Part shown: in pieces, positions 1 to 64,000 of the stretch
Layout: every line of letters begins with the position of its first letter
Numbering within the stretch: position 1 is the stretch's first letter
Source of the DNA: Candidatus Rokuibacteriota bacterium
GTDB taxonomy: Bacteria; Methylomirabilota; Methylomirabilia; Rokubacteriales; CSP1-6
Assembly: GCA_016200085.1 (NCBI GenBank)
Contig: JACQFL010000036.1
Coordinates: 1 to 64,000, forward strand
Length of the DNA stretch: 64,000 nt
Reading direction: 5' to 3'
Notes under the pieces: generated by a model
What the model saw: only the letters and a program-made list of their open reading frames with translations
Database searches by the model: none
What the model was told of the DNA's origin: nothing
Made by a program: the position numbers and the translations under genes

Positions 1-200
1 CCCTGGCGCGAGCCAAGGCTCCGTCATAGACTCCTCGTTGTGCTGCTGGCGTGAACAGGCCCCCGGAATCATGCTGCTGCCTGAGGGCTCGCGCCTCAAC
101 GGCCAACCGATTTTTGCGCCGGAAAGTAGCTAGTACTAGAGAACTTTTTACGGAGGCTTGCCGAGGCCGGATTCGGCCTCCACACGCTCGACGCCACCCG

Positions 201-206
201 TATCAT
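201..206 (+). promoter_or_regulatory. -10-like TATCAT for the S9 peptidase
   Basis: TATCAT lies 8 nt upstream of the ATG at 215. This short gap recurs before many genes in the window and suggests leaderless transcription. It supports ATG 215 over the upstream TTG at 158, which would precede the promoter. No convincing -35 is visible. The first 200 bases hold no gene I can support. Confidence 0.45.
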
Positions 207-214
207 TGAGGGCC

Positions 215-2314
215 ATGCCCAGCCCCCCCGTCGCCAAGACCGTCCCCCGCGTCCAGGTCCTCCACGGAGACCGCCTGGAGGACCCGTACCACTGGCTACG
301 GGAGAAGGGTAGCCCCGACGTCGTCGCCTATCTGACCGCGGAGAACGCCTACACGGACGCCGTCATGAAGGGTACCGAGGCGATCCAGGAGTCGCTCTAC
401 GCCGAGATGCTCGGCCGCATCAAGGAGGACGACCAGACGGTGCCCTTCCGGCGGGGCGAGTGGCTCTACTACTCGCGCACCGAGAAGGGCAGGCAGTACC
501 CCATCTACTGCCGCCAGCGCGCCGAGAGCGCCCCCGAGCAGGTCACGCTCGACGTCAACGGGCTGGCCGAGGGCCATCCCTTCTGCTCGATCGGCCCGTC
601 GGCGGTGAGCGACGACGGCGACCTGCTCGCCTACACGGTGGACTTCTCGGGCTTCCGTGAGTTCACGCTGCACGTCAAGGATCTCCGCACGGGGGCGCTG
701 CTCGGGGAGCGCATCGGCAAGGTGGCGTCGGTCGCGTGGTCGGCGCGGCCCGACACGCTCTTCTACGTGACCGAGGATCACGCCAAGCGCGCGTACCGGC
801 TGTGGCGCCACCGGCTGGGCGCGAGCGCCGACGACCTGCTCTACGAGGAGACCGACGAGCTCTTCCGGCTGCACGTCTCGCGCACGCGCAGCCGCGCCTT
901 CGTGCTCGCCTCCTCCCGCAGCTTCACCTCGGCGGAGACCCGCTACCTCCCCGCGTCGGATCCCGGGGGCCCGTGGCGCGTGATCCAGCCGCGCGAGGCC
1001 GATCACGAGTACGACGTGGATCACGGGGTCGGGCCGGGGGGCGGTCTCTTCTACATCCGCACCAACGGCGACGGCTTCCGCAACTTCCGCCTGGTGACCG
1101 CGCCGGTGGACCAGCCCTCGCGCGCGCGCTGGACCGAGCTGATCGCGCACCGCGAGGACGTGATGCTCGAGGACGTCGACGTCTTCGCGTGCCACTACGT
1201 GGTTCACGAGCGCGCGGAAGGCCTGATCCGGCTGCGCGTGACCGAGCTGGCCTCGGGCGAGGCGCACCACGTCGAGTTCCCCGAGCCCGCGTACGACGTG
1301 AGCAGCGAGTTCAACCCGGAAGCGGACGTGCGGGCCTATCGCTTCCGCTACCAGTCGATGATCACGCCTCCGTCGGTCTTCGACTACGACCTCGTGGAGC
1401 GGCGCCTCACCCTGCTCAAGCGCACGGAGGTGCTGGGCGGCTACGATCCGTCACGGTACCGCGTGGAGCGGCGGCAGGCCACGGCCGGGGACGGCACCGC
1501 CGTCCCGATCTCGCTCGTGGCCCCCGCGGGGGCGGCGCTCGACGGCACGAGCCCCCTGCTGCTCGCCGGCTACGGCGCCTACGGCCTGCCGTACCCGGTG
1601 ACCTTCTCCTCGAGCCGGCTCAGCCTGCTCGAGCGCGGGCTCGTGGTGGCCATCGCGCACGTGCGCGGCGGCGGCGAGAAGGGCAAGCGCTGGCACGACG
1701 CCGGCCGCATGCTGAACAAGCGCAACACCTTCACCGACTTCATCGCCGCCGCCGATCACCTCGTCGCCGCGGGCCATACCTCGCGCGACCGGCTGGTGAT
1801 CGAGGGCGGCAGCGCGGGCGGCCTGCTCATCGGCGCGGTGCTCAACAGGCGCCCCGACCTCGCCGCCGCCGCCGTCCTGCGCGTGCCCTTCGTCGACGTG
1901 ATCAACACCATGCTCGACGAGGAGCTGCCGCTGACCGTGGGCGAGTTCGAGGAGTGGGGCAACCCGAAGATCCGCGAGCACTACGAGGCCATGAAGTCGT
2001 ACTGCCCCTACACCAACATCGCCGACCGGCGGTACCCGGCGATCCTGGTCAAGACCTCGATCAACGACAGCCAGGTGATGTACTGGGAGCCCGCGAAGTA
2101 CGTCGCGCGGATGCGCGCGCGGCGGACGGACGACACGCCCCTGCTGCTCAAGGTCAACATGGAAGCCGGCCACGGCGGCGCCTCCGGCCGCTACGATGCG
2201 CTGAAGGAGCTGGCCTTGGACTACGCGTGGATCCTCGGCCGGCTGGGGCGCGCCGGGGAGGCGCGGCCTCAGGACGCGACGCGGAGGCCGGAGCGCCGCT
2301 CGAAGATCTCCTGA
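215..2314 (+). CDS. S9 family prolyl oligopeptidase / oligopeptidase B
   Basis: A 699-residue serine peptidase that hydrolyses peptides, probably in the cytosol since no signal peptide is visible. The N-terminal half is the beta-propeller (it opens with a D-P-Y-H-W-L-R motif typical of the family). The C-terminal third is the alpha/beta-hydrolase domain, with nucleophile Ser533 in GGSAGG, likely Asp618 in I-N-D-S-Q-V and His653 in E-A-G-H-G-G. Length fits oligopeptidase B/PtrB-type enzymes. A TTG at 158 would add 19 residues, but ATG 215 has the promoter hexamer at the right distance. The last 46 bp overlap the convergent zinc-ribbon gene, so the tail after the last helix may be unconserved. 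Confidence 0.93.
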   Translation: MPSPPVAKTVPRVQVLHGDRLEDPYHWLREKGSPDVVAYLTAENAYTDAVMKGTEAIQESLYAEMLGRIKEDDQTVPFRRGEWLYYSRTEKGRQYPIYCRQRAESAPEQVTLDVNGLAEGHPFCSIGPSAVSDDGDLLAYTVDFSGFREFTLHVKDLRTGALLGERIGKVASVAWSARPDTLFYVTEDHAKRAYRLWRHRLGASADDLLYEETDELFRLHVSRTRSRAFVLASSRSFTSAETRYLPASDPGGPWRVIQPREADHEYDVDHGVGPGGGLFYIRTNGDGFRNFRLVTAPVDQPSRARWTELIAHREDVMLEDVDVFACHYVVHERAEGLIRLRVTELASGEAHHVEFPEPAYDVSSEFNPEADVRAYRFRYQSMITPPSVFDYDLVERRLTLLKRTEVLGGYDPSRYRVERRQATAGDGTAVPISLVAPAGAALDGTSPLLLAGYGAYGLPYPVTFSSSRLSLLERGLVVAIAHVRGGGEKGKRWHDAGRMLNKRNTFTDFIAAADHLVAAGHTSRDRLVIEGGSAGGLLIGAVLNRRPDLAAAAVLRVPFVDVINTMLDEELPLTVGEFEEWGNPKIREHYEAMKSYCPYTNIADRRYPAILVKTSINDSQVMYWEPAKYVARMRARRTDDTPLLLKVNMEAGHGGASGRYDALKELALDYAWILGRLGRAGEARPQDATRRPERRSKIS

Positions 2315-2547
2315 GCCTCGAGCGAGCCGTGCGGGAGGCGGGCCGTGGCCCCGCAGTAGAAGCAGTGGATGAACGCCGGCTCGCGGCGCACGAAGCGGCT
2401 GCCGCACTTGGCGCAACGGTCGGCGGGGCGCGCGCCCGTGAGCGTCATGGCGCGCTCGAGGCGACGCTCGGGCGTCAGGCGCACGATCACGGCGCCCCCG
2501 GGGGTGGCAGGCTTGGCCGGCAAGGGCTCGGGCCGGGCGGGCTTCAC
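2269..2547 (-). CDS. Small zinc-ribbon protein
   Basis: A 92-residue protein with two CxxC knuckles (C-A-K-C and C-F-Y-C) about 17 residues apart, the pattern of a single zinc ribbon. Function is unknown; a nucleic-acid or protein contact role is only a guess from the fold. It starts at GTG 2547. A TAGAAT hexamer at 2557-2562 lies 9 nt upstream of that GTG, which supports both the gene and its start. It converges on the S9 peptidase and overlaps its 3' end by 46 bp. Confidence 0.7.
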   Translation of the reverse strand: MKPARPEPLPAKPATPGGAVIVRLTPERRLERAMTLTGARPADRCAKCGSRFVRREPAFIHCFYCGATARLPHGSLEAQEIFERRSGLRVAS

Positions 2548-2556
2548 AAGGTCCGT

Positions 2557-2562
2557 ATTCTA
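2557..2562 (-). promoter_or_regulatory. -10-like TAGAAT for the zinc-ribbon gene
   Basis: On the minus strand TAGAAT precedes the GTG start at 2547 by 9 nt. This is a 5 of 6 match to TATAAT, in the leaderless arrangement seen elsewhere in the window. Confidence 0.5.
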
Positions 2563-2613
2563 CCCCTTGCCCCCGGCCGCTCCATCGAGTATCGTCCGCG
2601 CAGATAGACGAGC

Positions 2614-3369
2614 GTGCGGGCCTTCTGTGCGTGGTGCGTGGCGGAGGGAAAGCCCGGGGATCTCGGCGAGCGCGAGCCTCTCGCCGACCCGAGCGAAACC
2701 CATGGTATCTGCTGGCGCCACCGCCTCGACTCCCTCGCCGCCGTGCTCAAGGAAGGCCTGCCCGACGCCGAGCCGTCGATCGGCTTTCTGATCGTCGTCG
2801 CCCGCACCCGCCAGGACCTCTTCGAGGAAGTCAGCGAGCAGTGGCTCAGCGTGCCCCACGTGCGCGTGGTCCTCGACCGCCGACACGGAGAGCGGCGGGC
2901 CCATCGTGCCGACGTCCATGGCGACCGCCGCCGGGCCGACCGACGCACCGCGCCGGTGGTGTTCGACGACGGCCGCCACCAGCCCGTCATGGTCTTGCCC
3001 ATCAAGCGCGCCGCCGTCGCGGTGGAGGAGCCCGTCGGGGCGGGGCGGGGCGAGGCCCCGGTGGCGGAGACGGCGCCGCCGCGGGAGCGCTTTCGCGAGT
3101 GGATCGTGGCCTCGCGGGCGATCACGCAGGGCACCGTGCCCTCGATGCTCGCGGAGCGCGATCGCTGGAGCGCGCGGGCCGCCGAGGCGGAGAGCCAGCT
3201 GAGCCAGGCGCGCGGCGACCTCGAGGACCTGGCGCTGACCCTCGCGGGTCTGCACGGCCGGAACGACAGGCTCACGCGCCAGCAGACGGAAGCGGCGCAG
3301 GCCCTCGCCGCGGCGCTGCGTCACATGAAGCGCGCGATGGATCTCACTAATTTGGCCCAGGGAGAGTGA
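2614..3369 (+). CDS. Cys-rich DRRHGERR-domain protein with coiled-coil tail
   Basis: A 251-residue protein I cannot name. Residues 1-45 carry C-A-W-C and H-G-I-C, a likely metal site. Residues 57-125 carry a hydrophobic strand (F-L-I-V-V-A), then V-R-V-V-L-D-R-R-H-G-E-R-R and more Arg-rich repeats. Residues 150-250 form a coiled coil. The DRRHGERR segment is shared with the gene at 33399-33782. The coiled-coil tail resembles the next gene (V-P-S-M-L-A-E-R-D here, V-L-P-G-L-L-D-E-R-D there). It starts at GTG 2614, with TATCGT at 2590-2595 as a possible -10. Four bases separate it from the next gene, so the two form an operon. Confidence 0.65.
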   Translation: MRAFCAWCVAEGKPGDLGEREPLADPSETHGICWRHRLDSLAAVLKEGLPDAEPSIGFLIVVARTRQDLFEEVSEQWLSVPHVRVVLDRRHGERRAHRADVHGDRRRADRRTAPVVFDDGRHQPVMVLPIKRAAVAVEEPVGAGRGEAPVAETAPPRERFREWIVASRAITQGTVPSMLAERDRWSARAAEAESQLSQARGDLEDLALTLAGLHGRNDRLTRQQTEAAQALAAALRHMKRAMDLTNLAQGE

Positions 3370-3373
3370 TCGC

Positions 3374-3685
3374 ATGGACACCCGCCGTCAGGTCGAGGAG
3401 TGGCTGCAGCACAGCCGCCGTATCGTGGAGGACGTGCTGCCCGGGCTCCTGGACGAGCGCGACGAGTTGATGCGCCGGGCGCTGAACGCCGAGGACGAGG
3501 TCACCCGCCTCACCGAGCGCGCGGCCACGCTGCGCGACGAGCTGGCCCGCTCGAAGAGCGAGCACGAGGCGCTCCTGCGGCGCCACACCGAGATCGCCGA
3601 GAGCATGGGCCACGCCATGGCCCAGCTCACCCAGGTCTTCGAGCCCATGAAGCGGATGCTCGGCGAGGCGCCTCCCTCGAGCTGA
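3374..3685 (+). CDS. Small coiled-coil protein, paralogue of the upstream gene's C-terminus
   Basis: A 103-residue, highly charged and almost fully helical protein, without signal peptide or membrane segment. Both its start (V-L-P-G-L-L-D-E-R-D) and its end (A-M-A-Q-L-T-Q-V-F-E-P-M-K-R-M) align with the tail of the preceding protein. It therefore looks like a duplicated coiled-coil module that is either free-standing or a binding partner. It starts at ATG 3374, directly after the previous stop. Function is unknown. The 145 bp downstream hold no recognisable gene. Confidence 0.7.
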   Translation: MDTRRQVEEWLQHSRRIVEDVLPGLLDERDELMRRALNAEDEVTRLTERAATLRDELARSKSEHEALLRRHTEIAESMGHAMAQLTQVFEPMKRMLGEAPPSS

Positions 3686-3830
3686 TCTCGGGGCGCCTTC
3701 GATTTTCGTCTCCTGGCGCGCGGGCGCGGCGTGTGCCTGCGCTCGGGCGGCCGCGCGGCCGGGGCCCGGGTGCGGACACGCACGGGGGACGATGGCGCGG
3801 CCGTGGTAGCGTAGAGACCGTGGAATCGCG

Positions 3831-4949
3831 ATGACCTATCACCCGGCGCGTGACGACTGGCAGACCCGCGCCCCCGACGAGGTCGGGCTCGACGCCGGGG
3901 CCATCGCGGCGGCGGTCGAGTTTCACCTCGCCCACGAGTCGCCGTGGGCGCGCGACTTCATCACCGCCTCCGGCCGCTACATCGGCGTGGCCGACGAGCC
4001 CCCGGCGCCCGGCGAGGTGCTCGGGCCGGTGCGGGAGCGCGGGGGGCCCAACGGGCTGATCCTGCGCGGGGGCCGGATCGTGGCCGAGTGGGGCGACACG
4101 CGGCGGGCCGACATGACATTCAGCGTCGCCAAGTCCTACCTCGCGGTGCTGGCGGGCCTCGCCGTCACGCGCGGCCTGATCAAGAGCATCGACGAGCCCG
4201 TGCGCGGCTCCGCGCTCGACGACGGCTTCGACTCGCCGCAGAACCGCGACATCACGTGGCGTCACCTGCTCACCCAGAGCAGCGAGTGGCAGGGCACGCT
4301 CTGGGACAAGCCAGACTCGATCGACCACAACCGCGATCTCGGCAAGAGCGAGCTCGGGGGCAGCCCGGTCAAGGGCACGCCGCGGGCGATGCGCCCGCCG
4401 GGCACGCTCTGGGAGTACAACGACGTCCGCGTCAATCGCCTGAGTCTCGCGCTGCTGCACGTCTTCCGCCGCCCGCTGCCGGAGGTGCTGCGCGAGAGCG
4501 TCATGGACCCCGTCGGCGCCTCGCGCGAGTGGGCGTGGCAGCCCTATGCCAACGCCTGGGTCGAGATCGACGGCGTGCGGATGGCGTCGGTGCCCGGCGG
4601 CTCGCACTGGGGCGGCGGGCTCTGGATGTCCACGCGCGACCACGCGCGCTTCGGCCTGCTCGTCCGCCGCGGCGGCGCGTGGGAGGGCCGGCGCCTGCTC
4701 GACGAGGGGTGGATCCGCGAGCTGCGCACGCCGTGCGCGCTCAATCCGCAGTACGGCCTGATGTGGTGGCTCAACACCGGGCGCCTCCTGACCCCGGGCG
4801 CGCCGGAGTCGTCGTACTCCGCGCGGGGCGCGGGGAGCAACGTGATCTGGATCGACCCCGAGCACGACCTCGTCGTGGTCGTCCGCTGGATCGCCAAGGC
4901 AGCGCGTGACGAGCTCTTCGGGCGCATCGTCGCCGCGGTCCGCGACTGA
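3831..4949 (+). CDS. Serine hydrolase of the beta-lactamase (class C/penicillin-binding) family
   Basis: A 372-residue protein of the AmpC/esterase EstB-like fold. The catalytic SxxK motif is S-V-A-K (Ser98, Lys101). A second motif, E-Y-N-D (Tyr196), matches the YxN-region tyrosine. The G-L-M-W-W and S-A-R-G-A-G segments near the C-terminus fit the third motif region. No signal peptide is apparent, so an intracellular esterase or amidase is likelier than a secreted beta-lactamase. The substrate cannot be read from sequence. It is followed by an enolase-superfamily gene 31 bp away, and the two may share a transcript. Confidence 0.85.
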   Translation: MTYHPARDDWQTRAPDEVGLDAGAIAAAVEFHLAHESPWARDFITASGRYIGVADEPPAPGEVLGPVRERGGPNGLILRGGRIVAEWGDTRRADMTFSVAKSYLAVLAGLAVTRGLIKSIDEPVRGSALDDGFDSPQNRDITWRHLLTQSSEWQGTLWDKPDSIDHNRDLGKSELGGSPVKGTPRAMRPPGTLWEYNDVRVNRLSLALLHVFRRPLPEVLRESVMDPVGASREWAWQPYANAWVEIDGVRMASVPGGSHWGGGLWMSTRDHARFGLLVRRGGAWEGRRLLDEGWIRELRTPCALNPQYGLMWWLNTGRLLTPGAPESSYSARGAGSNVIWIDPEHDLVVVVRWIAKAARDELFGRIVAAVRD

Positions 4950-4980
4950 GCGCGCCGAACGCTTCGAGCGGGAGCCCCCC

Positions 4981-6159
4981 ATGAAGATCGCCAGGGTCGA
5001 GTCCCTGCACGCCGACGCCGGCCAGCGCAACTTCGACTTCCTCAAGATCACCACCGACGACGGGCTCGTCGGCTGGAGCGAGTACAACGAGTCGTTCGGC
5101 GGCCTGGGGGTGTCGGCCGTCATCGACGGCCTGGCCCCGCAGATCGTGGGCAAGGATCCGCGCGCGTACGAGGCGCTGGTCACGCTGCTGTACGCGGTGC
5201 GCCGGCAGGCCGCCGGCGGCATCGCCCAGCAGGCCATCGGCGCGATCGAGAACGCGCTGCTCGACATCAAGGCCAAGGCCCTCGGCGTGCCCGTCTACGA
5301 GCTGCTCGGCGGGCCGGTGCGCGACCGCGTCCGGCTCTACTGGTCGCACTGCGGGACCTATCGCCTGCAGTGGGCCCGGGAGATGGGCCTGCCGCCCGTG
5401 CGCACGCTGCAGGACGTGCTGAGGCTGGGCAAGGAGGTCGCGGAAAAGGGGTACACGGCGCTGAAGACCAACGTGTTCGTCCTCGGCGACGACGCCTACC
5501 TGCACTCGCCCGGCTTCGCGCGCCGCGGCCCCGGCTTTCCGGAGCTGAACGCGGACCGCAAGACTCTCGAGGGCCTGCGCGAGCAGCTGGCGGCGTTTCG
5601 CGAGGGCGCCGGTCCGGACGTCGACATCCTCGTGGACCTCAACTTCAACTTCAAGACCGAGGGCTTCCTCAAGGCCGCCCGCGCCATGGAGCCCTTCGAT
5701 CTCCTGTGGGTCGAGATCGACACCCGTGATCCGAAGGCGCTGCACTACATCCGCTCGCGCACCACGATCCCGGTGGCCTCGTGCGAGTGTCTCTTCGGGC
5801 GGCGCGACTACCGGCCGTACCTCGAGCAGCAGTCCGTGGACGTGGCCATCGTCGACACGCCGTGGAACGGCGTGGCGGAGTCCGTCAAGATCGCCGCCAT
5901 GGCGGACGCGTACGAGGTCAACGTCGCGCCCCACAACTTCTACGGCCACCTCGCCACCCTGATGAACGCGCACTTCTGCGCGGTGGCGCCCAACGTGCGG
6001 ATCATGGAGATCGACCCGGACGTGGTGCCCTGGTACGACGATCTGGTGACGGTGAAGCCCGCGATCAAGGGGGGGTACCTCGAGCTGCCGACGGCCCCCG
6101 GCTGGGGCACCGAGGTCGACGAGGCGGCGGTGCGCGCGCACCCGCCGCGCAAGCGCTGA
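4981..6159 (+). CDS. Mandelate racemase / muconate lactonizing enzyme family protein
   Basis: A 392-residue enolase-superfamily enzyme that would abstract a proton alpha to a carboxylate, probably as a sugar-acid dehydratase or racemase. Likely metal ligands are Asp219 (V-D-L-N-F-N), Glu245 (W-V-E-I-D) and Glu269 (C-E-C-L-F-G). Candidate acid/base residues are Lys162 (L-K-T-N) and His318 (A-P-H-N-F). I chose ATG 4981 because it follows a GGGAG ribosome site and begins the typical M-K-I-x-x-V-E-S N-terminus; an in-frame upstream codon at 4906 would run into the previous gene. The stop overlaps the next start (TGATG), so translation is coupled. Confidence 0.9.
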   Translation: MKIARVESLHADAGQRNFDFLKITTDDGLVGWSEYNESFGGLGVSAVIDGLAPQIVGKDPRAYEALVTLLYAVRRQAAGGIAQQAIGAIENALLDIKAKALGVPVYELLGGPVRDRVRLYWSHCGTYRLQWAREMGLPPVRTLQDVLRLGKEVAEKGYTALKTNVFVLGDDAYLHSPGFARRGPGFPELNADRKTLEGLREQLAAFREGAGPDVDILVDLNFNFKTEGFLKAARAMEPFDLLWVEIDTRDPKALHYIRSRTTIPVASCECLFGRRDYRPYLEQQSVDVAIVDTPWNGVAESVKIAAMADAYEVNVAPHNFYGHLATLMNAHFCAVAPNVRIMEIDPDVVPWYDDLVTVKPAIKGGYLELPTAPGWGTEVDEAAVRAHPPRKR

Positions 6160-6833
6160 TGGCCGATCAGCTCGAGACCATCGAGATCGAGACCGGCCCG
6201 GCCCCGCGCGCGTCGGTCGTCTGGCTGCACGGCCTCGGCGCCGACGGCCACGACTTCGAGCCCATCGTCCCCGAGCTGGGCCTGCCCGGGGCGCCCGCGG
6301 TGCGTTTCGTCTTCCCCCACGCGCCGGTGCGCCCGGTGACGATCAACCAGGGGATGGTCATGCGCGCCTGGTACGACGTCTACGGCCCGGGCGGGCGCCA
6401 GGAGGACGCGGCGGGCCTGCGCGCCTCGCAGCAGGCGGTGACGATGCTGATCGAGCGTGAGCGCTCGCGCGGCGTCGCCGCCGAGTCGATCGTGCTCGCC
6501 GGGTTCTCCCAGGGGGGCGCGATGGCGCTGCTCACGGGCCTGCGTCACCCCGAGCGCCTGGCCGGGCTGCTGGCCCTCTCGTGCTCCATGCCGCTCGCCG
6601 CCACCCTCGCGGGGGAAGCCAGCGCCGCCAACCGCGAGGTGCCGATCTTCATGGCGCATGGGCGGTACGACGACGTCGTCCCCCTCGAGCGGGCGGGAAC
6701 CTCGCGCGACGCGCTCGTCAAGGCGGGCTATCACGTGGACTGGCGCGAGTACCCGATGCCCCATGCGGTGTGCGCCGAGGAGATCGCCGACATCGCGACG
6801 TGGCTGGGGACGGTGCTGCGTCTCGGCGCCTGA
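6159..6833 (+). CDS. Alpha/beta-hydrolase, phospholipase/carboxylesterase family
   Basis: A 224-residue esterase close to the acyl-protein thioesterase/YpfH-like group. It opens with W-L-H-G-L-G-A-D-G (oxyanion region). The nucleophile is Ser117 in G-F-S-Q-G-G. The acid lies in H-G-R-Y-D-D-V-V-P and the histidine in M-P-H-A-V. It is a soluble protein. The start overlaps the upstream stop as TGATG, so the hydrolase is translationally coupled to the mandelate-racemase-family enzyme and may act on the same or a related ester substrate; that link is inference. Confidence 0.9.
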   Translation: MADQLETIEIETGPAPRASVVWLHGLGADGHDFEPIVPELGLPGAPAVRFVFPHAPVRPVTINQGMVMRAWYDVYGPGGRQEDAAGLRASQQAVTMLIERERSRGVAAESIVLAGFSQGGAMALLTGLRHPERLAGLLALSCSMPLAATLAGEASAANREVPIFMAHGRYDDVVPLERAGTSRDALVKAGYHVDWREYPMPHAVCAEEIADIATWLGTVLRLGA

Positions 6834-6841
6834 CGGCGCCC

Positions 6842-7465
6842 TCAGCCCTCGCCCGCCCCCGGCGCCGGCCGCCTCGTCCGGCGCAGCGCGTAGGCGAGGG
6901 CGGCCACGACGACCACGCCGAGCACCAGCCCCAGGCGGCCGATCCAGCGCTCCGCCACCTGCCACGACGCGCCGAGCGAGTAGCCGAGGCCGACCATGAC
7001 GATCGCCCAGAGAATCCCGCCGGCCACGTTGTAGGCGAGAAATCGCGGGTAGCGCATCCGCGAGGCGCCGGCCACGAAGGGCGCCAGCGCGCGCAGCAAT
7101 CCGACGAAGCGGCCGAGAAAGACCGCCAGGCCGCCGTGGCGGGCGAACAGCTCGTCCACCCGCGCCAGCACCCGCCGCCGGATGCCGAATCGCCCGCCGT
7201 GCCCCTCGAGCCAGGGCCGCCCGAGACGGCGTCCCATCTCGTAGCCGATGCTGTCGCCGATGATCCCACCGATCGCCGCGACGCTCGTCGCGGCGACGGG
7301 GTTCAGCATGCCGGTCGAGGCCATCACGCCGGCCACGATGACCAGCGTCTCGCCGGGCACGACGAAGCCGAGGAAGGCGGAGGATTCCAGCGTGGCGCCC
7401 AGGAACAGGAGCAGGTAGCTCCAGCCCTCGAGGCGCCACGCGAGGTCGACGAGCTGGTCGAGCAC
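6842..7465 (-). CDS. DedA family membrane protein
   Basis: A 207-residue integral membrane protein of the DedA/SNARE-associated family, thought to act as lipid scramblases or flippases in the inner membrane. Diagnostic stretches are [16 protein letters not shown], and the F-x-G-R-F-V motif with a conserved Arg, followed by the A-G-x-x-x-M-x-Y segment and C-terminal membrane helices. I chose GTG 7465 over GTG 7480 because a minus-strand TACCAT at 7483-7488 leaves no room for the upstream codon. It is divergent from glnS and converges on the esterase 8 bp away. Confidence 0.88.
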
Positions 7466-7482
7466 GCCCGATAGTCGCACGG

Positions 7483-7492
7483 ATGGTAGGAT
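7483..7492. promoter_or_regulatory. Overlapping divergent -10 elements, dedA and glnS
   Basis: Plus-strand TAGGAT (7487-7492) lies 7 nt before the glnS ATG at 7500. Minus-strand TACCAT (7483-7488) lies 17 nt before the dedA GTG at 7465. The two hexamers share two bases, so RNA polymerase could not occupy both at once. Confidence 0.4.
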
Positions 7493-7499
7493 TCCAGAG

Positions 7500-9188
7500 A
7501 TGAGCCCCACGCCGGTGGACGAGAGCAAGGCCAGCAACTTCATCCGGGAGCGTGTGGCCGAGGACAACCGCACGGGGCGCTTCGGCGGCCAAGTCATCAC
7601 GCGGTTCCCACCCGAGCCCAACGGATACCTCCACATCGGGCACGCCAAGAGCATCTGCCTGAATTTCGGGCTGGCGCGCGACTTCGGCGGCCGCTGCCAC
7701 CTCCGCTTCGACGACACCAACCCGACCAAGGAAGAGCAGGAGTACGTCGACGCCATCATGGCGGACGTGCGCTGGCTCGGCTTCGACTGGGGCGAGCACC
7801 TCCACCACGCCTCGGACTACTTCGAGCAGCTCTACGCCTGGGCGGTGCAGCTCATCGAATCCGGGAAGGCGTACGTCGACGACTCGCCGCCCGAGCAGAT
7901 GCGCGAGCTGCGCGGAACCCTGACCGAGCCGGGTCGCGAGAGCCCGTCTCGCCGGCGGTCCATCGCGGAGAACCTCGACCTGTTCGCGCGCATGCGCGCC
8001 GGCGAGTTCCTCGACGGCTCCCGGACCCTGCGCGCGAAGATCGACATGGCCGCGCCCAACATCAACCTGCGCGACCCCGTCATGTACCGCATCCGCAAGA
8101 CGTCCCACCAGCGCACCGGCGACGCCTGGTGCATCTACCCGATGTACGACTGGGCCCACGGCGAGAGCGACTCCCTCGAGGGCATCACCCACTCCATCTG
8201 CACGCTGGAGTACGAGGACCACCGCCCGCTCTACGACTGGTACCTCGACGCCCTCGGCATCTACCACCCGCAGCAGATCGAGTTCGCGCGCCTGAACCTG
8301 TCGCACACCGTGATGAGCAAGCGCAAGCTCCTGCAGCTCGTGCAGGAGGGCGTTGTGAGCGGCTGGGACGACCCGCGCATGCCCACCATCGCCGGCCTGC
8401 GCCGCCGCGGCTACACCCCCGAGGCCATTCGCGATTTCTGCGACCGCATCGGCGTGGCCAAGGCCGACAACATGGTCGAGCTGGCCCTCCTGGAGCACTG
8501 CGTGCGCGAGGACCTCAACCGGCGCGCCCTGCGCCGCATGGCGGTGCTGCGGCCGCTGAAGCTGGTCGTCGAGAACTGGCCGGCCGGCCACGTCGAGGAG
8601 GTCGAGGCGGTCAACAATCCGGAGGACCCCTCGGCGGGGACACGGCGCGTGCCGTTCTCCCGCGAGCTGTGGATCGAGCAGGACGATTTCCGCGAGGACC
8701 CGCCCAAGAAGTACTTCCGGCTCTCCCTCGGCGCGGAGGTGCGGCTGCGCTACGCGTACATCGTGCGGTGCACGGACTTCAAGAAGGACCCGGCCACCGG
8801 CGAGGTCGTCGAGGTGCGCGGCACCTACGATCCCGCCACCCGCGGCGGCGAGGCCATCGGGCGAAAGATCCGGGGGACGATCCACTGGGTCTCGGCCGCG
8901 CACGCGGCGCCGGCCGAGGTGCGCCTCTACGACACGCTCTTCGTGAAGCCCAAGCCCGACGACGAGGACGCCTGGAAGACGCTGCTCAACCCCTCGTCGC
9001 TGGAGACGGTGCGCGGGTGGGCGGAGCCGTCGCTTGCCTCCGCCGCGCCGGGCTCGCGCTACCAGTTCGAGCGGCTGGGCTATTTCTCCACCGACCCGCG
9101 CGACTCGCGGGCGGGCGCGCCGGTGTTCAATCGCACGGTCGGGCTCCGGGACACCTGGGCGAAGATCGAGCGGGCGGAGACTGGCTAA
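7500..9188 (+). CDS. glnS: Glutaminyl-tRNA synthetase
   Basis: A 562-residue class I aminoacyl-tRNA synthetase that charges tRNA-Gln with glutamine. The HIGH signature is at residues 45-48 (H-I-G-H-A-K-S) and the KMSKS-like loop is V-M-S-K-R near residue 271. The C-terminal anticodon-binding beta-barrels are present, and length matches bacterial GlnRS. Having glnS implies direct charging, although the amidotransferase route may coexist elsewhere. The ATG at 7500 has a -10-like hexamer 7 nt upstream and no ribosome site, consistent with a leaderless message. It overlaps the convergent MFS gene by 4 bp. Confidence 0.97.
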
Positions 9189-10411
9189 CCGGCCACACGG
9201 AGGCGCCGCTGCCGGCGCCCGCGCAGCGCGACCACGGCGAGCACCGAAGCGAGCCCGAGCACTCCCGAGATGACCAGGGTCAGCGACGTTCCCACCCACT
9301 CCGCGAGCGCGCCGATGGCCAGCGACCCCAGCGGGGTGACGCCGAGGAAGACGATCGCGTAGAGGCTCATCACCCGGCCGCGCAGCTCGCCGCGCACGGT
9401 CACCTGGAGCGAGGTGTTGCAGCTCGCCGTGAAGACCGTCATGGCGAAGCCGCAGACCACGAGGGCCGCCGCCGCCGGCCAGAAGGCGCGCGCCACGCCG
9501 AGCGCGATGAGCCCCCCCGAGAGGGCCGCGGCCGCCGTGAGGGCCAGCCCGATGAGCGGGCGGCTGGGCCCGAACGCCGCGAGCATGAGCGCGCCGAGGA
9601 TCGCGCCGGCGCCCATCCAGGCCATCAGGAACCCAAAGACGTCGGCGCCGCCGTGGAGGACCTCCGTCGCGACGAGCGGGACGAAGACGTTGAAGTTGAT
9701 CACGAAGAGGCTGACCAGGAGCACCAGCAGGAGCACCAGGCCGATGACGGGATCGCGCAGGGCGTAGCGCACCCCCTCCGCGATGTGCGCGCGCATGCGC
9801 GGGGGCCCCGAGGGCGCCGGCCGCCCCCCGCCGCGGATCGCCACCAGCGCGGCCAGCACCGCGATGAAGCTCAGGCCGTTGACGAAGAAGGCCGGGCCGA
9901 CCCCCCAGCGGGCGATCAGCACCCCCGCGAGCGCGGGACCGATCAGGCGCGCGGCGTTCATCACCGTGGAGTTCAGGGCGATGGCGTTGACGATGTGATC
10001 CCGTCGGACGACCTCGCCGATGAACGACTGGCGCGCCGGCTGGTCGAAGGTGTTGGCCAGGCCGTACACGGTGGCGAGGATGGCCACGTGCCAGTACCGC
10101 GCGTGGCCGGACCAGGCGAGCGCGGACAGCGCGAAGGCCTGGAGCATGAACGCGGTCTGGGTGGCGAGCAGCACCCGGCGCTTGGCGAAGCGATCGACGA
10201 GCGCGCCGGCGAAGATCGCGAGGACGAGCACGGGAAGGAACTGCAACGTGCGGATGACGCCGAGGCGGAACGGCGACGCCGTGAGCTCGAGGACGAGCCA
10301 CGCCTGGCCGACGCTCTGCATCCAGGTGCCGACGTGGGAGACGCACTGGCCGGTCCAGAACAGGCGGAAGTCGCGCTCCTCGAGCGCGCGAAGGGTGGAA
10401 GGCAGCGGCAT
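9185..10411 (-). CDS. MFS transporter (MFS_3 / enterobactin-exporter-like)
   Basis: A 408-residue, twelve-helix major facilitator. The N-terminus (L-R-A-L[12 protein letters not shown]) and the loop 2-3 motif D-R-F-A-K-R-R belong to the MFS_3 group of exporters related to EntS and macrolide efflux proteins. The loop after helix 6 is short and Arg/Pro-rich. The substrate is unknown. It starts at ATG 10411, just downstream of a large inverted repeat that separates it from the molybdenum hydroxylase operon on the same strand. Its stop overlaps that of glnS. Confidence 0.9.
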
Positions 10412-10419
10412 GGAGCGAT

Positions 10420-10474
10420 GGCGCCGCCGGCCCGGGCCCCGGCCGCAGAGGCCGGTTCCCGGGGCAGCGGCGCC
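10420..10474 (-). terminator. Large inverted repeat after the iorAB-type operon
   Basis: The arms GGCGCCGC (10420-10427) and GCGGCGCC (10467-10474) enclose further paired blocks (CCCGGG twice, GGCC twice), which would fold into one long imperfect hairpin. It lies 6 bp after the hydroxylase stop and just before the MFS gene. There is no T-tract, so termination would be non-canonical; it could also be an operator for the MFS gene. Confidence 0.4.
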
Positions 10475-10480
10475 GGAGCG

Positions 10481-12649
10481 CTACGCCTTCTGCTGGAGGG
10501 CCTTCAGCACGCGATCGGGCAGCAGCGGCACCTGCCGCACCCGGGCGCCCGTGGCCATGAAGATGGCGTTGCTCAGCGCAGGCGCGATGGTCGTGACGCC
10601 GGGCTCGCCGACGCCCGTCGGGTACGCGGTGCTCGGGACGACGAAGACCTCGACCTCGGGCGCCTCGTTCATGCGCAGCACCTGGTAGTCGTGGAAGTTG
10701 GTCTGCGCGATGGCGCCGTTGGCGATGATGCCCTGCTCCTTGAGTGCGTTGCTCACTCCGAAGAGCACCGAGCCCTCCACCTGCGAGCGCACGCCGTCGG
10801 GGTTGACCGCGATCCCCGGGTCGACGGCGCACCAGATCTTCTGCACGCGCACCACGCCCGTGGCCGGATCGACCGCCGCCTGCACGGCGGAGGCGGTGTA
10901 CGTGGGCGACTTCTTCTCCTGCGCGGTGACGCAGGCCACGCCGCGCCCGACGTTCTTGGGCAGCGGCTTGCCCCAGCCCGAGCGCTCGGCCACGATTCTG
11001 AGCACGCTGGCCAGGCGGGGAGCGTGGCCCAGCATGCCGAGACGGAACTGCACCGGGTCGGCGCCGGCGAGATGCGCGAGCTCGTCGATGAAGGTCTCGA
11101 CGGCGAAGAACGTGTAGTTCGGTGCGACGGCGCGGACGTACCCGACCGCGATGCCGGTCTCGCCGCGGATGGCGCGCACGAACTGGTTGGGGATGTCGTA
11201 GATGTGGTCCGCACCGTTCAGCGCGAACGCGTCGCGGCCCTGCTTGTCGAGGCCGCCGTAGCGCTCGCCCGGGTACGCGGCCACCAGCGTGTTGTGCCAG
11301 GCGACCACCTTGCCCCCGGCGTCGAGCCCGCCCTTCACCACCTGGAGCGTCGCCGAGCGGTAGAAATCGCGGCGCAGGTCCTCCTCGCGCGAGCGGATGA
11401 GCTTGACCGGCTTCTTGATCTCCCGGGCGATCAGCGCGGCCTCGATCATGATGTCGGGCTCGAGGCGCCGGCCGAAGCCGCCCCCGAGGTACTGCTGGTG
11501 GATGCGGATCGCCTTGGCCTCCACGCCGAGGGCCTTGGTGAGATAGCCCACGGCCATGGTCTGGAACTGGCTGCCCGTGTAGAGGTCGTAGGCGCCGTCC
11601 TCGAAGCGCGCCACACAGTTCATCGGCTCCATCTGCATGTGCGCGACGTAATCCGTGGTGTAGACGGCCTGGTGGGTCTTGGCCGCCTCCTTCAGCGCGG
11701 CCTCCGCGTTGCCCGCCTCGACCCACGAGGGGGAGCGGGTATCGGTCCGCGCCTTCTCGGCGTAGTCGCGGAAGATGCTCTCGCTGCTGACGTTCGCGTG
11801 CGGCCCCGGATCCCAGGCCACCTTCAGCGCGTCGCGCGCCTTCACCGCGTTCGAGTAGCTGTCGGCCACCGCGGCGACGAGGTCGCCGACCACGACGGTG
11901 CGGATGAAGCCGGGCGCCTTCCGGGCCTCGCTGTCGTCCACCGCCTTCAGCTTCGCGCCCTCGCGCGTGGGCGGGTAGGCGACCTTCGCGTAGACCATGC
12001 CGGGCAGGAACTGGTCGATGCCGAACTTGGCGCGCCCGTTCACCTTCTCGGGGAGGTCGAGGCGGGGGATCCACTTGCCGACGATCCTGTACTCGGCCGG
12101 CTTCTTGAGCGTGATGGCCTTGAGGTCGGCGTCGCTGAACCGCTTGCTGATCGGCAGGTTGGCGACGATCGACCCGTACGACATCGAGCGTCCCGTGGGC
12201 AGGTGGCGCACGGTGCCGCTCTCGGCCGCGCACTCGGTGGCCGGCGCGCCCCAGCGCGTGGCCGCGGCGTCGACCAGCGAGAGGCGCGCGGCGGCGCCGG
12301 CGCGCGAGAGCGCGTCGAACGTCCAGTTCACGCTCCACGAGCCGCCGGTGAGCATGAGCCCGTACTTCTCGTCGTTGATGGGATAGTCGACCCGGATGTC
12401 CTTCCAGTCGGCCTCCAGCTCCTCGGCCACGATCTGCGCGAGCGCCGTGCCCACGCCCTGGCCCATCTCGGCCTTGGTGATGTGCACGGTGACGACGCCG
12501 TCGGGCGTGATCGTCAACGCGGCGTTGGGCTCCCACGTGATCGTGCCGCCGGCGGCCTCGGCGGGCAGCGGGAGCAAGACGTGGATGGTCAGTCCGGCGC
12601 CGGCCACCGTCGCGGTCTTGAGGAAGTCGCGGCGATTGAGAGGGCTCAT
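10481..12649 (-). CDS. Molybdopterin-binding subunit of an isoquinoline 1-oxidoreductase-type dehydrogenase
   Basis: A 722-residue catalytic subunit of the xanthine dehydrogenase superfamily. These enzymes hydroxylate N-heterocycles or oxidise aldehydes, using molybdopterin. The N-terminus has a twin-arginine signal (N-R-R-D-F-L-K-T) followed by a hydrophobic stretch and A-E-A-A, so the folded enzyme is exported to the periplasm with its partner. Typical motifs include G-G-G-F-G-R-R near the middle and G-V-G-E-P-G-V near the end (active-site Glu). The 2Fe-2S subunit gene ends 2 bp upstream. The actual substrate is not readable from sequence. Confidence 0.9.
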   Translation of the reverse strand: MSPLNRRDFLKTATVAGAGLTIHVLLPLPAEAAGGTITWEPNAALTITPDGVVTVHITKAEMGQGVGTALAQIVAEELEADWKDIRVDYPINDEKYGLMLTGGSWSVNWTFDALSRAGAAARLSLVDAAATRWGAPATECAAESGTVRHLPTGRSMSYGSIVANLPISKRFSDADLKAITLKKPAEYRIVGKWIPRLDLPEKVNGRAKFGIDQFLPGMVYAKVAYPPTREGAKLKAVDDSEARKAPGFIRTVVVGDLVAAVADSYSNAVKARDALKVAWDPGPHANVSSESIFRDYAEKARTDTRSPSWVEAGNAEAALKEAAKTHQAVYTTDYVAHMQMEPMNCVARFEDGAYDLYTGSQFQTMAVGYLTKALGVEAKAIRIHQQYLGGGFGRRLEPDIMIEAALIAREIKKPVKLIRSREEDLRRDFYRSATLQVVKGGLDAGGKVVAWHNTLVAAYPGERYGGLDKQGRDAFALNGADHIYDIPNQFVRAIRGETGIAVGYVRAVAPNYTFFAVETFIDELAHLAGADPVQFRLGMLGHAPRLASVLRIVAERSGWGKPLPKNVGRGVACVTAQEKKSPTYTASAVQAAVDPATGVVRVQKIWCAVDPGIAVNPDGVRSQVEGSVLFGVSNALKEQGIIANGAIAQTNFHDYQVLRMNEAPEVEVFVVPSTAYPTGVGEPGVTTIAPALSNAIFMATGARVRQVPLLPDRVLKALQQKA

Positions 12650-12651
12650 GG

Positions 12652-13104
12652 CTACACCCCCTGCGCGGCGCGCTGGATCGCGCGCTTGATCCGGAGGTAC
12701 GTCGCGCAGCGGCAGATGTTGCCCGACATGGCGTCGACGATCTCCTGGTCGTTGGGGTGCGGGTTCTTCGCGAGGAGCGCGGCGGCCTGCATGATCTGCC
12801 CGGACTGGCAGTAGCCGCACTGCGGGACCTGCTCGGCGATCCACGCCACCTGCAGGGGGTGACCCCCGTGCGGGTCGAGGCCCTCGATGGTGGTGATCTT
12901 CTTGCCCTCGGCCGCCGCGACCGGCGTCGAGCACGAGCGGACCGCCTGGCCGTTGAGATGCACGGTGCAGGCGCCGCACTGCGCGATGCCGCAGCCGAAC
13001 TTGGTGCCGGTGAGTCGCAGGTGCTCACGGATCACCCAGAGCAGCGGCGTGTCCGGAGCGACGTCCACGGTGTGGGACTTGCCGTTGACGAGCAGCCTGG
13101 CCAT
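12652..13104 (-). CDS. 2Fe-2S subunit of an isoquinoline 1-oxidoreductase-type dehydrogenase
   Basis: A 150-residue electron-transfer subunit. The N-terminal plant-type ferredoxin domain has C-G-x-x-x-C-G-A-C plus a later Cys (S-C-S-T-P). The C-terminal helical domain has C-G-Y-C and C-R-C for the second cluster. There is no signal of its own, so it would be co-exported with the Tat-bearing large subunit 2 bp downstream. Together they match the two-subunit, cytochrome-linked IorAB architecture, with no FAD subunit. A good housekeeping promoter lies about 58 nt upstream of its start. Confidence 0.93.
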
Positions 13105-13161
13105 TGCTCCCTCCTCGGTGAGGGGGTGAACGGCGACGTCGGTGGACGGAGCGTGGCGCGA

Positions 13162-13190
13162 ATGCTAGGGCCCCGTGCGGGAGGTGTCAA
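13162..13190 (-). promoter_or_regulatory. Sigma-70-type promoter of the iorAB-type operon
   Basis: On the minus strand a perfect -35 TTGACA (13185-13190) and a -10 TAGCAT (13162-13167) are separated by exactly 17 nt. The start codon at 13104 lies 57 nt past the -10, giving a leader of about 50 nt. This is the best consensus promoter in the window. Confidence 0.7.
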
Positions 13191-13260
13191 GGCGCACCCT
13201 GCCGCGCACCCGGCCGTCGCGCGCGCGGCCCGCCAGCGCGTGGGCGCGGCCCGGGCGCGG

Positions 13261-14094
13261 CTAGGCCTTGAAGAGCTGGAGCAGGCTGATCGGAGAGGAG
13301 TTGGCGCCCGCCAGCTGGGCGGTGGCCGTCTGCAGCAGGATGCTGAGGTTCGACTTGTTGAGCTGCTCGGTGGCGAGGTCGGCGTCCTCGATACGGCTGG
13401 CGGCCGCCGACGCGTTCACTTGCGCCTGCAGGAGATTGTCCGACTTCACCTGGAAGCGCTCGATGAGCGCGCCGATGCTCTGCAGGGCCGTCTGGACCGA
13501 GGTGATGGCGGCGTTGATGGAGCCCAGCGTGGCGCTGGCGAGCGTCTGCGTGGCGACGGTCATGGTGTTGATGCCGAGCGACGACGAGGTGAAGGAGCTC
13601 GCCAGGGTGAACCGCGCGGTGTCCACGCCCGTCGGCCCCACCTGGAACGTCATGGTGGCGGCCGTGAGCAGCACGTTGCCGTTGAACTGTGTGGTCTGGG
13701 AGATCGCGTCGATCTCCTGGGCCAGCTGGTTGAGCTCGGTCAGGATGGCCGACCGCTCGCTCGACCCCTGGGTGTCCGAGGCGGCGAGGGTGGCCTTCTC
13801 GGCCATCTGGCCCAGGATGTCGTTGATGCCGCTGAGGCCGGACTCCGCGGTGTTCAGCACGTTCGTGGCGTCGCTCAGGTTGTCGATGGCCACGCCCAGC
13901 CGCCGCGCGCGCAGGCGCAGGGTGCCGGCCAGCGAGAACCCCGAGGGGTCGTCCGCGGCCGAGTTGATCCGCTTGCCCGTGGCCAGGCGAAGGTTCGAGG
14001 TGTTGAGCCGGTTGTTGATGCCCTTCAACGCGTTCAGCGCGTTGAGGGCCGAGATGTTGGTGCGTATACGGGTGATGTCGCCCAGCGCAGCCAT
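13261..14094 (-). CDS. Flagellin
   Basis: A 277-residue flagellin. The N-terminal D0/D1 domain has the classic run through N-L-R-L-A-T-G-K-R-I-N-S-A-A-D-D-P-S-G. The C-terminal D0 half has S-R-I-E-D-A-D and ends in L-L-Q-L-F-K-A. The central variable region is very short, so the filament surface would be minimal (D0/D1 plus a small insert). It lies 18 bp downstream of a second flagellin on the same strand and probably shares its transcript. No hook, cap, chaperone or motor gene lies nearby. Confidence 0.95.
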   Translation of the reverse strand: MAALGDITRIRTNISALNALNALKGINNRLNTSNLRLATGKRINSAADDPSGFSLAGTLRLRARRLGVAIDNLSDATNVLNTAESGLSGINDILGQMAEKATLAASDTQGSSERSAILTELNQLAQEIDAISQTTQFNGNVLLTAATMTFQVGPTGVDTARFTLASSFTSSSLGINTMTVATQTLASATLGSINAAITSVQTALQSIGALIERFQVKSDNLLQAQVNASAAASRIEDADLATEQLNKSNLSILLQTATAQLAGANSSPISLLQLFKA

Positions 14095-14112
14095 GCCGTT
14101 CCCCCTGCCGTC

Positions 14113-14937
14113 CTAGAAGAGACGGGCCAGCATGCTTGGCGACGAGTTGGCGGCGGCGAGCTGCGCCATGGCGATCTGGTTCAGGATGTCCGAGCTGGAC
14201 TTCTCCAGCTGCGTGGTCGCCATGTCGGCGTCCTGGATGCGGCTCGCCGAGGCCGCCGCATTGAGCTGGAACTGGCTCAGGTCGTGCGATTTGACCTGCA
14301 AGCGGTCGCTGAGGGCGCCGATGTTCTGCAGCGCGCCCTGCACGACGTTGAGCGCCGAGTTGACCGAGCCGAGGGACGCGCTGGCCAGCGCCTGGGTGCC
14401 GAGGGCGAGGCCGTTGACCCCGAGGGCGGACGACGTGAAGCTGCTCGACAGCGCGAACGTCGCGGTGTCGCTTCCGGAGGGGCCCACCTGGAACGTCAGC
14501 GTCGCCCCCTGGAGCAGGGACGTGCCGTTGAACTGCGTGGTGTTGACGATGCTGTCGATCTCCTGCCCGAGCTGGTTGACCTCGTTTTGGATCGCGGCGC
14601 GCTCGTTCGGGCCCTGCGTGTCGGACGCGGCCTGCAGCGTCTTGTCGGCGATCTGGCCGAGGATGTCGTTGATCTGACCGAGCCCGGATTCGGCCGTGTC
14701 GAGCACGTTGCCGGCATCGCTCACGTTGTCCACGGCGTTGCCGAACGCGCGCGCCTGCTGCAGGAGCGTGCTCGAGAGCGAGAATCCCGAGGGATCGTCG
14801 GCGGCCGAGTTGATCTGCTTGCCCGTGGCGAGCCGCAGGGCGGCGTTCTGGTTCCGGGCGTTGTTGGCCTTGAGCGCGTTGAGCGCGCCGAGGGCCGAGA
14901 CGTTCGTGCGGATGCGGGTGATGTCCCCGAGAGCCAT
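14113..14937 (-). CDS. Flagellin, tandem paralogue
   Basis: A 274-residue flagellin, clearly paralogous to its downstream neighbour across the whole length (shared L-R-L-A-T-G-K and S-A-A-D-D-P-S-G-F-S-L, and the same T-F-Q-V-G-P centre). It ends in S-M-L-A-R-L-F. It starts at ATG 14937 after an AGGGGAGCG ribosome site. A GCCGATAG box about 105 nt upstream resembles the flagellar sigma-28 -10 element. Both genes are compact, and the pair may encode a mixed filament. No other flagellar gene is in the window. Confidence 0.95.
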   Translation of the reverse strand: MALGDITRIRTNVSALGALNALKANNARNQNAALRLATGKQINSAADDPSGFSLSSTLLQQARAFGNAVDNVSDAGNVLDTAESGLGQINDILGQIADKTLQAASDTQGPNERAAIQNEVNQLGQEIDSIVNTTQFNGTSLLQGATLTFQVGPSGSDTATFALSSSFTSSALGVNGLALGTQALASASLGSVNSALNVVQGALQNIGALSDRLQVKSHDLSQFQLNAAASASRIQDADMATTQLEKSSSDILNQIAMAQLAAANSSPSMLARLF

Positions 14938-15041
14938 GGACGCTCCCCTTCGCGGATGCCCCTGCGGGCCAGAGCGTCCATGCTCGGTGTCAGATCCCTG
15001 GCTGCCGCCTCCCCCGGCGGCATTCCCTGCCAGTTCCAGGG

Positions 15042-15049
15042 CTATCGGC
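15042..15049 (-). promoter_or_regulatory. Possible sigma-28 -10 box (GCCGATAG) for the flagellins
   Basis: The minus strand reads GCCGATAG, 7 of 8 matches to the flagellar -10 consensus GCCGATAA. It would give a leader of about 95 nt to the flagellin start at 14937. No TAAA-like -35 is visible at the right distance, so this is tentative. It overlaps the lower stem of the hairpin at 15046-15086. Confidence 0.3.
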
Positions 15050-15086
15050 AGGTCTTGCCGGCTCCCGGAGGGGGCAAGACCCGCCG
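15046..15086 (-). terminator. Inverted repeat after the nicotinamidase gene
   Basis: GGTCTTGCC (15051-15059) pairs perfectly with GGCAAGACC (15073-15081), and after one mismatch four more pairs extend the stem. It begins 5 bp past the nicotinamidase stop on the minus strand. It lacks a T-tract, so it is a probable but non-canonical terminator separating that operon from the flagellins. Confidence 0.4.
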
Positions 15087-15091
15087 CCGGC

Positions 15092-15811
15092 TCAGGCCTG
15101 GATGTCGCCGGACTGGACCCGCTTCACCCCGGCGCTGGTCATGTCCGCCCAGGCCTTCCCGAGCGACCCGCCGGCGTCGATCCCCCGGGTGGCGTCCTCG
15201 ATCACGTAGGCCTCGAAGCCCGCCTTGAGGGCGTCGAGCGCCGACCACGCCACGCAGAAGTCCGTGGCCAGGCCCGTGAAGAACACGCGCTTGAGCCCCC
15301 GCTCCCTGAGGTACCCGGTCAGCCCGGTCGGCGTCCGGCGGTCTGCCTCGAGGAAGGCGGAGTACGAATCGACCGGCTGCCGGTAGCCCTTGCGGATGAT
15401 CAGCTCGGCGTGCGGGATCCTGAGCTCGCGGTGCAGCTCGGCATCGGGCGTGCCCTGGATGCAGTGGTCCGGCCACAGCACCTGCGTGCCATAGGGCAGC
15501 TGCACCGTGTCGAACGGCTTCTTGCCGGCATGGCTCGACGCGAAGGAGATGTGGCCGGGCGTGTGCCAGTCCTGGGTCATGACGACGTGACGGAACGCTC
15601 CGCCCAGCCGGTTGATCAGCGGAATGATCGTGTCGCCCCCGGGAACCGGCAGCGTGCCGCCGGGCACGAAGCAGTTCTGCACGTCGATGACGGCGAGGAC
15701 GTCGTCGTCTGCGGGCTTGATCTTCGCCATGCTCTGGGCCCTCACGATGGACGGAACACCGGTGAGCGCGACGGCGGTGATCTCGAGGAAGCGACGGCGG
15801 CTGAGGCTCAT
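15092..15811 (-). CDS. Exported nicotinamidase / isochorismatase-family hydrolase
   Basis: A 239-residue amidohydrolase of the PncA type that would convert nicotinamide to nicotinate. The catalytic triad is visible as Asp43 (I-D-V-Q-N), Lys141 (R-K-G) and Cys186 (A-T-D-F-C-V). The metal-site residues Asp81 and His83 (Q-D-W-H) and His116 are present. The N-terminus carries a twin-arginine signal (S-R-R-R-F-L-E) and hydrophobic core that usual cytosolic PncA lacks, implying periplasmic salvage of nicotinamide. The metallo-hydrolase gene ends 13 bp upstream, so the two form an operon. Confidence 0.9.
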   Translation of the reverse strand: MSLSRRRFLEITAVALTGVPSIVRAQSMAKIKPADDDVLAVIDVQNCFVPGGTLPVPGGDTIIPLINRLGGAFRHVVMTQDWHTPGHISFASSHAGKKPFDTVQLPYGTQVLWPDHCIQGTPDAELHRELRIPHAELIIRKGYRQPVDSYSAFLEADRRTPTGLTGYLRERGLKRVFFTGLATDFCVAWSALDALKAGFEAYVIEDATRGIDAGGSLGKAWADMTSAGVKRVQSGDIQA

Positions 15812-15824
15812 GGAGGCACCTCCT

Positions 15825-16838
15825 TCAGGCCTTGCGGAACCGGTAGACCTCGCCCGGGATGCGCTCGACGCTGCCCTCGGCCTCGAGCAGGTGCAGGTGG
15901 GCCAGCACCTCGCCGATGGCGAAGCCGAGCTGGTGCGTGTCGAGCCGGCGGCGGAAGAGGACGGGGATCAGCTCGACGCCGGTGCGCGGCTCGGTGAGCG
16001 CGCCGAGCGTTTCGGCCAGGCGCTCGGCGTGGTGGTGCTCGAGCATGTCCAGGCGCGCGTGCAGGCCGCGGAAGGGCAGGCCGTGCGAGGGCAGCACCAG
16101 CGTGTCGGCGCCCATCGGGCGGAAGCGTCGCAGCGAGTCGAGGTACCAGCGCAGCGGATTGCTCCGGGGCTGATCCGGCCACACGCTCACGTTCGTCGTG
16201 ATCTTCGGCAGCACCTGGTCGCCGGAGATGAGCACGTCGTCCTCGCGGCTCCACAGGCATGCGTGCTCGGGGGCGTGCCCGTGCACCGTGAGCACCTGCC
16301 AGCGCCGGCCGGCCACCGCCAGCGTGTCCCCCTCGCGGATGCCGCGGTAGTCGGCTGCGAGCGTGGGCACCACGCTCGGGTAGTGGTTGCCGCGCTGGCG
16401 GAAGGCCTCGATGGCCTCCTCGTCGAGGCCGTGACGGCGATAGAGGCTCAGCCGCTTCTCGACGTCGCTGTCCGCGCGCTGGTGCCAGACGAGCTGGGCG
16501 GTGAGCCACTCGCCCTGCGTGCACCAGAGGTCCACGCCCCAGCGCTCGGTGAGCCAGCCCGCGTTGCCCATGTGATCGGGGTGGAAGTGGGTGCAGATCA
16601 CGCGGGTGATGGGCTGGCCGCCGAGCACCTCGACGAACACCTGCTCCCACAGGGCGACCGTGTCCGTGAGCCCGATGCCGGTGTCCACGATGGCCCAGCC
16701 GCCGCCGTCGGCGAGCAGCCAGAGGTTGATGTGGTCGAGCTGGAAGGGCAGCGGCATCCGGATCCACTTGATGCCGGGCGCGACGTCGACGGCGGCGCCC
16801 GGCGCGGGCGGCGTCTCCCAGGGATGGCGCAGGCTCAC
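15825..16838 (-). CDS. Metallo-beta-lactamase-fold hydrolase
   Basis: A 337-residue protein with the zinc motif T-H-F-H-P-D-H and further ligands in H-G-H-A-P-E-H (His) and S-G-D-Q-V (Asp). A C-terminal winged-helix-like domain follows, as in LACTB2-like and related thioester hydrolases. It is probably soluble, with no signal peptide. It starts at GTG 16838, with a TATCCT hexamer 6 nt upstream. It is the first gene of an operon with the exported nicotinamidase. The substrate is unknown; thioester or lactone hydrolysis is the usual activity of such proteins. Confidence 0.88.
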   Translation of the reverse strand: MSLRHPWETPPAPGAAVDVAPGIKWIRMPLPFQLDHINLWLLADGGGWAIVDTGIGLTDTVALWEQVFVEVLGGQPITRVICTHFHPDHMGNAGWLTERWGVDLWCTQGEWLTAQLVWHQRADSDVEKRLSLYRRHGLDEEAIEAFRQRGNHYPSVVPTLAADYRGIREGDTLAVAGRRWQVLTVHGHAPEHACLWSREDDVLISGDQVLPKITTNVSVWPDQPRSNPLRWYLDSLRRFRPMGADTLVLPSHGLPFRGLHARLDMLEHHHAERLAETLGALTEPRTGVELIPVLFRRRLDTHQLGFAIGEVLAHLHLLEAEGSVERIPGEVYRFRKA

Positions 16839-16844
16839 GGCCAG

Positions 16845-16850
16845 AGGATA
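16845..16850 (-). promoter_or_regulatory. -10-like TATCCT for the metallo-hydrolase operon
   Basis: Minus-strand TATCCT sits 6 nt before the GTG start at 16838, as expected for a leaderless transcript. Confidence 0.45.
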
Positions 16851-16898
16851 GTGCGCTGCGTCACGCGGAGCAAGTGCCGGCCCGGGGGTGGGCGCGCG

Positions 16899-17444
16899 TC
16901 AAGGGCGCGGCGGCGGCGCGTAGCCGAGCAGCAGGACGCCGAGGTGGACGAGCAGCAGCTTGTTCCACGCGCGCGAGGCCGTCGCCGCGGCGCGCGCGTC
17001 GGCCATCTCGCCGGCGAGCAGGTCGCCGATGGCCGTCTGGGCGAGGCTCATGGCGCCGGCCATCAGGTGCGCGGGAATCGGCCCGCCGCGCTCCGCGCGG
17101 TGGTGGCTGTGCGAGAGCGCGATCGTCAGCAGGTGGTAGGCCGACTCGTGGGTGACGGCGGCCTCCGCCGTCTCGCGGAGCCAGCGGCCGAGGCTGTGCT
17201 TGCGGCGCTCGATCCGCTCGCGGTCCGGCTGGCCGTCGGCGCCCAGGAAGAAGCGCGCGGAATCGGGAAAGCGCAGAAAGTGCTCGTAGAGGGCGCCGGT
17301 GAGGGCCGCCTCCTGCGCGAGCACCACGGGCGCGCTCGCGCGCACGGCCGCCGCGTCGTCGTCCCCGAAGGCGACGAACGCGAGCAGCTCGCGCACGAAG
17401 CGCGGCATGTCGGTGGCCGGCAGGTAGGGCGGGTCCACGGTCAT
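16899..17444 (-). CDS. Protoglobin-domain protein
   Basis: A 181-residue single-domain protoglobin, the heme sensor fold also found in globin-coupled sensors. Characteristic segments are the A-L-T-G-A-L-Y-E-H-F-L helix, F-P-D-S-A-R-F-F-L, and R-R-K-H-S-L-G-R-W-L, whose His is the likely proximal heme ligand. No output domain is attached. ATG 17444 overlaps the methyltransferase stop (ATGA), so the two are translationally coupled. It may bind O2, CO or NO, or serve a redox partner; that is inference. Confidence 0.8.
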   Translation of the reverse strand: MTVDPPYLPATDMPRFVRELLAFVAFGDDDAAAVRASAPVVLAQEAALTGALYEHFLRFPDSARFFLGADGQPDRERIERRKHSLGRWLRETAEAAVTHESAYHLLTIALSHSHHRAERGGPIPAHLMAGAMSLAQTAIGDLLAGEMADARAAATASRAWNKLLLVHLGVLLLGYAPPPRP

Positions 17445-18187
17445 CGGCTGAAGAGGAACATCTCCACCTGCTCGTAGATCGCCTGGTCTGCCGCCCGGCG
17501 GCAGTGGCGCTCGAACGCGGCGAGGCCGCGCGCAAGCGGCTCGTCGGAAATGGCCTGGAGCGACGACAGCGCGCGGGCCGAGACCTTCGTGAAGTACTCG
17601 GCGTAGGACGTTGCGAACGGATGCATGACGATGCGGTGGCTCCGGCCGGCGAGGCCACGGGCCTCGAAGGCCGCCACCAGAGCCGCCCGTGCGGGCATCC
17701 GCTCGAGGTCGAGGGCGAGCGCCTCGGGGAAGAAGCGCATGTACTCGAAGGCGCCCGCCGTCTCTCGCGTCGGGTTGCGCACGATGACGCGGCCGCCCGC
17801 GCCGAGCACGCGCGCGATCTCCGCCACCGCGTCGTCGGCGCGCAGGTGATGGTAGACCATCGACAGGAACACGAGGTCCACGCTCGCGGAGTCGAGGGGC
17901 AGCGCCTCGGCGTGCGCCGCCACGAAGCGCGCGAGCCCGTCCACCGACTGCCCGCGCTGCGCGAGCATCCGGAGCGAAGGATCGACGCCCACGACGGGCA
18001 CGCCGTAGATCTCCCGCAGCAGGGCGGAGAATCGCGCCGTCCCACAGCCCAGGTCGAGCACGCGGCGGATCGACGGCCCCGGGGGCAGCAGGTCCCGGAT
18101 GGCGTGCTCCCAGACGTCGAGCGCCTCGGCGGGCAGCCGCCGTGCCCGGGCGTAGAGCTCGGGGGATGGTGTCGCGCACGATCTCAC
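17441..18187 (-). CDS. Class I SAM-dependent methyltransferase, 5' end rebuilt by a gene fusion
   Basis: A 248-residue methyltransferase. Motif I is V-L-D-L-G-C-G-T-A-R-F-S near residue 43, followed by G-V-D-P-S and the post-motif segment A-E-A-L-P-L. The target is unknown. The first seven or so codons, including the GTG start, are amidohydrolase DNA read in a shifted frame, so the native N-terminus appears lost at the junction near 18166. The catalytic domain itself looks complete. Its stop overlaps the start of the protoglobin gene (ATGA). Confidence 0.78.
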   Translation of the reverse strand: MRSCATPSPELYARARRLPAEALDVWEHAIRDLLPPGPSIRRVLDLGCGTARFSALLREIYGVPVVGVDPSLRMLAQRGQSVDGLARFVAAHAEALPLDSASVDLVFLSMVYHHLRADDAVAEIARVLGAGGRVIVRNPTRETAGAFEYMRFFPEALALDLERMPARAALVAAFEARGLAGRSHRIVMHPFATSYAEYFTKVSARALSSLQAISDEPLARGLAAFERHCRRAADQAIYEQVEMFLFSR

Positions 18188-18893
18188 GGTTACCCGGCGC
18201 CGGCCAGGTGTGGTCGCGCGCGCCGAGCCCGGAGATCTTGATGGCGACGTTCGGCTCGGCGGCCACGGCCTCGAGCGCGCGCCGCCAGCCGTGGAGGCCG
18301 GCGTCGCTGCGGTCGACGGGCAGCCCGGTGTGGTTGACGACGATGGCGGTGCGCGGGAAGTCGCGCGCGAGGTCCGCCGCCGCAGGCAGGTGCCACCACG
18401 GGGTCTGCAGATCGTAGGACAGCCCGTACCGCTCGAGCCGCGCGTAGCCGTGCCGCCACCGCGGGTCGTCCATGGAGCCGGGCGCGCCGCGCTCGACGCG
18501 GTCGGGCGACGGGACGGCCGCGGGCTTCTGGCGGACGCCGCGGACCTCGGCGAACCTGGCGTGACCCGCGAGCACCTCCTCGACCCCGTCGCTCTCCAGC
18601 CGCGCGTGGCCGACGATCACGGAGGGCAGGCCGGCCTGCGCGCGGAGCGCGTGGAGCCAGCGCGTCTCGCCGACCTCGTCGGCGGTGTCCCACTCCGCCT
18701 CCACGTGCACCGTCATCACCACGTGCTGGCGGGCGGCGTCGCGGCGGAAATCGTCGGGCAGATACGTGCGGCGGATCGCTGCGTAGTCGCCGTAGCGGAA
18801 GTCGGCCAGGAGCCGGGGGCCGAGCCAGGGATACGGGTTGGCGAGGTCCCAGAAGTGCTGGTGGGCGTCGACGACGCGGAGCGGCTCGGCCAT
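18166..18893 (-). pseudogene. Amidohydrolase (COG3618-like) lacking its C-terminal part
   Basis: A TIM-barrel amidohydrolase of the 2-pyrone-4,6-dicarboxylate lactonase-like group, starting at ATG 18893. It shows V-D-A-H-Q-H-F-W at the N-terminus (metal histidines), V-E-A-E-W, and the V-V-N-H-T-G-L-P strand. Homology-like sequence stops abruptly after R-E-I-V-R-D-T-I near 18166, where family members continue with a F-G-x-x-R-x-M-F-G-S-N-F-P segment of about 60 residues. The frame then runs open, out of phase, through the methyltransferase and into the protoglobin frame. This is either a deletion fusion or an assembly misjoin. The start overlaps the thioesterase stop (ATGA). Confidence 0.75.
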
Positions 18894-19768
18894 CAGGCCG
18901 GGTCGGTCGGCGCGATCACCGCCTTCGCGCGCAGGGCCTCGGGGATGCGCCCGGGCCGCCGCGCGTCCATGTCGAGGTGGACGCCGAGCTGGTCCAGCGA
19001 GGCGACGAGCGCGCCCTCGACGAACATCTTGTGAAAGACGCGGATCGAGGTGTTGCCGAGGTGGAGGAGGCCGCTCTTGACCTCGACGCGGTCGCCCGTC
19101 CGGAGCGGGCCGTGGATCGCGAGCTGGAACTCGAACGTCGACATGCCGCGGTGCTCCTCGCGCATGTAGGCGGGCGTCATGCCCCACGACGAGAAGCAGT
19201 TGGCGCCCGCAGCCGAGAAGCGGTGGATGTAGCACGAGAGCGCGCTCTGGCCGAAGACGCTCATCTCCCGCGCCTTCACGGTGTCGCGGGCGGCCTCCAC
19301 GAACCCCTCGACGCCGCGCGGCTGCGGCCGGCGCTCGCGCGCCGGCCCGTCCCACGGCACGCGGAAGTCGTCGGCGCGACATCGGAGCTCGGCGGCCAGC
19401 GGGATGGGCGTGCAGGTCTTCAGATCCACGTGGACGGCGCGCTGCTCGACCGTCGAGCACAGGGCGCCGTCCGCCGAGTCGAAGAGCTTGTGGCCGAGCG
19501 TCAGCCCCTGCGCGTCCGCGGCCACGATCCCGCTCTGGACGTACATGACGTCGCCCTTGCGCAGCTCGCGCGTGTAACGCACGAAGCACTCGGTGGTGAC
19601 GCACCCGCGGCCCTCGCGGGCCATGTACTCGGGGCCGAGCCCGAGCGCGGCGAGCAGGAGGATGGTGGCGTCCTCGAAGCGGTCGAAGTAGTACGCGACG
19701 GTGAAATGCTCGACCGCATCGACCTCCCACGCGAACACCGTGCCGCGGTACGTCTCGAGCCAGGCCAT
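18893..19768 (-). CDS. Double hotdog acyl-CoA thioesterase-like protein
   Basis: A 291-residue protein made of two hotdog domains. The first begins F-A-W-E-V-D-A-V-E-H-F-T-V-A-Y-Y-F and resembles 4-hydroxybenzoyl-CoA thioesterases. The second has G-M-S-T-F-E-F-Q-L and G-D-R-V-E-V-K-S-G-L. It would hydrolyse an acyl- or aroyl-CoA in the cytosol; the substrate is unknown. I chose ATG 19768 because it starts the conserved W-x-E-T-Y-R-G segment. TAAGAT at 19819-19824 is a possible -10. It is the first gene of the coupled run ending with the protoglobin. Confidence 0.8.
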   Translation of the reverse strand: MAWLETYRGTVFAWEVDAVEHFTVAYYFDRFEDATILLLAALGLGPEYMAREGRGCVTTECFVRYTRELRKGDVMYVQSGIVAADAQGLTLGHKLFDSADGALCSTVEQRAVHVDLKTCTPIPLAAELRCRADDFRVPWDGPARERRPQPRGVEGFVEAARDTVKAREMSVFGQSALSCYIHRFSAAGANCFSSWGMTPAYMREEHRGMSTFEFQLAIHGPLRTGDRVEVKSGLLHLGNTSIRVFHKMFVEGALVASLDQLGVHLDMDARRPGRIPEALRAKAVIAPTDPA

Positions 19769-19974
19769 GCGTCCCCCGCTGGGTGAGAGTCTCGTCGCTC
19801 CGCGTCGGCCGTCGAGGAATCTTACGCTGTTCGCGGACGGCCCGGCCGGAAAGCAACGGCCGTGACAGATGGCGTTCGCGGAGGGGAAGCCGCGCCTCGC
19901 GCCCGGGGCGCCGGCCGGTATCATACCCAGCCAGCGAGTCCACGCGGGGGAGGCACCATGAGGGCCGGCTGACC

Positions 19975-20400
19975 ATGTACGTCGGGCCCTCGGGCACCGG
20001 CAGCCGAATCAAGCCCCTGCACAACGCGCTCGGCGCGGTCAACGCCGTCGCGGTCGCCGAGTCGCTCGCGCTGTGCGTCGAGCTCGGCGTGGACCCGAAG
20101 ACCTACTACGACGTGGTGTGCAAGGGCGGGGGCATGGCGTACTCGACGTACTTCGACCGCCGCGCCCTGCGCGTGGTCGAGGGCCACTACGACCCGACGT
20201 TCACGGTCGAGCTCATGCACAAGGACGTCACCCTCGCCTTCCAGATGGCGGGGGCGCGCCTGGCGCACCTCGGCATCCTGCGCGAGACGCTGGCCGCCTA
20301 CACGGAGGCGAAGGCGGCGTGGCCGCGGGAGGACTTCTCCGGCGTGACCCACGTGATCGAGCGGCGGCCCGGCAGCCGCATCACCCGCCGCGCGACGTGA
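19975..20400 (+). pseudogene. C-terminal fragment of a 3-hydroxyisobutyrate dehydrogenase-like gene
   Basis: A 141-residue remnant that corresponds to the all-helical C-terminal domain of beta-hydroxyacid dehydrogenases. It opens at Y-V-G-P-S-G-T-G-S-R-I-K (the usual V-G-x-x-G-x-G hinge with catalytic Lys) and runs through N-A-V-A-V-A-E-S-L-A-L. The N-terminal Rossmann NAD-binding domain is missing. Upstream, an ATG at 19958 with a good GGGGGAGG ribosome site reads four codons, M-R-A-G, then stops out of frame. This looks like the original start after loss of about 150 codons. It is not expected to be active. Confidence 0.75.
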
Positions 20401-20436
20401 CGCTCCGTCGGGAGCACCGGCCGAGCCGCTCCAAGG

Positions 20437-22758
20437 TTACGTCGTCTGCAGCGCCCGCCACAGCCGCTCTCCCCGGAGCGGCATGTCCAGGTGCCGGACC
20501 CCGAACGGCCGGAGCGCGTCCATCACCGCGTTGACGGTGGCGGGCGTGGAGCCGATCGTGGCGGCCTCGCCGATGCCCTTGGCGCCGAGCGCGTTGACCG
20601 GCGTGTGCGTGACCGTCATGTCGGCGCGGAACGCCGGCAGGTCGTCGGCGCGGGGCACTGCGTAGTCCATGAGCGTGCCGGTCACGAGCTGGCCGTCGCG
20701 GCCGTACACGAGGTCCTCCATCAGCGCCTGGGCGATGCCCTGGGCGAGGCCGCCGTGCACCTGGCCCTCGACCAGCGTGGGGCTGATGCGCACGCCGCAG
20801 TCGTCGACGGAGACGTAGTCGCGCACGCGCGCCGCGCCGGTGTCGCGGTCGATCTCGACCACGGCCACGTGGGCGCCGAAGGGGTAGAGCAGGTGAGGCG
20901 GCTTGAAGAAATCGGTCGCCTCGAGCCCGGGCTCGAGATCGCCGGGCACGTTCTCGCTGTGAGCGCGCTGGGCGATGTCGGCCAGGGTCACCGCGCTCGC
21001 GGGCGCGCCCTTGACCTGGTAGCGCCCGTCGGCGAGCACGACGTCCTCGGCGGAGGCCTCGAGCATCGCCGCCGCGATCCGCCGCGCCTTGTCCTGGACC
21101 TTCAGGGTGGCGTTGAGGATCGCGGTGCCGCCGACGGCGAGGCTGCGGCTGCCCCCGGTGCCGTGGCCTTGCGGCACCGAGGCTGTGTCGCCGTGCTTGA
21201 CGACCACCTGGTCGAAGGCGACGCCCAGGTGATCGGCGATGATCTGGGCGAACGTCGTCTCGTGGCCCTGGCCGTGGGCGGAGGTGCCCGTGTACGCGGT
21301 GACCGTCCCGCCCGGCTCCACGCGCACCAGCGCGCTCTCGAAGGGGCCGAAGCCGCACATCTCGACGTAGCACGCCATGCCGACCCCGAGCAGCGTGCGG
21401 TCGTTCCGCTCGAGGCGCTGCTTCTGCTCGGCGCGCAGCTCCCGGTAACGCGCCAGCTCGAGGGCCTTGGTCAGCGCGCGGTCGTACTCGCCGCTGTCGT
21501 AGCGCTGGCCCGTCGGCGTGGTGTAGGGGAAGGCGGCCGGGGGGATGAAGTTCCTGCGCCGGATCTCCTCGGGCGCTTTCCCGAGCTCGGCCGCGATGAC
21601 GTCCACCATGCGCTCGAGGTAGTACGCCGCCTCCGGCCGGCCGGCGCCGCGGTAGGCGGCGACCGACGTGGTGTTGGTGAACACGCAGGTCGACTTCACG
21701 TCGATGTCCGTGATGCCGTAGACCCCGACCGACATCAGCAGGGTGAGGTCCGGGATGAACGTGAAGACGGGATAGGCGCCGATGTCCGCGTGGACGTGCA
21801 TGCGGAGCGCGGCGATCCGGCCGTCGTCCTCGACCGCGGCCTCGAGGTCGGTGACCTGCGCCCGGCCGTGCGTGGTCACCATCATGTGCTCGAGCCGCGT
21901 CTCGGTCCACTTCACCGGCGCCTTCAGCATCCGCGCGAGCACGGCCACGGTCGCGTCCTCGGGATACACGCCGAACTTGACGCCGAACCCGCCGCCCATC
22001 TCGGGGGTGATCACACGGACGGCGTTCTGCGGCAGCCCCAGCGCGCCGGCCAGGTCGTTGCGGAAGTTGTGCGGCGCCTGGGTCGTCGCCCACACGGTGA
22101 GGCCGCCGGGGCCGTCGGGCGCGACCAGGATCGACCGCGTCTCCAGCGGCACGCCCGCGAGCCGCTGGCTGCTCATCCGCTGCTTGACCACACGCCGGGC
22201 CCCGGCGAAGACCGCGTCGGGATCGCCCGCCTTGATCGGGGTCTCGTGCTCGACGTTCTTCGGCGCGTCGTCGTGGAGCTGCGGCGCGCCGTCCGCCATG
22301 GCCGCGAAGACGTCGTTGACGGACGGCAGCGGCTCCCAGTCGACGACCACGTCCTGCGCGGCGTCCGCGGCGAGGGCCTCCGTCTCGTCGACGACGGCGG
22401 CCACGGGCTCGCCCACGTGGCGGACGCGATCGAGCGACAGCGCGTAGTGCTTGCGCCCGATGCTCGCCTCCGCGCCGGCCCCGCCTTCCCCGCCGGCGCC
22501 GGCGATCGGCAGCGGCGCGCACCGCCCCTTGAGGTCCCGCCCCGTGATCACGGCGCGCACGCCGGCGCGCGCGAGGGCCGCGGTGGCGTCGATGCCGCGG
22601 ATCCGCGCGTGCGCGTGCGGGCTGCGCACGAAGGCGACGTGCAGCATCCCGGGCACGGCGACGTCGGTGACGTACGTCGACGTCCCGGTGATGAGCCGGG
22701 GATCTTCCTTGCGCTTGACCGCGGCGCCCATGAGACGAGGAGTGAGTGAGGTGGCCAT
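20437..22758 (-). CDS. CoxL-like (form II) molybdopterin-binding dehydrogenase subunit
   Basis: A 773-residue catalytic subunit of the xanthine dehydrogenase/CO dehydrogenase superfamily. The active-site loop reads A-Y-R-G-A-G-R near residue 367. That is the form II signature and not the A-Y-R-C-S-F-R of true aerobic CO dehydrogenase, so CO oxidation should not be assumed. Other motifs are G-G-G-F-G-V-K and G-I-G-E-A-A (active-site Glu). There is no signal peptide. The FAD and 2Fe-2S subunit genes are not adjacent, so it must find partners encoded elsewhere. ATG 22758 has TATCCT 10 nt upstream. Confidence 0.9.
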
Positions 22759-22768
22759 GGTGGGGGCG

Positions 22769-22774
22769 AGGATA
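22769..22774 (-). promoter_or_regulatory. -10-like TATCCT for the CoxL-like gene
   Basis: Minus-strand TATCCT is 10 nt from the ATG at 22758. A second TATCCT on the plus strand at 22858-22863 serves the divergent DJ-1/PfpI gene; it lies 7 nt before an in-frame ATG at 22871 and 61 nt before the better ATG at 22925. Confidence 0.4.
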
Positions 22775-22924
22775 GACGGCGGGCGGCCCGTCGGCAAGTC
22801 AGGCGCCCGGCCCGAAGTAGAGGTCGCGGGCGGCGACCTGCGAGGCCGATTTGCGGCTATCCTCTCCCGCATGGACGCCGCGGAACCCCGTCGTTCTCGG
22901 CGCCTGATCACGAGGAGGATACGC

Positions 22925-23545
22925 ATGGACAGCAAGCGCGTCGGGATCCTGGTCTTCAACGACGTGGAGGTCCTCGACTTCTGCGGGCCCTTCGAGGTGT
23001 TCTCCGTCACCCGTCTCGAGGAGAACGCGCGCCCCGACGCCCCGTCGCCGTTCGAGGTCCTGCTCGTGGCCGAGCGGAAGGACACCGTGCTCGCCCGGGG
23101 CGGGCTCAAGGTGATCCCCGACGTGACGATCGACGACTGCCCGCCCCTCGACATCCTCGTCGTCCCGGGCGGGTGGGGGACACGCGCCGAGATCAAGAAC
23201 CAGCGCCTGCTCGACTGGATCGCCGCCCGCGGCGCCGGGGTCGAGACCCTGACGTCGGTCTGCACGGGCTCGATGCTGCTGGGCCAGGCGCGGCTCCTCG
23301 ACGGCCGTCACGCGACGACGCACTGGCGCGCGCTCGACTGGATGCGCCAGTCCTTCCCGGCGGTCACGGTCGAGGACAAGCTGCACGTCGTCGAGGACGG
23401 TCACGTGCTCACCTCGGCGGGGATCTCGGCGGGCATCGACATGGCGCTCCGCGTGGTGCTCCGTTACCACGGCGAGGCCGTGGCCCGGGCCACCGCGCGC
23501 ACCATGGAGTACCCGTTTCCCGACGACAACCGCCGCCGGGTGTGA
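22925..23545 (+). CDS. DJ-1/PfpI family protein (isonitrile hydratase-like)
   Basis: A 206-residue class I glutamine-amidotransferase-like protein. The nucleophile elbow is S-V-C-T-G-S, with further family marks V-E-V-L-D-F-C-G-P-F-E-V near the start and S-A-G-I-S-A-G-I-D near the end. This arrangement matches the isonitrile hydratase/AraC-associated subgroup without the DNA-binding domain. ATG 22925 follows a strong GGAGGA ribosome site 4-6 nt upstream; an in-frame ATG at 22871 is the alternative. The next gene starts within its stop codon (GTGA). Confidence 0.87.
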   Translation: MDSKRVGILVFNDVEVLDFCGPFEVFSVTRLEENARPDAPSPFEVLLVAERKDTVLARGGLKVIPDVTIDDCPPLDILVVPGGWGTRAEIKNQRLLDWIAARGAGVETLTSVCTGSMLLGQARLLDGRHATTHWRALDWMRQSFPAVTVEDKLHVVEDGHVLTSAGISAGIDMALRVVLRYHGEAVARATARTMEYPFPDDNRRRV

Positions 23546-24087
23546 GGCTCCATCTCCGCGACCGGCTTTGCCCGCGGCCGCGCATCCTGTTCGTCGGCAT
23601 CAACCCGAGCCTGCGCTCGGCGGCGGTCGGCCATCACTTCGCGGGGCCGGGCAACCCGTTCTGGCGCCTGCTGTGCGCCGCGCGCCTGGTCCCCGGTCCC
23701 CTGACGTACGAGGACGACGTGCGCCTGCCGCGGTGGGGGCTGGCCCTGACCAACATCGTCCCGCGCCCGACACGGGCCGCCTCGGAGCTCTCCCGCGAGG
23801 AGTGGACCCGTGGCCGGCGGCGCCTGGCCCGGCTGATCGCCAGTGTCGAGCCCGAGATCGTGGCGTTCGTCGGGGTCACGGTCTACCAGGCGTTCTTCGG
23901 GGCGCGCGCGGCCGGCGGCGCCGGCCGCAGGCCCGAGCGCATCGGTCGGGCGCGCGTGTTCGTCGTGCCCAACCCGAGCGGCCTCAACGCGGCCTATCCG
24001 GGCTTCCGCGACAAGCTCGTGTGGTACCGCGCGCTCCGCCGCTTCGCGGGCCGCCACGCGCGCCCTTCTCGGGCATGCTCCCGCTGA
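23542..24087 (+). CDS. mug: Mismatch-specific uracil/thymine DNA glycosylase (Mug/TDG family)
   Basis: A 181-residue base-excision repair enzyme that removes uracil or thymine from G:U and G:T mismatches. The catalytic motif is G-I-N-P-S near the N-terminus, and the second motif V-P-N-P-S-G-L-N is near residue 145. GTG 23542 overlaps the DJ-1 stop by 4 bp, so translation is coupled. The start just upstream of R-I-L-F-V-G-I-N-P-S fits family length. Protection against deamination is useful in GC-rich DNA, but that is a general remark and not evidence. Confidence 0.9.
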   Translation: MRLHLRDRLCPRPRILFVGINPSLRSAAVGHHFAGPGNPFWRLLCAARLVPGPLTYEDDVRLPRWGLALTNIVPRPTRAASELSREEWTRGRRRLARLIASVEPEIVAFVGVTVYQAFFGARAAGGAGRRPERIGRARVFVVPNPSGLNAAYPGFRDKLVWYRALRRFAGRHARPSRACSR

Positions 24088-24175
24088 CGGCGGCGCCGCG
24101 CGGGCTCCCGCGTGCCGGCGCGTGTATCGCCTTTGCGGCATTGTCGGCCGGCGCCCCCCGCCGTATGGATGAGAC

Positions 24176-24517
24176 GTGCGGTGGATCGTCGCGACGTGCA
24201 TGGTCGTCGCGCTGCCCGTGGCCGCGGGCGCCGAGGCATGGTCGCGCGCCAGGATCGTGCGGCTGCCCGACTCGGCCTTCGCCGTCGTCGAGATCGCCCC
24301 GGACGGCGGGAAGGTTCGTCATCTCCCGCACCACGACGAGACCGGCGCCGTCGACCCCACGCACCTGCGCGCGGCCCTGGCGCGGATCGGTCAGGTGCGC
24401 TGGCTCGATCCCGCGAGCGAGGCGATCGCTCGGCGCCATCTCGAGGCGCACGGGCGCGAGCGTCACGACGGAGGGAAGGATCGCGAGCGGCTAGCGGGCG
24501 AAGGCCGCGGGCGCTAG
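24176..24517 (+). CDS. Secreted small protein with an R-x-LPHHD motif
   Basis: A 113-residue protein with a signal peptide (hydrophobic core I-V-A-T-C-M-V-V-A-L-P-V-A-A, cleavage likely after A-G-A). The mature part has L-P-D-S-A-F-A-V-V-E, R-H-L-P-H-H-D, then V-D-P-T-H-L-R-A-A-L-A-R-I. This pattern resembles small domains I remember from phage head-protease and portal neighbourhoods, but here it is exported; that resemblance is from memory and unchecked. It starts at GTG 24176. Its last 27 bp overlap the convergent lipoprotein gene. Confidence 0.6.
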   Translation: MRWIVATCMVVALPVAAGAEAWSRARIVRLPDSAFAVVEIAPDGGKVRHLPHHDETGAVDPTHLRAALARIGQVRWLDPASEAIARRHLEAHGRERHDGGKDRERLAGEGRGR

Positions 24518-24928
24518 GGCCGCGGGCGCGAAGGTCGCCGGCGTCGCGCTGCTGAGGACGCCGCCGTTCTGATCGTGACACGGATCGCGCAGGGGCTGAA
24601 GCGCGGCCACCGCGTGGCAGAGCTCGTGGAGGTCGATCTCGAACGCGAGCGACGACGGCGCGGCGTCGGTGTAACGGACGATCGTGACCGCGCGTGCCGA
24701 GCCGCCGTCGGGCAGTGACACCACGCGGGATCGCTGGCAGCCGTAGAGCGGGGCCAGCGTGATGGCGCTGTTGCACTCGCGCCGGACGACGTCGAGGTTC
24801 TCCGTCACCGTCAGCGTGACCAGGTTGGCCCCGCCGGCGAGCGCGCCCAGGCGGCCCTCGCGCGTCGTCGCGCAGCCGGAGAGTCCGACCGCGACCAGAC
24901 CGACCGCCATGAGCACGGGCATGCGCAT
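24491..24928 (-). CDS. Small lipoprotein with an HExxH-like motif
   Basis: A 145-residue predicted lipoprotein. The signal ends in a lipobox L-S-G-C at about residue 19. The mature part contains D-L-H-E-L-C-H-A-V, an HExxH signature of zinc metalloproteases, followed by several Cys residues. The size is very small for a peptidase and no Gly/Asp third-ligand helix is evident, so activity is uncertain. ATG 24928 gives a proper signal peptide; an ATG at 24955 would lengthen it. Function is unknown. Confidence 0.6.
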   Translation of the reverse strand: MRMPVLMAVGLVAVGLSGCATTREGRLGALAGGANLVTLTVTENLDVVRRECNSAITLAPLYGCQRSRVVSLPDGGSARAVTIVRYTDAAPSSLAFEIDLHELCHAVAALQPLRDPCHDQNGGVLSSATPATFAPAALAPAAFAR

Positions 24929-25237
24929 CCCACTCACGAAGGGAGCAATCGGCATGCCGCACCGGAAATCGCACGACTTCGGGAATCGATGCTGGAGCGG
25001 CCGACTCTGTCGGGAACCGCGCCCGGCCGGCCGGCAAATCGTGCCGGACCGCTGGCCGCTTTCCGGGCGCACGGCGGATGCCTCTGGGTTCGGCCGATGG
25101 CGGTGGGAGAGGCGCACGCCGGCGGGTCGTCAGGGCGGCTCGTCCGACGTCAGGGCCTCCCCCATCGACCCAGGGCACCCCTGCCGGCATCGCGCTGCAT
25201 GTATGCCATCCGCGGCGGGGTGTCCTGTCGCGCGGTG
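24929..25237. other. Intergenic region without recognisable gene
   Basis: About 309 bp separate the lipoprotein start from the end of the fpg-type gene. I see no coding sequence, repeat or RNA that I can support. Base composition matches the neighbours. Confidence 0.5.
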
Positions 25238-26155
25238 TCAGCCGGAGCCCGGGTGGCCGCGGCGCGCCTCGAGCTCTTCCACCGTCCTGGGCCAGTCCGC
25301 GTGCAGCAGCCGCGAGAGCGAGAGGTCCGCGAGCACGCGCCCGCCCGTCTGGCAGCGGGGACAGTAGTTGGTCTCGTTCTCGGCGTAGACGATGCGCTGA
25401 ACGGCCGTGCCGCAGTCGGGGCAGGGCTGACCGAAGCGGCCGTGGACGGCCATGCCGGGCCGGAACGCGGTCACGCCTTCCGGGAAGTTCTCGCCGGCCT
25501 GGCGCCGCAACCGCTCGACCCAGTCGAGCAGCGTGGCCTTCGTCGCCTCGAAGAGGCGCGCGGTCTCGTCCCGGTCGAGCGCGCCGGTCTGCTTCACGGG
25601 TGACAGCCGGGCGCGGTGCAGGATCTCGTCCGAGTACGCGTTGCCGATGCCGCTGAAGATGCGCGGGTCGGTCAGCGCGCGCTTGAGGGTGTGGTTCTCG
25701 GCGGCCAGGGCGGCGCTGAACTCCTCGACGCTCGCCTCGAGCGCCTCGAGCCCGCCCGGGTCGTGCTCGGCGAGCGCGGGCTCGCCGGCCACGAGGTGGA
25801 TCGCCGCGCGGCGCTTGGTGCCCGCCTCCGTCATCGTCAGCGTGCCCGTGGAGAGCTCGAAGGCCACCAGCCCGATCTTGCCGGCGCCCCGCGGCCGGCC
25901 GCCCGCCGGGTGCCAGTGCAGGCGGCCGGCGATCATCAGGTGGATCACGAGGAAGAGCTCGCCCTCGAGCACGAGGACGATGCGCTTGCCGAGACGCCGC
26001 AGACCGGTCACCGCACGCCCGCTCGCCGCGGCGAGCGGCGGCTCGACCGAGCGGAGCACGAAGGGCTTGAGGAGACGGATGCGCTCGAGGCGCGCCCCGA
26101 GGATCCGCGGCCGGAGCGCCTCGATGTACACCGTCACATCCGGCAGCTCCGGCAC
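25238..26155 (-). CDS. Formamidopyrimidine-DNA glycosylase family protein
   Basis: A 305-residue Fpg/Nei-type base-excision glycosylase. The catalytic N-terminus is P-E-L-P-D-V, with Pro2 and Glu3 as the usual nucleophile and acid; most MutM proteins have P-E-L-P-E, so this belongs to a variant subgroup. The helix-two-turn-helix region has N-A-Y-S-D-E-I-L. The C-terminal zinc finger has C-P-D-C and C-P-R-C. It extends about 25 residues beyond typical MutM. It is the second gene after the dienelactone hydrolase, 25 bp apart on the same strand. Confidence 0.88.
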   Translation of the reverse strand: MPELPDVTVYIEALRPRILGARLERIRLLKPFVLRSVEPPLAAASGRAVTGLRRLGKRIVLVLEGELFLVIHLMIAGRLHWHPAGGRPRGAGKIGLVAFELSTGTLTMTEAGTKRRAAIHLVAGEPALAEHDPGGLEALEASVEEFSAALAAENHTLKRALTDPRIFSGIGNAYSDEILHRARLSPVKQTGALDRDETARLFEATKATLLDWVERLRRQAGENFPEGVTAFRPGMAVHGRFGQPCPDCGTAVQRIVYAENETNYCPRCQTGGRVLADLSLSRLLHADWPRTVEELEARRGHPGSG

Positions 26156-26179
26156 GCGGGACCTCGCGACGTCGCGGTG

Positions 26180-26854
26180 TCAGCCGACGTGCTTCTGGAA
26201 GAACTCCGTCGTGCGCTCGCGGGCCTGCTCGTGGCTGGGCCGGTGGAAGCTGGCGCGCTCGTCGCACGAGAACCCGTGGCCGGCGCCTGCGTAGACGAAC
26301 ACGGGCAGGGTGGGCTGCGCTGCCCGGACCGTCTTCCAGTGCTCCGGCGGGATGGAGGCGTCGGTCTCGCCGAAGTGCAGCATCACCGGACACTTCGGCC
26401 GCTCGCTGGCGGTGTCGGCGATGCCGCCGCCGTAGTAGCCGACCGCGGCCGACACGCCGTCGATCCGCGTCCCGGCCAGCCACGCCAGCGTGCCACCCAT
26501 GCAGTAGCCGACCACGCCGACCTTGAGCCCGGTCTTGGCCGCTTCCTTCACGGCCGCGCGCACGTCCATGATCATCGAGTCCCAGCCGAGCTTCTGCCGC
26601 ACGTTACGCCCGCGCTCGACGTCGGCCTGCTCGTAGCCCGTCTCGTAGTCGGGCTCGACGCGGTCGAAGAGCGCGGGCGCGATGGCCACGTAGCCGTCCC
26701 GGGCGAAGCCGTCGGTGACGTTGCGGATGTGGTGGTTGACCCCGAAGATCTCCTGGATCACCACCAGCGCGCCCCTCGGCGCGCCGGCGGGCGTGGCGCG
26801 GTAGGCGGAGAACTTGTGGCCATCTTCGGCGGTGAGCGTGAGCTTTTCACCCAT
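26180..26854 (-). CDS. Dienelactone hydrolase family protein
   Basis: A 224-residue alpha/beta-hydrolase of the carboxymethylenebutenolidase family. The Cys nucleophile is in G-Y-C-M-G-G, the acid in H-F-G-E-T-D-A and the His in A-G-H-G-F. It would hydrolyse dienelactones or related small lactones in the cytosol. ATG 26854 is preceded by a strong AAGGAGG ribosome site on the minus strand. Its upstream region holds three tandem 54-bp repeats, beyond which the SCO1664-like gene ends, so a separate promoter between repeat and gene is likely. Confidence 0.92.
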   Translation of the reverse strand: MGEKLTLTAEDGHKFSAYRATPAGAPRGALVVIQEIFGVNHHIRNVTDGFARDGYVAIAPALFDRVEPDYETGYEQADVERGRNVRQKLGWDSMIMDVRAAVKEAAKTGLKVGVVGYCMGGTLAWLAGTRIDGVSAAVGYYGGGIADTASERPKCPVMLHFGETDASIPPEHWKTVRAAQPTLPVFVYAGAGHGFSCDERASFHRPSHEQARERTTEFFQKHVG

Positions 26855-26950
26855 GGGCGGTTCCTCCTTGGTGGCGGACACCTTACACGAGCCGCGGAGC
26901 GAAGGCGAGGGCCGCCGGCGCTCCGCGGGGGGATCGCGGAGCGCCAGGGC

Positions 26951-27110
26951 TTCCCCGGGACGTCCCGAGCGTCGGGGGGTCTGGGGATCGAGGGGCGTCA
27001 CGGGTTCCCCGGGACGTCCCGAGCGTCGGGGGGTCTGGGGATCGAGGGGCGTCACGGGTTCCCCGGGACGTCCCGAGCGTCGGGGGGTCTGGGGATCGAG
27101 GGGCGTCACG
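26951..27110 (+). repeat. Three tandem copies of the GC-rich intergenic repeat (54-bp unit)
   Basis: Units at 26951-27004, 27005-27058 and 27059-27110 are identical, the last lacking two bases. Each contains the palindrome GGGACGTCCC and the family core GAGCGTCGGGGGGTCTGGGG. The block fills the space between two minus-strand genes, so it lies 3' of the SCO1664-like gene. Related single copies occur at four other intergenic sites in the window. Confidence 0.9.
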
Positions 27111-27119
27111 CCCAGCTAA

Positions 27120-27824
27120 TTAGACATCCGGCCACGGGTAGCGGTAATCGCGGCCGTCGGTGGGGAAGGTCCCCTCGTCGAGCAGGGCGCGGGCGCGGAG
27201 CAGCATGGCCTCGCGCTCGTCGTCGTCGATGAGCCCGGCCAGCGCGTCGAGGCCGCACGTGCCGAGCAGGCGCTCGAGGTCCCGGGCGAGCGGCGCGGGG
27301 ATCGGCTCGCCCGCGAACTCCCAGATGACCGTCCGCAGCTTGTCGTCGACGTGAAAGCAGAGGCCGTTGTCGATGGCCCAGATCGCGCCGTCCTCGCCGA
27401 GCAGGCAGTGGCCGCTCTTGCGGTCGGCGTTGTTGGCGACGAGGTCGAACAGGCAGATGCGGCGCAGGCGGTCGTGATGCTCGGGCCGCTCGCGCAGGGT
27501 GAAGTAGTGCTGCTCGAAGTCCGCGGCCACGAAGCGCTGCAGCGAGCCCTCGCCGTGCGGGCCGTCGTCGCGGGCGACCGTCAGCGGCACCAGCCCCCAG
27601 CCGAGGGCTTCGGACAGGACGTACGCGGCGATCTCGCGCTTGAAGAGGCCGGGGGGAAAGTCCCAGAGGCGCCGCTCGCCGCGCCGCGGCTTGTAGATCG
27701 CGTGCCCCGTCTCGCCCTCGAGGCTCAGCTCGACGAGCAGGGTGACGTTCGTGCTCCACGGCATGCGGCCCTTCACGGTGATCGCGCCTTCGGCCAGGAA
27801 GCGCGCGTCAGAAATGGACGACAT
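27120..27824 (-). CDS. SCO1664-family protein (PI3/4-kinase-like fold)
   Basis: A 234-residue protein resembling the actinobacterial SCO1664 family, which has a kinase-like fold related to phosphatidylinositol 3/4-kinases and HipA. Visible kinase-like marks are I-Y-K-P (candidate nucleotide-binding Lys), F-D-L-V-A-N-N-A-D-R (catalytic-loop-like, compare H-x-D-x-x-x-N) and A-I-D-N-G-L-C-F (metal-binding Asp-like). The substrate is unknown. Its start overlaps the end of the DUF3090 gene by 17 bp. It forms the last gene of a three-gene module. Confidence 0.82.
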   Translation of the reverse strand: MSSISDARFLAEGAITVKGRMPWSTNVTLLVELSLEGETGHAIYKPRRGERRLWDFPPGLFKREIAAYVLSEALGWGLVPLTVARDDGPHGEGSLQRFVAADFEQHYFTLRERPEHHDRLRRICLFDLVANNADRKSGHCLLGEDGAIWAIDNGLCFHVDDKLRTVIWEFAGEPIPAPLARDLERLLGTCGLDALAGLIDDDEREAMLLRARALLDEGTFPTDGRDYRYPWPDV

Positions 27825-28386
27825 GACCGTTGCTGCTCGGGCAGACGTGGCCGGACGGATCCTTGGGCCGCCCGCACATCGGACAGGTCGGCCGTCCCGC
27901 CTTCACGAGCGAGCGCGCGCGATTGACGAAGGCGGCGGCCTGACCGCGGGTGAGGCTGAAGCGCGCGGTGGCGGCGTCGGGCGACGCCGCCTCGGTCTCG
28001 GCGGCCTCCTCTTCCTCCTCGCCGTTGCCCGGCTCGGCGTCGTCCGCGTCGTCCCCGTCCTCGGTCGGGACGACCTCGGTGGCGACGATGAGCACGCGAT
28101 CCCGCGCCTCATCGTAGCCCGCGCCGAGCGAGCCCACCGCCCACACGGGCTCGATGGGCTCCACGAGCCCCATGTCGAGCGGGCGCAGCCCCTGGGCGCC
28201 CTCGGGAAGCCGCGCGAGCAGGCCGGCGAGGTATTCGCTCAGCGCGCCCACCTGCTCCTTCTCGGCCTTCAACGTCACCAGGGCGCTGCCCTGGCGCGCC
28301 TGCAGAAAGAACGTCCGCTGGCCGGGCGGGCCGACGGTGCCCGCGGTGAAGCGGTCGGGGGCATCCAGGTCGAACGATTCGCTCAT
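27808..28386 (-). CDS. DUF3090 family protein
   Basis: A 192-residue protein of unknown function. The N-terminal part reads F-T-A-G-T-V-G-P-P-G-Q-R-T-F-F-L-Q-A, the conserved start of DUF3090. A low-complexity acidic segment sits in the middle. The end carries a zinc-ribbon-like C-P-M-C with a later Cys in H-V-C-P-S-S-N-G. It overlaps both neighbours: its ATG shares ATGA with the phosphatase stop, and its end overlaps the kinase-like gene. In Actinobacteria this family is found between the same two partners. Confidence 0.85.
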   Translation of the reverse strand: MSESFDLDAPDRFTAGTVGPPGQRTFFLQARQGSALVTLKAEKEQVGALSEYLAGLLARLPEGAQGLRPLDMGLVEPIEPVWAVGSLGAGYDEARDRVLIVATEVVPTEDGDDADDAEPGNGEEEEEAAETEAASPDAATARFSLTRGQAAAFVNRARSLVKAGRPTCPMCGRPKDPSGHVCPSSNGHVVHF

Positions 28387-29015
28387 GGGCCGAGGAGCCT
28401 CGCGAGGTCGCCATCGACGGAGTTCACGGTGAGCACGTAGGGGCCGGCGGGCGCGTAGGCCACTGCGGTGATCGAGGCGGTCGCGATGGCGATGCGCTGG
28501 AAAAGATCGAGGTGCGTGCCGAGCGCGTGGGCCACCGCGGCCTTGATCGGATCGGCGTGGGAGACGGCCACGATGGTGCCGCCGTGATGGCGCGCGACGA
28601 GGCGGGCGAGCACGCCCGCCATGCGCGCCTGCATCTCGGTGAACGACTCGCCGCCGGGGAAGCGAAAGCCGCTCGGGTTCCGCTGCACGGCCGTCCACTC
28701 CGCCTTGCGGCTGGCGCGCTTGAGCGAGAGGCCCGTCCAGTCGCCGATGTCGAGCTCGGCCAGGTCGCGCTCGACCCGCGGGGCCAGGCGCCGCGCGTGC
28801 GCGATCGGGGCGGCGGTCTCCCGCGCGCGCTCGAGCGGCGAGGTGTACACGGCCACGACGGTCTTGAGCGCGCCGATCCGGGCGGCGGCCGCCTCGGCCT
28901 GACGGCGGCCCTCGTCGGACAGGTGCAGGCCGGGCGCCCGGCCGGGCAGCTTGACGCCGGTCGTCGGGGTCTGGCCGTGACGGACGAGCAGGACGAGCGT
29001 GGCCGGGTGGCTCAC
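28383..29015 (-). CDS. Histidine phosphatase superfamily protein (MSMEG_4193-like phosphomutase)
   Basis: A 210-residue histidine phosphatase. The phospho-accepting motif is R-H-G-Q-T near residue 12, with T-S-P-L-E-R-A-R-E-T-A and the second His in V-S-H-A-D-P. The annotation 'putative phosphomutase' comes from the actinobacterial family that precedes DUF3090; the true substrate is unknown. It starts at GTG 29015, divergent from a cyclase gene 47 bp away. It is the first gene of the three-gene overlapping module. Confidence 0.87.
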   Translation of the reverse strand: MSHPATLVLLVRHGQTPTTGVKLPGRAPGLHLSDEGRRQAEAAAARIGALKTVVAVYTSPLERARETAAPIAHARRLAPRVERDLAELDIGDWTGLSLKRASRKAEWTAVQRNPSGFRFPGGESFTEMQARMAGVLARLVARHHGGTIVAVSHADPIKAAVAHALGTHLDLFQRIAIATASITAVAYAPAGPYVLTVNSVDGDLARLLGP

Positions 29016-29062
29016 CGGCGAGAGGTTGATCGGGAGGTCGACATCGACGCAGGATAGACAGC

Positions 29063-30637
29063 GTGGAACGGGGAACGCAAGCGGGTGTGCGCCACCGGGC
29101 GCCGAGTCCCTGGTGGATCAGGCGACTGCTGGGCCTGACGGCGGTGGTCGGCAACCTCATCGGTGCCCTGCTCGTCGAGTTCTATTTCCGCTACGTGAGC
29201 CCGTACCGGGGTCCCCAGGGGTTCACGCGGGCCGACGCGGTGTACTTCGTGGTCGCCTTCGGCGGGCTGATGACCGCCGGCTACACGCTCGTCACGTGGT
29301 GGCTCGGGCCGATCAAGGAGGCGCTCCGGGCGCTGCCCCGGCCACCCTCGCGCCGGCAGCGCCAGCGTGCCGTCCTGCTGCCCTACGTGATGGCCGCCAT
29401 CAACGTCACGGGATGGCTCGGCGGCAGCCTGCTCTTCAACTTCGTCTGGCAAGCGTGGACGGGGAGCCTCACGGTCGCCGGCGCGGCGCACTCGATGTTC
29501 GGCACGCTGTGCATCGCGGCCCCCGCGGCGACCGCGGCCGTGTTCTTCACCGTCGAGCGCCACTGGCGCTCGGTCCTCCCGGTGTTCTTTCCCGACGGCG
29601 ACACCACGGCCGCCCGCGAGGTCTTCCGGTTTCCGGTCGGCGCGCGGCTGCTCGTGATCTCGCTGATGATGAGTGTCGTCCCGCTGTCGCTGGTGGGCGT
29701 GCTGTCGTACATGCGCGTGTCCGCCGCCCTGGCCGCGGGGCCCGCGCTGGGACAGCAGATCGTGTCCAACATGATGGCGCTCATCGCCTTCATCGTCACG
29801 GCGGGCACGGCCCTGGCGATCTGGCTGTCGCTCTTCGTCGCCGGCAGCGTGGCCGGACCCCTGCGGGCGCTGGAGAAGGCCATGGCCGACGTCGAGCGCG
29901 GCGACCTCGGCGCGCGGGTGGCCTTCATCGGCAACGACGAGATCGGCGCGGTCGCCGACGGCTTCAACCGGATGGTCACTGGACTACGGGAGCGCGACTT
30001 CCTCAAGGAGACCTTCGGCAAGTACGTCACGCCCGAGATCCGCGACGAGATCCTCGCCGGCCGCGTGGCTCTCGAGGGCCAGCAGCGGGAGGTGACCATC
30101 CTCTTCGCCGACCTGCGCGACTTCACGCCGTGGGTCGAGGCCAGCCGGCCCGCGGACGTCGTGCGCGACCTGAACGCGTACTTCACCGAGATGGAGGAGG
30201 CGATCCGGACGCACCACGGCCTCGTGCTCCAGTTCATCGGGGACGAGATCGAGGCGGTGTTCGGGGCGCCGCTGGCGCGCGCCGATCACGCCGCGCTCGC
30301 GGTGCAGGCGGCGATGGAGATGCGCCGCCGGCTGGCCACGTGGAACGCCGCGCGCGGGCGTGAGGGCAAGCCGCCGCTGCGCCACGGGATCGGCATCCAC
30401 ACGGGGACCGTGCTCGCCGGCAACATCGGCAGCAGCGAGCGGCTGTCCTACGCCCTCGTCGGCGACTCGGTGAACCTGGCCTCGCGCATCCAGGGGTTGA
30501 CCAAGGACTTCGGCGCCGACATCCTGATCAGCGCGAGCACGCGGACGCGCCTCGACGGCGCGCTGCCGCTGGCGCCGCTGCCGGCGGTGCGGGTGAAGGG
30601 CCGGTCGGAGGACGTCGAGATCTACCGCGTGGCCTGA
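29063..30637 (+). CDS. Membrane adenylate/guanylate cyclase with HAMP domain
   Basis: A 524-residue class III nucleotidyl cyclase. The N-terminal half has about six membrane helices, with no obvious extracellular sensor. A HAMP linker follows (around residues 255-310: A-G-P-L-R-A-L, G-D-L-G-A-R-V). The cyclase domain has both metal-binding Asp motifs, F-A-D-L-R-D-F-T and I-G-D-E-I-E-A-V-F-G, and H-T-G-T-V-L-A-G-N-I-G. Full catalytic residues suggest an active enzyme. The start is GTG 29063. Its end overlaps the convergent murB by 16 bp. Confidence 0.9.
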   Translation: MERGTQAGVRHRAPSPWWIRRLLGLTAVVGNLIGALLVEFYFRYVSPYRGPQGFTRADAVYFVVAFGGLMTAGYTLVTWWLGPIKEALRALPRPPSRRQRQRAVLLPYVMAAINVTGWLGGSLLFNFVWQAWTGSLTVAGAAHSMFGTLCIAAPAATAAVFFTVERHWRSVLPVFFPDGDTTAAREVFRFPVGARLLVISLMMSVVPLSLVGVLSYMRVSAALAAGPALGQQIVSNMMALIAFIVTAGTALAIWLSLFVAGSVAGPLRALEKAMADVERGDLGARVAFIGNDEIGAVADGFNRMVTGLRERDFLKETFGKYVTPEIRDEILAGRVALEGQQREVTILFADLRDFTPWVEASRPADVVRDLNAYFTEMEEAIRTHHGLVLQFIGDEIEAVFGAPLARADHAALAVQAAMEMRRRLATWNAARGREGKPPLRHGIGIHTGTVLAGNIGSSERLSYALVGDSVNLASRIQGLTKDFGADILISASTRTRLDGALPLAPLPAVRVKGRSEDVEIYRVA

Positions 30638-31683
30638 GCCGGCTCCGCGCCCCAGAGGATGGGCTCGGGGCTCAGCCGGACCCCGCAGCGCTGCTCCACC
30701 GCCGCCTGGATGCGGTGCGCGAAGCCGACGACGTCGCGGGCCTGCGCGCCGTCGTGCGCCACGATCGACAGCGCATGTCGCGTCGAGAGCCCGACCGATC
30801 CCTCCCGCTCGCCCCGCCGGAAGCCGGCGTGCTCGATCAGCCAGGCGGCGGAGAGCTTCACGCGCCCGTCGGGCTGGGGCCAGCGGGGCATCGCCGGATC
30901 GCCGACCAGCCGCTCGATGCGGGCGAGCTCGACCGGGGCGACGATGGGGTTCAGGAAGAAGGACCCGCAGCTGCGGCGGTTGGGGTCGCCGTCCTCCAGG
31001 ACCATCGATTTGGCGCGGCGGATGGCGAGCACGCTCGCGCGGACGTCGGCCAGCGTGGGCGAGGCGATGCCGCGGCCGGCGAGGTGCCGCTCCACGTCGG
31101 CGTAGGCCAGCGTCGGCGGGCCGCCCCCGCGCAGCCGGTACTCGACGGAGAGGACGACGTAGCGCCCGGGCTCGCCCGTGCGGAAGACGCTGTCGCGATA
31201 GGCGAAGCGACAGGCCGGCGGCGCCAGCGAGACGACCTCACCGGAGGCGCAATCGAGCGCACGCACGGCCGTCACCGTATCACTGACCTCCTGGCCGTAG
31301 GCGCCGACGTTCTGGACCGGCGTGGCACCGACGAGACCGGGGATCCCGCTCAGGCACTCGAGCCCGGCCCAGCCGCGCTCCACCGCCAGACGGACGAGGT
31401 CGTCCCAGGGCTCGCCGGCGGCCGCCCTCAGGGTCACGGCGCTGCCGGTCTGGCGCGACGACACTCCACGCACCGCCATCCGCAGCACCAGCCCCTCGAC
31501 CCCGCCATCGGCCACCACGACGTTGGAGCCGCCGCCGAGCACCCGGAGTGGCAGCCGCTGCGCGCGCGCCCACGCCACCGCCTCGCGCACCTCGCCGTCC
31601 TCGCGGGCCTCGACGAAGAAACGTGCGGGGCCCCCGACGCCGAGCGTGCAGAGCGGAGCGAGCGGGACGTTCTCGGCCGGCAT
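30622..31683 (-). CDS. murB: UDP-N-acetylmuramate dehydrogenase
   Basis: A 353-residue FAD enzyme that reduces UDP-GlcNAc-enolpyruvate to UDP-MurNAc in peptidoglycan synthesis. Motifs include G-G-G-S-N-V (FAD phosphate binding), S-G-I-P-G-L-V-G-A-T-P-V-Q-N-V-G-A-Y-G-Q-E, Y-R-D-S-V-F and the catalytic Ser in C-G-S-F-F-L-N-P. The Y-R-D-S loop and length fit the longer, type I (E. coli-like) enzyme. It is not in a mur/dcw cluster here. ATG 31683 has TATCAA 7 nt upstream. The gene faces away from the M20 peptidase gene. Confidence 0.95.
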   Translation of the reverse strand: MPAENVPLAPLCTLGVGGPARFFVEAREDGEVREAVAWARAQRLPLRVLGGGSNVVVADGGVEGLVLRMAVRGVSSRQTGSAVTLRAAAGEPWDDLVRLAVERGWAGLECLSGIPGLVGATPVQNVGAYGQEVSDTVTAVRALDCASGEVVSLAPPACRFAYRDSVFRTGEPGRYVVLSVEYRLRGGGPPTLAYADVERHLAGRGIASPTLADVRASVLAIRRAKSMVLEDGDPNRRSCGSFFLNPIVAPVELARIERLVGDPAMPRWPQPDGRVKLSAAWLIEHAGFRRGEREGSVGLSTRHALSIVAHDGAQARDVVGFAHRIQAAVEQRCGVRLSPEPILWGAEPAQATR

Positions 31684-31690
31684 CGCTTTC

Positions 31691-31700
31691 TTGATACCAT
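31691..31700. promoter_or_regulatory. Overlapping divergent -10 elements of murB and the M20 peptidase gene
   Basis: The sequence TTGATACCAT contains TATCAA on the minus strand (31691-31696), 7 nt from the murB ATG, and TACCAT on the plus strand (31695-31700), 9 nt from the peptidase ATG. The two start codons are only 26 bp apart, so both messages would have almost no leader and the promoters should be mutually exclusive. Confidence 0.5.
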
Positions 31701-31709
31701 CCTTTGGCC

Positions 31710-33107
31710 ATGAGCGAGATCCGGACCTTCGTCGAGCGGGCGTGGGACGAGCGCATCGTGCCCGCGCTGACCGAGTACATCGCCATCCCCTGCAAGTCGC
31801 CGAGCTTCGACCCCGGCTGGCGCGAGCACGGCCACCTCGACCGGGCGGTGGCGCTCGTGGAAGGCTGGTGCCGCCAGCGACCCATCGAGGGCCTGCGCGT
31901 CGAGGTCGTGCGGCTCCCGGGCCGCACCCCCGTGATCCTCATGGAGGTTCCGGGCGCCTCCGACGACACGGTGCTGCTGTACGGCCACGTCGACAAGCAG
32001 CCGGAGATGACGGGCTGGGCGCCCGACCTCGGGCCGTGGAAGCCCGTGCGCAAGGGCGATCGTCTCTACGGACGGGGCGGCGCCGACGACGGCTACGCGG
32101 CCTTCGCCGCCGTGACGGCGATCGAGGCCCTCGAGCGTCACCGGATCCCGCACGCCCGGTGCGTGGTGCTCGTCGAGGCGTGTGAGGAGAGCGGCAGCCA
32201 CGACCTGCCCGCCTACGTGGACGCCCTGCGGGAGCGCCTGGGCGCGCCGAGCCTCGTCGTCTGCCTGGATTCCGGCTGCGGCAACTACGACCAGCTGTGG
32301 GGGACGACGTCGCTGCGCGGGATCGTCAACGGCGAGCTGCGCGTCGAGGTCCTGCGCGAGGGCATCCACTCCGGCGCCAGTGGCATGGTGGCCTCGAGCG
32401 TCCGGATCATGCGATCGCTGCTCTCACGGCTCGAGGACGAGCGGACGGGCGCGATCCTGCCCCCGGATCTGCACGCCGCCATCCCGGCCGAGCGGGTGGC
32501 CCAGGCGCGCGAGGTCGCTCGCGTGCTCGGCGATGAAGTCGTCGGCGAGCTGCCGCTCGCCCCGGGCATGCGGCCGGCGCACGGGGACCTCACCGAGCTC
32601 CTGCTGAACGGCACGTGGCGCCCCGCGCTCTCGATCACCGGCGCGGGCGGGCTGCCCGCGATCGCGGATGCGGGGAACGTGCTGCGGCCGTGGACGTCCG
32701 TCAAGATCTCGCTGCGCCTGCCCCCGACGGTCGACGCCGGGGCGGCCGCCGCGACGCTCACGCGGCTGTTCGAGCGGGAGCCCCCGTACGGAGCGAAGGT
32801 CACGTTCAGCGTGGACAGTCCCGCGCGCGGGTGGGAGGCGCCCGCCATGCGCGAGTGGCTCCGCGCCTCGATCGACCGCGCCTCGTCGACCCACTTCGGC
32901 CGGCCCGCCATGTACAAGGGCGTCGGCGGGACGATTCCCTTCATGGCGATGCTCGGCGAGAAGTTTCCCGCCGCGCAGTACCTCATCACCGGGGTGCTCG
33001 GACCGGGTTCCAACGCTCACGGCCCCAACGAGTTCCTCCACGTGCCGGCCGGCGCGCGGCTCACGGCGTGCGTGGCGGACGTCCTCGCCGATCACCACCG
33101 CCGCTGA
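31710..33107 (+). CDS. M20 family metallopeptidase
   Basis: A 465-residue dizinc peptidase of the ArgE/DapE/CNDP dipeptidase family, probably cytosolic. Zinc ligands are in Y-G-H-V-D-K-Q-P, G-G-A-D-D-G-Y and E-A-C-E-E-S-G-S (Glu), with the C-terminal His in A-H-G-P-N-E-F-L-H. The lid domain insertion is present around residues 200-350. Substrate specificity (dipeptide or N-acyl amino acid) is not readable. I chose ATG 31710; a TTG two codons upstream is less likely given the promoter at 31695. Confidence 0.92.
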   Translation: MSEIRTFVERAWDERIVPALTEYIAIPCKSPSFDPGWREHGHLDRAVALVEGWCRQRPIEGLRVEVVRLPGRTPVILMEVPGASDDTVLLYGHVDKQPEMTGWAPDLGPWKPVRKGDRLYGRGGADDGYAAFAAVTAIEALERHRIPHARCVVLVEACEESGSHDLPAYVDALRERLGAPSLVVCLDSGCGNYDQLWGTTSLRGIVNGELRVEVLREGIHSGASGMVASSVRIMRSLLSRLEDERTGAILPPDLHAAIPAERVAQAREVARVLGDEVVGELPLAPGMRPAHGDLTELLLNGTWRPALSITGAGGLPAIADAGNVLRPWTSVKISLRLPPTVDAGAAAATLTRLFEREPPYGAKVTFSVDSPARGWEAPAMREWLRASIDRASSTHFGRPAMYKGVGGTIPFMAMLGEKFPAAQYLITGVLGPGSNAHGPNEFLHVPAGARLTACVADVLADHHRR

Positions 33108-33113
33108 CGACCG

Positions 33114-33132
33114 CGCGGTTCGCTGAACCGCG
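33114..33132 (+). terminator. Hairpin just after the M20 peptidase gene
   Basis: CGCGGTTC and GAACCGCG form a perfect 8-bp stem with a GCT loop, 6 bp past the stop codon. There is no T-tract. The remaining bases to 33398 hold no gene or repeat that I can recognise. Confidence 0.45.
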
Positions 33133-33398
33133 ACCATCCGCGTCGTTGCCTCCTCGTTCGGTCTTCGAGCCCTGTCACGGCTCGCCGCGCATCGGCGGCC
33201 GGTGCTCGGCTCGCACGGCCACGCCCGCGTATGCGGCCTACGGGCGCCTCACGCCTCGTTCGTCGGCGCCCGGCATCTGGCCGCCGGTGAGCGATCCGCG
33301 AGCGTGGCGGCTACGGAGAGATGCGGGCGGGTTCCACGCCTGCGCGGCCTCGCGGGATCTGGCGCGACGGCGGACGTGGGGCGCGGTGCGCGCGGGGA

Positions 33399-33782
33399 CT
33401 AGGAGAGGATGCGGGCGGGGGTGCGGTGCTCGTCGAGGCGGACGACGGCGTAGCCCTGGGAGGCGATCATCCAGTCGATCTCCTGCCGGCGGCGCTCGGC
33501 GCGCCGGCGCCCGGGATCCGACTCGAGCCCCTGCCGGCGCTCGGCCGTCCGCCGCTCGCCGTGGCGACGGTCGACGACCACCCGCACGTCCGTCCGCCTG
33601 GCGTGCTGCCGCTGGATCTCCGCCAGGAGATCGGGGCGATCGTGGGCCACGATGATCAGCCGGCGCACGGTTTGCTGGAAGGTGCCGATCCAGCAGGCAA
33701 GGTGCAGGAGGCGGTCGTCCCGGAAGGCGACGCGCTGGTCGGCGGTGATGGGCTCGGCGCAGTGCGGGCAGACGGAGGCCAT
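33399..33782 (-). CDS. Zinc-binding DRRHGERR-domain protein
   Basis: A 127-residue protein with an N-terminal C-P-H-C and H-L-A-C pair, a likely zinc site. A strand-like L-I-I-V-A-H segment follows, then V-R-V-V-V-D-R-R-H-G-E-R-R and further Arg-rich repeats (G-R-R-R-A-E-R-R-R). The order of these parts matches the first half of the protein at 2614-3369. The Arg-rich run may bind nucleic acid or acidic protein, which is a guess. ATG 33782 starts the Cys motif. It is divergent from the histidine kinase operon. Confidence 0.68.
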   Translation of the reverse strand: MASVCPHCAEPITADQRVAFRDDRLLHLACWIGTFQQTVRRLIIVAHDRPDLLAEIQRQHARRTDVRVVVDRRHGERRTAERRQGLESDPGRRRAERRRQEIDWMIASQGYAVVRLDEHRTPARILS

Positions 33783-33852
33783 GCGAGGGGAATCGGGCGT
33801 GACGCGTGGTTTTCGGAGGGGCGGCGACCTTGACGCGCTGGGGACCCCTTGA

Positions 33853-33858
33853 TACGGT
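33853..33858 (+). promoter_or_regulatory. -10-like TACGGT for the histidine kinase operon
   Basis: TACGGT, within GATACGGT, lies 6 nt before the GTG start at 33865. Confidence 0.4.
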
Positions 33859-33864
33859 CCGGCC

Positions 33865-35481
33865 GTGACCGACGCAGCGCCGGTGGCAGGCTCTCCCTTC
33901 GGCGGCTTCCTGCTACGGCGCACCCCGCTGGGCCGGCTCGTCACCCAGGTCGCCCGCCTGCGGGCCTCCGTCCATCAGAAGCTGCTCGCCGCGTTCCTGC
34001 TCATCACCCTGCTCTTCATCGTGATGGGCACGCTCAGCCTCCAGTCCCTCGCCCAGATCTCGCGGCAGAACGTGCTGATGCACGAGGCCCACGAGCGGGT
34101 GGACTGGTCGCTGCAGGCCGAGAAGACCTTCGCGCTCCAGATGAACTTCACGGCGATGGCGCTCCTGCGGCGCGACGAGGCCTCGATCGAGCACATCCTG
34201 CGCGAGAACAACCGGTTCAGCGAGACGCTGTCGCAGATCGAGCAGGCCGCGCCGCCGGAGGAGCGCGGCATCATCCAGCGCATCCGCGCGGCCCAGGACC
34301 GCGCCGTGGACACCGTGGCCGACATCGCGAACCTGGTGCGCGACGACCGGATCGACGCCGCTCGCGTGCTCCAGCTGCAGACGCAGTATCCGCTGTACCA
34401 GGAGATCCAGGGTCTCATCGACCAGGTGGTGGCGGCAGAGCGGGCCCGCATGGACGCGCTGCGCCTGGCCATGGAGTCCGAGAACCGGCACGCGGCGCGG
34501 TCTCTCGCCTTGCGGGGGTTCGGGGCGGTGCTCCTCGCTGTCCTCCTCGGCTTCGTGATCTCGTGGTCCTTCATCCTGCCCGTGCGTCAGGCCCACGACT
34601 TCCTGGGTCAGGTCGCCAAGGGCGACTTCAGCGGGCGTATGACGGTCCCCAACCGCGACGAGTTCGGCGAGCTGGCCGCGCGGATGAACCAGATGAGCGC
34701 CGAGCTGGCGCGGCTGTACGAGCACCAGCGGCAGAGCGCGGCCGAGCTCCAGGCGCTCAACCACAAGCTCGAGGCGGCGAGCCGCGCCAAGTCGGAGTTC
34801 CTGGCCAACATGAGCCACGAGCTGCGGACACCGATGAACGCGATCCTGGGCTTCCTCGAGATGATGCTCGACGAGATCTACGGCGACGTGCCCGAGCACT
34901 TCAAGGAGCCGCTGCGCGACGTGCAGACCAACGGTAAGCACCTGCTCCGTCTGATCAACGACGTGCTCGACCTGTCCAAGATCGAGGCCGGGCGCATGGA
35001 GCTCAGCCTGGCCGAGTACTCCCCGCGCGACGTCGTGGACACCGTGCGGGCCTCGCTGCAGTCGTTGGCCGCCGAGAAGGGCCTGGAGTTCGCGACCTCG
35101 GTCGCCGCCGACGTCCCCGCCGCCCTGGGCGACGGCAAGCGGATCACCCAGTGCGTGATGAACCTCGCCGGCAACGCGCTGAAGTTCACCAAGGACGGCC
35201 GCGTCGACATCCTCGTCGAGCGCGACGGCGAGAGCCTGATCTACCGGGTGCGGGACACGGGGCTCGGCATCCCCCAGGCCCAGCTCGGGCACATCTTCGA
35301 GGAATTCCGGCAGGTGGACGCCACGATCACGCGCGAGTACGGGGGCACCGGGCTGGGGCTCACCATCACCAAGACGTTCGTCGAGATGCACGGCGGGCGG
35401 ATCTGGGTCGAGAGCGAGCCGGGCCGCGGGTCGACCTTCTCGTTCTCCGTGCCGTTGCGCGTGCGGGAGGGCCAACCGTGA
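33865..35481 (+). CDS. Sensor histidine kinase
   Basis: A 538-residue membrane kinase. Two transmembrane helices (about residues 40-58 and 215-235) bracket a helical periplasmic four-helix-bundle sensor. HAMP follows, then a short coiled coil, HisKA with phospho-acceptor His318 (M-S-H-E-L-R-T-P-M-N), and HATPase_c with the N box (N-L-A-G-N-A-L-K), G1 (D-T-G-L-G-I) and G2 (G-G-T-G-L-G-L) motifs. Its stop overlaps the GTG of a single-domain response regulator, and a REC-cyclase follows. The three probably form one phosphorelay. The signal is unknown. Confidence 0.93.
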   Translation: MTDAAPVAGSPFGGFLLRRTPLGRLVTQVARLRASVHQKLLAAFLLITLLFIVMGTLSLQSLAQISRQNVLMHEAHERVDWSLQAEKTFALQMNFTAMALLRRDEASIEHILRENNRFSETLSQIEQAAPPEERGIIQRIRAAQDRAVDTVADIANLVRDDRIDAARVLQLQTQYPLYQEIQGLIDQVVAAERARMDALRLAMESENRHAARSLALRGFGAVLLAVLLGFVISWSFILPVRQAHDFLGQVAKGDFSGRMTVPNRDEFGELAARMNQMSAELARLYEHQRQSAAELQALNHKLEAASRAKSEFLANMSHELRTPMNAILGFLEMMLDEIYGDVPEHFKEPLRDVQTNGKHLLRLINDVLDLSKIEAGRMELSLAEYSPRDVVDTVRASLQSLAAEKGLEFATSVAADVPAALGDGKRITQCVMNLAGNALKFTKDGRVDILVERDGESLIYRVRDTGLGIPQAQLGHIFEEFRQVDATITREYGGTGLGLTITKTFVEMHGGRIWVESEPGRGSTFSFSVPLRVREGQP

Positions 35482-35852
35482 GCGGCAAGACGATCCTGTA
35501 CGTCGAGGACAACGAGTTCAACCGGAAGATCGTCCGCGATCTCCTGGCGCGCACCACCTACCGTCTCATCGAGGCGTTCGACGGCGAGGAGGGCGTCACC
35601 AGGGCCCTGGCCGAGCGCCCGGACCTCATCCTGATGGACATCCAGCTCCCGAAGATGTCGGGGATCGACGCCACCCGCCGGCTGCGGGCCGAGCCGAGCA
35701 CGGCAGCCACGCCCATTATCGTCATCACTTCCTTCGCGTTGAGCGGGGACGACCAGAAGGCGAGGGACGCGGGCGCCACCGGGTACATGGCCAAGCCCTA
35801 CAGCCCGCGCGATCTGCTCCAGCAGATCCGCACCCTGCTGCCCGAGGCCTGA
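35478..35852 (+). CDS. Single-domain response regulator (CheY/DivK-like)
   Basis: A 124-residue receiver domain with no output. The phospho-acceptor is Asp54 (I-L-M-D-I-Q-L-P), with acidic pocket residues E10-D11 and the conserved Lys in A-K-P-Y. GTG 35478 overlaps the kinase stop (GTGA), so it is co-translated with its likely partner kinase. It may pass phosphate on or act allosterically. Confidence 0.93.
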   Translation: MSGKTILYVEDNEFNRKIVRDLLARTTYRLIEAFDGEEGVTRALAERPDLILMDIQLPKMSGIDATRRLRAEPSTAATPIIVITSFALSGDDQKARDAGATGYMAKPYSPRDLLQQIRTLLPEA

Positions 35853-35858
35853 TCGGGC

Positions 35859-36917
35859 GTGGACAGGCCGCGTCGCGTCCTGGCCGTCGACGACAACAAG
35901 CAGAACCTGCTCCTGCTGGAGAAGGCGCTGAGCGCCGCCGGCTACGAGGTGCTCACGGCGCTCGACGGCCCCTCGGCGCTGGAGATGGTCGGCAAGGACG
36001 GTCCCGATCTCGTGCTCCTCGACGTGATGATGCCCGGCATGTCGGGCTACGAGGTGTGCGAGCACCTGCGCGCCCAGGAGACCACCCGCCTGCTGCCCGT
36101 GGTCATGCTCACCGCGTTGAGCGACGTGAAGGATCGGATCGCGGGCATCAAGGCCGGCGCCGACGACTTCCTGAGCAAGCCCTTCAACCGTGAGGAGCTG
36201 CTGACACGGGTGCGCTCGCTGCTCCGGATCAAGACCCTCCACGACGACATCGAGGCCAAGAACCGGCTGCTGCGCACGCTGTTCGGCCGCTACGTCTCCG
36301 AGGACGTGGCCGCCGAGATCATCGCCGCGCCCGACCGGCACCTCGGGGTGGGCGGCGCCAAGCGCGAGGTGACCGTCCTCTTCGGCGACCTGCGCGGCTT
36401 CACCCCCCTGGCCGAGACCCTCGACCCGCAGGACGTCGTCGACATCCTCAACGTCTACCTGACGCACGTGGTCGACGCCGTCTTCGAGTGGGGAGGCACC
36501 CTCGACAAGTTCCGCGGCGACGGCATCATGGCGGTCTTCGGCGCGCCCGTCGCGCACGAGGACGATCCGACGCGCGCGGTGCGCTGCGCGCTCGGCATGG
36601 CCGAGCGCCTGCGGACGGTGCGCTTCGAGCGCTTCCCCGACGTGCGCCTGCAGGTCGGCATCGGCATCAACACCGGGGTGGCCATCGCGGGCAACATCGG
36701 CTCGGAGCGCCGCATGGACTACACCGTGATCGGCGACGAGGTGAACCTCGCCCAGCGGCTGGAGTCGAACGCGGGCCCGGGGCAGATCCTCATCGCGGAG
36801 GCCACCTACGAGCGGGTCCGCGACCGCGTGCAGGTCCGCGAGCTCGGCGCCATGCGCGTCAAGGGGCGCAACGAGGGCGTGCCCACCTACGACGTGCTCG
36901 GCTGGCAGCGCCACTGA
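35859..36917 (+). CDS. Response regulator with adenylate/guanylate cyclase output
   Basis: A 352-residue protein with an N-terminal REC domain (Asp55 in L-L-D-V-M-M-P-G) and a C-terminal class III cyclase domain. Metal Asp motifs are F-G-D-L-R-G-F-T and R-G-D-G-I-M-A-V-F-G; N-T-G-V-A-I-A-G-N-I-G is also present. It converts a phosphorelay signal into cyclic nucleotide. It lies 6 bp after the CheY-like gene. Its cyclase domain resembles the membrane cyclase at 29063-30637. The start is GTG 35859. Confidence 0.92.
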   Translation: MDRPRRVLAVDDNKQNLLLLEKALSAAGYEVLTALDGPSALEMVGKDGPDLVLLDVMMPGMSGYEVCEHLRAQETTRLLPVVMLTALSDVKDRIAGIKAGADDFLSKPFNREELLTRVRSLLRIKTLHDDIEAKNRLLRTLFGRYVSEDVAAEIIAAPDRHLGVGGAKREVTVLFGDLRGFTPLAETLDPQDVVDILNVYLTHVVDAVFEWGGTLDKFRGDGIMAVFGAPVAHEDDPTRAVRCALGMAERLRTVRFERFPDVRLQVGIGINTGVAIAGNIGSERRMDYTVIGDEVNLAQRLESNAGPGQILIAEATYERVRDRVQVRELGAMRVKGRNEGVPTYDVLGWQRH

Positions 36918-36943
36918 CGATCCGAGAACCCAGGAGGACGACG

Positions 36944-37372
36944 ATGACACGCTGGACCCGTCTCGCCACCGCCGCCACCCTTGCCGCGCTCACCGCGGCG
37001 ACGGGCTCCGCCACCGCCGGTCAGGAGGAGCAGTTCACACCGGAGTACCGCGCGCTGCGCACGAGCGTGGACCCCAAGCACACGCCGAAGATCGAGGCGC
37101 CGGACCGGGTCAAGCGCGGCGAGTGGTTCGACGTCACCATCAGCGTCGGCGTCGGCGGCGCCCACCCGTCGCTGACCGAGCACTTCGTGCGCTACATCGC
37201 GCTCTACAAGGACAGCGCGGAGATCGCGCGCGTGTACCTGCACCCGGTCTTCACGGCGCCCAGGGTCACGTTCACGGTCGCGCTCGACGAGAGCGGGACG
37301 CTGCGTGCGTTGGAGGAGCCGACGCACTCGGCGGCGTGGGAGGCCTCGAAGCCGATCACCGTGCAGCCGTAG
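36944..37372 (+). CDS. Secreted superoxide-reductase-fold (desulfoferrodoxin-like) protein lacking the Cys ligand
   Basis: A 142-residue protein with a signal peptide (A-A-T-L-A-A-L-T-A-A, cleavage near residue 26) and a superoxide-reductase-like mature domain. The four equatorial iron histidines appear as His46 (K-H-T-P), His74 and His80 (H-P-S-L-T-E-H) and His128. The axial Cys, usually in C-N-x-H, is absent; Glu125 sits at that spacing, and the mature protein has no Cys. It either uses a different iron site or has another role. ATG 36944 has a good AGGAGG ribosome site 27 bp after the REC-cyclase. Confidence 0.75.
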   Translation: MTRWTRLATAATLAALTAATGSATAGQEEQFTPEYRALRTSVDPKHTPKIEAPDRVKRGEWFDVTISVGVGGAHPSLTEHFVRYIALYKDSAEIARVYLHPVFTAPRVTFTVALDESGTLRALEEPTHSAAWEASKPITVQP

Positions 37373-37497
37373 CGCGGCGTCGGGGCGCCCGTCACGGCGG
37401 GTCCTGCCACGGGGTGAGGGCCGGCCCGGTGGGCGTCGTAGCGCACCACGCGATCGTCGCGCCCTCCTGCCCGGCGCGATCGCCGGGGGTTCGTCGC

Positions 37498-38193
37498 CTA
37501 CTTTTTTCCCAGCTCGATGGTGATGGGCGATGGGCGGTCGGTGACGGTGACTTCGCGGGTGAGGGTGCCCAGGCGCTCGTGCCAGATGGCGAGGGTGTAC
37601 TTGCCCGGGGGCACGTTGTCGAGGGTGAAGGCGCCGTCGTCGCCGGCGAGCGCGTAGTAGGGATGGTCGGCGACGACCACCCAGCCGTGCATCCACGAGT
37701 GCAGATCGCAGTCGACGCGGACGAATTCAGGCTTGGCCATCACGATGGGGATCGTGCGTCCCTTGGGCTGTGAGCGGTTGAAGCGTGGGTTGTCCTTGCT
37801 CGCGCTGTGCAGGTTGTGGAGCAACCGGTCGCTGTTGAGGAATTCCACCGTGCCCCCGGTGGGCACGATCACCACGCGCGGCACGAACGAGCACTGGCGC
37901 TGATCCACCTGCACGGGCGCGCTCGCCGCGGGCCCGCTCTTCGCGCCCGGCGGCGGCGATTGCAGATACACGACGGCGTTCTTCACGCCCTTGCGCGCGG
38001 ACAGGATGAGATCCTCGGGCTCCTTCTCCTTGCCGCAGACGTACTGATCGATGGTGACCGGGATCTTGGCGCCCTCGACCGCCGGCCCCGCGTAGCGGAC
38101 GTTGCCGGCGATGGTTCCCGCGCTCGCGGGCGCGGCGAGCAGGAGCGCGCACACGATGGTCGTCCACACGATGCGGGGAAGCGTGGCGGGCAT
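37498..38193 (-). CDS. Periplasmic cupredoxin-like protein with carboxypeptidase-regulatory-like domain
   Basis: A 231-residue secreted protein. The signal peptide ends near A-P-A-S-A. The cupredoxin-like part has H-N-L-H and C-D-L-H-S-W-M, a C-x2-H-x2-M copper-ligand pattern. The C-terminal part (G-A-F-T-L-D-N-V-P-P-G-K-Y-T) is a carboxypeptidase-D-regulatory-like beta sandwich. Proteins of this kind are often labelled methylamine utilisation proteins. A paralogue lies at 46237-46890. ATG 38193 starts a proper signal peptide. It may carry electrons or buffer copper in the periplasm. Confidence 0.78.
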   Translation of the reverse strand: MPATLPRIVWTTIVCALLLAAPASAGTIAGNVRYAGPAVEGAKIPVTIDQYVCGKEKEPEDLILSARKGVKNAVVYLQSPPPGAKSGPAASAPVQVDQRQCSFVPRVVIVPTGGTVEFLNSDRLLHNLHSASKDNPRFNRSQPKGRTIPIVMAKPEFVRVDCDLHSWMHGWVVVADHPYYALAGDDGAFTLDNVPPGKYTLAIWHERLGTLTREVTVTDRPSPITIELGKK

Positions 38194-38271
38194 GATGGTC
38201 TCCGCGCGGCAGCATACCACTGGAATCTCCGGCCCGCGGCGGCGCATCGGAAGATGCGGAGGATACCAAGA

Positions 38272-38703
38272 ATGGCAAAGCGGATCTTGATGCCCATCGT
38301 GGACGGCGAGGCGGCGGAGGCCATCGGGCCGATCGTCGCGGCGCTGGCCCGCGACAGCGGGGCCACCGTGCGGCTGGTACGGGTGGAGCCCGTGCCCGAG
38401 CACGTGATCGGCACCCACGGGCGCGTGGTGGCCTACGTCGATCAGGAGATGGACCGTCTCACCCGGCGCGGGCTCGACGAGCTCGCCGCGGTGGAAGCCC
38501 GGATCGCGGGCGCGCCGGTCGAGCGCGCCGTGAGGTTCGGCGAGGTGGCGTCGGAGATCGCCCTGGAGGCCGAGGCCTTCGGCGCCGATCTCATCGCGCT
38601 GACCGACGAGCGCCGTGGCCGGCTGGCCCGTGCGATCGCTCCCACGCTGGCCGATGAGGTCACGTCGCGGAGCGACGTCCCCGTCCTGGCGCTACGGGGC
38701 TGA
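38272..38703 (+). CDS. Universal stress protein (UspA family)
   Basis: A 143-residue single Usp domain starting K-R-I-L-M-P-I-V-D. It ends in V-T-S-R-S-D-V-P-V-L-A-L-R-G, the usual last strand. The canonical G-x2-G-x9-G-[ST] ATP loop is not obvious (D-E-R-R-G-R-L-A-R-A appears instead), so it may be a non-ATP-binding type. ATG 38272 follows GCGGAGG. Its last 12 bp overlap the convergent AI-2E family gene. Confidence 0.85.
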   Translation: MAKRILMPIVDGEAAEAIGPIVAALARDSGATVRLVRVEPVPEHVIGTHGRVVAYVDQEMDRLTRRGLDELAAVEARIAGAPVERAVRFGEVASEIALEAEAFGADLIALTDERRGRLARAIAPTLADEVTSRSDVPVLALRG

Positions 38704-39720
38704 GCCGAGGCGCCGCCAGAGCACGCGCAGCGCGGCGATCGCCGGGACGGACAGGAACATGCCCGTCACGCCGGCGATCTCGCCGCCCGCGATGACGCCG
38801 AAGATGATGAGCGCGGGGTGGAGCTCCACCCCGCGCCCCATCACGAGCGGGCTCGTCGCGTAGTCCTGCACCCCCCGCCAGAGCAGCACGAACAGCGCCA
38901 GCGCCCACGGGTGGCCGTACCCGCTGAACAGCGCCACGCCCACGACCACCACACCCGCCGCGAGCGGCCCGAGCACGGGGACGAACTCCAGGGCCCCGCC
39001 CACCGCCGCCAGGACGAGCGGGTAGGGCGTGCCGGAGACGAGGAACACGATCGACCACACCACGAACGTCACCAGCGCGAGGAGCACGAGGGCGCGCACG
39101 TACCTGGCCAGCAACGCGTGGATGTCGTCGGCGATCCCGCGCCAGAGCCGCCGGTGCGGGTCCTCGAGGAGGGTCTCGACGCCGGCGCGAAAGTGCTCGG
39201 CGTCCTTGACGATGAAGAACGCGAAGATCGGCACCAGCACCACGACCCAGGCCCCCGCCAGCCAGCCCAGCAGCCCCGCCAGCACCTTCTGGGTGTAAAT
39301 GATCAGCTCGCGGGTGTGGGCTCTCAGGAACTGGTCCACCGCGCGGATCTGCTCCTCCCCCACCCCCCGGCGCCCGAGCAGCTGACCCAGCCACTCCCCG
39401 CTCTCGATCCGCTGCGACATCTCGGGAATGCGCTGGGTCAGCATGGTGACCTCGTCGCGCAGCGGCGGCCCCACCGCGAACCCGACGCCCACGAGCGCGC
39501 CGAGGATCAGCAGGTAGACGACGACGATGGCCGCGGTGCGGCCGAGCAGCCGGCCCGGCCGCTGCACGAGACGCACGAGCGGGAAGATCAGGTACGCGAA
39601 GAACAGCGCCAGCACGAAGAGCAGGATGACGTGGCGGAGGGCGTACAGGAACACGGCGGCGCCGGCGAACACCGCCACCGTCCAGACGACGCGCGCCGCG
39701 CGGGCGTCGAGAAGGAGCAC
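38692..39720 (-). CDS. AI-2E family transporter (membrane permease)
   Basis: A 342-residue, about eight-helix membrane protein of the TqsA/PerM family. The family signature G-x-x-E-F-V-P-V-L-G-P near the centre and the late P-x-V-M-G-R-G-V-E-L-H-P segment are clear. The substrate is unknown; autoinducer export is established for only a few members, and others act as ion antiporters. GTG 39720 has TACACT exactly 6 nt upstream. Confidence 0.9.
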   Translation of the reverse strand: MLLLDARAARVVWTVAVFAGAAVFLYALRHVILLFVLALFFAYLIFPLVRLVQRPGRLLGRTAAIVVVYLLILGALVGVGFAVGPPLRDEVTMLTQRIPEMSQRIESGEWLGQLLGRRGVGEEQIRAVDQFLRAHTRELIIYTQKVLAGLLGWLAGAWVVVLVPIFAFFIVKDAEHFRAGVETLLEDPHRRLWRGIADDIHALLARYVRALVLLALVTFVVWSIVFLVSGTPYPLVLAAVGGALEFVPVLGPLAAGVVVVGVALFSGYGHPWALALFVLLWRGVQDYATSPLVMGRGVELHPALIIFGVIAGGEIAGVTGMFLSVPAIAALRVLWRRLGSAP

Positions 39721-39726
39721 GGGCTC

Positions 39727-39732
39727 AGTGTA
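39727..39732 (-). promoter_or_regulatory. -10-like TACACT for the AI-2E family gene
   Basis: Minus-strand TACACT is 6 nt from the GTG at 39720, another leaderless arrangement. Confidence 0.45.
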
Positions 39733-39743
39733 GCGCGACGCCG

Positions 39744-40424
39744 TCAGTGGCGGGCGATGGCGGAGAGGCCGCGGCGGTCTCGAACGACGATCAGGCCCCG
39801 CGCGCGCTCGACGAGCCCGAGCCGGCGCAGGCGCGACAGGGCCCGCGACACCGGCTCCCGCACCGTCCCCAGCCGCGCGGCGATCTCGTCGCCCGTCATG
39901 CGCAGGCCTCCCCCGTCGCGCCCCGGCGGGATCTCCGTGAGCAGGAAGACGGCGAGGCGCGCGGTGAGGTCACGGAGCGAGAGGTCCTCGATGAGCGCGG
40001 CGAAGCGCCGCACGCGGCCGGCGAGCGTGGCGATCACGCCGAGCGCCACGTCCGGCCGGCGGCGGCAGAGGTCGAGGAGCGCCTCGCGCGGGACGAACAG
40101 GAGCCGCGTGTCCTCGAGCGCCACCGCCGAGGCGACGTAGCCGCCGCCGTCGAAGACGGGCACCTCGGCGAGGGTCGCGCCGGAACCCTCCGCATGCAGC
40201 ACCTGCTCGCGGCCCTGGGCGGACCGCCGGACCAGCTTGACCCGGCCGTCGAGGACGACGAACAGGCCGGCGGCCGGCTCTCCCTCGGCGTAGATCGTTT
40301 GCCCGCGCGCCGCCGTCCGCACGGCCGAGCGGGCGGCGAGCCCGGCGCGCTCGGCCGGCGGCAGGCCCGCCAGATACCCAACCCCGGTGAAAGCCCTGAC
40401 GAGCTCCGCTGTGACTTTGGTCAT
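39744..40424 (-). CDS. Crp/Fnr family transcriptional regulator
   Basis: A 226-residue regulator. The N-terminal cyclic-nucleotide-binding-type beta barrel runs from about residue 15 to 130 (E-G-E-P-A-A-G-L-F-V-V-L-D-G). The C-terminal winged helix has M-T-G-D-E-I-A-A-R-L-G-T-V-R-E-P-V-S-R-A-L, the Crp recognition-helix pattern. No Fe-S cysteine cluster is present, so it is not an FNR-type oxygen sensor. Several cyclases in the window could supply its ligand, which is inference. Two palindromes lie in the 45-bp divergent region next to its start. Confidence 0.92.
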   Translation of the reverse strand: MTKVTAELVRAFTGVGYLAGLPPAERAGLAARSAVRTAARGQTIYAEGEPAAGLFVVLDGRVKLVRRSAQGREQVLHAEGSGATLAEVPVFDGGGYVASAVALEDTRLLFVPREALLDLCRRRPDVALGVIATLAGRVRRFAALIEDLSLRDLTARLAVFLLTEIPPGRDGGGLRMTGDEIAARLGTVREPVSRALSRLRRLGLVERARGLIVVRDRRGLSAIARH

Positions 40425-40428
40425 GGTG

Positions 40429-40465
40429 CCGGCGCTGAGCGCCGGTGACACTGTGGGTAGCACAG
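40429..40465. promoter_or_regulatory. Two palindromes, candidate operators between the Crp-like gene and its divergent neighbour
   Basis: CCGGCGCT-G-AGCGCCGG (40429-40445) is a perfect 17-bp inverted repeat, 4 nt from the regulator start codon. CTGTG-GGTAG-CACAG (40451-40465) is a perfect inverted repeat carrying the TGTG/CACA half-sites typical of Crp-family operators, though the spacing is shorter than in E. coli CRP sites. Autoregulation and control of the divergent gene are plausible. Confidence 0.5.
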
Positions 40466-40469
40466 ATGA

Positions 40470-40973
40470 GTGGAGGTGGACAATGAAGGGACTCGGTCCG
40501 CTGTGCTCCGCGGGCTCAGCGCGAGCGAGATCGCCGAGCTCCGCGCCGGGACCGGCATGGGCCTCGCCCGCGCGGCCGAGCTGAATGGCTATCCGGGGCC
40601 CCGTCACGTCCTCGACGCCGTCGAGGCGGGCCAGCTCCAGGCGAGCGCCGAGCAGGTCCAGCACGTCCGGCAGATCTTCGACGGGATGAAGCGCGACGCG
40701 CTGCGCGTCGCGGCGCGAATCATCGAGGAAGAGGAGCATCTGGAGGCCGCCTTCCGCTCCGCCACGATCACGGAACCCGTTCTCCGCTCGCGCATGGCGC
40801 AGCTCGCCACGCTTCACGGTGAGCTCCGCGCGATCCACCTCCGGGCCCACCTGGCGGCGCGCGCCCTCCTGTCCGACGCCCAGGTCGCCCGTTACGACGA
40901 GCTCCGCGGCTACACGATGGGCCAGGCCGGGCCGCATCCACCCGAGCCTTTGGGAGCGTCGCACCGGCACTGA
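40470..40973 (+). CDS. Spy/CpxP-like (LTxxQ) periplasmic stress-type protein
   Basis: A 167-residue, highly helical protein. It has G-T-G-M-G-L-A-R-A-A-E-L-N-G-Y-P-G-P-R, then heptad-rich helices and a late L-L-S-D-A-Q-V-A-R-Y motif like the LTxxQ repeat of Spy/CpxP and heavy-metal sensors. Related proteins are usually exported. Here the N-terminus from GTG 40470 (E-V-D-N-E-G-T) shows no signal peptide, so the start may be wrong or the protein cytosolic. It is divergent from the Crp-type regulator and probably controlled by it. Confidence 0.72.
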   Translation: MEVDNEGTRSAVLRGLSASEIAELRAGTGMGLARAAELNGYPGPRHVLDAVEAGQLQASAEQVQHVRQIFDGMKRDALRVAARIIEEEEHLEAAFRSATITEPVLRSRMAQLATLHGELRAIHLRAHLAARALLSDAQVARYDELRGYTMGQAGPHPPEPLGASHRH

Positions 40974-41045
40974 CCCTGGACCCACCGTCAGAGCGCCTGT
41001 TCGCGGGGGGGGGCCGCTGGGGGAACGGATTTCTACCCCGTCGCC

Positions 41046-41077
41046 TGACGTATCAGCGGCGTCCTGCTGACACGTCA
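41046..41077. repeat. Intergenic inverted repeat upstream of the OmpA gene
   Basis: TGACGTATCAGC (41046-41057) and GCTGACACGTCA (41066-41077) are inverted copies matching at 11 of 12 positions, 8 bp apart. It lies about 140 bp before the OmpA start in a 242-bp gene-free stretch. It could be a two-site operator. No promoter is clearly recognisable there. Confidence 0.5.
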
Positions 41078-41215
41078 CTGTCGAGGCCGTGACATCTGAG
41101 ACCGGACGTCTCGCGCCAATCGCGGCGAGCTGCGGGCGCCGATCTGGCTCGTGCGTTGCACCGGTGGCGTCCATCTGGTGCGTCTCGCACCTCAATCGTC
41201 CGACAGGGAGGACAC

Positions 41216-41863
41216 ATGCGACAGCTGATCACCATCCCCACCATCGTCGTCGCCGCCGCAGCCGTCGCCCTCACGGGCTGTGCCACCCGGGGCTGGGTGC
41301 GGCAGCTCGTCGGGCAGACCGATGCCAAGGTCCAGCAGACCGACGCCAGGGTGACCGAGAGCCGCCAGCGTCTCGAGGGCATGGGCGACACGTTGACGTC
41401 GCTCGAGGGCGCGGTGACGGAGACCGGTCAGATGGCCCGGGCGGCGCAGGGGCGCGCCGACGAGGCCTACGGCCGCGCCGACGAGGTCGACCACCGCCTG
41501 ACGCGCCTGTGGAACAGCCGCAACGCTCGCACCGCCGTCGAGACCGTCCACGTCCACTTCGGCTTCGACCGCACCGACCTGGACGACGGCGCACAGACGG
41601 CGCTGCTCACGCTCGTCGAGGAGCTCGAGCAGCACGCCAGCCTCAGCGTCGATGTCGAGGGCTACACCGACCTCAAGGGCAGCCGCGACTACAACGTGCG
41701 CCTCAGCCATCGCCGCGCAGAGGCCGTGCGGCTCTACCTGGTGGAGCGCGGAGTGGAGCTGCCACGTATCCACTTCATCGGCCGCGGCCCTCTCGGCGAT
41801 CCCGCCACGCCGCCCGCGCTCAAGCGCCGCGTGACGGTCCGGCTCGTCGCTCCGGTGGAGTAA
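41216..41863 (+). CDS. OmpA-family lipoprotein
   Basis: A 215-residue outer-membrane lipoprotein. The lipobox is L-T-G-C near residue 22. A predicted coiled coil follows (residues 30-105, with Q-T-D-A-K-V-Q-Q-T-D-A-R-V heptads). The C-terminal OmpA domain has V-H-F-G-F-D-R-T-D-L, G-Y-T-D-L-K-G-S-R-D-Y-N and L-S-H-R-R-A-E-A-V, which bind meso-diaminopimelate of peptidoglycan. The coiled-coil spacer would set the distance between outer membrane and wall. ATG 41216 follows GGGAGGAC. Confidence 0.92.
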   Translation: MRQLITIPTIVVAAAAVALTGCATRGWVRQLVGQTDAKVQQTDARVTESRQRLEGMGDTLTSLEGAVTETGQMARAAQGRADEAYGRADEVDHRLTRLWNSRNARTAVETVHVHFGFDRTDLDDGAQTALLTLVEELEQHASLSVDVEGYTDLKGSRDYNVRLSHRRAEAVRLYLVERGVELPRIHFIGRGPLGDPATPPALKRRVTVRLVAPVE

Positions 41864-41886
41864 GGTAAAAGACCGGCGGAAATGGA

Positions 41887-41940
41887 GGGGCGCCCCAGGG
41901 GACCGGGGCGCCCCGAGCGTTGGGGGGTCTGGGGGTCGCC
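41887..41940 (+). repeat. GC-rich intergenic repeat, copy B
   Basis: Two GGGGCGCCCC palindromes (41887-41896 and 41905-41914) can pair with each other. They are followed by the family core GAGCGTTGGGGGGTCTGGGGG. The copy begins 23 bp after the OmpA stop and could serve as its transcription end. Confidence 0.8.
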
Positions 41941-42056
41941 CGCGGCTCCCCGGTCGGAGGTCGCCCACGGCAGCCGGAGCACCGTTCGATCTCGACGCCC
42001 TCATCGCCCTGGCTGCCTCGGAGCCGACCGGCTCGCCGTCGCTGCTGAAGGTCCTG

Positions 42057-42296
42057 ATGGAGATCGACTGGGCGCCGCCCGTCGCCGACAAGCTGGCGCA
42101 GATCGACGCGCGCGTCACCGCCCTGCGCGTGCTCGAGGCGTCGCTTCGCGAGCGCCTCCTCGCCGATCCGGCGGTCGGGTCCGATGCCGCCACCCCGCCG
42201 CCCTCGGCCGCGGCGCCGTTCGCGGTGCTGGTCGCCGCCCGCACCGCGATCGAGCGGCTCGGCGCGACACGAGCCGCGCTGGCGCGGCGGGGGTGA
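42057..42296 (+). CDS. Small hypothetical helical protein
   Basis: A 79-residue protein from ATG 42057: E-I-D-W-A-P-P-V-A-D-K-L, then helical L-R-V-L-E-A-S-L-R-E-R-L and an Ala-rich linker. The same frame continues upstream with plausible protein sequence (F-D-L-D-A-L-I-A-L-A-A-S-E-P-T-G) back to about 41961 but offers no ATG, GTG or TTG. The native 5' end may therefore have been cut off next to the repeat at 41887-41940. I do not recognise a family. RecQ begins 57 bp downstream. Confidence 0.4.
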   Translation: MEIDWAPPVADKLAQIDARVTALRVLEASLRERLLADPAVGSDAATPPPSAAAPFAVLVAARTAIERLGATRAALARRG

Positions 42297-42339
42297 GGCG
42301 TCAACGTCTCCGGACATTCCGTCCCGGCCCGTGACGTAC

Positions 42340-42345
42340 TACCAT
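42340..42345 (+). promoter_or_regulatory. -10-like TACCAT for recQ
   Basis: TACCAT lies 8 nt before the GTG start of recQ at 42354. No ribosome site is visible between them. Confidence 0.4.
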
Positions 42346-42353
42346 CGGAAGTC

Positions 42354-44171
42354 GTGGACGAACTCTTCCAGGCCCCGGACGTGCGCGAGACGCTGCGCCG
42401 CGTCTGGGGGTACCCGGGTTTTCTGCCTCTGCAGGAGGAGGCCGTCCGCGCGGTGCTCGACGGCCGCGACAGCCTCGTGGTGCTCCCCACGGGTGGCGGC
42501 AAGTCGCTCTGCTACCAGGCGCCGGCCGCGCACCGAGAGACGCTCGCCGTCGTCGTCTCGCCGCTGATCGCCCTCATGAAGGACCAGGTCGACGCGCTGC
42601 GCCAGAACGGCGTGGCCGCGGCCTTCCTCAACAGCAGCCAGACGCGCGAGCAGCGCGCCCTGGTCGTGCGCGACGTCGCCCGCGGCCGTGTCCGGCTCCT
42701 GTACGTCGCGCCGGAGCGGCTGGTGCTGGCGGGCTTCGTCGAGGCCCTGCGCCGCGCGGAGCCGGCCTTCTTCGCCGTCGACGAGGCGCACTGCATCAGT
42801 CAGTGGGGTCACGACTTCCGCCCGGAGTATCGCCAGTTGCGCGCGCTGCGGGAGCTCTTTCCCGGCACGCCCGTGCATGCCTACACCGCGACGGCGACGC
42901 CGCCGGTGCGCGCCGACATCGTCGCCGAGCTCGGGCTGAAGGACCCGGTGATCCTCGTGGGCCGGTTCGACCGTCCGAACCTCGTCTACCGGGTGCAGCC
43001 GAGGACGGATCGGCTGCGCCAGGTGCTCGTGGCGCTCGAGCGCCACGCCGGACAGGCGGCCATCGTGTACTGCATCCGCCGCGCGGAGGTCGACGAGCTC
43101 AGCGCGGCGCTCGCGCGGCGCGGCGTCAAGGCGCTGCCATATCACGCCGGGCTCACCGACGACGAGCGCCGGCGGAACCAGGACGCCTTCGTGGACGAGC
43201 GCGTGGACGTCGTGGTGGCCACGGTGGCGTTCGGGATGGGCATCGACCGCTCCGACGTGCGCGCCGTCATCCACGCCGGCATGCCGAAGTCGCTCGAGCA
43301 TTACCAGCAGGAGGCCGGGCGCGCCGGGCGCGACGGTCTGGAGGCCGAGTGCCTGCTTCTCTGGAGCGGCGCCGACTACGGCCTGTGGAAGTCGGTGCTC
43401 GAGCGTGAGGGTGGCCCACCGCCGGGCGCGGTGCGCAAGCTCGGCGAGATGCTGGGCTTCTGCCAGGATCCGGTCTGCCGCCACCGCGCGCTGGTGACGT
43501 ACTTCGGTCAGGACCACGCCCCGGGACCCTGCGGGGCGTGCGACGTCTGCCTCGGCGAGATCGAGACGGCTCCCGATGGCGCGGCCATCGCCACGCGCGT
43601 GCTGGCGGGTGTCGCCGCGCTCCGGGGCCGGTTCGGCGCCGGGCACGTCGCCGACGTGCTCACGGGCGCGTCCACGGAGCGGATCCGCACGCTCCAGCAC
43701 GACCGGCTCGAGGCCTACGGCGCGCTCCGGGAGGCGAGCAAGCAGGACGTGCGCACCTGGATCGACCAGCTCCTGGGGCAGGGCCACGTGGAGCGCTCGG
43801 ACGGCGAGTACCCGACGGTGACGTTGACCGCGAGCGGTGCGCGCATCCTGCGCGGCGAGGAGGCGCCGGGGCCGCTGACCCGTCCGCGCAAGACTGCCCG
43901 GGCGGCGCCGGCCGGGGCCGGCGCGGCGGAGCGCGGGCCCGAGAACCGCGTCCTCTTCGAGACCCTGCGCGGCGTCCGCCGCGGCCTGGCCGAGGCCCGC
44001 GGGGTGCCGCCCTACGTCGTGTTCAGCGACGCCTCGCTGCGCGACATGGCGCGTCTGAAGCCCGTCAGCCCGGCGACGTTCCTTCAGGTGAAAGGTGTCG
44101 GCGAATGGAAATGCGCGGAGTTCGGCGACGCCTTCCTCGCGGCCATTCGGACGCACGTGGCGGCAGGCTGA
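42354..44171 (+). CDS. recQ: ATP-dependent DNA helicase RecQ
   Basis: A 605-residue 3'-5' helicase of recombinational repair. Walker A is T-G-G-G-K-S near residue 47. The DEAH-type box reads D-E-A-H-C-I-S-Q-W-G-H-D-F-R-P-E-Y, the RecQ aromatic-rich loop. Helicase motif VI is Q-E-A-G-R-A-G-R-D-G. A zinc-binding Cys set (C-R-H-R-A and C-G-A-C-D-V-C) and an RQC winged helix follow. The C-terminal HRDC domain (S-D-A-S-L-R-D-M-A) is present. Overall this is the full E. coli-like architecture. Confidence 0.96.
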   Translation: MDELFQAPDVRETLRRVWGYPGFLPLQEEAVRAVLDGRDSLVVLPTGGGKSLCYQAPAAHRETLAVVVSPLIALMKDQVDALRQNGVAAAFLNSSQTREQRALVVRDVARGRVRLLYVAPERLVLAGFVEALRRAEPAFFAVDEAHCISQWGHDFRPEYRQLRALRELFPGTPVHAYTATATPPVRADIVAELGLKDPVILVGRFDRPNLVYRVQPRTDRLRQVLVALERHAGQAAIVYCIRRAEVDELSAALARRGVKALPYHAGLTDDERRRNQDAFVDERVDVVVATVAFGMGIDRSDVRAVIHAGMPKSLEHYQQEAGRAGRDGLEAECLLLWSGADYGLWKSVLEREGGPPPGAVRKLGEMLGFCQDPVCRHRALVTYFGQDHAPGPCGACDVCLGEIETAPDGAAIATRVLAGVAALRGRFGAGHVADVLTGASTERIRTLQHDRLEAYGALREASKQDVRTWIDQLLGQGHVERSDGEYPTVTLTASGARILRGEEAPGPLTRPRKTARAAPAGAGAAERGPENRVLFETLRGVRRGLAEARGVPPYVVFSDASLRDMARLKPVSPATFLQVKGVGEWKCAEFGDAFLAAIRTHVAAG

Positions 44172-44183
44172 GCGCGACGTCCG

Positions 44184-44618
44184 TCAGGGCAGCAGCCGGA
44201 ACACCGGGTGGCGCGGCGCCTCGGCTTCGAACTCCTCGAGCGTCGAGGCCAGCGTGACGTCGAAGAACGGCCGCGTGATGGGCACCTGATGCACGTACGC
44301 TCGCAGCACCGGCGCGCTCTCGCGAGGATCGCATTCCACGGCGCGCAGGGTCTCCGCGCGGCGGCCACGTGCGAGCGTGAGCCGGCCGGCCGCTCGCACG
44401 TTGCGCACCCACTGTACCACGCCGTAGGGCGCGACGAGCCAGCGATCGGGCGGGGCTTCGACGAGGGTGACGGGGACGCTCTGCAGCCGCCCGGTCTTCC
44501 GGCCGGGCACCACGAGCAGATAGGTGCGCGGGGGTCCGAGCCCGAGACGCAGCAGCGCCCGGACGATGCGGTTGACCACGCATCGCGTGACGCCGGGACG
44601 GTAGGGCCTGGCGGCCAT
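44184..44618 (-). CDS. Deazaflavin (F420)-dependent nitroreductase-family protein
   Basis: A 144-residue split-barrel protein of the Ddn family. Diagnostic parts are V-P-G-R-K-T-G-R-L-Q-S-V-P-V, P-D-R-W-L-V-A-P-Y-G and W-V-R-N-V-R-A-A. Characterised members bind F420 and reduce quinones or nitroaromatics; some relatives bind FMN or heme. F420 use would need the fbi/cof biosynthesis genes, which are not in this window. The gene converges on recQ with 12 bp between stops. Confidence 0.85.
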   Translation of the reverse strand: MAARPYRPGVTRCVVNRIVRALLRLGLGPPRTYLLVVPGRKTGRLQSVPVTLVEAPPDRWLVAPYGVVQWVRNVRAAGRLTLARGRRAETLRAVECDPRESAPVLRAYVHQVPITRPFFDVTLASTLEEFEAEAPRHPVFRLLP

Positions 44619-44637
44619 CAGTCACGCCCGCCCGGAG

Positions 44638-44712
44638 ATCGAGGGGTGCCCGGGCTTGGCCGGGGCGCCCCGAGCGCTGGGGGGTTTGGGGGGCCATTTC
44701 GGGGCCCCCCAT
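44638..44712 (+). repeat. GC-rich intergenic repeat, copy C (two hairpins)
   Basis: The first hairpin pairs GGGGTGCCCGG with CCGGGGCGCCCC (44643-44672). The core GAGCGCTGGGGGGTTTGGGG follows. The second hairpin pairs GGGGGGCC (44688-44695) with GGCCCCCC (44703-44710). It lies between two minus-strand genes, 3' of the PPOX-type gene. Confidence 0.85.
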
Positions 44713-44729
44713 GTTGTGGCCAGTCGTGG

Positions 44730-45359
44730 TCAATAGAGCTGCTTGGCGTACGCCTCCTGGATACCGCGCTCGTACTCCTCCACCGTGACGCCCTGGGGCT
44801 TGATCTGGTCGTAGAGGACGCACGCCAGCGAGGGCAGCGCCTCGGGTCCCGGCCAGCTCTCCTGAGCCCACAGACGCGAGCGGCGGAAGGCTTTCGCACA
44901 GTGCAGGTACGCCTCTTCGACCTCGACGCCGATGCCGAGCGGCGGGGTCTTGCCTTGCACGGCGCAGCGCTGGAGGAGCTCCGGATCGCGGGTGATCCAG
45001 CCGCGGCCGTTCACGCGCAGGGTCTCCTCGCGGCCGGGCACGAGGAAGATCAGCCCGACGTGGGGATTGGCCACGAGGTTGCGCATGCCGTCGAGGCGCT
45101 TGTTGCCCGGCCGGTCCGGAATGACGAGACGGTGCTCGTCGAGCACGAGCACGAAGCCGGGAGCGTCACCTTTGGGCGAGACGTCACAGCGGCCGTCCGC
45201 GCCAGCCGTGGCCAGGAGCAGGAACGGCGAGCGCGCGATGAAGGCGCGGAAGTGCTCGTCGAGGGCCGGCCGCTCCTTCTGCAGGGCGCGGGTGCTGGGG
45301 GTGCCCATGATCTCGCGCAGCTCGCGCTCGGTCGTCACCACCTTGTCGAATGGAATCAT
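44730..45359 (-). CDS. Pyridoxamine 5'-phosphate oxidase-family (PPOX) FMN-binding protein, MSMEG_1061-like
   Basis: A 209-residue split-beta-barrel flavoprotein. Typical segments are F-L-L-L-A-T-A-G-A-D-G-R-C-D-V-S-P-K-G-D, I-P-D-R-P-G-N-K-R-L-D-G-M-R-N and N-P-H-V-G-L-I-F-L-V-P-G. The family name comes from mycobacterial proteins; the activity is unknown, and FMN-dependent reduction is likely. It is not PdxH, since the PLP-site residues differ. ATG 45359 follows a good AGGAGG site. Together with the F420-type gene downstream it forms a pair of flavin or deazaflavin enzymes. Confidence 0.88.
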   Translation of the reverse strand: MIPFDKVVTTERELREIMGTPSTRALQKERPALDEHFRAFIARSPFLLLATAGADGRCDVSPKGDAPGFVLVLDEHRLVIPDRPGNKRLDGMRNLVANPHVGLIFLVPGREETLRVNGRGWITRDPELLQRCAVQGKTPPLGIGVEVEEAYLHCAKAFRRSRLWAQESWPGPEALPSLACVLYDQIKPQGVTVEEYERGIQEAYAKQLY

Positions 45360-45589
45360 CGAGGCCTCCTGGGCCACCGAGTGTACCGCGCAGCGGCGTG
45401 GACGGGACAGCGGAATCCGTGCTACCCAGTCCGTGCGAGCCGGGCCGGAGCGGGAGGCGCGTCGATGCCAGATCCCACGGAATTCACGTTCACGAGCCGG
45501 GCGGCCGGATCGGGATCGCGGTGTGGGGGCCGCTCGACCGGTCGCCCTGGTTCGCCGCCCTCCACGGCCGTGGCGCGGGCCTGAAGGCG

Positions 45590-46123
45590 ATGATCCGCCT
45601 GCCCATGCTGCCGCGGGAGGCCCTCGACGCCGGTCTCGCCGAGATGGCGGAACGGTGGCAGGCCGATGGCGGGGACGTCAACTTCATCCGGACGTTCGGC
45701 CGGCTGCCCGAGACGCTCAAGCGCTTCGTCGCCTTCTACTCGCCGCTCGTGCGCCGGGGCCTCGTCGAGCACCGGACGAAGGAGCTCGTGCGGCTGCGCC
45801 TGGCCCAGCTCAACCGATGCCACTACTGAACGTCCACCCGCTATGCCTCGGGAAGGCATCAGGGCATCACGGAGGCGGTGGTCGCCGCGCTCCCGACCTT
45901 CGAGTCCGGATCTTTCAGCGAGCGGGAGAAGGCGGCCCTGCGCTACGCCGAGCAGATGTACGCCGACCACCACGCCGTCGACGACGCGCGGTGGACAGCG
46001 CTGCGGGTCCACTTCAGCGACGACGAGCTGCTCGAGCTGACGTGGGCGATCGCGGAGTTCATCGCCCTCGGCAAGGCGATCTACGTGCTCGGCGTGCCGT
46101 ACGGCGGTGCCGATCCGGGCTGA
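45590..46123 (+). CDS. CMD/AhpD-like protein with in-frame UGA: candidate selenoprotein (C-H-Y-U)
   Basis: A carboxymuconolactone decarboxylase/AhpD-family protein, 177 residues if UGA 45827-45829 is read through as selenocysteine 80. Before UGA it reads R-T-K-E-L-V-R-L-R-L-A-Q-L-N-R-C-H-Y. After it, in the same frame, T-S-T-R-Y-A-S-G-R-H-Q-G-I-T and an intact C-terminal half continue to TGA 46123. UGA replaces exactly the second Cys of the redox C-x-x-C motif (Cys77). A stem-loop follows at SECIS-like spacing. ATG 45590 starts the conserved N-terminus M-I-R-L-P-M-L. The alternative is a nonsense mutation of a Cys codon. Peroxide- or disulfide-linked redox chemistry is expected. Confidence 0.72.
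45843..45859 (+). promoter_or_regulatory. Candidate bacterial SECIS stem-loop
   Basis: ATGCCT (45843-45848) pairs perfectly with AGGCAT (45854-45859) around the five-base loop CGGGA; CCC (45837-45839) and GGG (45862-45864) can extend the lower stem. The loop starts 19 nt after the UGA and has G in its first two bases. This agrees with the published bacterial SECIS pattern as I recall it (loop 16-37 nt from UGA, G at loop position 1 or 2). Confidence 0.6.
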
Positions 46124-46236
46124 CCCGATCCCCTCCGGCCCCGGCGGAGGAGTCCGGCTCGATTCGGCCGTCAAATCAAGGCGTTTCGCGTCTTGACCGT
46201 GCTGGGGGGCCGTCGTACCGTCGATTCGATGCCACC

Positions 46237-46890
46237 ATGCTCGTGAGGCCGTTGCTGCTGGCCGCCGTGGTTGTCACCCAGCTCGTCACACCCGTGGCGG
46301 CGGGCCGCGTGGAGGTGAGGGTCGCCGACGACCGGGGCGATCCTCTCGAGGACGCCGTGGTCTTCCTGGCGGGCGGCACGCCGCCCCCGGGGCGGTCCGG
46401 ACTGCGTGCCGTGATGAGCCAGCGCGACCGGGAGTTCGTGCCGCGCGTGCTGCCCATCCTCGCCGGCACCGCGGTCTCCTTCCCCGACCACGACGATGTC
46501 CGTCATCACGTCTACTCGTTCTCACCCGCCCACAAGTTCGAGCTGGCGACGGGCCGGAGGCAGCCGGACGCGCCGATCGTGTTCGACACGCCCGGGGTCG
46601 TCGTGCTCGGGTGCAGCATCCACGACTGGATGCTCGGCTACGTCTACGTCCTGACCACGCCGCAGTTCACGAAGACCGGCGCGGATGGCCGGGCGCGCAT
46701 CGACGGCGTCCCCGCCGGCCCGTGGCGGGCGCGCGTGTGGCATCCGCGCCTGCGCGGCGCCGAGTCCGCCACTACGCAGGCGGTCGCCGTGCCAGCCAGC
46801 GGCACGGTGTCCGCAGTCTTCACGATCGCGCTGACGAGGGAGTGGCGGCTGCCGCGGCCGTTCATCGGGCGCTCCGAGCGGGCCCCGTAG
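46237..46890 (+). CDS. Periplasmic cupredoxin-like protein, paralogue of 37498-38193
   Basis: A 217-residue secreted protein (signal ends near V-A-A-G). The core reads F-V-P-R-V-L-P-I-L-A-G-T, D-D-V-R-H-H-V and L-G-C-S-I-H-D-W-M, giving the same C-x2-H-x2-M copper-ligand pattern as the gene at 37498. A regulatory-like beta-sandwich follows (G-V-P-A-G-P-W-R-A-R-V-W-H). Its stop overlaps the GTG of the hybrid sensor kinase (TAGTG), so the two are translationally coupled. The protein may therefore feed a copper or redox signal to that kinase, which is inference. Confidence 0.78.
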   Translation: MLVRPLLLAAVVVTQLVTPVAAGRVEVRVADDRGDPLEDAVVFLAGGTPPPGRSGLRAVMSQRDREFVPRVLPILAGTAVSFPDHDDVRHHVYSFSPAHKFELATGRRQPDAPIVFDTPGVVVLGCSIHDWMLGYVYVLTTPQFTKTGADGRARIDGVPAGPWRARVWHPRLRGAESATTQAVAVPASGTVSAVFTIALTREWRLPRPFIGRSERAP

Positions 46891-49107
46891 TGCCGTCCTT
46901 CCGCTTCCGCAGCTTCCGTCTCCGCATCGTCGTCCTGTTCCTCGCCCTGCTCGTGCTCGTCGAGGGGATCGCCTTCCTGGTCGTGGACGCGGCCCATCGC
47001 CAGGCGGCCTGGACCCAGATCGACGACGAGCTGCTGGTGGCGAGCCGCGTGTTCAATCGCCTGATCAGCGCCCGCATCGACCAGCTCTCCGGGGCCGCGC
47101 GGCTGCTGTCCGGAGACTTCGCCTTCAAGTCGGCCTACGCGATGACCGATGGCGACACCGTGCTGTCGGCGCTCCAGAACCAGCAGGCGCGGATCCGGGC
47201 GGACGTGATGGTGCTGGTGTCCACCGCGCGGCGTGTGGTGGCCGACACGCTGCATCCGCGGCTGCGCGACGCCCTTTTTCCTTTCGTCAACCTGATCCAG
47301 GAGGCGGAGGACAACGGCCAGGCCATCTCGATCGTCTTCGTCGACCGCCGGCCCTACCAGGTCGTCGTCGTCCCGCTCCTGGCGCCCCTGCCGGTGGCGT
47401 GGATCGTGATGGGCTTCCTGATCGACGACACGCTCGCCCACGAGCTGCAACGGCTCACGCACGTCCACGTGACCTTCGTGACGGTGGATCCACCCGGCGC
47501 GCCCACGCCCTTCGCGTCGACGCTGCCCCCGGCGCTGCGCGCGCCGCTCGCCGCCGCGCTGCCCCGCAGCCTCGGAGCCTCGCCGCTGACCTTCCCCCTC
47601 TCGGTGGGCGGCCGGGAGCTCGTCTCCCACTTCGCCGGGCTGGGCCGCGCGGAGGACGTCGGGGTGGCCGCCATCCTCCAGTCACCCGTCGACGAGGCCT
47701 TCGCGCCCGTCTACCGCCTGCGCATCCGGCTGGCGGCGCTCTTCGTCAGCAGCCTGCTCGTGTCCTTCGTGGTGGGCGCACGGATCGCCCGCTCCGTGTC
47801 GCGGCCGGTGGAGACCCTCGTGCAGGGCGTGCACGAGATCGAGCGTGGCCACTACGCCCATCGCGTCGTGGTGGCCCAGCCGGACGAGCTCGGCGAGCTG
47901 GCGGCGGCGGTGAATCACATGGCGGTGCAGATCGCCGAGCGCGAAGAGGCCCTGCTCCTGAGCGAGGAACAGCTGCGGCAGGCCCAGAAGATGGAAGCGA
48001 TCGGCCGGCTCGCGGGCGGCATCGCCCACGACTTCAACAACCTCCTGACCGTGATCACCGGACACAACGAGCTGCTGCGGGCAGAGCTCGGTCCCGAGGC
48101 GGCCGGGGTGCGCGCCCACGTCGACGCCGTGGAGACCACGGTCGACCGCGCGGTGACGCTGGTGCGCCAGCTGCTCGCCTTCAGCCGCAAGCAGGTGCTG
48201 CAGCCGCGAGTGCTCGACCTCAACGAGATCGTCACCAACATCAGCACGATGCTGCGCCGGCTCATCGGCGAGGACATCGACCTCGTGATGGCCGTGGGCG
48301 CGGGACTCTGGCCCGTCAAGGTCGATCCGGGCCAGTTCGAGCAGGTCATCGTCAACCTTGCGGTCAACGCCCGCGACGCCATGCCCGGGGGGGGGCCGGT
48401 TGCTCCTGCGCACCGCCAACGTGGAGCTCTCCGAGGCCGACGCGCGCCAGGCCGGCGTCTATCCCGGGCCCGTCGTGCTCCTCGAGGTGACCGACACCGG
48501 CGAGGGGATGAGCGAGGAGGTCCGCGCCCACCTCTTCGAGCCGTTCTTCACGACCAAGGAGCCAGGGCGGGGCACCGGGCTCGGGCTGTCCACGGTCTAC
48601 GGGATCCTGAAGCAGCACGGGGGGGGCATCGTCGTTGACACCGAGCCCGGCCGCGGCGCCACCTTCCGGATGTACCTGCCGCGCGCGGAGGAGCCGATGA
48701 CGCCCGCGGAGGTGCGCCTGCCGCTCGCCCGTTCCGAGCGCGGCCAGGAGACGGTCCTGCTGGTGGAGGACGAGGACGAGCTCCGCGAGCTCTCGCGCGA
48801 CGTCCTCGAGCGCCGGGGCTACACGGTGCTGGCCGCGCGCGACGGCGTGGAGGCGCTGCGCCTGTTCCAGCGCCACGTGGGGCCGATCCACCTCGTGGTG
48901 ACCGACGTCGTCATGCCCCAGATGAGCGGCCGCGAGCTGGTCGAGCGGATCTCCTCGCTGCGCCCAAATCTAAAGACGCTCTACATCTCCGGCTACACCG
49001 ACGGCACGGTGCTGCCGACGCCGTTCCTCCAGAAGCCATTCCGCCCCACCGAGCTCGCCGCCAAGGTCCGCGAGGTTCTGGGGACGGCCGTCCCGTTCGT
49101 CCGATGA
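46890..49107 (+). CDS. Hybrid sensor histidine kinase, interrupted by a +1 frameshift in a G9 run
   Basis: About 739 residues when the frame is corrected. The N-terminal membrane helix ([11 protein letters not shown]) is followed by a periplasmic sensor of about 250 residues, a second helix, HAMP, HisKA ([11 protein letters not shown]), HATPase_c and a C-terminal receiver domain ([12 protein letters not shown]). The first frame breaks after [10 protein letters not shown] at nine G residues (48387-48395). With eight Gs it would join R-L-L-L-R-T-A-N in the second frame, which carries the rest of HATPase and the receiver. A sequencing or assembly error, or slippage, is likely. Confidence 0.82.
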
Positions 49108-49220
49108 AACCGCTGGCCACCATCCATCGTGTGGATTCCGCTTGGCAACCCCTACCGGAGGTCGTATCTTCGAGCCGGAACGGCGGGCGGGAAAGGCGTC
49201 GTCATCCCCGGAGGACGTCG

Positions 49221-50204
49221 ATGAGTCGTCTCGTCGCAGGCCTCGTGCTGCTGGGGTGCCTGGGGCCGGGCGCCGCCCTCGCCCAGACCGACGAGCCCCC
49301 CCGCCCCACGGACTGGACGCTCGAGATCGGCGCCCGTCTCTGGGCGACGACCGGCAACTCCCAGTTCAGCCACGCTGATGCCGACATCGCCGGCCGCAAC
49401 CCGATCTCCGACCTGCACTGGCGCAACATGGAGGCGATCCTTCCCGAGGTGAATCTCGAGCTGGTCTGGAAGCGGTTCGTGCTGCTGGGCACCGTGGGCG
49501 GCAACGTCATCGCCGGGGGGAACTTCGAGGACGACGACTTCGCCGACCGCAACCGGGAGGGGCGCTACTCCCACACCGTGTCGACGACCAAGAACGGCGA
49601 GATCTTCTACGCGAACACGGACGTCGGCTTCCGGATCGCGCAGGGCTTCATGCGGTCGAGCACCCAGATGGGGTACGTGGACGCGCTCATCGGCTTCCAG
49701 TACTGGCGCGAGCACTACGAGGCGTGGGGGATCAAGGGCTTCCTCGACACGAGCTTCTTCGTCGGGGGGGACGGCGTCGTCTCCCGGGTGAGAGGGAACG
49801 ACATCAAGATCATCACGCACGACTTCTGGTACCAGTCCGCCCGGCTCGGGATCCGCTATCAGGTGCCGATCTGGGGCGACTGGGCCCTGAAGATGAAGCT
49901 CATCGGGCTGCCGTACACGAAATCGCGCCAGGAGGACATCCACTGGCTGCGCACCGATTTGAAGCAGGACCCCAGCGGCCGGGCCAAGGCGTCCGGCGGG
50001 GTGGGCATGGTGCTGGACGGAGGCATCACCTACAACTTCTGGCGCGGCCTCTCCGCCGAGCTCGGCTTGCAGTACATGAAGATCGATTCCAACGCCGGGA
50101 CGGAGACCATCTTCTCGGTCGACGAAGGCCCGCTGCGCTTGCGGCTGCACTCGATTACCACCGAGCGCTACGGCCCGTACTTCGGGCTCCTGTACAAGTG
50201 GTAG
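49221..50204 (+). CDS. Outer-membrane beta-barrel protein
   Basis: A 327-residue secreted protein with a signal peptide ending at G-A-A-L-A. Alternating hydrophobic strands and a C-terminal aromatic residue (G-L-L-Y-K-W) suggest an outer-membrane barrel. The segment I-S-D-L-H-W-R-N-M-E recalls omptin-like barrels, but the catalytic residues of omptins are not identifiable, so I do not call it a protease. ATG 49221 follows GGAGG. It lies 113 bp after the hybrid kinase and may be its target or part of the same envelope system. Confidence 0.7.
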   Translation: MSRLVAGLVLLGCLGPGAALAQTDEPPRPTDWTLEIGARLWATTGNSQFSHADADIAGRNPISDLHWRNMEAILPEVNLELVWKRFVLLGTVGGNVIAGGNFEDDDFADRNREGRYSHTVSTTKNGEIFYANTDVGFRIAQGFMRSSTQMGYVDALIGFQYWREHYEAWGIKGFLDTSFFVGGDGVVSRVRGNDIKIITHDFWYQSARLGIRYQVPIWGDWALKMKLIGLPYTKSRQEDIHWLRTDLKQDPSGRAKASGGVGMVLDGGITYNFWRGLSAELGLQYMKIDSNAGTETIFSVDEGPLRLRLHSITTERYGPYFGLLYKW

Positions 50205-50355
50205 CCGGGGGGCTCCGGGCGCCCCGGAGAACCGCGAGGCGATGCACGACGCGGCGGGGGGCGGGTTTGATGGTAGCTGGGGGGCTCCGGGCGCCCCCCA
50301 GACGCCCCGGGCTCGGAGCGCCCCGAGTCCCCCGGGGCGCCCCTCGATCTTCCGG
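50203..50355 (-). repeat. GC-rich intergenic repeat, copy D, with an internal duplication
   Basis: The block lies between two convergent genes. On the minus strand it reads GATCGAGGGGCGCCCC, then a core related to GAGCCCGGGGCGTCTGGGGG. Two nearly identical 20-bp stretches (near 50203 and 50273, TAGC[CT]GGGGGGCTCCGGGCG) show a partial second copy. It could end transcription from both sides. Confidence 0.75.
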
Positions 50356-50381
50356 CCACCCGCGCCGCTCGAACGTGCTTT

Positions 50382-52115
50382 TCAGGCTCGCTCGATCATG
50401 TACAGGTGCGACAGCATGTCGACGTAGATGTTGCCGTCGATCACGTACTCGCCCTGCTTGTTCCGTTCCAGGCCCTTCACCCACGGCTTCATCGCGCCAT
50501 AGACCTGCACCCAGGCGACGGGCACGTAGCCGGCGTCCATCTGCATGATCTCCTCGGCCCTGGCGTAGTGCCCGAGCCGTTTCTTCATGTCGCGCGTGTC
50601 CCGGCCGCTCTCCAGCTCCTTGTCGAAGGCGTCGTTGACCCAGGCCTGACGCCGGCCGCTCGTCCGCTTGCCGTAGAAGGTGTCGAAGTACTCGTTGTGC
50701 GGGTCGGGGTAGTCCATGAACCACCGGATCCAGACGAACTGGAGGTCCTGCTTCCAGAGGCGCTCGCGGAAGACGCGCTGCTCGAGCACCTCGAGATCCG
50801 TCTTCATGTTGAGGTGCTCGAGGAGCACCGACTGCACCGCCTCGGCGAGCGGCTTGGCGCCGTAGGCCTCGTCGCGCATGGTGAGCGTGATCTTCGGCCA
50901 GTTCTTTCCGCCCTCGAACGGCGTGCCCTTGAGCTGTGCCATGGCCGCCTTGGGATCGAAGCGCTGGATGGCCTTGACCTTCGGGTCGTCGAGGGCGCCG
51001 GGGAAGCCCGGCGGGATCATCGACCACGCCGGCGTGGCGAAGCCCTGGGCGACCTTGACGACGTTCGCCCGGTCGATGGCGTGGCCGACCGCCCGGCGGA
51101 CCTTGACGTTGTCGAACGGGGGCTTGGTCACCTGCGGGGTCAGGTACCACGTGCCGGGGAACGGATAGCGGAAGACCTCCTCCGCCGTCTTGGGGCTCGA
51201 CTGCAGCCGCTTGAGATCGCCCGTCTGCACCCGGGTGAGGTCGAGCTCGTTGTTCTCGTACGGCAGCGCCCCGGACTGGGAGGGGATGATGGGGATGACC
51301 ACCTTCTCGAGCGTGACGTCCTTGGCGCCGAAGAAGTGCGGGTTCTTCCTGAGGACCATCTGCTTCTGGTGCTCCCACACCTCGAGCGTGAACGCGCCGT
51401 TGCTGACCATATTGCCGGCCTCCGTCCACTTGTCCCCGTGCTTCTCCACGCTGGGCCGATGGGCCGGGTACGCGGCGATGTACGCGGCAAGCACGGGGAA
51501 GTAGCCGCGGGGCCCGTCGAGCGTCACCTCCAGTGTCCAGTCGTCCTTGGCGCGCACGGCGACCTGGCTCGCGTCGCTCTCCTTCTTGTTGAACGCCTCG
51601 GCGCCCTTGATGTCGTAGAAGTACGAGGCGTAGGGGTTCGCGGACGCCGGGTCCATCTGGCGCTTCCACGACCACTCGAAGTCCTTCGCGGTGCAGGGGC
51701 TCCCGTCCGACCACTTGGAATCCTTGCGGATGACGAAGGTCCACACCGAGCCATCGGCGTTCGACGTGATCTTGGTCGCCACGTGGGGCACCGCCTGGAG
51801 GTCCGCGGTGAACCTGGTCAGCCCGGCGAACAGCGCGGGCACGCCGCCGCAATAGAGGTTCTTGTTGAAGTCGTGGCTCGCGGGGTCGTTCTGGTAGAAC
51901 CCGCCGCCGCCGAACCGGAACGTCTGGTCCTTGGCGAGCCTCTGACCGGCCGCGAGCTTCGGGGCCGCGGAGGCCGGGCGGGCGTTGACGCCGACCGAGC
52001 CCATGGCGGCGATGCCGGCGGCGATCCTCAGGAAGCCGCGGCGGTCGACGCCGGCGCCGCGGAGCCGCTCCTCGAGCAACTGCATCTGGGCATCCGGAAT
52101 CCGGGGGAGCTTCAT
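50382..52115 (-). CDS. ABC transporter substrate-binding protein, dipeptide/oligopeptide (SBP_bac_5) family
   Basis: A 577-residue periplasmic binding protein. The export signal is unusual: a cytosolic-looking lead, then twin-arginine D-R-R-G-F-L-R-I-A-A-G and A-S-A-A, near residues 25-52. SBP_bac_5 marks include D-G-S-V-W-T-F-V-I-R-K-D-S-K-W-S-D-G and the Y-P-D-P-H-N-E-Y segment. It captures peptides or similar amides. It is the last gene of a B-C-A operon with two permeases upstream, 25 bp apart. The two ATPase genes are missing here. Confidence 0.92.
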   Translation of the reverse strand: MKLPRIPDAQMQLLEERLRGAGVDRRGFLRIAAGIAAMGSVGVNARPASAAPKLAAGQRLAKDQTFRFGGGGFYQNDPASHDFNKNLYCGGVPALFAGLTRFTADLQAVPHVATKITSNADGSVWTFVIRKDSKWSDGSPCTAKDFEWSWKRQMDPASANPYASYFYDIKGAEAFNKKESDASQVAVRAKDDWTLEVTLDGPRGYFPVLAAYIAAYPAHRPSVEKHGDKWTEAGNMVSNGAFTLEVWEHQKQMVLRKNPHFFGAKDVTLEKVVIPIIPSQSGALPYENNELDLTRVQTGDLKRLQSSPKTAEEVFRYPFPGTWYLTPQVTKPPFDNVKVRRAVGHAIDRANVVKVAQGFATPAWSMIPPGFPGALDDPKVKAIQRFDPKAAMAQLKGTPFEGGKNWPKITLTMRDEAYGAKPLAEAVQSVLLEHLNMKTDLEVLEQRVFRERLWKQDLQFVWIRWFMDYPDPHNEYFDTFYGKRTSGRRQAWVNDAFDKELESGRDTRDMKKRLGHYARAEEIMQMDAGYVPVAWVQVYGAMKPWVKGLERNKQGEYVIDGNIYVDMLSHLYMIERA

Positions 52116-52140
52116 ACGAAGGCCTCCTTTGCCTGTGGCG

Positions 52141-53052
52141 CTACTGCATCTTCGGGTCGAGGGCGTCACGGACGCCGTCGCCGAAGAAGGTGAACGAGAG
52201 CATCGTCACCGCGATGGCGATCGATGGGAACACGCACAGGTGCCAGTACGACCGGAGGTACTGCTGGCCCTCGCCGACCATCTGGCCCCAGGACGGCGTG
52301 GGCGGGTTGATGCCGACGCCGATGAACGACAGCGCCGCCTCGGTGAAGATCGCCTCGGGAATGCCGAAGGTGACGGCGACCACGATCGGCGTCAGCGCGT
52401 TGGGCATCACGTGGCGCCGGAGCACGCGGACGTAGCCGGCGCCCAGCGCGCGCGCCCCTTCCACGAACTCCTTCTCCTTGAGGCTCAGCACCTGGGCCCG
52501 CGTCTGACGCGCGATGCCGACCCAGCCGGTGAGCCCGATGGCGATGAAGATGTTGAGCAGCCCCGCCCCGAGCGCCGACATCACCAGGATGACGAAGAGC
52601 AGGCGCGGGAAGGCGTACATGACGTCGATGAAGCGGGTGAGGGCGATGTCGACCCGGCCGCCGATGTACCCCGAGAGCGCGCCGAAGGGCACCCCGATCA
52701 GCACGACGATGACCTGGGCGCCGAGGCCGACCACCATCGAGATGCGCGCCCCGTAGATCATCCGCGAGAGCAGGTCGCGGCCCAGCGCGTCGGTGCCGAG
52801 CAGGTGGTCGCGCGAGGGGAACTCGTTCAGCGCCCCGAAGTTCGTCTTGGTGTAGCTGAAGGGCGCGAGGAAGTCGGCGAGCACCGCCACCAGCGCCATG
52901 AGGACGATGACCACGCCCCCCGCCATGGCCAGACGATTGCGGAGCAGGCGGCGGGCGCCGTCCCGCCACAGGCTCGACGACGCGGACGCCTTCGCTCGAG
53001 CGGCGACCGCCGGCCCGGCGCTAGTAGCGGATGCGGGGGTCGAGAACGCCAT
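52141..53052 (-). CDS. dppC: ABC transporter permease, DppC-like
   Basis: A 303-residue inner-membrane permease. The OppC N-terminal region has the L-L-R-N-R-L-A-M-A-G helix. L-L-G-T-D-A-L-G-R-D is the family hallmark. The EAA loop (E-G-A-R-A-L-G-A-G, coupling to the ATPase) is present, with about six helices. It overlaps the DppB-like gene by 32 bp and precedes the binding protein by 25 bp. Confidence 0.93.
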   Translation of the reverse strand: MAFSTPASATSAGPAVAARAKASASSSLWRDGARRLLRNRLAMAGGVVIVLMALVAVLADFLAPFSYTKTNFGALNEFPSRDHLLGTDALGRDLLSRMIYGARISMVVGLGAQVIVVLIGVPFGALSGYIGGRVDIALTRFIDVMYAFPRLLFVILVMSALGAGLLNIFIAIGLTGWVGIARQTRAQVLSLKEKEFVEGARALGAGYVRVLRRHVMPNALTPIVVAVTFGIPEAIFTEAALSFIGVGINPPTPSWGQMVGEGQQYLRSYWHLCVFPSIAIAVTMLSFTFFGDGVRDALDPKMQ

Positions 53053-53947
53053 AGGTGAGGTCGACGAGCAGGTTCATGATCGCGAGGAACACGCCGTAGG
53101 TCAGGATCACCGCCATGATCATGGGATAGTCGCGCCCCGTCATCGACTCCACGAAGAACCGGCCCATCCCGGGCACGCGGAAGATCGACTCCACGAAGAA
53201 CGAGCCCGTGCCGACCGCGGCGCAGAGCGGGCCGAGGAGGGTGACGATGGGGATGAGCGCGTTCTTGAACGCGTGCTTGAAGATCACCGGGATCTCCGCG
53301 AGTCCCTTGGCCCGCGCGGTCCGCGTGTAGTCGGCGCGGATCACCTCGAGCATGCTGGCCCGCGTGAAGCGCGCGATGATCCCCATCGGGCCCAGGGCGA
53401 GCGTGACCGCCGGCAGCACCCAGTTGCGCGGCGAGTCCCAGCCGCCCGTCGGGAAGAGCGGGATCACGAACGAGAAGAGGATGATGAAGAAGACCGCGAG
53501 CACGAAGTTCGGCACCGCCACCCCGACGGTGGCCACCGTCACCGAGACGTAGTCCCACCCCCGGTTCTGATAGACGGCGGCGAGGATGCCGAGCACGAGC
53601 CCGCCGGTGACGGCGATCGCGAGGGCGATCGAGCCCAGCAGGAGCGAGATCGGGAACGTGGCCCGGAGGATCTCGGACACCGTGCGCGTCTTGTAGATGA
53701 ACGACTGCCCGAAGTCGCCCCGCACCGCCTTGGCGAGGAAGATGCCGAACTGCTGGTGGAGCGGCTTGTCCAGCCCGTACTGAGCGGCGAGGTTCTTCTG
53801 CGCGTCGGGCGACAGCGGGTTGGCGCCCTCGGCGATGGGATCGAGCGGGCTGCCGGGGGTGGCGTGCATCACCAGGAAGGTGACGAGCGCCATCGCCAGG
53901 AGCGTCGGAATCAGCCACAGGAGGCGGTGGACCGCGTATTCGAACAA
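53021..53947 (-). CDS. dppB: ABC transporter permease, DppB-like
   Basis: A 308-residue inner-membrane permease. It opens with the DppB-type start Y-A-V-H-R-L-L-W-L-I-P-T and L-V-M-H-A-T-P-G-S-P. The EAA loop is D-Y-T-R-T-A-R-A-K-G-L, and it ends with Y-G-V-L-D-P-R-I-R-Y. The start appears to be TTG 53947, as no better codon lies in frame nearby. It is the first gene of the operon. Peptide uptake needs DppD/DppF-like ATPases, which are not in the window. Confidence 0.93.
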   Translation of the reverse strand: MFEYAVHRLLWLIPTLLAMALVTFLVMHATPGSPLDPIAEGANPLSPDAQKNLAAQYGLDKPLHQQFGIFLAKAVRGDFGQSFIYKTRTVSEILRATFPISLLLGSIALAIAVTGGLVLGILAAVYQNRGWDYVSVTVATVGVAVPNFVLAVFFIILFSFVIPLFPTGGWDSPRNWVLPAVTLALGPMGIIARFTRASMLEVIRADYTRTARAKGLAEIPVIFKHAFKNALIPIVTLLGPLCAAVGTGSFFVESIFRVPGMGRFFVESMTGRDYPMIMAVILTYGVFLAIMNLLVDLTYGVLDPRIRY

Positions 53948-54096
53948 CCACTATCCTCCGGCGAGGCGTCTTCGGCGTGAGTCAACGCTTCGGGTGCTCG
54001 CTACTATACCCCGAAACCTCGTTCATACATCCGGCCCCGCGGCGACCAACTCCTGGCACCGCCCTTGCACTTTCATCGCGGCGGAGGTCTCTTCGC

Positions 54097-54357
54097 ATGG
54101 GGAAGCTCACCATCGAAGAACGCCGGCGGATGAACGCCGCCCGGCGGACGAGACCGCGGGCGATCGCGATCCTCGCGGAGCCCCGCGATCGTGAGGCCTG
54201 GCGGCGCCGGTTCGGGCCCGTCGTCGGGCTGATCGCGCTCGGGATGTCGGTCATCGCCGCCGCTCAGGCCGGGCTTCCGGGTCTCGCTTGGCGTCTGGCG
54301 TCGACCTCGCTCTCCGCGTCGTCGCTGCTCGAGTGGCTGATGCCGGTCCTCAGGTAG
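54097..54357 (+). CDS. Small hypothetical membrane protein
   Basis: An 86-residue protein with a basic N-terminal half (E-E-R-R-R-M-N-A-A-R-R-T-R-P-R) and one or two C-terminal membrane helices (V-V-G-L-I-A-L-G-M-S-V-I-A-A-A). I do not recognise a family. ATG 54097 follows GCGGAGG 7-13 nt upstream. A strong hairpin 18 bp after the stop suggests a monocistronic unit. Function is unknown. Confidence 0.5.
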   Translation: MGKLTIEERRRMNAARRTRPRAIAILAEPRDREAWRRRFGPVVGLIALGMSVIAAAQAGLPGLAWRLASTSLSASSLLEWLMPVLR

Positions 54358-54375
54358 TCGCGCGGCGTCCGCCCC

Positions 54376-54413
54376 GCCGGCACGAGGCGGCTTACCCTGC
54401 CGCTCGTGCCGGC
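54376..54413 (+). terminator. Strong stem-loop after the small membrane protein gene
   Basis: GCCGGCACGAG (54376-54386) and CTCGTGCCGGC (54403-54413) pair perfectly over 11 bp. After one bulged G, CGGC and GCCG add four pairs around the loop TTACCCT. It is followed by AGTTCCT and no T-run. The position between a stop and the next promoter favours a terminator. Confidence 0.55.
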
Positions 54414-54427
54414 AGTTCCTGCCGGTG

Positions 54428-54433
54428 TATCGT
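54428..54433 (+). promoter_or_regulatory. -10-like TATCGT for the transketolase-fold gene
   Basis: TATCGT lies 10 nt before the ATG at 54444, again with almost no leader. Confidence 0.4.
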
Positions 54434-54443
54434 TGGTGCCCAC

Positions 54444-56753
54444 ATGGCTGCGCTCACGTGGGACGATCGCGAGCTGGCGCTCCTGGAGCGGATCGAGAAG
54501 AAACTGCTCTGGTTGGGCACCTACATGGTGCACGCCGCCAACGCGCGGCCGAGCGGGGACGGGCTCAAGGTCGGGGGGCACCAGGCCTCGTCGGCTTCGA
54601 TCGTCACCCTGCTGACCGCGCTCTACTTCAAGGCGCTGCGCCCGGGCGACGCGCTCGCCGTCAAGGCCCACGGCTCGCCCGCCTTCTACGCCGCGCTCTA
54701 CCTGCGGGGCCGGCTCACCGTGAACGATTTGAAGAGTCTGCGCGCCTTCGGCGGGCTGCAGGCCTATCCCAGCCGGCGGAAGAACCCCGGGATCGTCGAC
54801 TTCTCCACCGGCTCGATGGGGCTCGGCGCCGTGCAGGCGACGTTCGGCGCGCTCGTCGCCCGCTACCTCGCCGGGCGCGGCGGTATCGCCTCGCCCGAGC
54901 GCGTGATCGTCATGGTCGGCGACGCCGAGCTCGACGAGGGTAACGTCTGGGAAGCGCTCGCCGAGCCGCCGCTGTCCGGGCTGGACAACGTCCTCTGGAT
55001 CGTGGACGTCAACCGCCAGAGTCTCGACCGCATCACGCCGACCGTGCGGCGGCGGCAGCTGCCTGCCCTCTTCGGCGCGTTCGGCTGGCGGGTGCTCGAG
55101 CTGCGCCACGGGCGCCGGCGCCAGGCGCTCTTCGCCCGGGCGGGCGGCGACCGGCTGCGCCAGCGTCTCGACACGATGAGCCACCCCGAGTTCCAGCGGC
55201 TGCTGCGCGGGACGCCCGCGGAGATCCGCAAGGTCCTGGTGACCGCGGACGGGGATACCGTCGACGCGGCCGTGGACGCTGCGCTGGCGGGGGTTCCGGA
55301 CCAGGAGCTGCCCTCGCTGATCGCGGACGTGGGGGGTCACGACCTCCACGAGGTGCTGAGCGCGCTGGCCGCGGCCGAGGCCGAGCGCGGCCGGCCCTGC
55401 GTGATCCTCGCGGAGACGATCAAGGGCTGGAGGCTGCCCTTCGCCGGCGATCCGCTCAACCACACCGCGCTGCTCACCCCGGGCCAGGTCGACGAGTTGC
55501 GCGCCGCGCTCGGCATCGCGCCCGGCGACGAATGGGCGGCGTTCGCTCCCGGCAGTCCGGAAGCGCGCCTGGCGCGCGCGCTGCCCCCGCTCTGGACGCC
55601 CCCGCCGTCGCGCCGTCCCGATCCCGACGTGCCCGACACGCTCGACGAGGCCTATCCCGAGCGCCTCTCCACCCAGGAGGCGTTCGGGCGCGCGCTCGGC
55701 GCGCTGAGCCGCCGTCCGGTGGCGGAGGCCATCGTCACCTTGTCCGCGGACGTCGCGGTGACCACGCATCTCGCGGGCTGGATCAACCGGAAGGGCGTCT
55801 GGGCGCCGGGCGCGCGGGACAATCCCTTCGCCGACGTGCCGCAAGCCATGCAGTGGAAGGAGTCGCCGGCCGGCCAGCACCTGGAGCTCGGGATCGCCGA
55901 GCACAACCTCTTCCTGGCGCTCGGCGCCTTCGGCCTGGCGCGCGAGCTCTCGGGGGTGACGCTGCTGCCCGTGGGCACGCTCTACGACCCGTTCGTCACC
56001 CGCGGCCTCGATGCGCTCTACCACGCGCTCTACTCGGGGGCGCGCTTCGTGGTGGCCGCGACGCCGTCCGGCGTGAGCCTGGCCCCCGAGGGCGGCGCGC
56101 ACCAGTCCGTGATCACGCCGGGCATCGGCGTCGCGCTCCCCGACCTGGTCTACTACGAGCCCGCGTTCGCGCGGGAGGTCGAGTGGATCCTGCTCGCCGG
56201 CCTGCGCCGCCTCCTCGATCGAGCCGGAGGCGAGAGCCTGTATCTGCGCCTGTCGACGGCGCCCGTCGATCAGGCGCTCGCGCTGCCGCCGTCCGACGAC
56301 CACCGCGGCGCGGTCCTGCGCGGCGGCTATCGCCTGATCGACGGACGCGGCGAGCCGGACTGGGACGCGGAGGACAACGCGGTGAGCCTCTTCGCGACCG
56401 GCGTCATGGTGTCCGAGGCCGTGGGCGCGGCGCGGGCGCTCGCGACGCGCGACGTGCGCGCGAGCGTGTTCGTGGTGACGAGCCCCGATCTCCTGTACCG
56501 GGGGCTGCGAACGCCCGCCCCGTGGCTGGAGCAACTGGTGGGCGCCGACGAGGAGGGCGTGCCGATCGTATCGGTCCTCGACGGCCATTCCCACGGGCTG
56601 GCGTTTCTCGGCTCCGCGCTCGGGGTGCCGCAGATCCCGCTCGGCGTCGATCACTTCGGCCAGTCCGGCACGCGCCCGGATCTCTACGCGCATTACGGGA
56701 TCGACGCCGCCGCCCTCGAGCGCGCCGCGCTCACGCTGCTCGGGCGGCGGTGA
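54444..56753 (+). CDS. Homodimeric pyruvate-dehydrogenase-E1-like / transketolase-family enzyme
   Basis: A 769-residue thiamine-diphosphate enzyme. The N-terminal TPP domain shows G-G-H-x-A-S-S-A-S and the TPP/Mg motif G-D-A-E-L-D-E-G-N ending in D-V-N. The central Pyr domain has H-L-E-L-G-I-A-E-H-N-L (catalytic Glu region). The layout resembles AceE more than transketolase, but it is about 115 residues shorter than E. coli AceE (887) and no E2/E3 gene is adjacent. It probably decarboxylates a 2-oxo acid. ATG 54444 is chosen from the conserved W-D-D-R-E-L-A-L-L-E-R-I-E start. Confidence 0.85.
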   Translation: MAALTWDDRELALLERIEKKLLWLGTYMVHAANARPSGDGLKVGGHQASSASIVTLLTALYFKALRPGDALAVKAHGSPAFYAALYLRGRLTVNDLKSLRAFGGLQAYPSRRKNPGIVDFSTGSMGLGAVQATFGALVARYLAGRGGIASPERVIVMVGDAELDEGNVWEALAEPPLSGLDNVLWIVDVNRQSLDRITPTVRRRQLPALFGAFGWRVLELRHGRRRQALFARAGGDRLRQRLDTMSHPEFQRLLRGTPAEIRKVLVTADGDTVDAAVDAALAGVPDQELPSLIADVGGHDLHEVLSALAAAEAERGRPCVILAETIKGWRLPFAGDPLNHTALLTPGQVDELRAALGIAPGDEWAAFAPGSPEARLARALPPLWTPPPSRRPDPDVPDTLDEAYPERLSTQEAFGRALGALSRRPVAEAIVTLSADVAVTTHLAGWINRKGVWAPGARDNPFADVPQAMQWKESPAGQHLELGIAEHNLFLALGAFGLARELSGVTLLPVGTLYDPFVTRGLDALYHALYSGARFVVAATPSGVSLAPEGGAHQSVITPGIGVALPDLVYYEPAFAREVEWILLAGLRRLLDRAGGESLYLRLSTAPVDQALALPPSDDHRGAVLRGGYRLIDGRGEPDWDAEDNAVSLFATGVMVSEAVGAARALATRDVRASVFVVTSPDLLYRGLRTPAPWLEQLVGADEEGVPIVSVLDGHSHGLAFLGSALGVPQIPLGVDHFGQSGTRPDLYAHYGIDAAALERAALTLLGRR

Positions 56754-56817
56754 CCCGTCCCCCTCGCGCGATTCCGGTGGCGCGCGGCGCGGCACACCCG
56801 GCGGCGCCCGGAGAGGA

Positions 56818-57606
56818 CTACTTGCCGCCGAGGAAGTCGAAGCGGTAGCCGATGATGCTCTTGATGATGAGCGAATCGGTGGCGGGCGTCAGGCCGGCGC
56901 CGATGCCGAGGTTGAATTCCCAGTTCTCGCCGAGGTCGAGGTCCAGCACCGCGAAGAGCAGATGCTGCTGCTCGCGTGGCCGGTCGACGTCGTTCAGCCG
57001 ACCGATGGCGCCGTAGTACTCGAGGCCGAGGCTCACCTTCTTCGTCACCTCGTAGCCGACTTTCGCGGCCGGGGTGAACTCCCAGCCGCGCTTGACGTCG
57101 GGGCCGTCGATGGCGCGCTCGAAGGTCGGATTGAACGAGAGGTACCAGCGGCCGCGCTGCGCGTCGATGATGGGCCGGAGCTCGACCGTCCACCGGTCGG
57201 TCGAGTACGTGCGGCGCTGGTAGCCGATCTCCGACGAGAGGCCGAGCCCGACGGGCCACTTCCACGACTCCGGGATCCTCAGGCGGGGGCGGATGTGGTT
57301 GCCGACGTATTCCCAGCCGTCGGCGGGCTGGACGCTCGTGAAGAGATAGAAGCCCGTCTCGAACCACGGGGTGAAGCCCTGCGTGATCTCGAGCGTCTCG
57401 TGCAGCGCGTGCTGGGTCGGCCGCACCCCGTCGATGATCCGCGTCGTGCCGAGCACGGCCATGTTGCTGTGGAGCTCGATCATCGTCCGGCCCGGCGCCA
57501 CCGTTTCCGCGCCGTACACCTGGATCTCGAAGTTGCCCTGCGCGCCGGCCGCCGCCGGCACGAGCAGCACCACGGCCACGACCACCGCGAGCACCGCGCC
57601 TGGCAT
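56818..57606 (-). CDS. Secreted outer-membrane-like beta-barrel protein
   Basis: A 262-residue protein with a signal peptide (V-V-V-A-V-V-L-L-V-P-A-A-A-G-A). Repeated amphipathic strands and a closing strand (I-I-G-Y-R-F-D-F-L-G-G-K) indicate a small outer-membrane barrel. I do not recognise the function. ATG 57606 has TAGACT 6 nt upstream. It is divergent from glcD, with a long hairpin between them. The 64 bp separating it from the convergent transketolase-fold gene hold nothing recognisable. Confidence 0.7.
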   Translation of the reverse strand: MPGAVLAVVVAVVLLVPAAAGAQGNFEIQVYGAETVAPGRTMIELHSNMAVLGTTRIIDGVRPTQHALHETLEITQGFTPWFETGFYLFTSVQPADGWEYVGNHIRPRLRIPESWKWPVGLGLSSEIGYQRRTYSTDRWTVELRPIIDAQRGRWYLSFNPTFERAIDGPDVKRGWEFTPAAKVGYEVTKKVSLGLEYYGAIGRLNDVDRPREQQHLLFAVLDLDLGENWEFNLGIGAGLTPATDSLIIKSIIGYRFDFLGGK

Positions 57607-57612
57607 ACGCCG

Positions 57613-57618
57613 AGTCTA
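57613..57618 (-). promoter_or_regulatory. -10-like TAGACT for the beta-barrel gene
   Basis: Minus-strand TAGACT lies exactly 6 nt before the ATG at 57606. Confidence 0.45.
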
Positions 57619-57713
57619 TCGCGATCCGTTGCGGGGAGGCGGACCGAGCGCCGTGCGCGCACGCGTGTTCGGAGCGCGTGATGTCTCGGCGCCGCGGGGG
57701 CCCGTTGGGGGGT

Positions 57714-57744
57714 GGCGGGGGGAGCGGCGGTCGCTCCCCCCGCC
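57714..57744. promoter_or_regulatory. 13-bp inverted repeat between divergent genes, candidate operator
   Basis: GGCGGGGGGAGCG (57714-57726) and CGCTCCCCCCGCC (57732-57744) are perfect inverted copies around GCGGT. The right arm covers the expected -35 position of the glcD promoter (-10 at 57762-57767), so a protein bound here, or a cruciform, could block it. It has no U-tract on either strand, which argues against a terminator. Confidence 0.5.
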
Positions 57745-57761
57745 GGCGAAAAAATGCGGGC

Positions 57762-57767
57762 TATAAT
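57762..57767 (+). promoter_or_regulatory. Perfect -10 TATAAT of the glcDEF operon
   Basis: TATAAT is 9 nt before the ATG of glcD at 57777, so transcription should begin within a few bases of the start codon. Confidence 0.6.
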
Positions 57768-57776
57768 CCAGGCACG

Positions 57777-59252
57777 ATGGTCCCGCTCGCCGAGCCCAGG
57801 AAGCGCGCACTTCGCCGCGAGCTCGCGGCGATCGTCGGCGCGGGCGGCGTGCTGTCCGACCCGGACGAGCTGCTCGTCTACGAGTCCGACGGCCTCACGC
57901 TGTTCCGCGCCCTCGCCGACTTCGTGGTCTTCCCCACCTCCGCGGAGCAGGTGTCGGCCGTGGTCAAGCTCGCCAACCGCGAGGAGCTGCCGTTCGTGGC
58001 CCGGGGCGCCGGGACCGGGCTCTCCGGCGGCTGCCTCCCCGCCGAGGGCGGGATCGTCCTCTCGCTCATGCGGATGAACCGCGTGCTCGAGGTCGACTAC
58101 GACAATCAGCTTGCCATCGTCGAGCCGGGGCTCGTCAACCTGCATCTCTCGTGGGCGGTCGGACCGAGCGGCTACTACTACGCGCCCGACCCCTCGAGCC
58201 AGCAGGCGTGCACCATCGGCGGCAACATCGCCAACAACTCCGGCGGGCCGCACACCCTGAAGTACGGGGTGACGACGAACCACGTGCTCGGGCTCGAAGT
58301 GGTGCTGCCGGACGGGGAGATCGTCTGGCTGGGCGGGCGCACGCGGGAGGCGGCCGGCTACGATCTCGCCGGCGTGTTCGTCGGCTCGGAAGGCACCTTC
58401 GGGATCGCGACCAAGATCGCGGTGCGCATCCTCAAGAAGCCGCAGGCGGTGAAGACGGTGCTCGCGGTCTTCGACGAGATCGAGCGCGCCTCCGCCGCCG
58501 TCTCGGCGATCATCGCGCGCGGGCTGGTGCCGGCGGCCGTCGAGATGATCGACCACCTCACCATCCAGGCGGTGGAGGACGCGTTCGGCTGCGGCTATCC
58601 GCGCGACGCCGCCGCGGCGTTGCTCGTCGAGGTGGACGGGCTCGCCGCCGGCATCGAGGCGCAGGCCGCGCGCGTCGTGGAGGCCTGCCGCGACGCGGGC
58701 GCGCGCGAGGTGCGGGTGGCGCGCGACGAGGCCGAGCGCGCGCTGCTCTGGAAGGGACGCAAGTCCGCCTTCGGCGCCTACGGCCGCCTCTCGCCCGCCT
58801 ACATGGTCATGGACGGCGTGATTCCGCGCACGCGGCTGCCCCACGTGCTCCGCCGGGTGAACGAGATCGTCGCGGCCCACGGCCTGCGCGTGGGCAACGT
58901 GTTCCACGCCGGCGACGGCAACCTGCACCCGAACATCCTCTACGATCCGCGCGTTCCCGGCGAGGAGACGCGCGTGCTGGAGGCGGGGGCCGAGATCATG
59001 CGGCTCTGCGCGGAGGTCGGCGGCTCGATCTCCGGCGAGCACGGCATCGGCCTCGAGAAGACCGACTTCATGCCGTTCATCTTCTCGCCCGCCGACCTCG
59101 CCTTCATGCAGCGGCTCAAGGACGCTTTCAATCCGACCGGTCGCTGCAATCCCGGCAAGATCTTCCCGACCCGCAAGACCTGCGGCGAGGCGGGACCGGT
59201 GGCGTACCGGCCGCACCCCATCGAAGAGAAGGGTCTGGCCCAGCGCTTCTAG
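57777..59252 (+). CDS. glcD: Glycolate oxidase subunit GlcD (FAD-linked oxidase)
   Basis: A 491-residue FAD-binding subunit that oxidises glycolate or another 2-hydroxyacid to the 2-oxo acid. FAD-binding PCMH marks are A-R-G-A-G-T-G-L-S-G-G and I-G-G-N-I-A-N-N-S-G-G-P. The C-terminal oxidase domain has H-A-G-D-G-N-L-H-P-N, and S-G-E-H-G-I-G-L-E-K with the catalytic-region His. The glcE- and glcF-like genes follow on the same strand, giving the full DEF set. D-lactate oxidation cannot be excluded. Confidence 0.95.
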   Translation: MVPLAEPRKRALRRELAAIVGAGGVLSDPDELLVYESDGLTLFRALADFVVFPTSAEQVSAVVKLANREELPFVARGAGTGLSGGCLPAEGGIVLSLMRMNRVLEVDYDNQLAIVEPGLVNLHLSWAVGPSGYYYAPDPSSQQACTIGGNIANNSGGPHTLKYGVTTNHVLGLEVVLPDGEIVWLGGRTREAAGYDLAGVFVGSEGTFGIATKIAVRILKKPQAVKTVLAVFDEIERASAAVSAIIARGLVPAAVEMIDHLTIQAVEDAFGCGYPRDAAAALLVEVDGLAAGIEAQAARVVEACRDAGAREVRVARDEAERALLWKGRKSAFGAYGRLSPAYMVMDGVIPRTRLPHVLRRVNEIVAAHGLRVGNVFHAGDGNLHPNILYDPRVPGEETRVLEAGAEIMRLCAEVGGSISGEHGIGLEKTDFMPFIFSPADLAFMQRLKDAFNPTGRCNPGKIFPTRKTCGEAGPVAYRPHPIEEKGLAQRF

Positions 59253-59275
59253 CGCGGGCGGATCCGCTGCCGCGC

Positions 59276-60592
59276 TTGCCGGCCGCGCCCCTCGACCAGC
59301 TCCGGAGCCTCGTCGGGACCTCACACGTCCTCACCGGTGTCGAGCTGTCGCCCTACGTCGTCGACGGCCGCACGCCGGAGGCCGCGGTGTTTCCCGGCAC
59401 GCTCGACGAGGTCCGGGCTGTGGTCGAGATCGCCGCTGGCGCCGGCCTGCCCATCATCCCGTGGGGCGGCGGCACGGCCGCGAGCGTCGGCCACCCGCCC
59501 GCCGCCGCGGCGCTCGTCCTCGGGCTGCGCCGCCTGGACCGTGTGCTCGAGCACGAGCCCGGCGACCTCACGGCGACGGCGCAGGCGGGGATGACCATGG
59601 CGAGCCTGCAGGCCGCGCTCGGCCGGGGCGGCCAGTGGCTCTCGCTCGAGGCCCCGCAGCCGGAGCGCGCGACCCTCGGCGGCGTGATCGCCACCAACGC
59701 GTCGGGCCCGCGCCGCCACCTCTACGGCACCGCGCGCGACCTCGTCATCGGCATGACGGTCGTCACCGGCGAGGGCGCCGTGGTCCGCGGCGGCGGCAAG
59801 GTCGTGAAGAACGTCGCGGGCTACGACCTGCCGAAGCTCTTCGTCGGCTCGTACGGCACCCTCGGCGTCATCGTCGAGATCACCGTCAAGCTGCGGCCCC
59901 GGCCCGAGGACGAGCGCTTCGTGGCCGTGCGGTTCGAGCGCCTGGCCGATGTCGGCATCGCGGTACGAGCCGTGATGGCGTCCGACCTCATCCCGACGTC
60001 CATCGACGTGCTCGACGGCGACGCGGCCCGCGTCCGCGCCCTGCGGACCGCGGCCCCGACGCTCGTCGTCGGCTTCGACGGCCTCGCCGAGCAGGTCCAG
60101 TGGCAGTGCGTCGAGCTCGAGCGGATGACGGCGGCGCTCGGCGGCCGGGACGCGGTGCCGCTCGCCCACGACGCCTGGCTGGCGATGACCGCGGCCGGGC
60201 GCGACGCGTTCGGCACGCCGGCGGCAGTCATGCGCCTCGTGATGCTGCCCGCGCACGTGACGGACGCGATGGCGGCCGGCGCGGAGGCCGCGAAGGCCCG
60301 CGGCCTGGCCTGCGCGTGGACGGCGCATGCGGGCGTCGGGGTCGCGACGGCCGCGCTCTTCTCGCCACGCCAGACCGACGTGGAGCCGATCGCGGCGACG
60401 CTCGAGGCGTGGCGCGCCTCCGCCCACGCCAGCGGCGGCCATGCGACACTGGAATGGGCGCCGCTCGCCGTCAAGGCGCGCGTGCCCGTGTGGGACGATC
60501 CGGGCGCGGCCGGACGCGTGATGCGCCGGATCAAGGAGCAGCTCGACCCCAAGAACGTGCTCAACCCCGGCCGCTTCCTGGCCGGCATCTGA
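59276..60592 (+). CDS. glcE: Glycolate oxidase subunit GlcE (FAD-binding)
   Basis: A 438-residue second FAD subunit. It shows W-G-G-G-T-A-A-S-V-G and L-G-G-V-I-A-T-N-A-S-G-P-R-R, plus V-V-K-N-V-A-G-Y-D-L-P-K-L, a hallmark of GlcE. It ends with L-D-P-K-N-V-L-N-P-G-R-F. No ATG or GTG opens the frame, so TTG 59276 is the likely start; the ribosome site is weak, and translation may be coupled to glcD 23 bp upstream. glcF follows after 9 bp. Confidence 0.92.
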   Translation: MPAAPLDQLRSLVGTSHVLTGVELSPYVVDGRTPEAAVFPGTLDEVRAVVEIAAGAGLPIIPWGGGTAASVGHPPAAAALVLGLRRLDRVLEHEPGDLTATAQAGMTMASLQAALGRGGQWLSLEAPQPERATLGGVIATNASGPRRHLYGTARDLVIGMTVVTGEGAVVRGGGKVVKNVAGYDLPKLFVGSYGTLGVIVEITVKLRPRPEDERFVAVRFERLADVGIAVRAVMASDLIPTSIDVLDGDAARVRALRTAAPTLVVGFDGLAEQVQWQCVELERMTAALGGRDAVPLAHDAWLAMTAAGRDAFGTPAAVMRLVMLPAHVTDAMAAGAEAAKARGLACAWTAHAGVGVATAALFSPRQTDVEPIAATLEAWRASAHASGGHATLEWAPLAVKARVPVWDDPGAAGRVMRRIKEQLDPKNVLNPGRFLAGI

Positions 60593-60601
60593 CCGAGGGC
60601 C

Positions 60602-61933
60602 ATGGCTCACGGCACGACCGAGACCCCGGCGCCGCCCGCGCCGCCCGCGCCGCTCGCCCTGCACGGCCTGTCCGTCGAGGGCGTGAACCAGTGCGTGCAC
60701 TGCGGGCTCTGCCTCGCTTCCTGCCCGACGTTCTCGGAGCTCGGCACGGAGATGGACTCGCCGCGCGGGCGCATCTTCCTGATCAAGTCGCTCGCCGAGG
60801 GGCGCCTGGCGCTCTCCGACTCCACGGTGCGGCACCTCTCGCTCTGCCTGGACTGCCGGGCGTGCGAGACGGTGTGCCCCGCGGGCGTGCCCTACGGCCG
60901 GCTCATCGAGGCCGCCAAGGCGGAGATCGAGCGCCAGCGTCCGGGTGGCGCCGCCCGCCGCGCGTTCCGCTGGATCAACCTCGGTCTCCTGCTCGAGCAC
61001 CCGCGGCTGCTCGCGCTGGCCGCGGCCGGGCTTCGCGCCTACCAGGTGAGCGGCCTGCAGCGGCTGGTGCGCGCCTCGGGCCTCGCGCGGGTGCTGCCCA
61101 GCACGCTGGCCGCGTGGGAGGCGCTCACGCCCGCGGTCCCCGCCGCCGCGGCGCGCGCCCCGCTGCCCGCCCTGATCCCGGCGGTGGGCGCGCGACGGGC
61201 GCGGGTGGCGCTGCTGACGGGCTGCGTGCAGTCGGTGGTCTTCGGCGACCACAACCGTGCGACGGCGCGCGTCCTCGCCCGGAACGGCTGCGACGTCGTC
61301 GTCCCCGCCGGACAGGGTTGCTGCGGCGCTCTCAACGCGCACGCCGGAGATCACGCGCGGGCGGTACGCATGGCGAAAGCGACGATCGAGACGTTCGAGC
61401 GCGCCGGCGTTCGGACGGTGATCGTCAACACCTCGGGCTGCGGCGCCCACATGAAGGGCTACGGCGCGCTCCTCGCGAACGAGCCGTCGTGGGCGTCACC
61501 GGCGGCGCGCTTTGCCGCCTCGGTGCAGGACGTCTCGGAGTTCCTCGCGCGCGAGCCGCTGCGCGGCCCGCTCGCGCCCGTGGCGATGACGGTCACGTAT
61601 CACGATCCCTGCCACGTCGTGCACGGCCAGAAGATCCGCGCCCAGCCGCGCCAGCTCCTCGCCGAGATCCCGGGGCTCCGGATCGTCGAGCTCGCGGAGT
61701 CTGACTGGTGCTGCGGCTCCGCCGGGATCTACAACCTCACCGAGCCCGAGATGGCGGAGCGGCTGCTCCGCCGCAAGGTCGGGCACGTGCTCGCCACCGG
61801 CGCCGAGGCGGTCGTCACCGCGAACCCCGGCTGCATCTTGCAGATCGCCAAGGGCGTGCGCGATCGCGGCGCCCCGACGCGCGTCCTGCACCTCGTCGAG
61901 CTCCTCGACCGCGCGTATGGCGCAGGGCGCTGA
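60602..61933 (+). CDS. glcF: Glycolate oxidase iron-sulfur subunit GlcF
   Basis: A 443-residue electron-transfer subunit. Two 4Fe-4S clusters are bound by C31-x2-C34-x2-C37-x3-C41-P and C82-x2-C85-x2-C88-x3-C92-P. Two CCG domains follow (G-C-C-G-A-L and D-W-C-C-G-S-A-G), as in heterodisulfide-reductase-D-type proteins. It passes electrons from GlcDE, probably to the quinone pool. A Pro/Ala-rich lead precedes the first cluster. The end overlaps moaB by 17 bp. Confidence 0.95.
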   Translation: MAHGTTETPAPPAPPAPLALHGLSVEGVNQCVHCGLCLASCPTFSELGTEMDSPRGRIFLIKSLAEGRLALSDSTVRHLSLCLDCRACETVCPAGVPYGRLIEAAKAEIERQRPGGAARRAFRWINLGLLLEHPRLLALAAAGLRAYQVSGLQRLVRASGLARVLPSTLAAWEALTPAVPAAAARAPLPALIPAVGARRARVALLTGCVQSVVFGDHNRATARVLARNGCDVVVPAGQGCCGALNAHAGDHARAVRMAKATIETFERAGVRTVIVNTSGCGAHMKGYGALLANEPSWASPAARFAASVQDVSEFLAREPLRGPLAPVAMTVTYHDPCHVVHGQKIRAQPRQLLAEIPGLRIVELAESDWCCGSAGIYNLTEPEMAERLLRRKVGHVLATGAEAVVTANPGCILQIAKGVRDRGAPTRVLHLVELLDRAYGAGR

Positions 61934-62453
61934 GATGGCGGATCCGGCGGCGACGCCCAGGGAGCACAGGGCCCACGCCCCGGCCTCGGTACGCTGCTTC
62001 GTGCTCACCGTGTCCGACACGAAGACGCCCGAGACCGATACCAGCGGGGCCGTCATCCGCGAGCTCCTCGGCGCTGGCGGCCACCAGGTGGCCGGCTCCG
62101 CCATCGTCCGCGACGAGCCCGCCGACGTGCAGCGCGTCGTGCGCGAGGCGTGCGCGCGGGACGTCGTGCAGGCGGTGATCATCACCGGCGGCACGGGCAT
62201 CACCTCCCGCGACTCCACGTACGAGGCGGTGGACGCGCTGCTCGACAAGCGGCTGCCCGGCTTCGGCGAGCTCTTCCGCATGCTCTCCTACGAGGACGTC
62301 GGCGCCGCCGCGATGCTCTCGCGCGCCCAGATGGGCATCCTGGCCCGCCGCATCGTGGTCTCGCTGCCGGGGTCCCCGAATGCCTGCCGGCTGGCGCTCG
62401 AGAAGCTCCTGGTGCCCGAGCTCGGCCATCTCGTGCGTGAGGTGAGCCGGTGA
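61917..62453 (+). CDS. moaB: Molybdenum cofactor biosynthesis protein B
   Basis: A 178-residue MoaB/Mog-fold protein that adenylates molybdopterin or assists its insertion. Visible motifs are V-L-T-V-S-D-T-K and I-T-G-G-T-G-I-T-S-R-D-S-T-Y-E (the MPT-binding G-G-T-G loop), then L-P-G-S-P-N-A-C. ATG 61917 or ATG 61935 could start it; both lie inside or just after glcF. It would serve the molybdenum hydroxylases elsewhere in the window. Its link to glycolate oxidase is positional only. Confidence 0.93.
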   Translation: MAQGAEMADPAATPREHRAHAPASVRCFVLTVSDTKTPETDTSGAVIRELLGAGGHQVAGSAIVRDEPADVQRVVREACARDVVQAVIITGGTGITSRDSTYEAVDALLDKRLPGFGELFRMLSYEDVGAAAMLSRAQMGILARRIVVSLPGSPNACRLALEKLLVPELGHLVREVSR

Positions 62454-62827
62454 GCCGTGCGCCCGCCGCGCTCGCGACGGCCGCGCTCGTGCTGCTCCAG
62501 CTGGGGAGCGGCACGCCGCTCTCGCGCTCGATCGAGTCCATCGAGCGCTCTGTGACGCGGCCGATCCCCCAGGCGCCGCCGCTCGTCGTGCCTGCGCCGG
62601 CCCAGGTGTGGGTGCCGGACCGCTACCTGCCGGTTCCGAGCGGCCCGGGCACGGTGTTCGTGCCCGGGCACTGGGAGCGCCCGGCGCCGGCCGGCCAGTT
62701 CCACGTTCCGGCGCTGACCGTCTGCTCGACGGCGGGCGGATGCGTCACCGTCCCGGCGCACACGGCGCCGGCGCTCGAGCTGCGTCCGTTGCCGGAGAGC
62801 CGCGCGCTGCCCCAGCCGCGTCCCTGA
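62450..62827 (+). CDS. Small secreted proline-rich protein with WVPGHW-type motif
   Basis: A 125-residue protein with a signal peptide (A-A-L-A-T-A-A-L-V-L-L-Q-L-G). The mature part is Pro-rich and carries W-V-P-D-R-Y and F-V-P-G-H-W-E-R-P, like the short W-x-P-G-x-W repeats of some cell-envelope proteins, and two Cys (V-C-S-T-A-G-G-C) that may form a disulfide. GTG 62450 overlaps the moaB stop (GTGA). Function is unknown. A two-hairpin repeat follows. Confidence 0.65.
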   Translation: MSRAPAALATAALVLLQLGSGTPLSRSIESIERSVTRPIPQAPPLVVPAPAQVWVPDRYLPVPSGPGTVFVPGHWERPAPAGQFHVPALTVCSTAGGCVTVPAHTAPALELRPLPESRALPQPRP

Positions 62828-62852
62828 GCCATCAGACTCGTGCGACAGCGAG

Positions 62853-62916
62853 GCGCGCCCCGGGTTTCCCGGGGCGCGCGGAGCGCTGGGGGTGTGGGGG
62901 CCATGTCGGCCCCCAC
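62853..62916 (+). repeat. GC-rich intergenic repeat, copy E (two perfect hairpins)
   Basis: Hairpin 1: GCGCGCCCCGGG (62853-62864), TTT loop, CCCGGGGCGCGC (62868-62879). Core: GAGCGCTGGGGGTGTGGGGG. Hairpin 2: GTGGGGGCC (62894-62902), ATGTC loop, GGCCCCCAC (62908-62916). It starts 25 bp after a stop codon and ends before the HtrA promoter, so it fits a terminator role. Confidence 0.85.
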
Positions 62917-62937
62917 TCCGTAGATTGACGCGGGCGC

Positions 62938-62943
62938 TATACT
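62938..62943 (+). promoter_or_regulatory. -10-like TATACT for the htrA-like gene
   Basis: TATACT lies 31 nt before the ATG at 62975. Here a normal leader with an AAGGAGG ribosome site (62961-62967) exists, unlike the leaderless genes. No -35 is visible at 16-18 bp. Confidence 0.5.
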
Positions 62944-62974
62944 CAGGGCGCACACGAACCAAGGAGGTTGCCGC

Positions 62975-64000
62975 ATGTCGCGCTCGCGCCGCCCGCTCCC
63001 GCTCGCGCTCGTCCTCGCCCTCGCGCTCTTCCTGACGGCCGTACCCGCGCTCCACGCCGCCGACGCCCCGGCCACCACGGCGCGGCGGGCGGCGGCGCCC
63101 GAGCTGGCGCGCTTCAACGACCTCCTCGCCGGTCTCGCCGAGAGCTTGCAGCCGGGGCTGGTGCACGTCCGGGTGCGCCGCGCGGCGAGCGAGGAGGGCG
63201 ACGGCGAGCGACGGGCCACGGGCTCCGGGTTCGTCATCGACGGCGCCGGCCTGATCGTCACCAACGCGCACGTCGTCGAGGGTGCGAGCGCCGTGCAGGT
63301 GCGGCTGCACGACGGCCGCCGCTTCAACGCGCGGGTGATCGGGCGCGACAACCGTGTCGACCTCGCGCTCCTCAAGGTCGACAACGCCGCGAACCTGGTC
63401 GTGCTGCCGCTCGGCGATTCCAACCGGCTGCGCGTCGGAGAGTTCGTGCTCGCGCTGGGCCACCCGTACGGGCTCGAGTACAGCGTGTCGTTCGGCATCG
63501 TGAGCCGCAAGGGCGCGCCGCTCACGGTGGCCGCGCCCCAGGTCGACTTCATCCAGACCGACGCGGTGATCAACCCCGGCAACTCGGGCGGACCGCTGGT
63601 CAACATGGCGGGCGAGGTCGTCGGGGTCAACAGCATGGCCCTGCGCAACGGCTCCATCGGCTTCGCCATCCCCATCAACCTCGTGCGCCTGCTCGTGCCG
63701 CAGCTCGAGGCCAAGGGCACGGTGGAGTGGGGCTGGCTCGGGGTCAGCATCACCGAGGTGTCGGACGACGACCTCGACCGCCTCAAGCTCACCGAGGCGC
63801 GGGGAGTCCTCGTGCGCTCGGTGCTGCCCGGCGAGCCCGCGGAGAAGGGCGGCGTGAAGGCCAACGACGTGATCGTGGCCATCGACGACGCCCGCCTCGA
63901 GGGACCGCGCGACCTGCAGCGCATCGTCGCCTCGACCCCCGTGGGCACGAAGGTCCGGGTCGTGGTGATGCGCGACGGCAAGCCGACGGAGGTCGAGGTC
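62975..64000 (+). CDS. HtrA/DegP-like trypsin-fold serine protease, cut by the window end
   Basis: The first 342 residues are visible. A signal peptide (L-P-L-A-L-V-L-A-L-A-L-F-L) directs it to the periplasm. The catalytic triad is His99 (T-N-A-H-V-V), Asp129 (R-V-D-L-A-L-L-K) and Ser204 (G-N-S-G-G-P-L). A PDZ domain begins near residue 250 (W-L-G-V-S-I-T) and is still open at the edge. It would degrade or refold misfolded envelope proteins. A strong AAGGAGG precedes ATG 62975. Confidence 0.95.
   Translation, partial: MSRSRRPLPLALVLALALFLTAVPALHAADAPATTARRAAAPELARFNDLLAGLAESLQPGLVHVRVRRAASEEGDGERRATGSGFVIDGAGLIVTNAHVVEGASAVQVRLHDGRRFNARVIGRDNRVDLALLKVDNAANLVVLPLGDSNRLRVGEFVLALGHPYGLEYSVSFGIVSRKGAPLTVAAPQVDFIQTDAVINPGNSGGPLVNMAGEVVGVNSMALRNGSIGFAIPINLVRLLVPQLEAKGTVEWGWLGVSITEVSDDDLDRLKLTEARGVLVRSVLPGEPAEKGGVKANDVIVAIDDARLEGPRDLQRIVASTPVGTKVRVVVMRDGKPTEVEV

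What the first reader, a model, noticed from the sequence alone, without database searches (positions are those of the whole stretch)
45590..46123. Candidate selenoprotein: CMD/AhpD-like protein with UGA at the second position of its CxxC motif
Seen: one frame encodes a complete CMD domain except for TGA at 45827-45829, exactly where the family has the second redox Cys (C-H-Y-UGA). The downstream half is intact and family-like. Perfect 6-bp arms ATGCCT/AGGCAT enclose the loop CGGGA, 19 nt past the UGA, with G in the first two loop bases. Known: bacterial SECIS elements sit in that spacing range, and CMD/AhpD-like selenoproteins have been predicted in environmental bacteria. Inference: this is selenocysteine; a normal annotation would split it into two fragments.
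Basis: partly seen in the sequence, partly recalled or inferred. Interest (0 to 1): 0.92.

Follow-up and report, generated by a model that had tools for sequence, protein, structure and literature searches.

The report
A selenium-using CMD-fold redox enzyme
This gene of an uncultured soil and groundwater bacterium almost certainly reads one UGA stop codon as the selenium amino acid selenocysteine at the active site of a small redox enzyme; it is a convincing new member of an enzyme kind in which selenium use was already known.

Summary
One frame (45590-46123, +) encodes a complete CMD/AhpD-fold protein interrupted only by TGA at 45827-45829, at the second Cys of the CxxC motif. A 6-bp hairpin with a G-rich loop follows. 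The genome has tRNA-Sec, selA and selB on one contig, and a selD that itself holds an in-frame UGA. Eleven orthologues from other genera (61-75% identical per half) all keep the UGA; both halves evolve under similar purifying selection. Of 52 relatives aligned, 44 have an in-frame UGA, all 44 as CxxU. The hairpin covaries and beats a synonymous-codon null. Outside Rokubacteria seven of twelve relatives have UGA, each with a 6-8 bp GGC-loop hairpin; five have Cys. CxxU CMD and AhpD-like selenoproteins have been in print since 2005, so this is a new member of a known kind. Its particulars: it is below the cut-off of all five NCBIfam models it matches, the AhpD His is Arg in 42 of 44, and about half the CMD matches in six related genomes hold one UGA. 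The reaction is inferred.

The parts
45590..46123 (+). Selenoprotein gene, CMD/AhpD fold, 177 residues with Sec80; read by table 11 it ends at 45829
   Evidence: ATG 45590 matches the MRIPM start of orthologues, at least four of which (L024, L025, L027, L030) have a GGAGG- or GGGGG-like run just upstream; the window itself has only GAAGG
45827..45829 (+). UGA read as selenocysteine 80, second position of the CxxU motif
   Evidence: all 44 UGA members read have CxxU here; solved Cys relatives align Cys at this column
45818..45820 (+). Cys77 codon (TGC), partner of Sec80
   Evidence: C in 44 of 44 UGA members
45782..45784 (+). Glu65 codon (GAG), 12 residues before Cys77, the spacing of the AhpD proton-relay Glu (relay recalled)
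   Evidence: E in 43 of 43 members that reach this column
45839..45841 (+). Arg84 codon (CGC), where crystallised AhpD-like relatives have His
   Evidence: R in 42 of 44; His in the five solved relatives printed
45843..45859 (+). SECIS-like hairpin ATGCCT / AGGCAT around CGGGA; the two G at 45850-45851 are invariant in the 34-row alignment

Best explanation
The gene makes a 177-residue CMD/AhpD-fold selenoenzyme. Supported by sequence evidence: the genome encodes tRNA-Sec, SelA, SelB and SelD; a conserved hairpin sits just 3' of the UGA; and the protein is conserved on both sides of it. Inferred: SelB reads the hairpin and inserts Sec80; Sec80 is the attacking selenolate of a Cys77-x-x-Sec80 pair, reduces a peroxide or another oxidised substrate, forms a selenenyl sulphide with Cys77, and is reset by a thiol donor. 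Glu65 would act as base, and Arg84 rather than the usual AhpD His would steady the selenolate. I give Sec insertion about 0.97, a thiol/selenol redox role about 0.9, and peroxide as the substrate about 0.5.
For: tRNA-Sec 69.8 bits, over its cut-off, which 5 of 14 control genomes also pass; ARAGORN anticodon tca; selA 586.9 bits, cut-off passed by 1 of 14 controls; selB 362.7 bits, 2 of 14; selD 334.8 bits, 2 of 14, with one TGA, motif CAGU. The 11 closest orthologues all keep UGA. Mean identity 0.71 and 0.70 and median dN/dS 0.32 and 0.33 before and after the UGA, 66 pairs of 12 sequences. Covariation on 34 of the 44 members: 63 cells changed on both sides against 20.5 shuffled, score 0.598 against 0.174 shuffled and 0.103-0.189 slid. 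Synonymous null over all 44: mean 5.91 of 7 pairs against 3.18, highest of 2000 null means 3.66. Independent of that set, 7 of 7 UGA relatives outside Rokubacteria have a 6-8 bp stem with loop GGC at one shared place. Cys at the column in five other relatives. Model pLDDT 91.9; first solved match AhpD of Deinococcus 6k40, TM 0.86.
Against: Folding energy of the window's hairpin region is not significant. In one search two of five measures do not exceed the shuffles: pairs with a change on both sides (6 against 5.4) and further pair types (16 against 15.2). Three of 44 members (L024, L025, L082) have only a 4-bp perfect SECIS-like stem and at most 3 of 7 pairs in register. No Rfam SECIS matched 45500-46200 at E up to 10. 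Two of 11 orthologue genomes (G061, 95% complete; G077, 77%) show no selA and no selB over cut-off; both are drafts, and in the window's genome these genes share one contig, so a missing contig is my inference. Arg replaces the His of solved relatives, so AhpD peroxidase chemistry cannot be assumed.
Confidence: 0.95

Rival explanations
1. Pseudogene or sequencing error: TGA is a chance stop in a decaying or misread gene.
For: A single in-frame stop in one draft genome would look like this; by table 11 the frame splits into ORFs 45350-45829 and 45878-46123.
Against: The same codon at the same motif position in 44 members; equal conservation on both sides. Among 100 CMD matches in 8 genomes that I chose, 48 hold exactly one TGA and none a TAA or TAG, by my count of the listed rows.
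Confidence: 0.01
2. UGA is read as tryptophan or another ordinary amino acid (code change or read-through).
For: UGA reassignment is known in other bacteria (recalled).
Against: At the C-terminal end some members stop at TGA and others at TAA or TAG at nearly the same place, so TGA still ends genes; relatives have Cys, not Trp, at the column; Sec machinery is present.
Confidence: 0.01
3. A true selenoprotein, but not a peroxidase: a Sec-dependent reductase of another substrate, for example a reductive dehalogenase in the manner of the CMD-fold debrominase Bmp8.
For: Bmp8 matches by profile (49.4 bits) and by fold (TM 0.80, 16-17% identity); the AhpD His is Arg in 42 of 44. That Bmp8 works somewhat like thyroid deiodinase is recalled; no paper on it was found.
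Against: Closer sequence and fold matches are AhpD-like proteins; none of the four neighbouring genes scanned points to halogens.
Confidence: 0.08

Closest known systems
AhpD-like and CMD-domain selenoproteins of 'The microbial selenoproteome of the Sargasso Sea' (PMC1088965; passages seen)
   Same: CMD/AhpD proteins with CXXU; SECIS-like stem-loop downstream; Cys homologues
   Different: Those were marine metagenome sequences; this is a Rokubacterial clade with Arg after the motif. I did not align the two sets
NCBIfam NF053654 GroundWater_YciW, YciW-related (seleno)protein
   Same: Best-scoring NCBIfam model, 68.3 bits
   Different: Its cut-off is 310 bits, so the window protein is outside it
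TIGR01926 peroxidase-related enzyme (listed as AhpD-like, CxxU, in the 2026 review PMC13188914; passages seen)
   Same: Near whole-length match, 49.6 bits
   Different: Below the 81.8-bit cut-off
AhpD-like crystal structures 6k40, 2oyo, 2prr, 2ijc
   Same: Same fold, TM up to 0.87
   Different: Cys instead of Sec and His four residues later where printed (2ijc, 6k40); Arg here

Membership tests
Bacterial selenoprotein | In-frame UGA at a conserved redox position with Cys homologues | tested here: met
   44 UGA members, all CxxU; five Cys relatives outside Rokubacteria and five CxxC loci in the set
Bacterial selenoprotein | SECIS-like hairpin just 3' of the UGA with G in the loop | tested here: met
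   three of 44 members are weak
Bacterial selenoprotein | selA, selB, selD and tRNA-Sec in the genome | tested here: met
Bacterial selenoprotein | Selenium physically present in the protein | not testable with these tools
   needs 75Se labelling or mass spectrometry
CMD family PF02627 | Score over the gathering cut-off | tested here: met
   45.2 bits against 23, Sec read as Cys
NF053654 GroundWater_YciW | Score over 310 bits | tested here: not met
   68.3 bits
TIGR01926 peroxidase-related | Score over 81.8 bits | tested here: not met
   49.6 bits
NF041238 AhpD_rel_CFYUT | Score over 175 bits | tested here: not met
   21.4 bits
Canonical AhpD peroxidase | Glu, Cys-x-x-Cys and a His four residues later (relay recalled) | tested here: not met
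   Glu and C/U met; His is Arg in 42 of 44, His in one, Ser in one
Canonical AhpD peroxidase | Alkyl hydroperoxidase activity | not testable with these tools
   needs purified protein

The most novel reading that the evidence does not exclude
In Rokubacteria the CMD fold has become a large, diverse family of selenoenzymes (48 of 97 CMD matches in six related genomes, and 7 of 12 in the window's genome, hold one UGA), and the clade of this window, with Arg where AhpD has His, uses Sec for a reaction other than AhpD peroxide reduction.
Probability: 0.25. Interest if true: 0.6.

Novelty: new member of a known kind. Interest (0 to 1): 0.38.

Why it matters
Annotation by the standard code cuts this gene, and many like it, at the active-site codon, so redox enzymes of uncultured soil and groundwater bacteria are likely to be lost or labelled as fragments (inference; I did not see the public annotation). 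The family is a good test bed for what Sec adds, because the same column is Sec in some lineages and Cys in others.

Tried and rejected
Chance stop, sequencing error and code change were tested against the family and rejected. Folding energy was a weak test of the hairpin: mean z -0.96 over 44 members, with four control stretches of the same genes at -0.03 to -0.48; pair counts were better. A covariance model of the hairpin, searched over the own genome, found two of its own training sequences strongly and otherwise weak matches, the best 27.7 bits (E 1.3e-4). I looked at the frames of the next six and saw no convincing UGA-containing gene. So the model does not reveal the other selenoproteins of this genome.

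Neighbourhood evidence led nowhere. Twelve window genes were compared with the regions around 11 orthologues, in which one neighbour, 46237-46890, was by mistake given one base out of frame; seven neighbours were repeated with correct frames. The only matches are weak or to common kinds: RecQ helicase at 23-31% identity in four regions, and the histidine kinase at 34-41% in two, beside, one match of the gene at 52898. Four of the 11 regions (L135, L136, L140, L144) share neighbours among themselves, not with the window.

A paper on Bmp8 was sought and not seen. The plasmid search gave a Cys relative from Novosphingobium, motif CANC. A first scan of genome contigs with the single protein found nothing.

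Rows dropped: 62 loci were read. Eight gave no match and two were duplicates (L056, L057), leaving 52. Of these 44 had an in-frame UGA in the matched stretch. Eight had none: five CxxC (L053, L076, L077, L078, L080), two lacking the motif region (L075, L081), one without Cys at either place (L079). The covariation alignment used 34 of the 44, protein alignment A2 17, A3 12.

Full report
What is there. The frame 45590-46123 on the + strand encodes 177 residues broken by a single TGA at codon 80. With that codon read as Cys, the protein matches the CMD family PF02627 at 45.2 bits (cut-off 23) across residues 40-121, on both sides of the codon. In the five solved relatives whose alignments were printed the column of codon 80 is the second Cys of CxxC. 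Thirteen nucleotides after the TGA begins a 6-bp perfect hairpin, ATGCCT-CGGGA-AGGCAT, whose loop starts after 19 nucleotides.

The machinery. The window's genome (3.57 Mb, 57 contigs, 94.6% complete) has tRNA-Sec (69.8 bits, over cut-off; anticodon tca), selA and selB in that order on contig C54, and selD on C12. The tRNA-Sec cut-off is passed by 5 of 14 control genomes, selA's by 1, selB's by 2 and selD's by 2. SelD itself reads CAGU, with a stable predicted fold after it, so this genome has by sequence at least one further, classical selenoprotein.

Relatives. A search of 95 genomes of the phylum found matches in 68. The row list was cut; in the rows shown almost all carry one TGA, seven carry none, and three carry an extra TAG. 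Those three (L039, L042, L044) have the TAG at the end of the match. The query held Cys at the column, so Cys relatives were not disfavoured. The eleven closest orthologues, from other genera of the same family, all have UGA. The other twelve are titled Terriglobia (2), Blastocatellia, Acidobacteriota, Acidobacteriaceae, bacteria HR08 and HR10, Burkholderiales, Solirubrobacterales (2), Acidimicrobiia and Pseudomonas. The first seven have UGA, the last five Cys. Of 52 relatives aligned, 44 have an in-frame UGA. In these 44 the first motif residue is Cys in 44, Glu stands 15 before the Sec in 43 of 43, and Arg four after it in 42.

Selection. Among the window gene and its eleven orthologues mean identity is 0.71 before and 0.70 after the UGA, and median dN/dS is 0.32 and 0.33 over 66 pairs; the window gene against each orthologue lies at 0.65-0.75 before and 0.61-0.71 after. 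A dead downstream half is not credible. No convincing neighbour is shared with the window, so the conservation does not come from a large shared block.

The hairpin. Aligned without gaps, 34 of the 44 members have invariant G at columns 24 and 25, in the loop. For the 7-pair stem around it, 83.6% of cells pair against 57.2% shuffled and 35.7-48.7% when slid; cells changed on both sides number 63 against 20.5; the covariation score is 0.598 against 0.174 shuffled and 0.103-0.189 slid. Two measures do not stand out from the shuffles: pairs with a change on both sides, 6 against 5.4, and further pair types, 16 against 15.2. With protein and codon usage held, all 44 average 5.91 of 7 pairs against 3.18, and none of 2000 null sets exceeds a mean of 3.66. 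Seven UGA relatives outside Rokubacteria, not used in any of this, each have a perfect 6-8 bp stem with loop GGC at one shared distance from the UGA. Against this: seven of the 44 have three pairs or fewer in register; four of these (L027, L030, L031, L062) form a 6- or 7-bp stem in another register, and three (L024, L025, L082) do not. Folding energy alone is weak, and Rfam has no SECIS match.

Structure and function. A model from 17 aligned members has mean pLDDT 91.9. The best solved matches are AhpD-like proteins, 6k40 first, TM 0.86. The printed solved relatives have His four residues after the second Cys; this family has Arg. The same Arg occurs in a Cys relative from Novosphingobium, so it marks the subfamily rather than Sec use. 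That the second Cys of AhpD meets the peroxide is recalled, not tested; if so, Sec sits at the reactive place. The substrate is unknown; peroxide is my first guess, a dehalogenase-like role after Bmp8 a weaker one.

Breadth. In the window's genome 7 of 12 CMD matches hold one TGA. Besides the window gene five read CxxU (C3, C35, C29 and C15; C17) and one, on C22, reads N-T-H-U without the first Cys. I then searched eight genomes that I chose, four of them because they hold the orthologue. 48 of 100 matches hold one TGA and none a TAA or TAG, by my count of the rows; I did not check the motif of each. All 48 lie in the six genomes of the same family (97 matches); the two others had 0 and 3 matches and no TGA. 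selA passes its cut-off in 83 of 95 genomes of the phylum. Nine of the eleven orthologue genomes have it; G061 and G077 have neither selA nor selB over cut-off.

What is known. CXXU AhpD-like and CMD-domain selenoproteins were reported from the Sargasso Sea in 2005 (PMC1088965, passages seen). Reviews of 2022 (PMC9312934, passages) and 2026 (PMC13188914, passages) list them. The latter says that a Methylomirabilota MAG was predicted to hold 63 selenoprotein genes, with a caution about co-assembly, citing Deng et al. 2026, which I have not seen. NCBIfam has several AhpD-related (seleno)protein models; the window protein is below the cut-off of all five models it matched. Paper searches that joined selenoprotein or selenocysteine with Rokubacteria, Rokuibacteriota, Methylomirabilota or NF053654 showed, in their listings, no paper on this clade's selenoproteins apart from that review (one search listed 15 of 58, and I opened none of the others). 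The library lacks most subscription journals, so this does not show that nothing is in print.

Verdict. It is a new member of a known kind.

Noticed in passing
L075 and L081 (G059:C115, G049:C55): Two relatives keep about ten N-terminal residues followed directly by the part after the UGA, without the motif and hairpin; either short-repeat deletions or assembly collapse.
   Followed up: no
L055 and L058 (G000:C35:34800-35405): Two CMD matches side by side, one with CTYU and one with no stop: perhaps a double-CMD protein with one selenocysteine; similar close pairs appear in other genomes.
   Followed up: no
L060 (G000:C22:5888-6070): A CMD match whose motif reads N-T-H-U, a lone in-frame UGA without the first Cys.
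   Followed up: partly
L017 (G000:C12:115796-116740): SelD of this genome is itself a selenoprotein by sequence, motif CAGU.
   Followed up: partly
window 46881-49107, + strand: A sensor histidine kinase appears split over two frames (46611-48638 and 48358-49107): a frameshift or a sequence error near 48360-48400.
   Followed up: no
window 44730-45377, - strand: The divergent neighbour is an MSMEG_1061-type FMN-dependent PPOX flavoprotein (TIGR04025, 260 bits); not found beside the 11 orthologues.
   Followed up: partly
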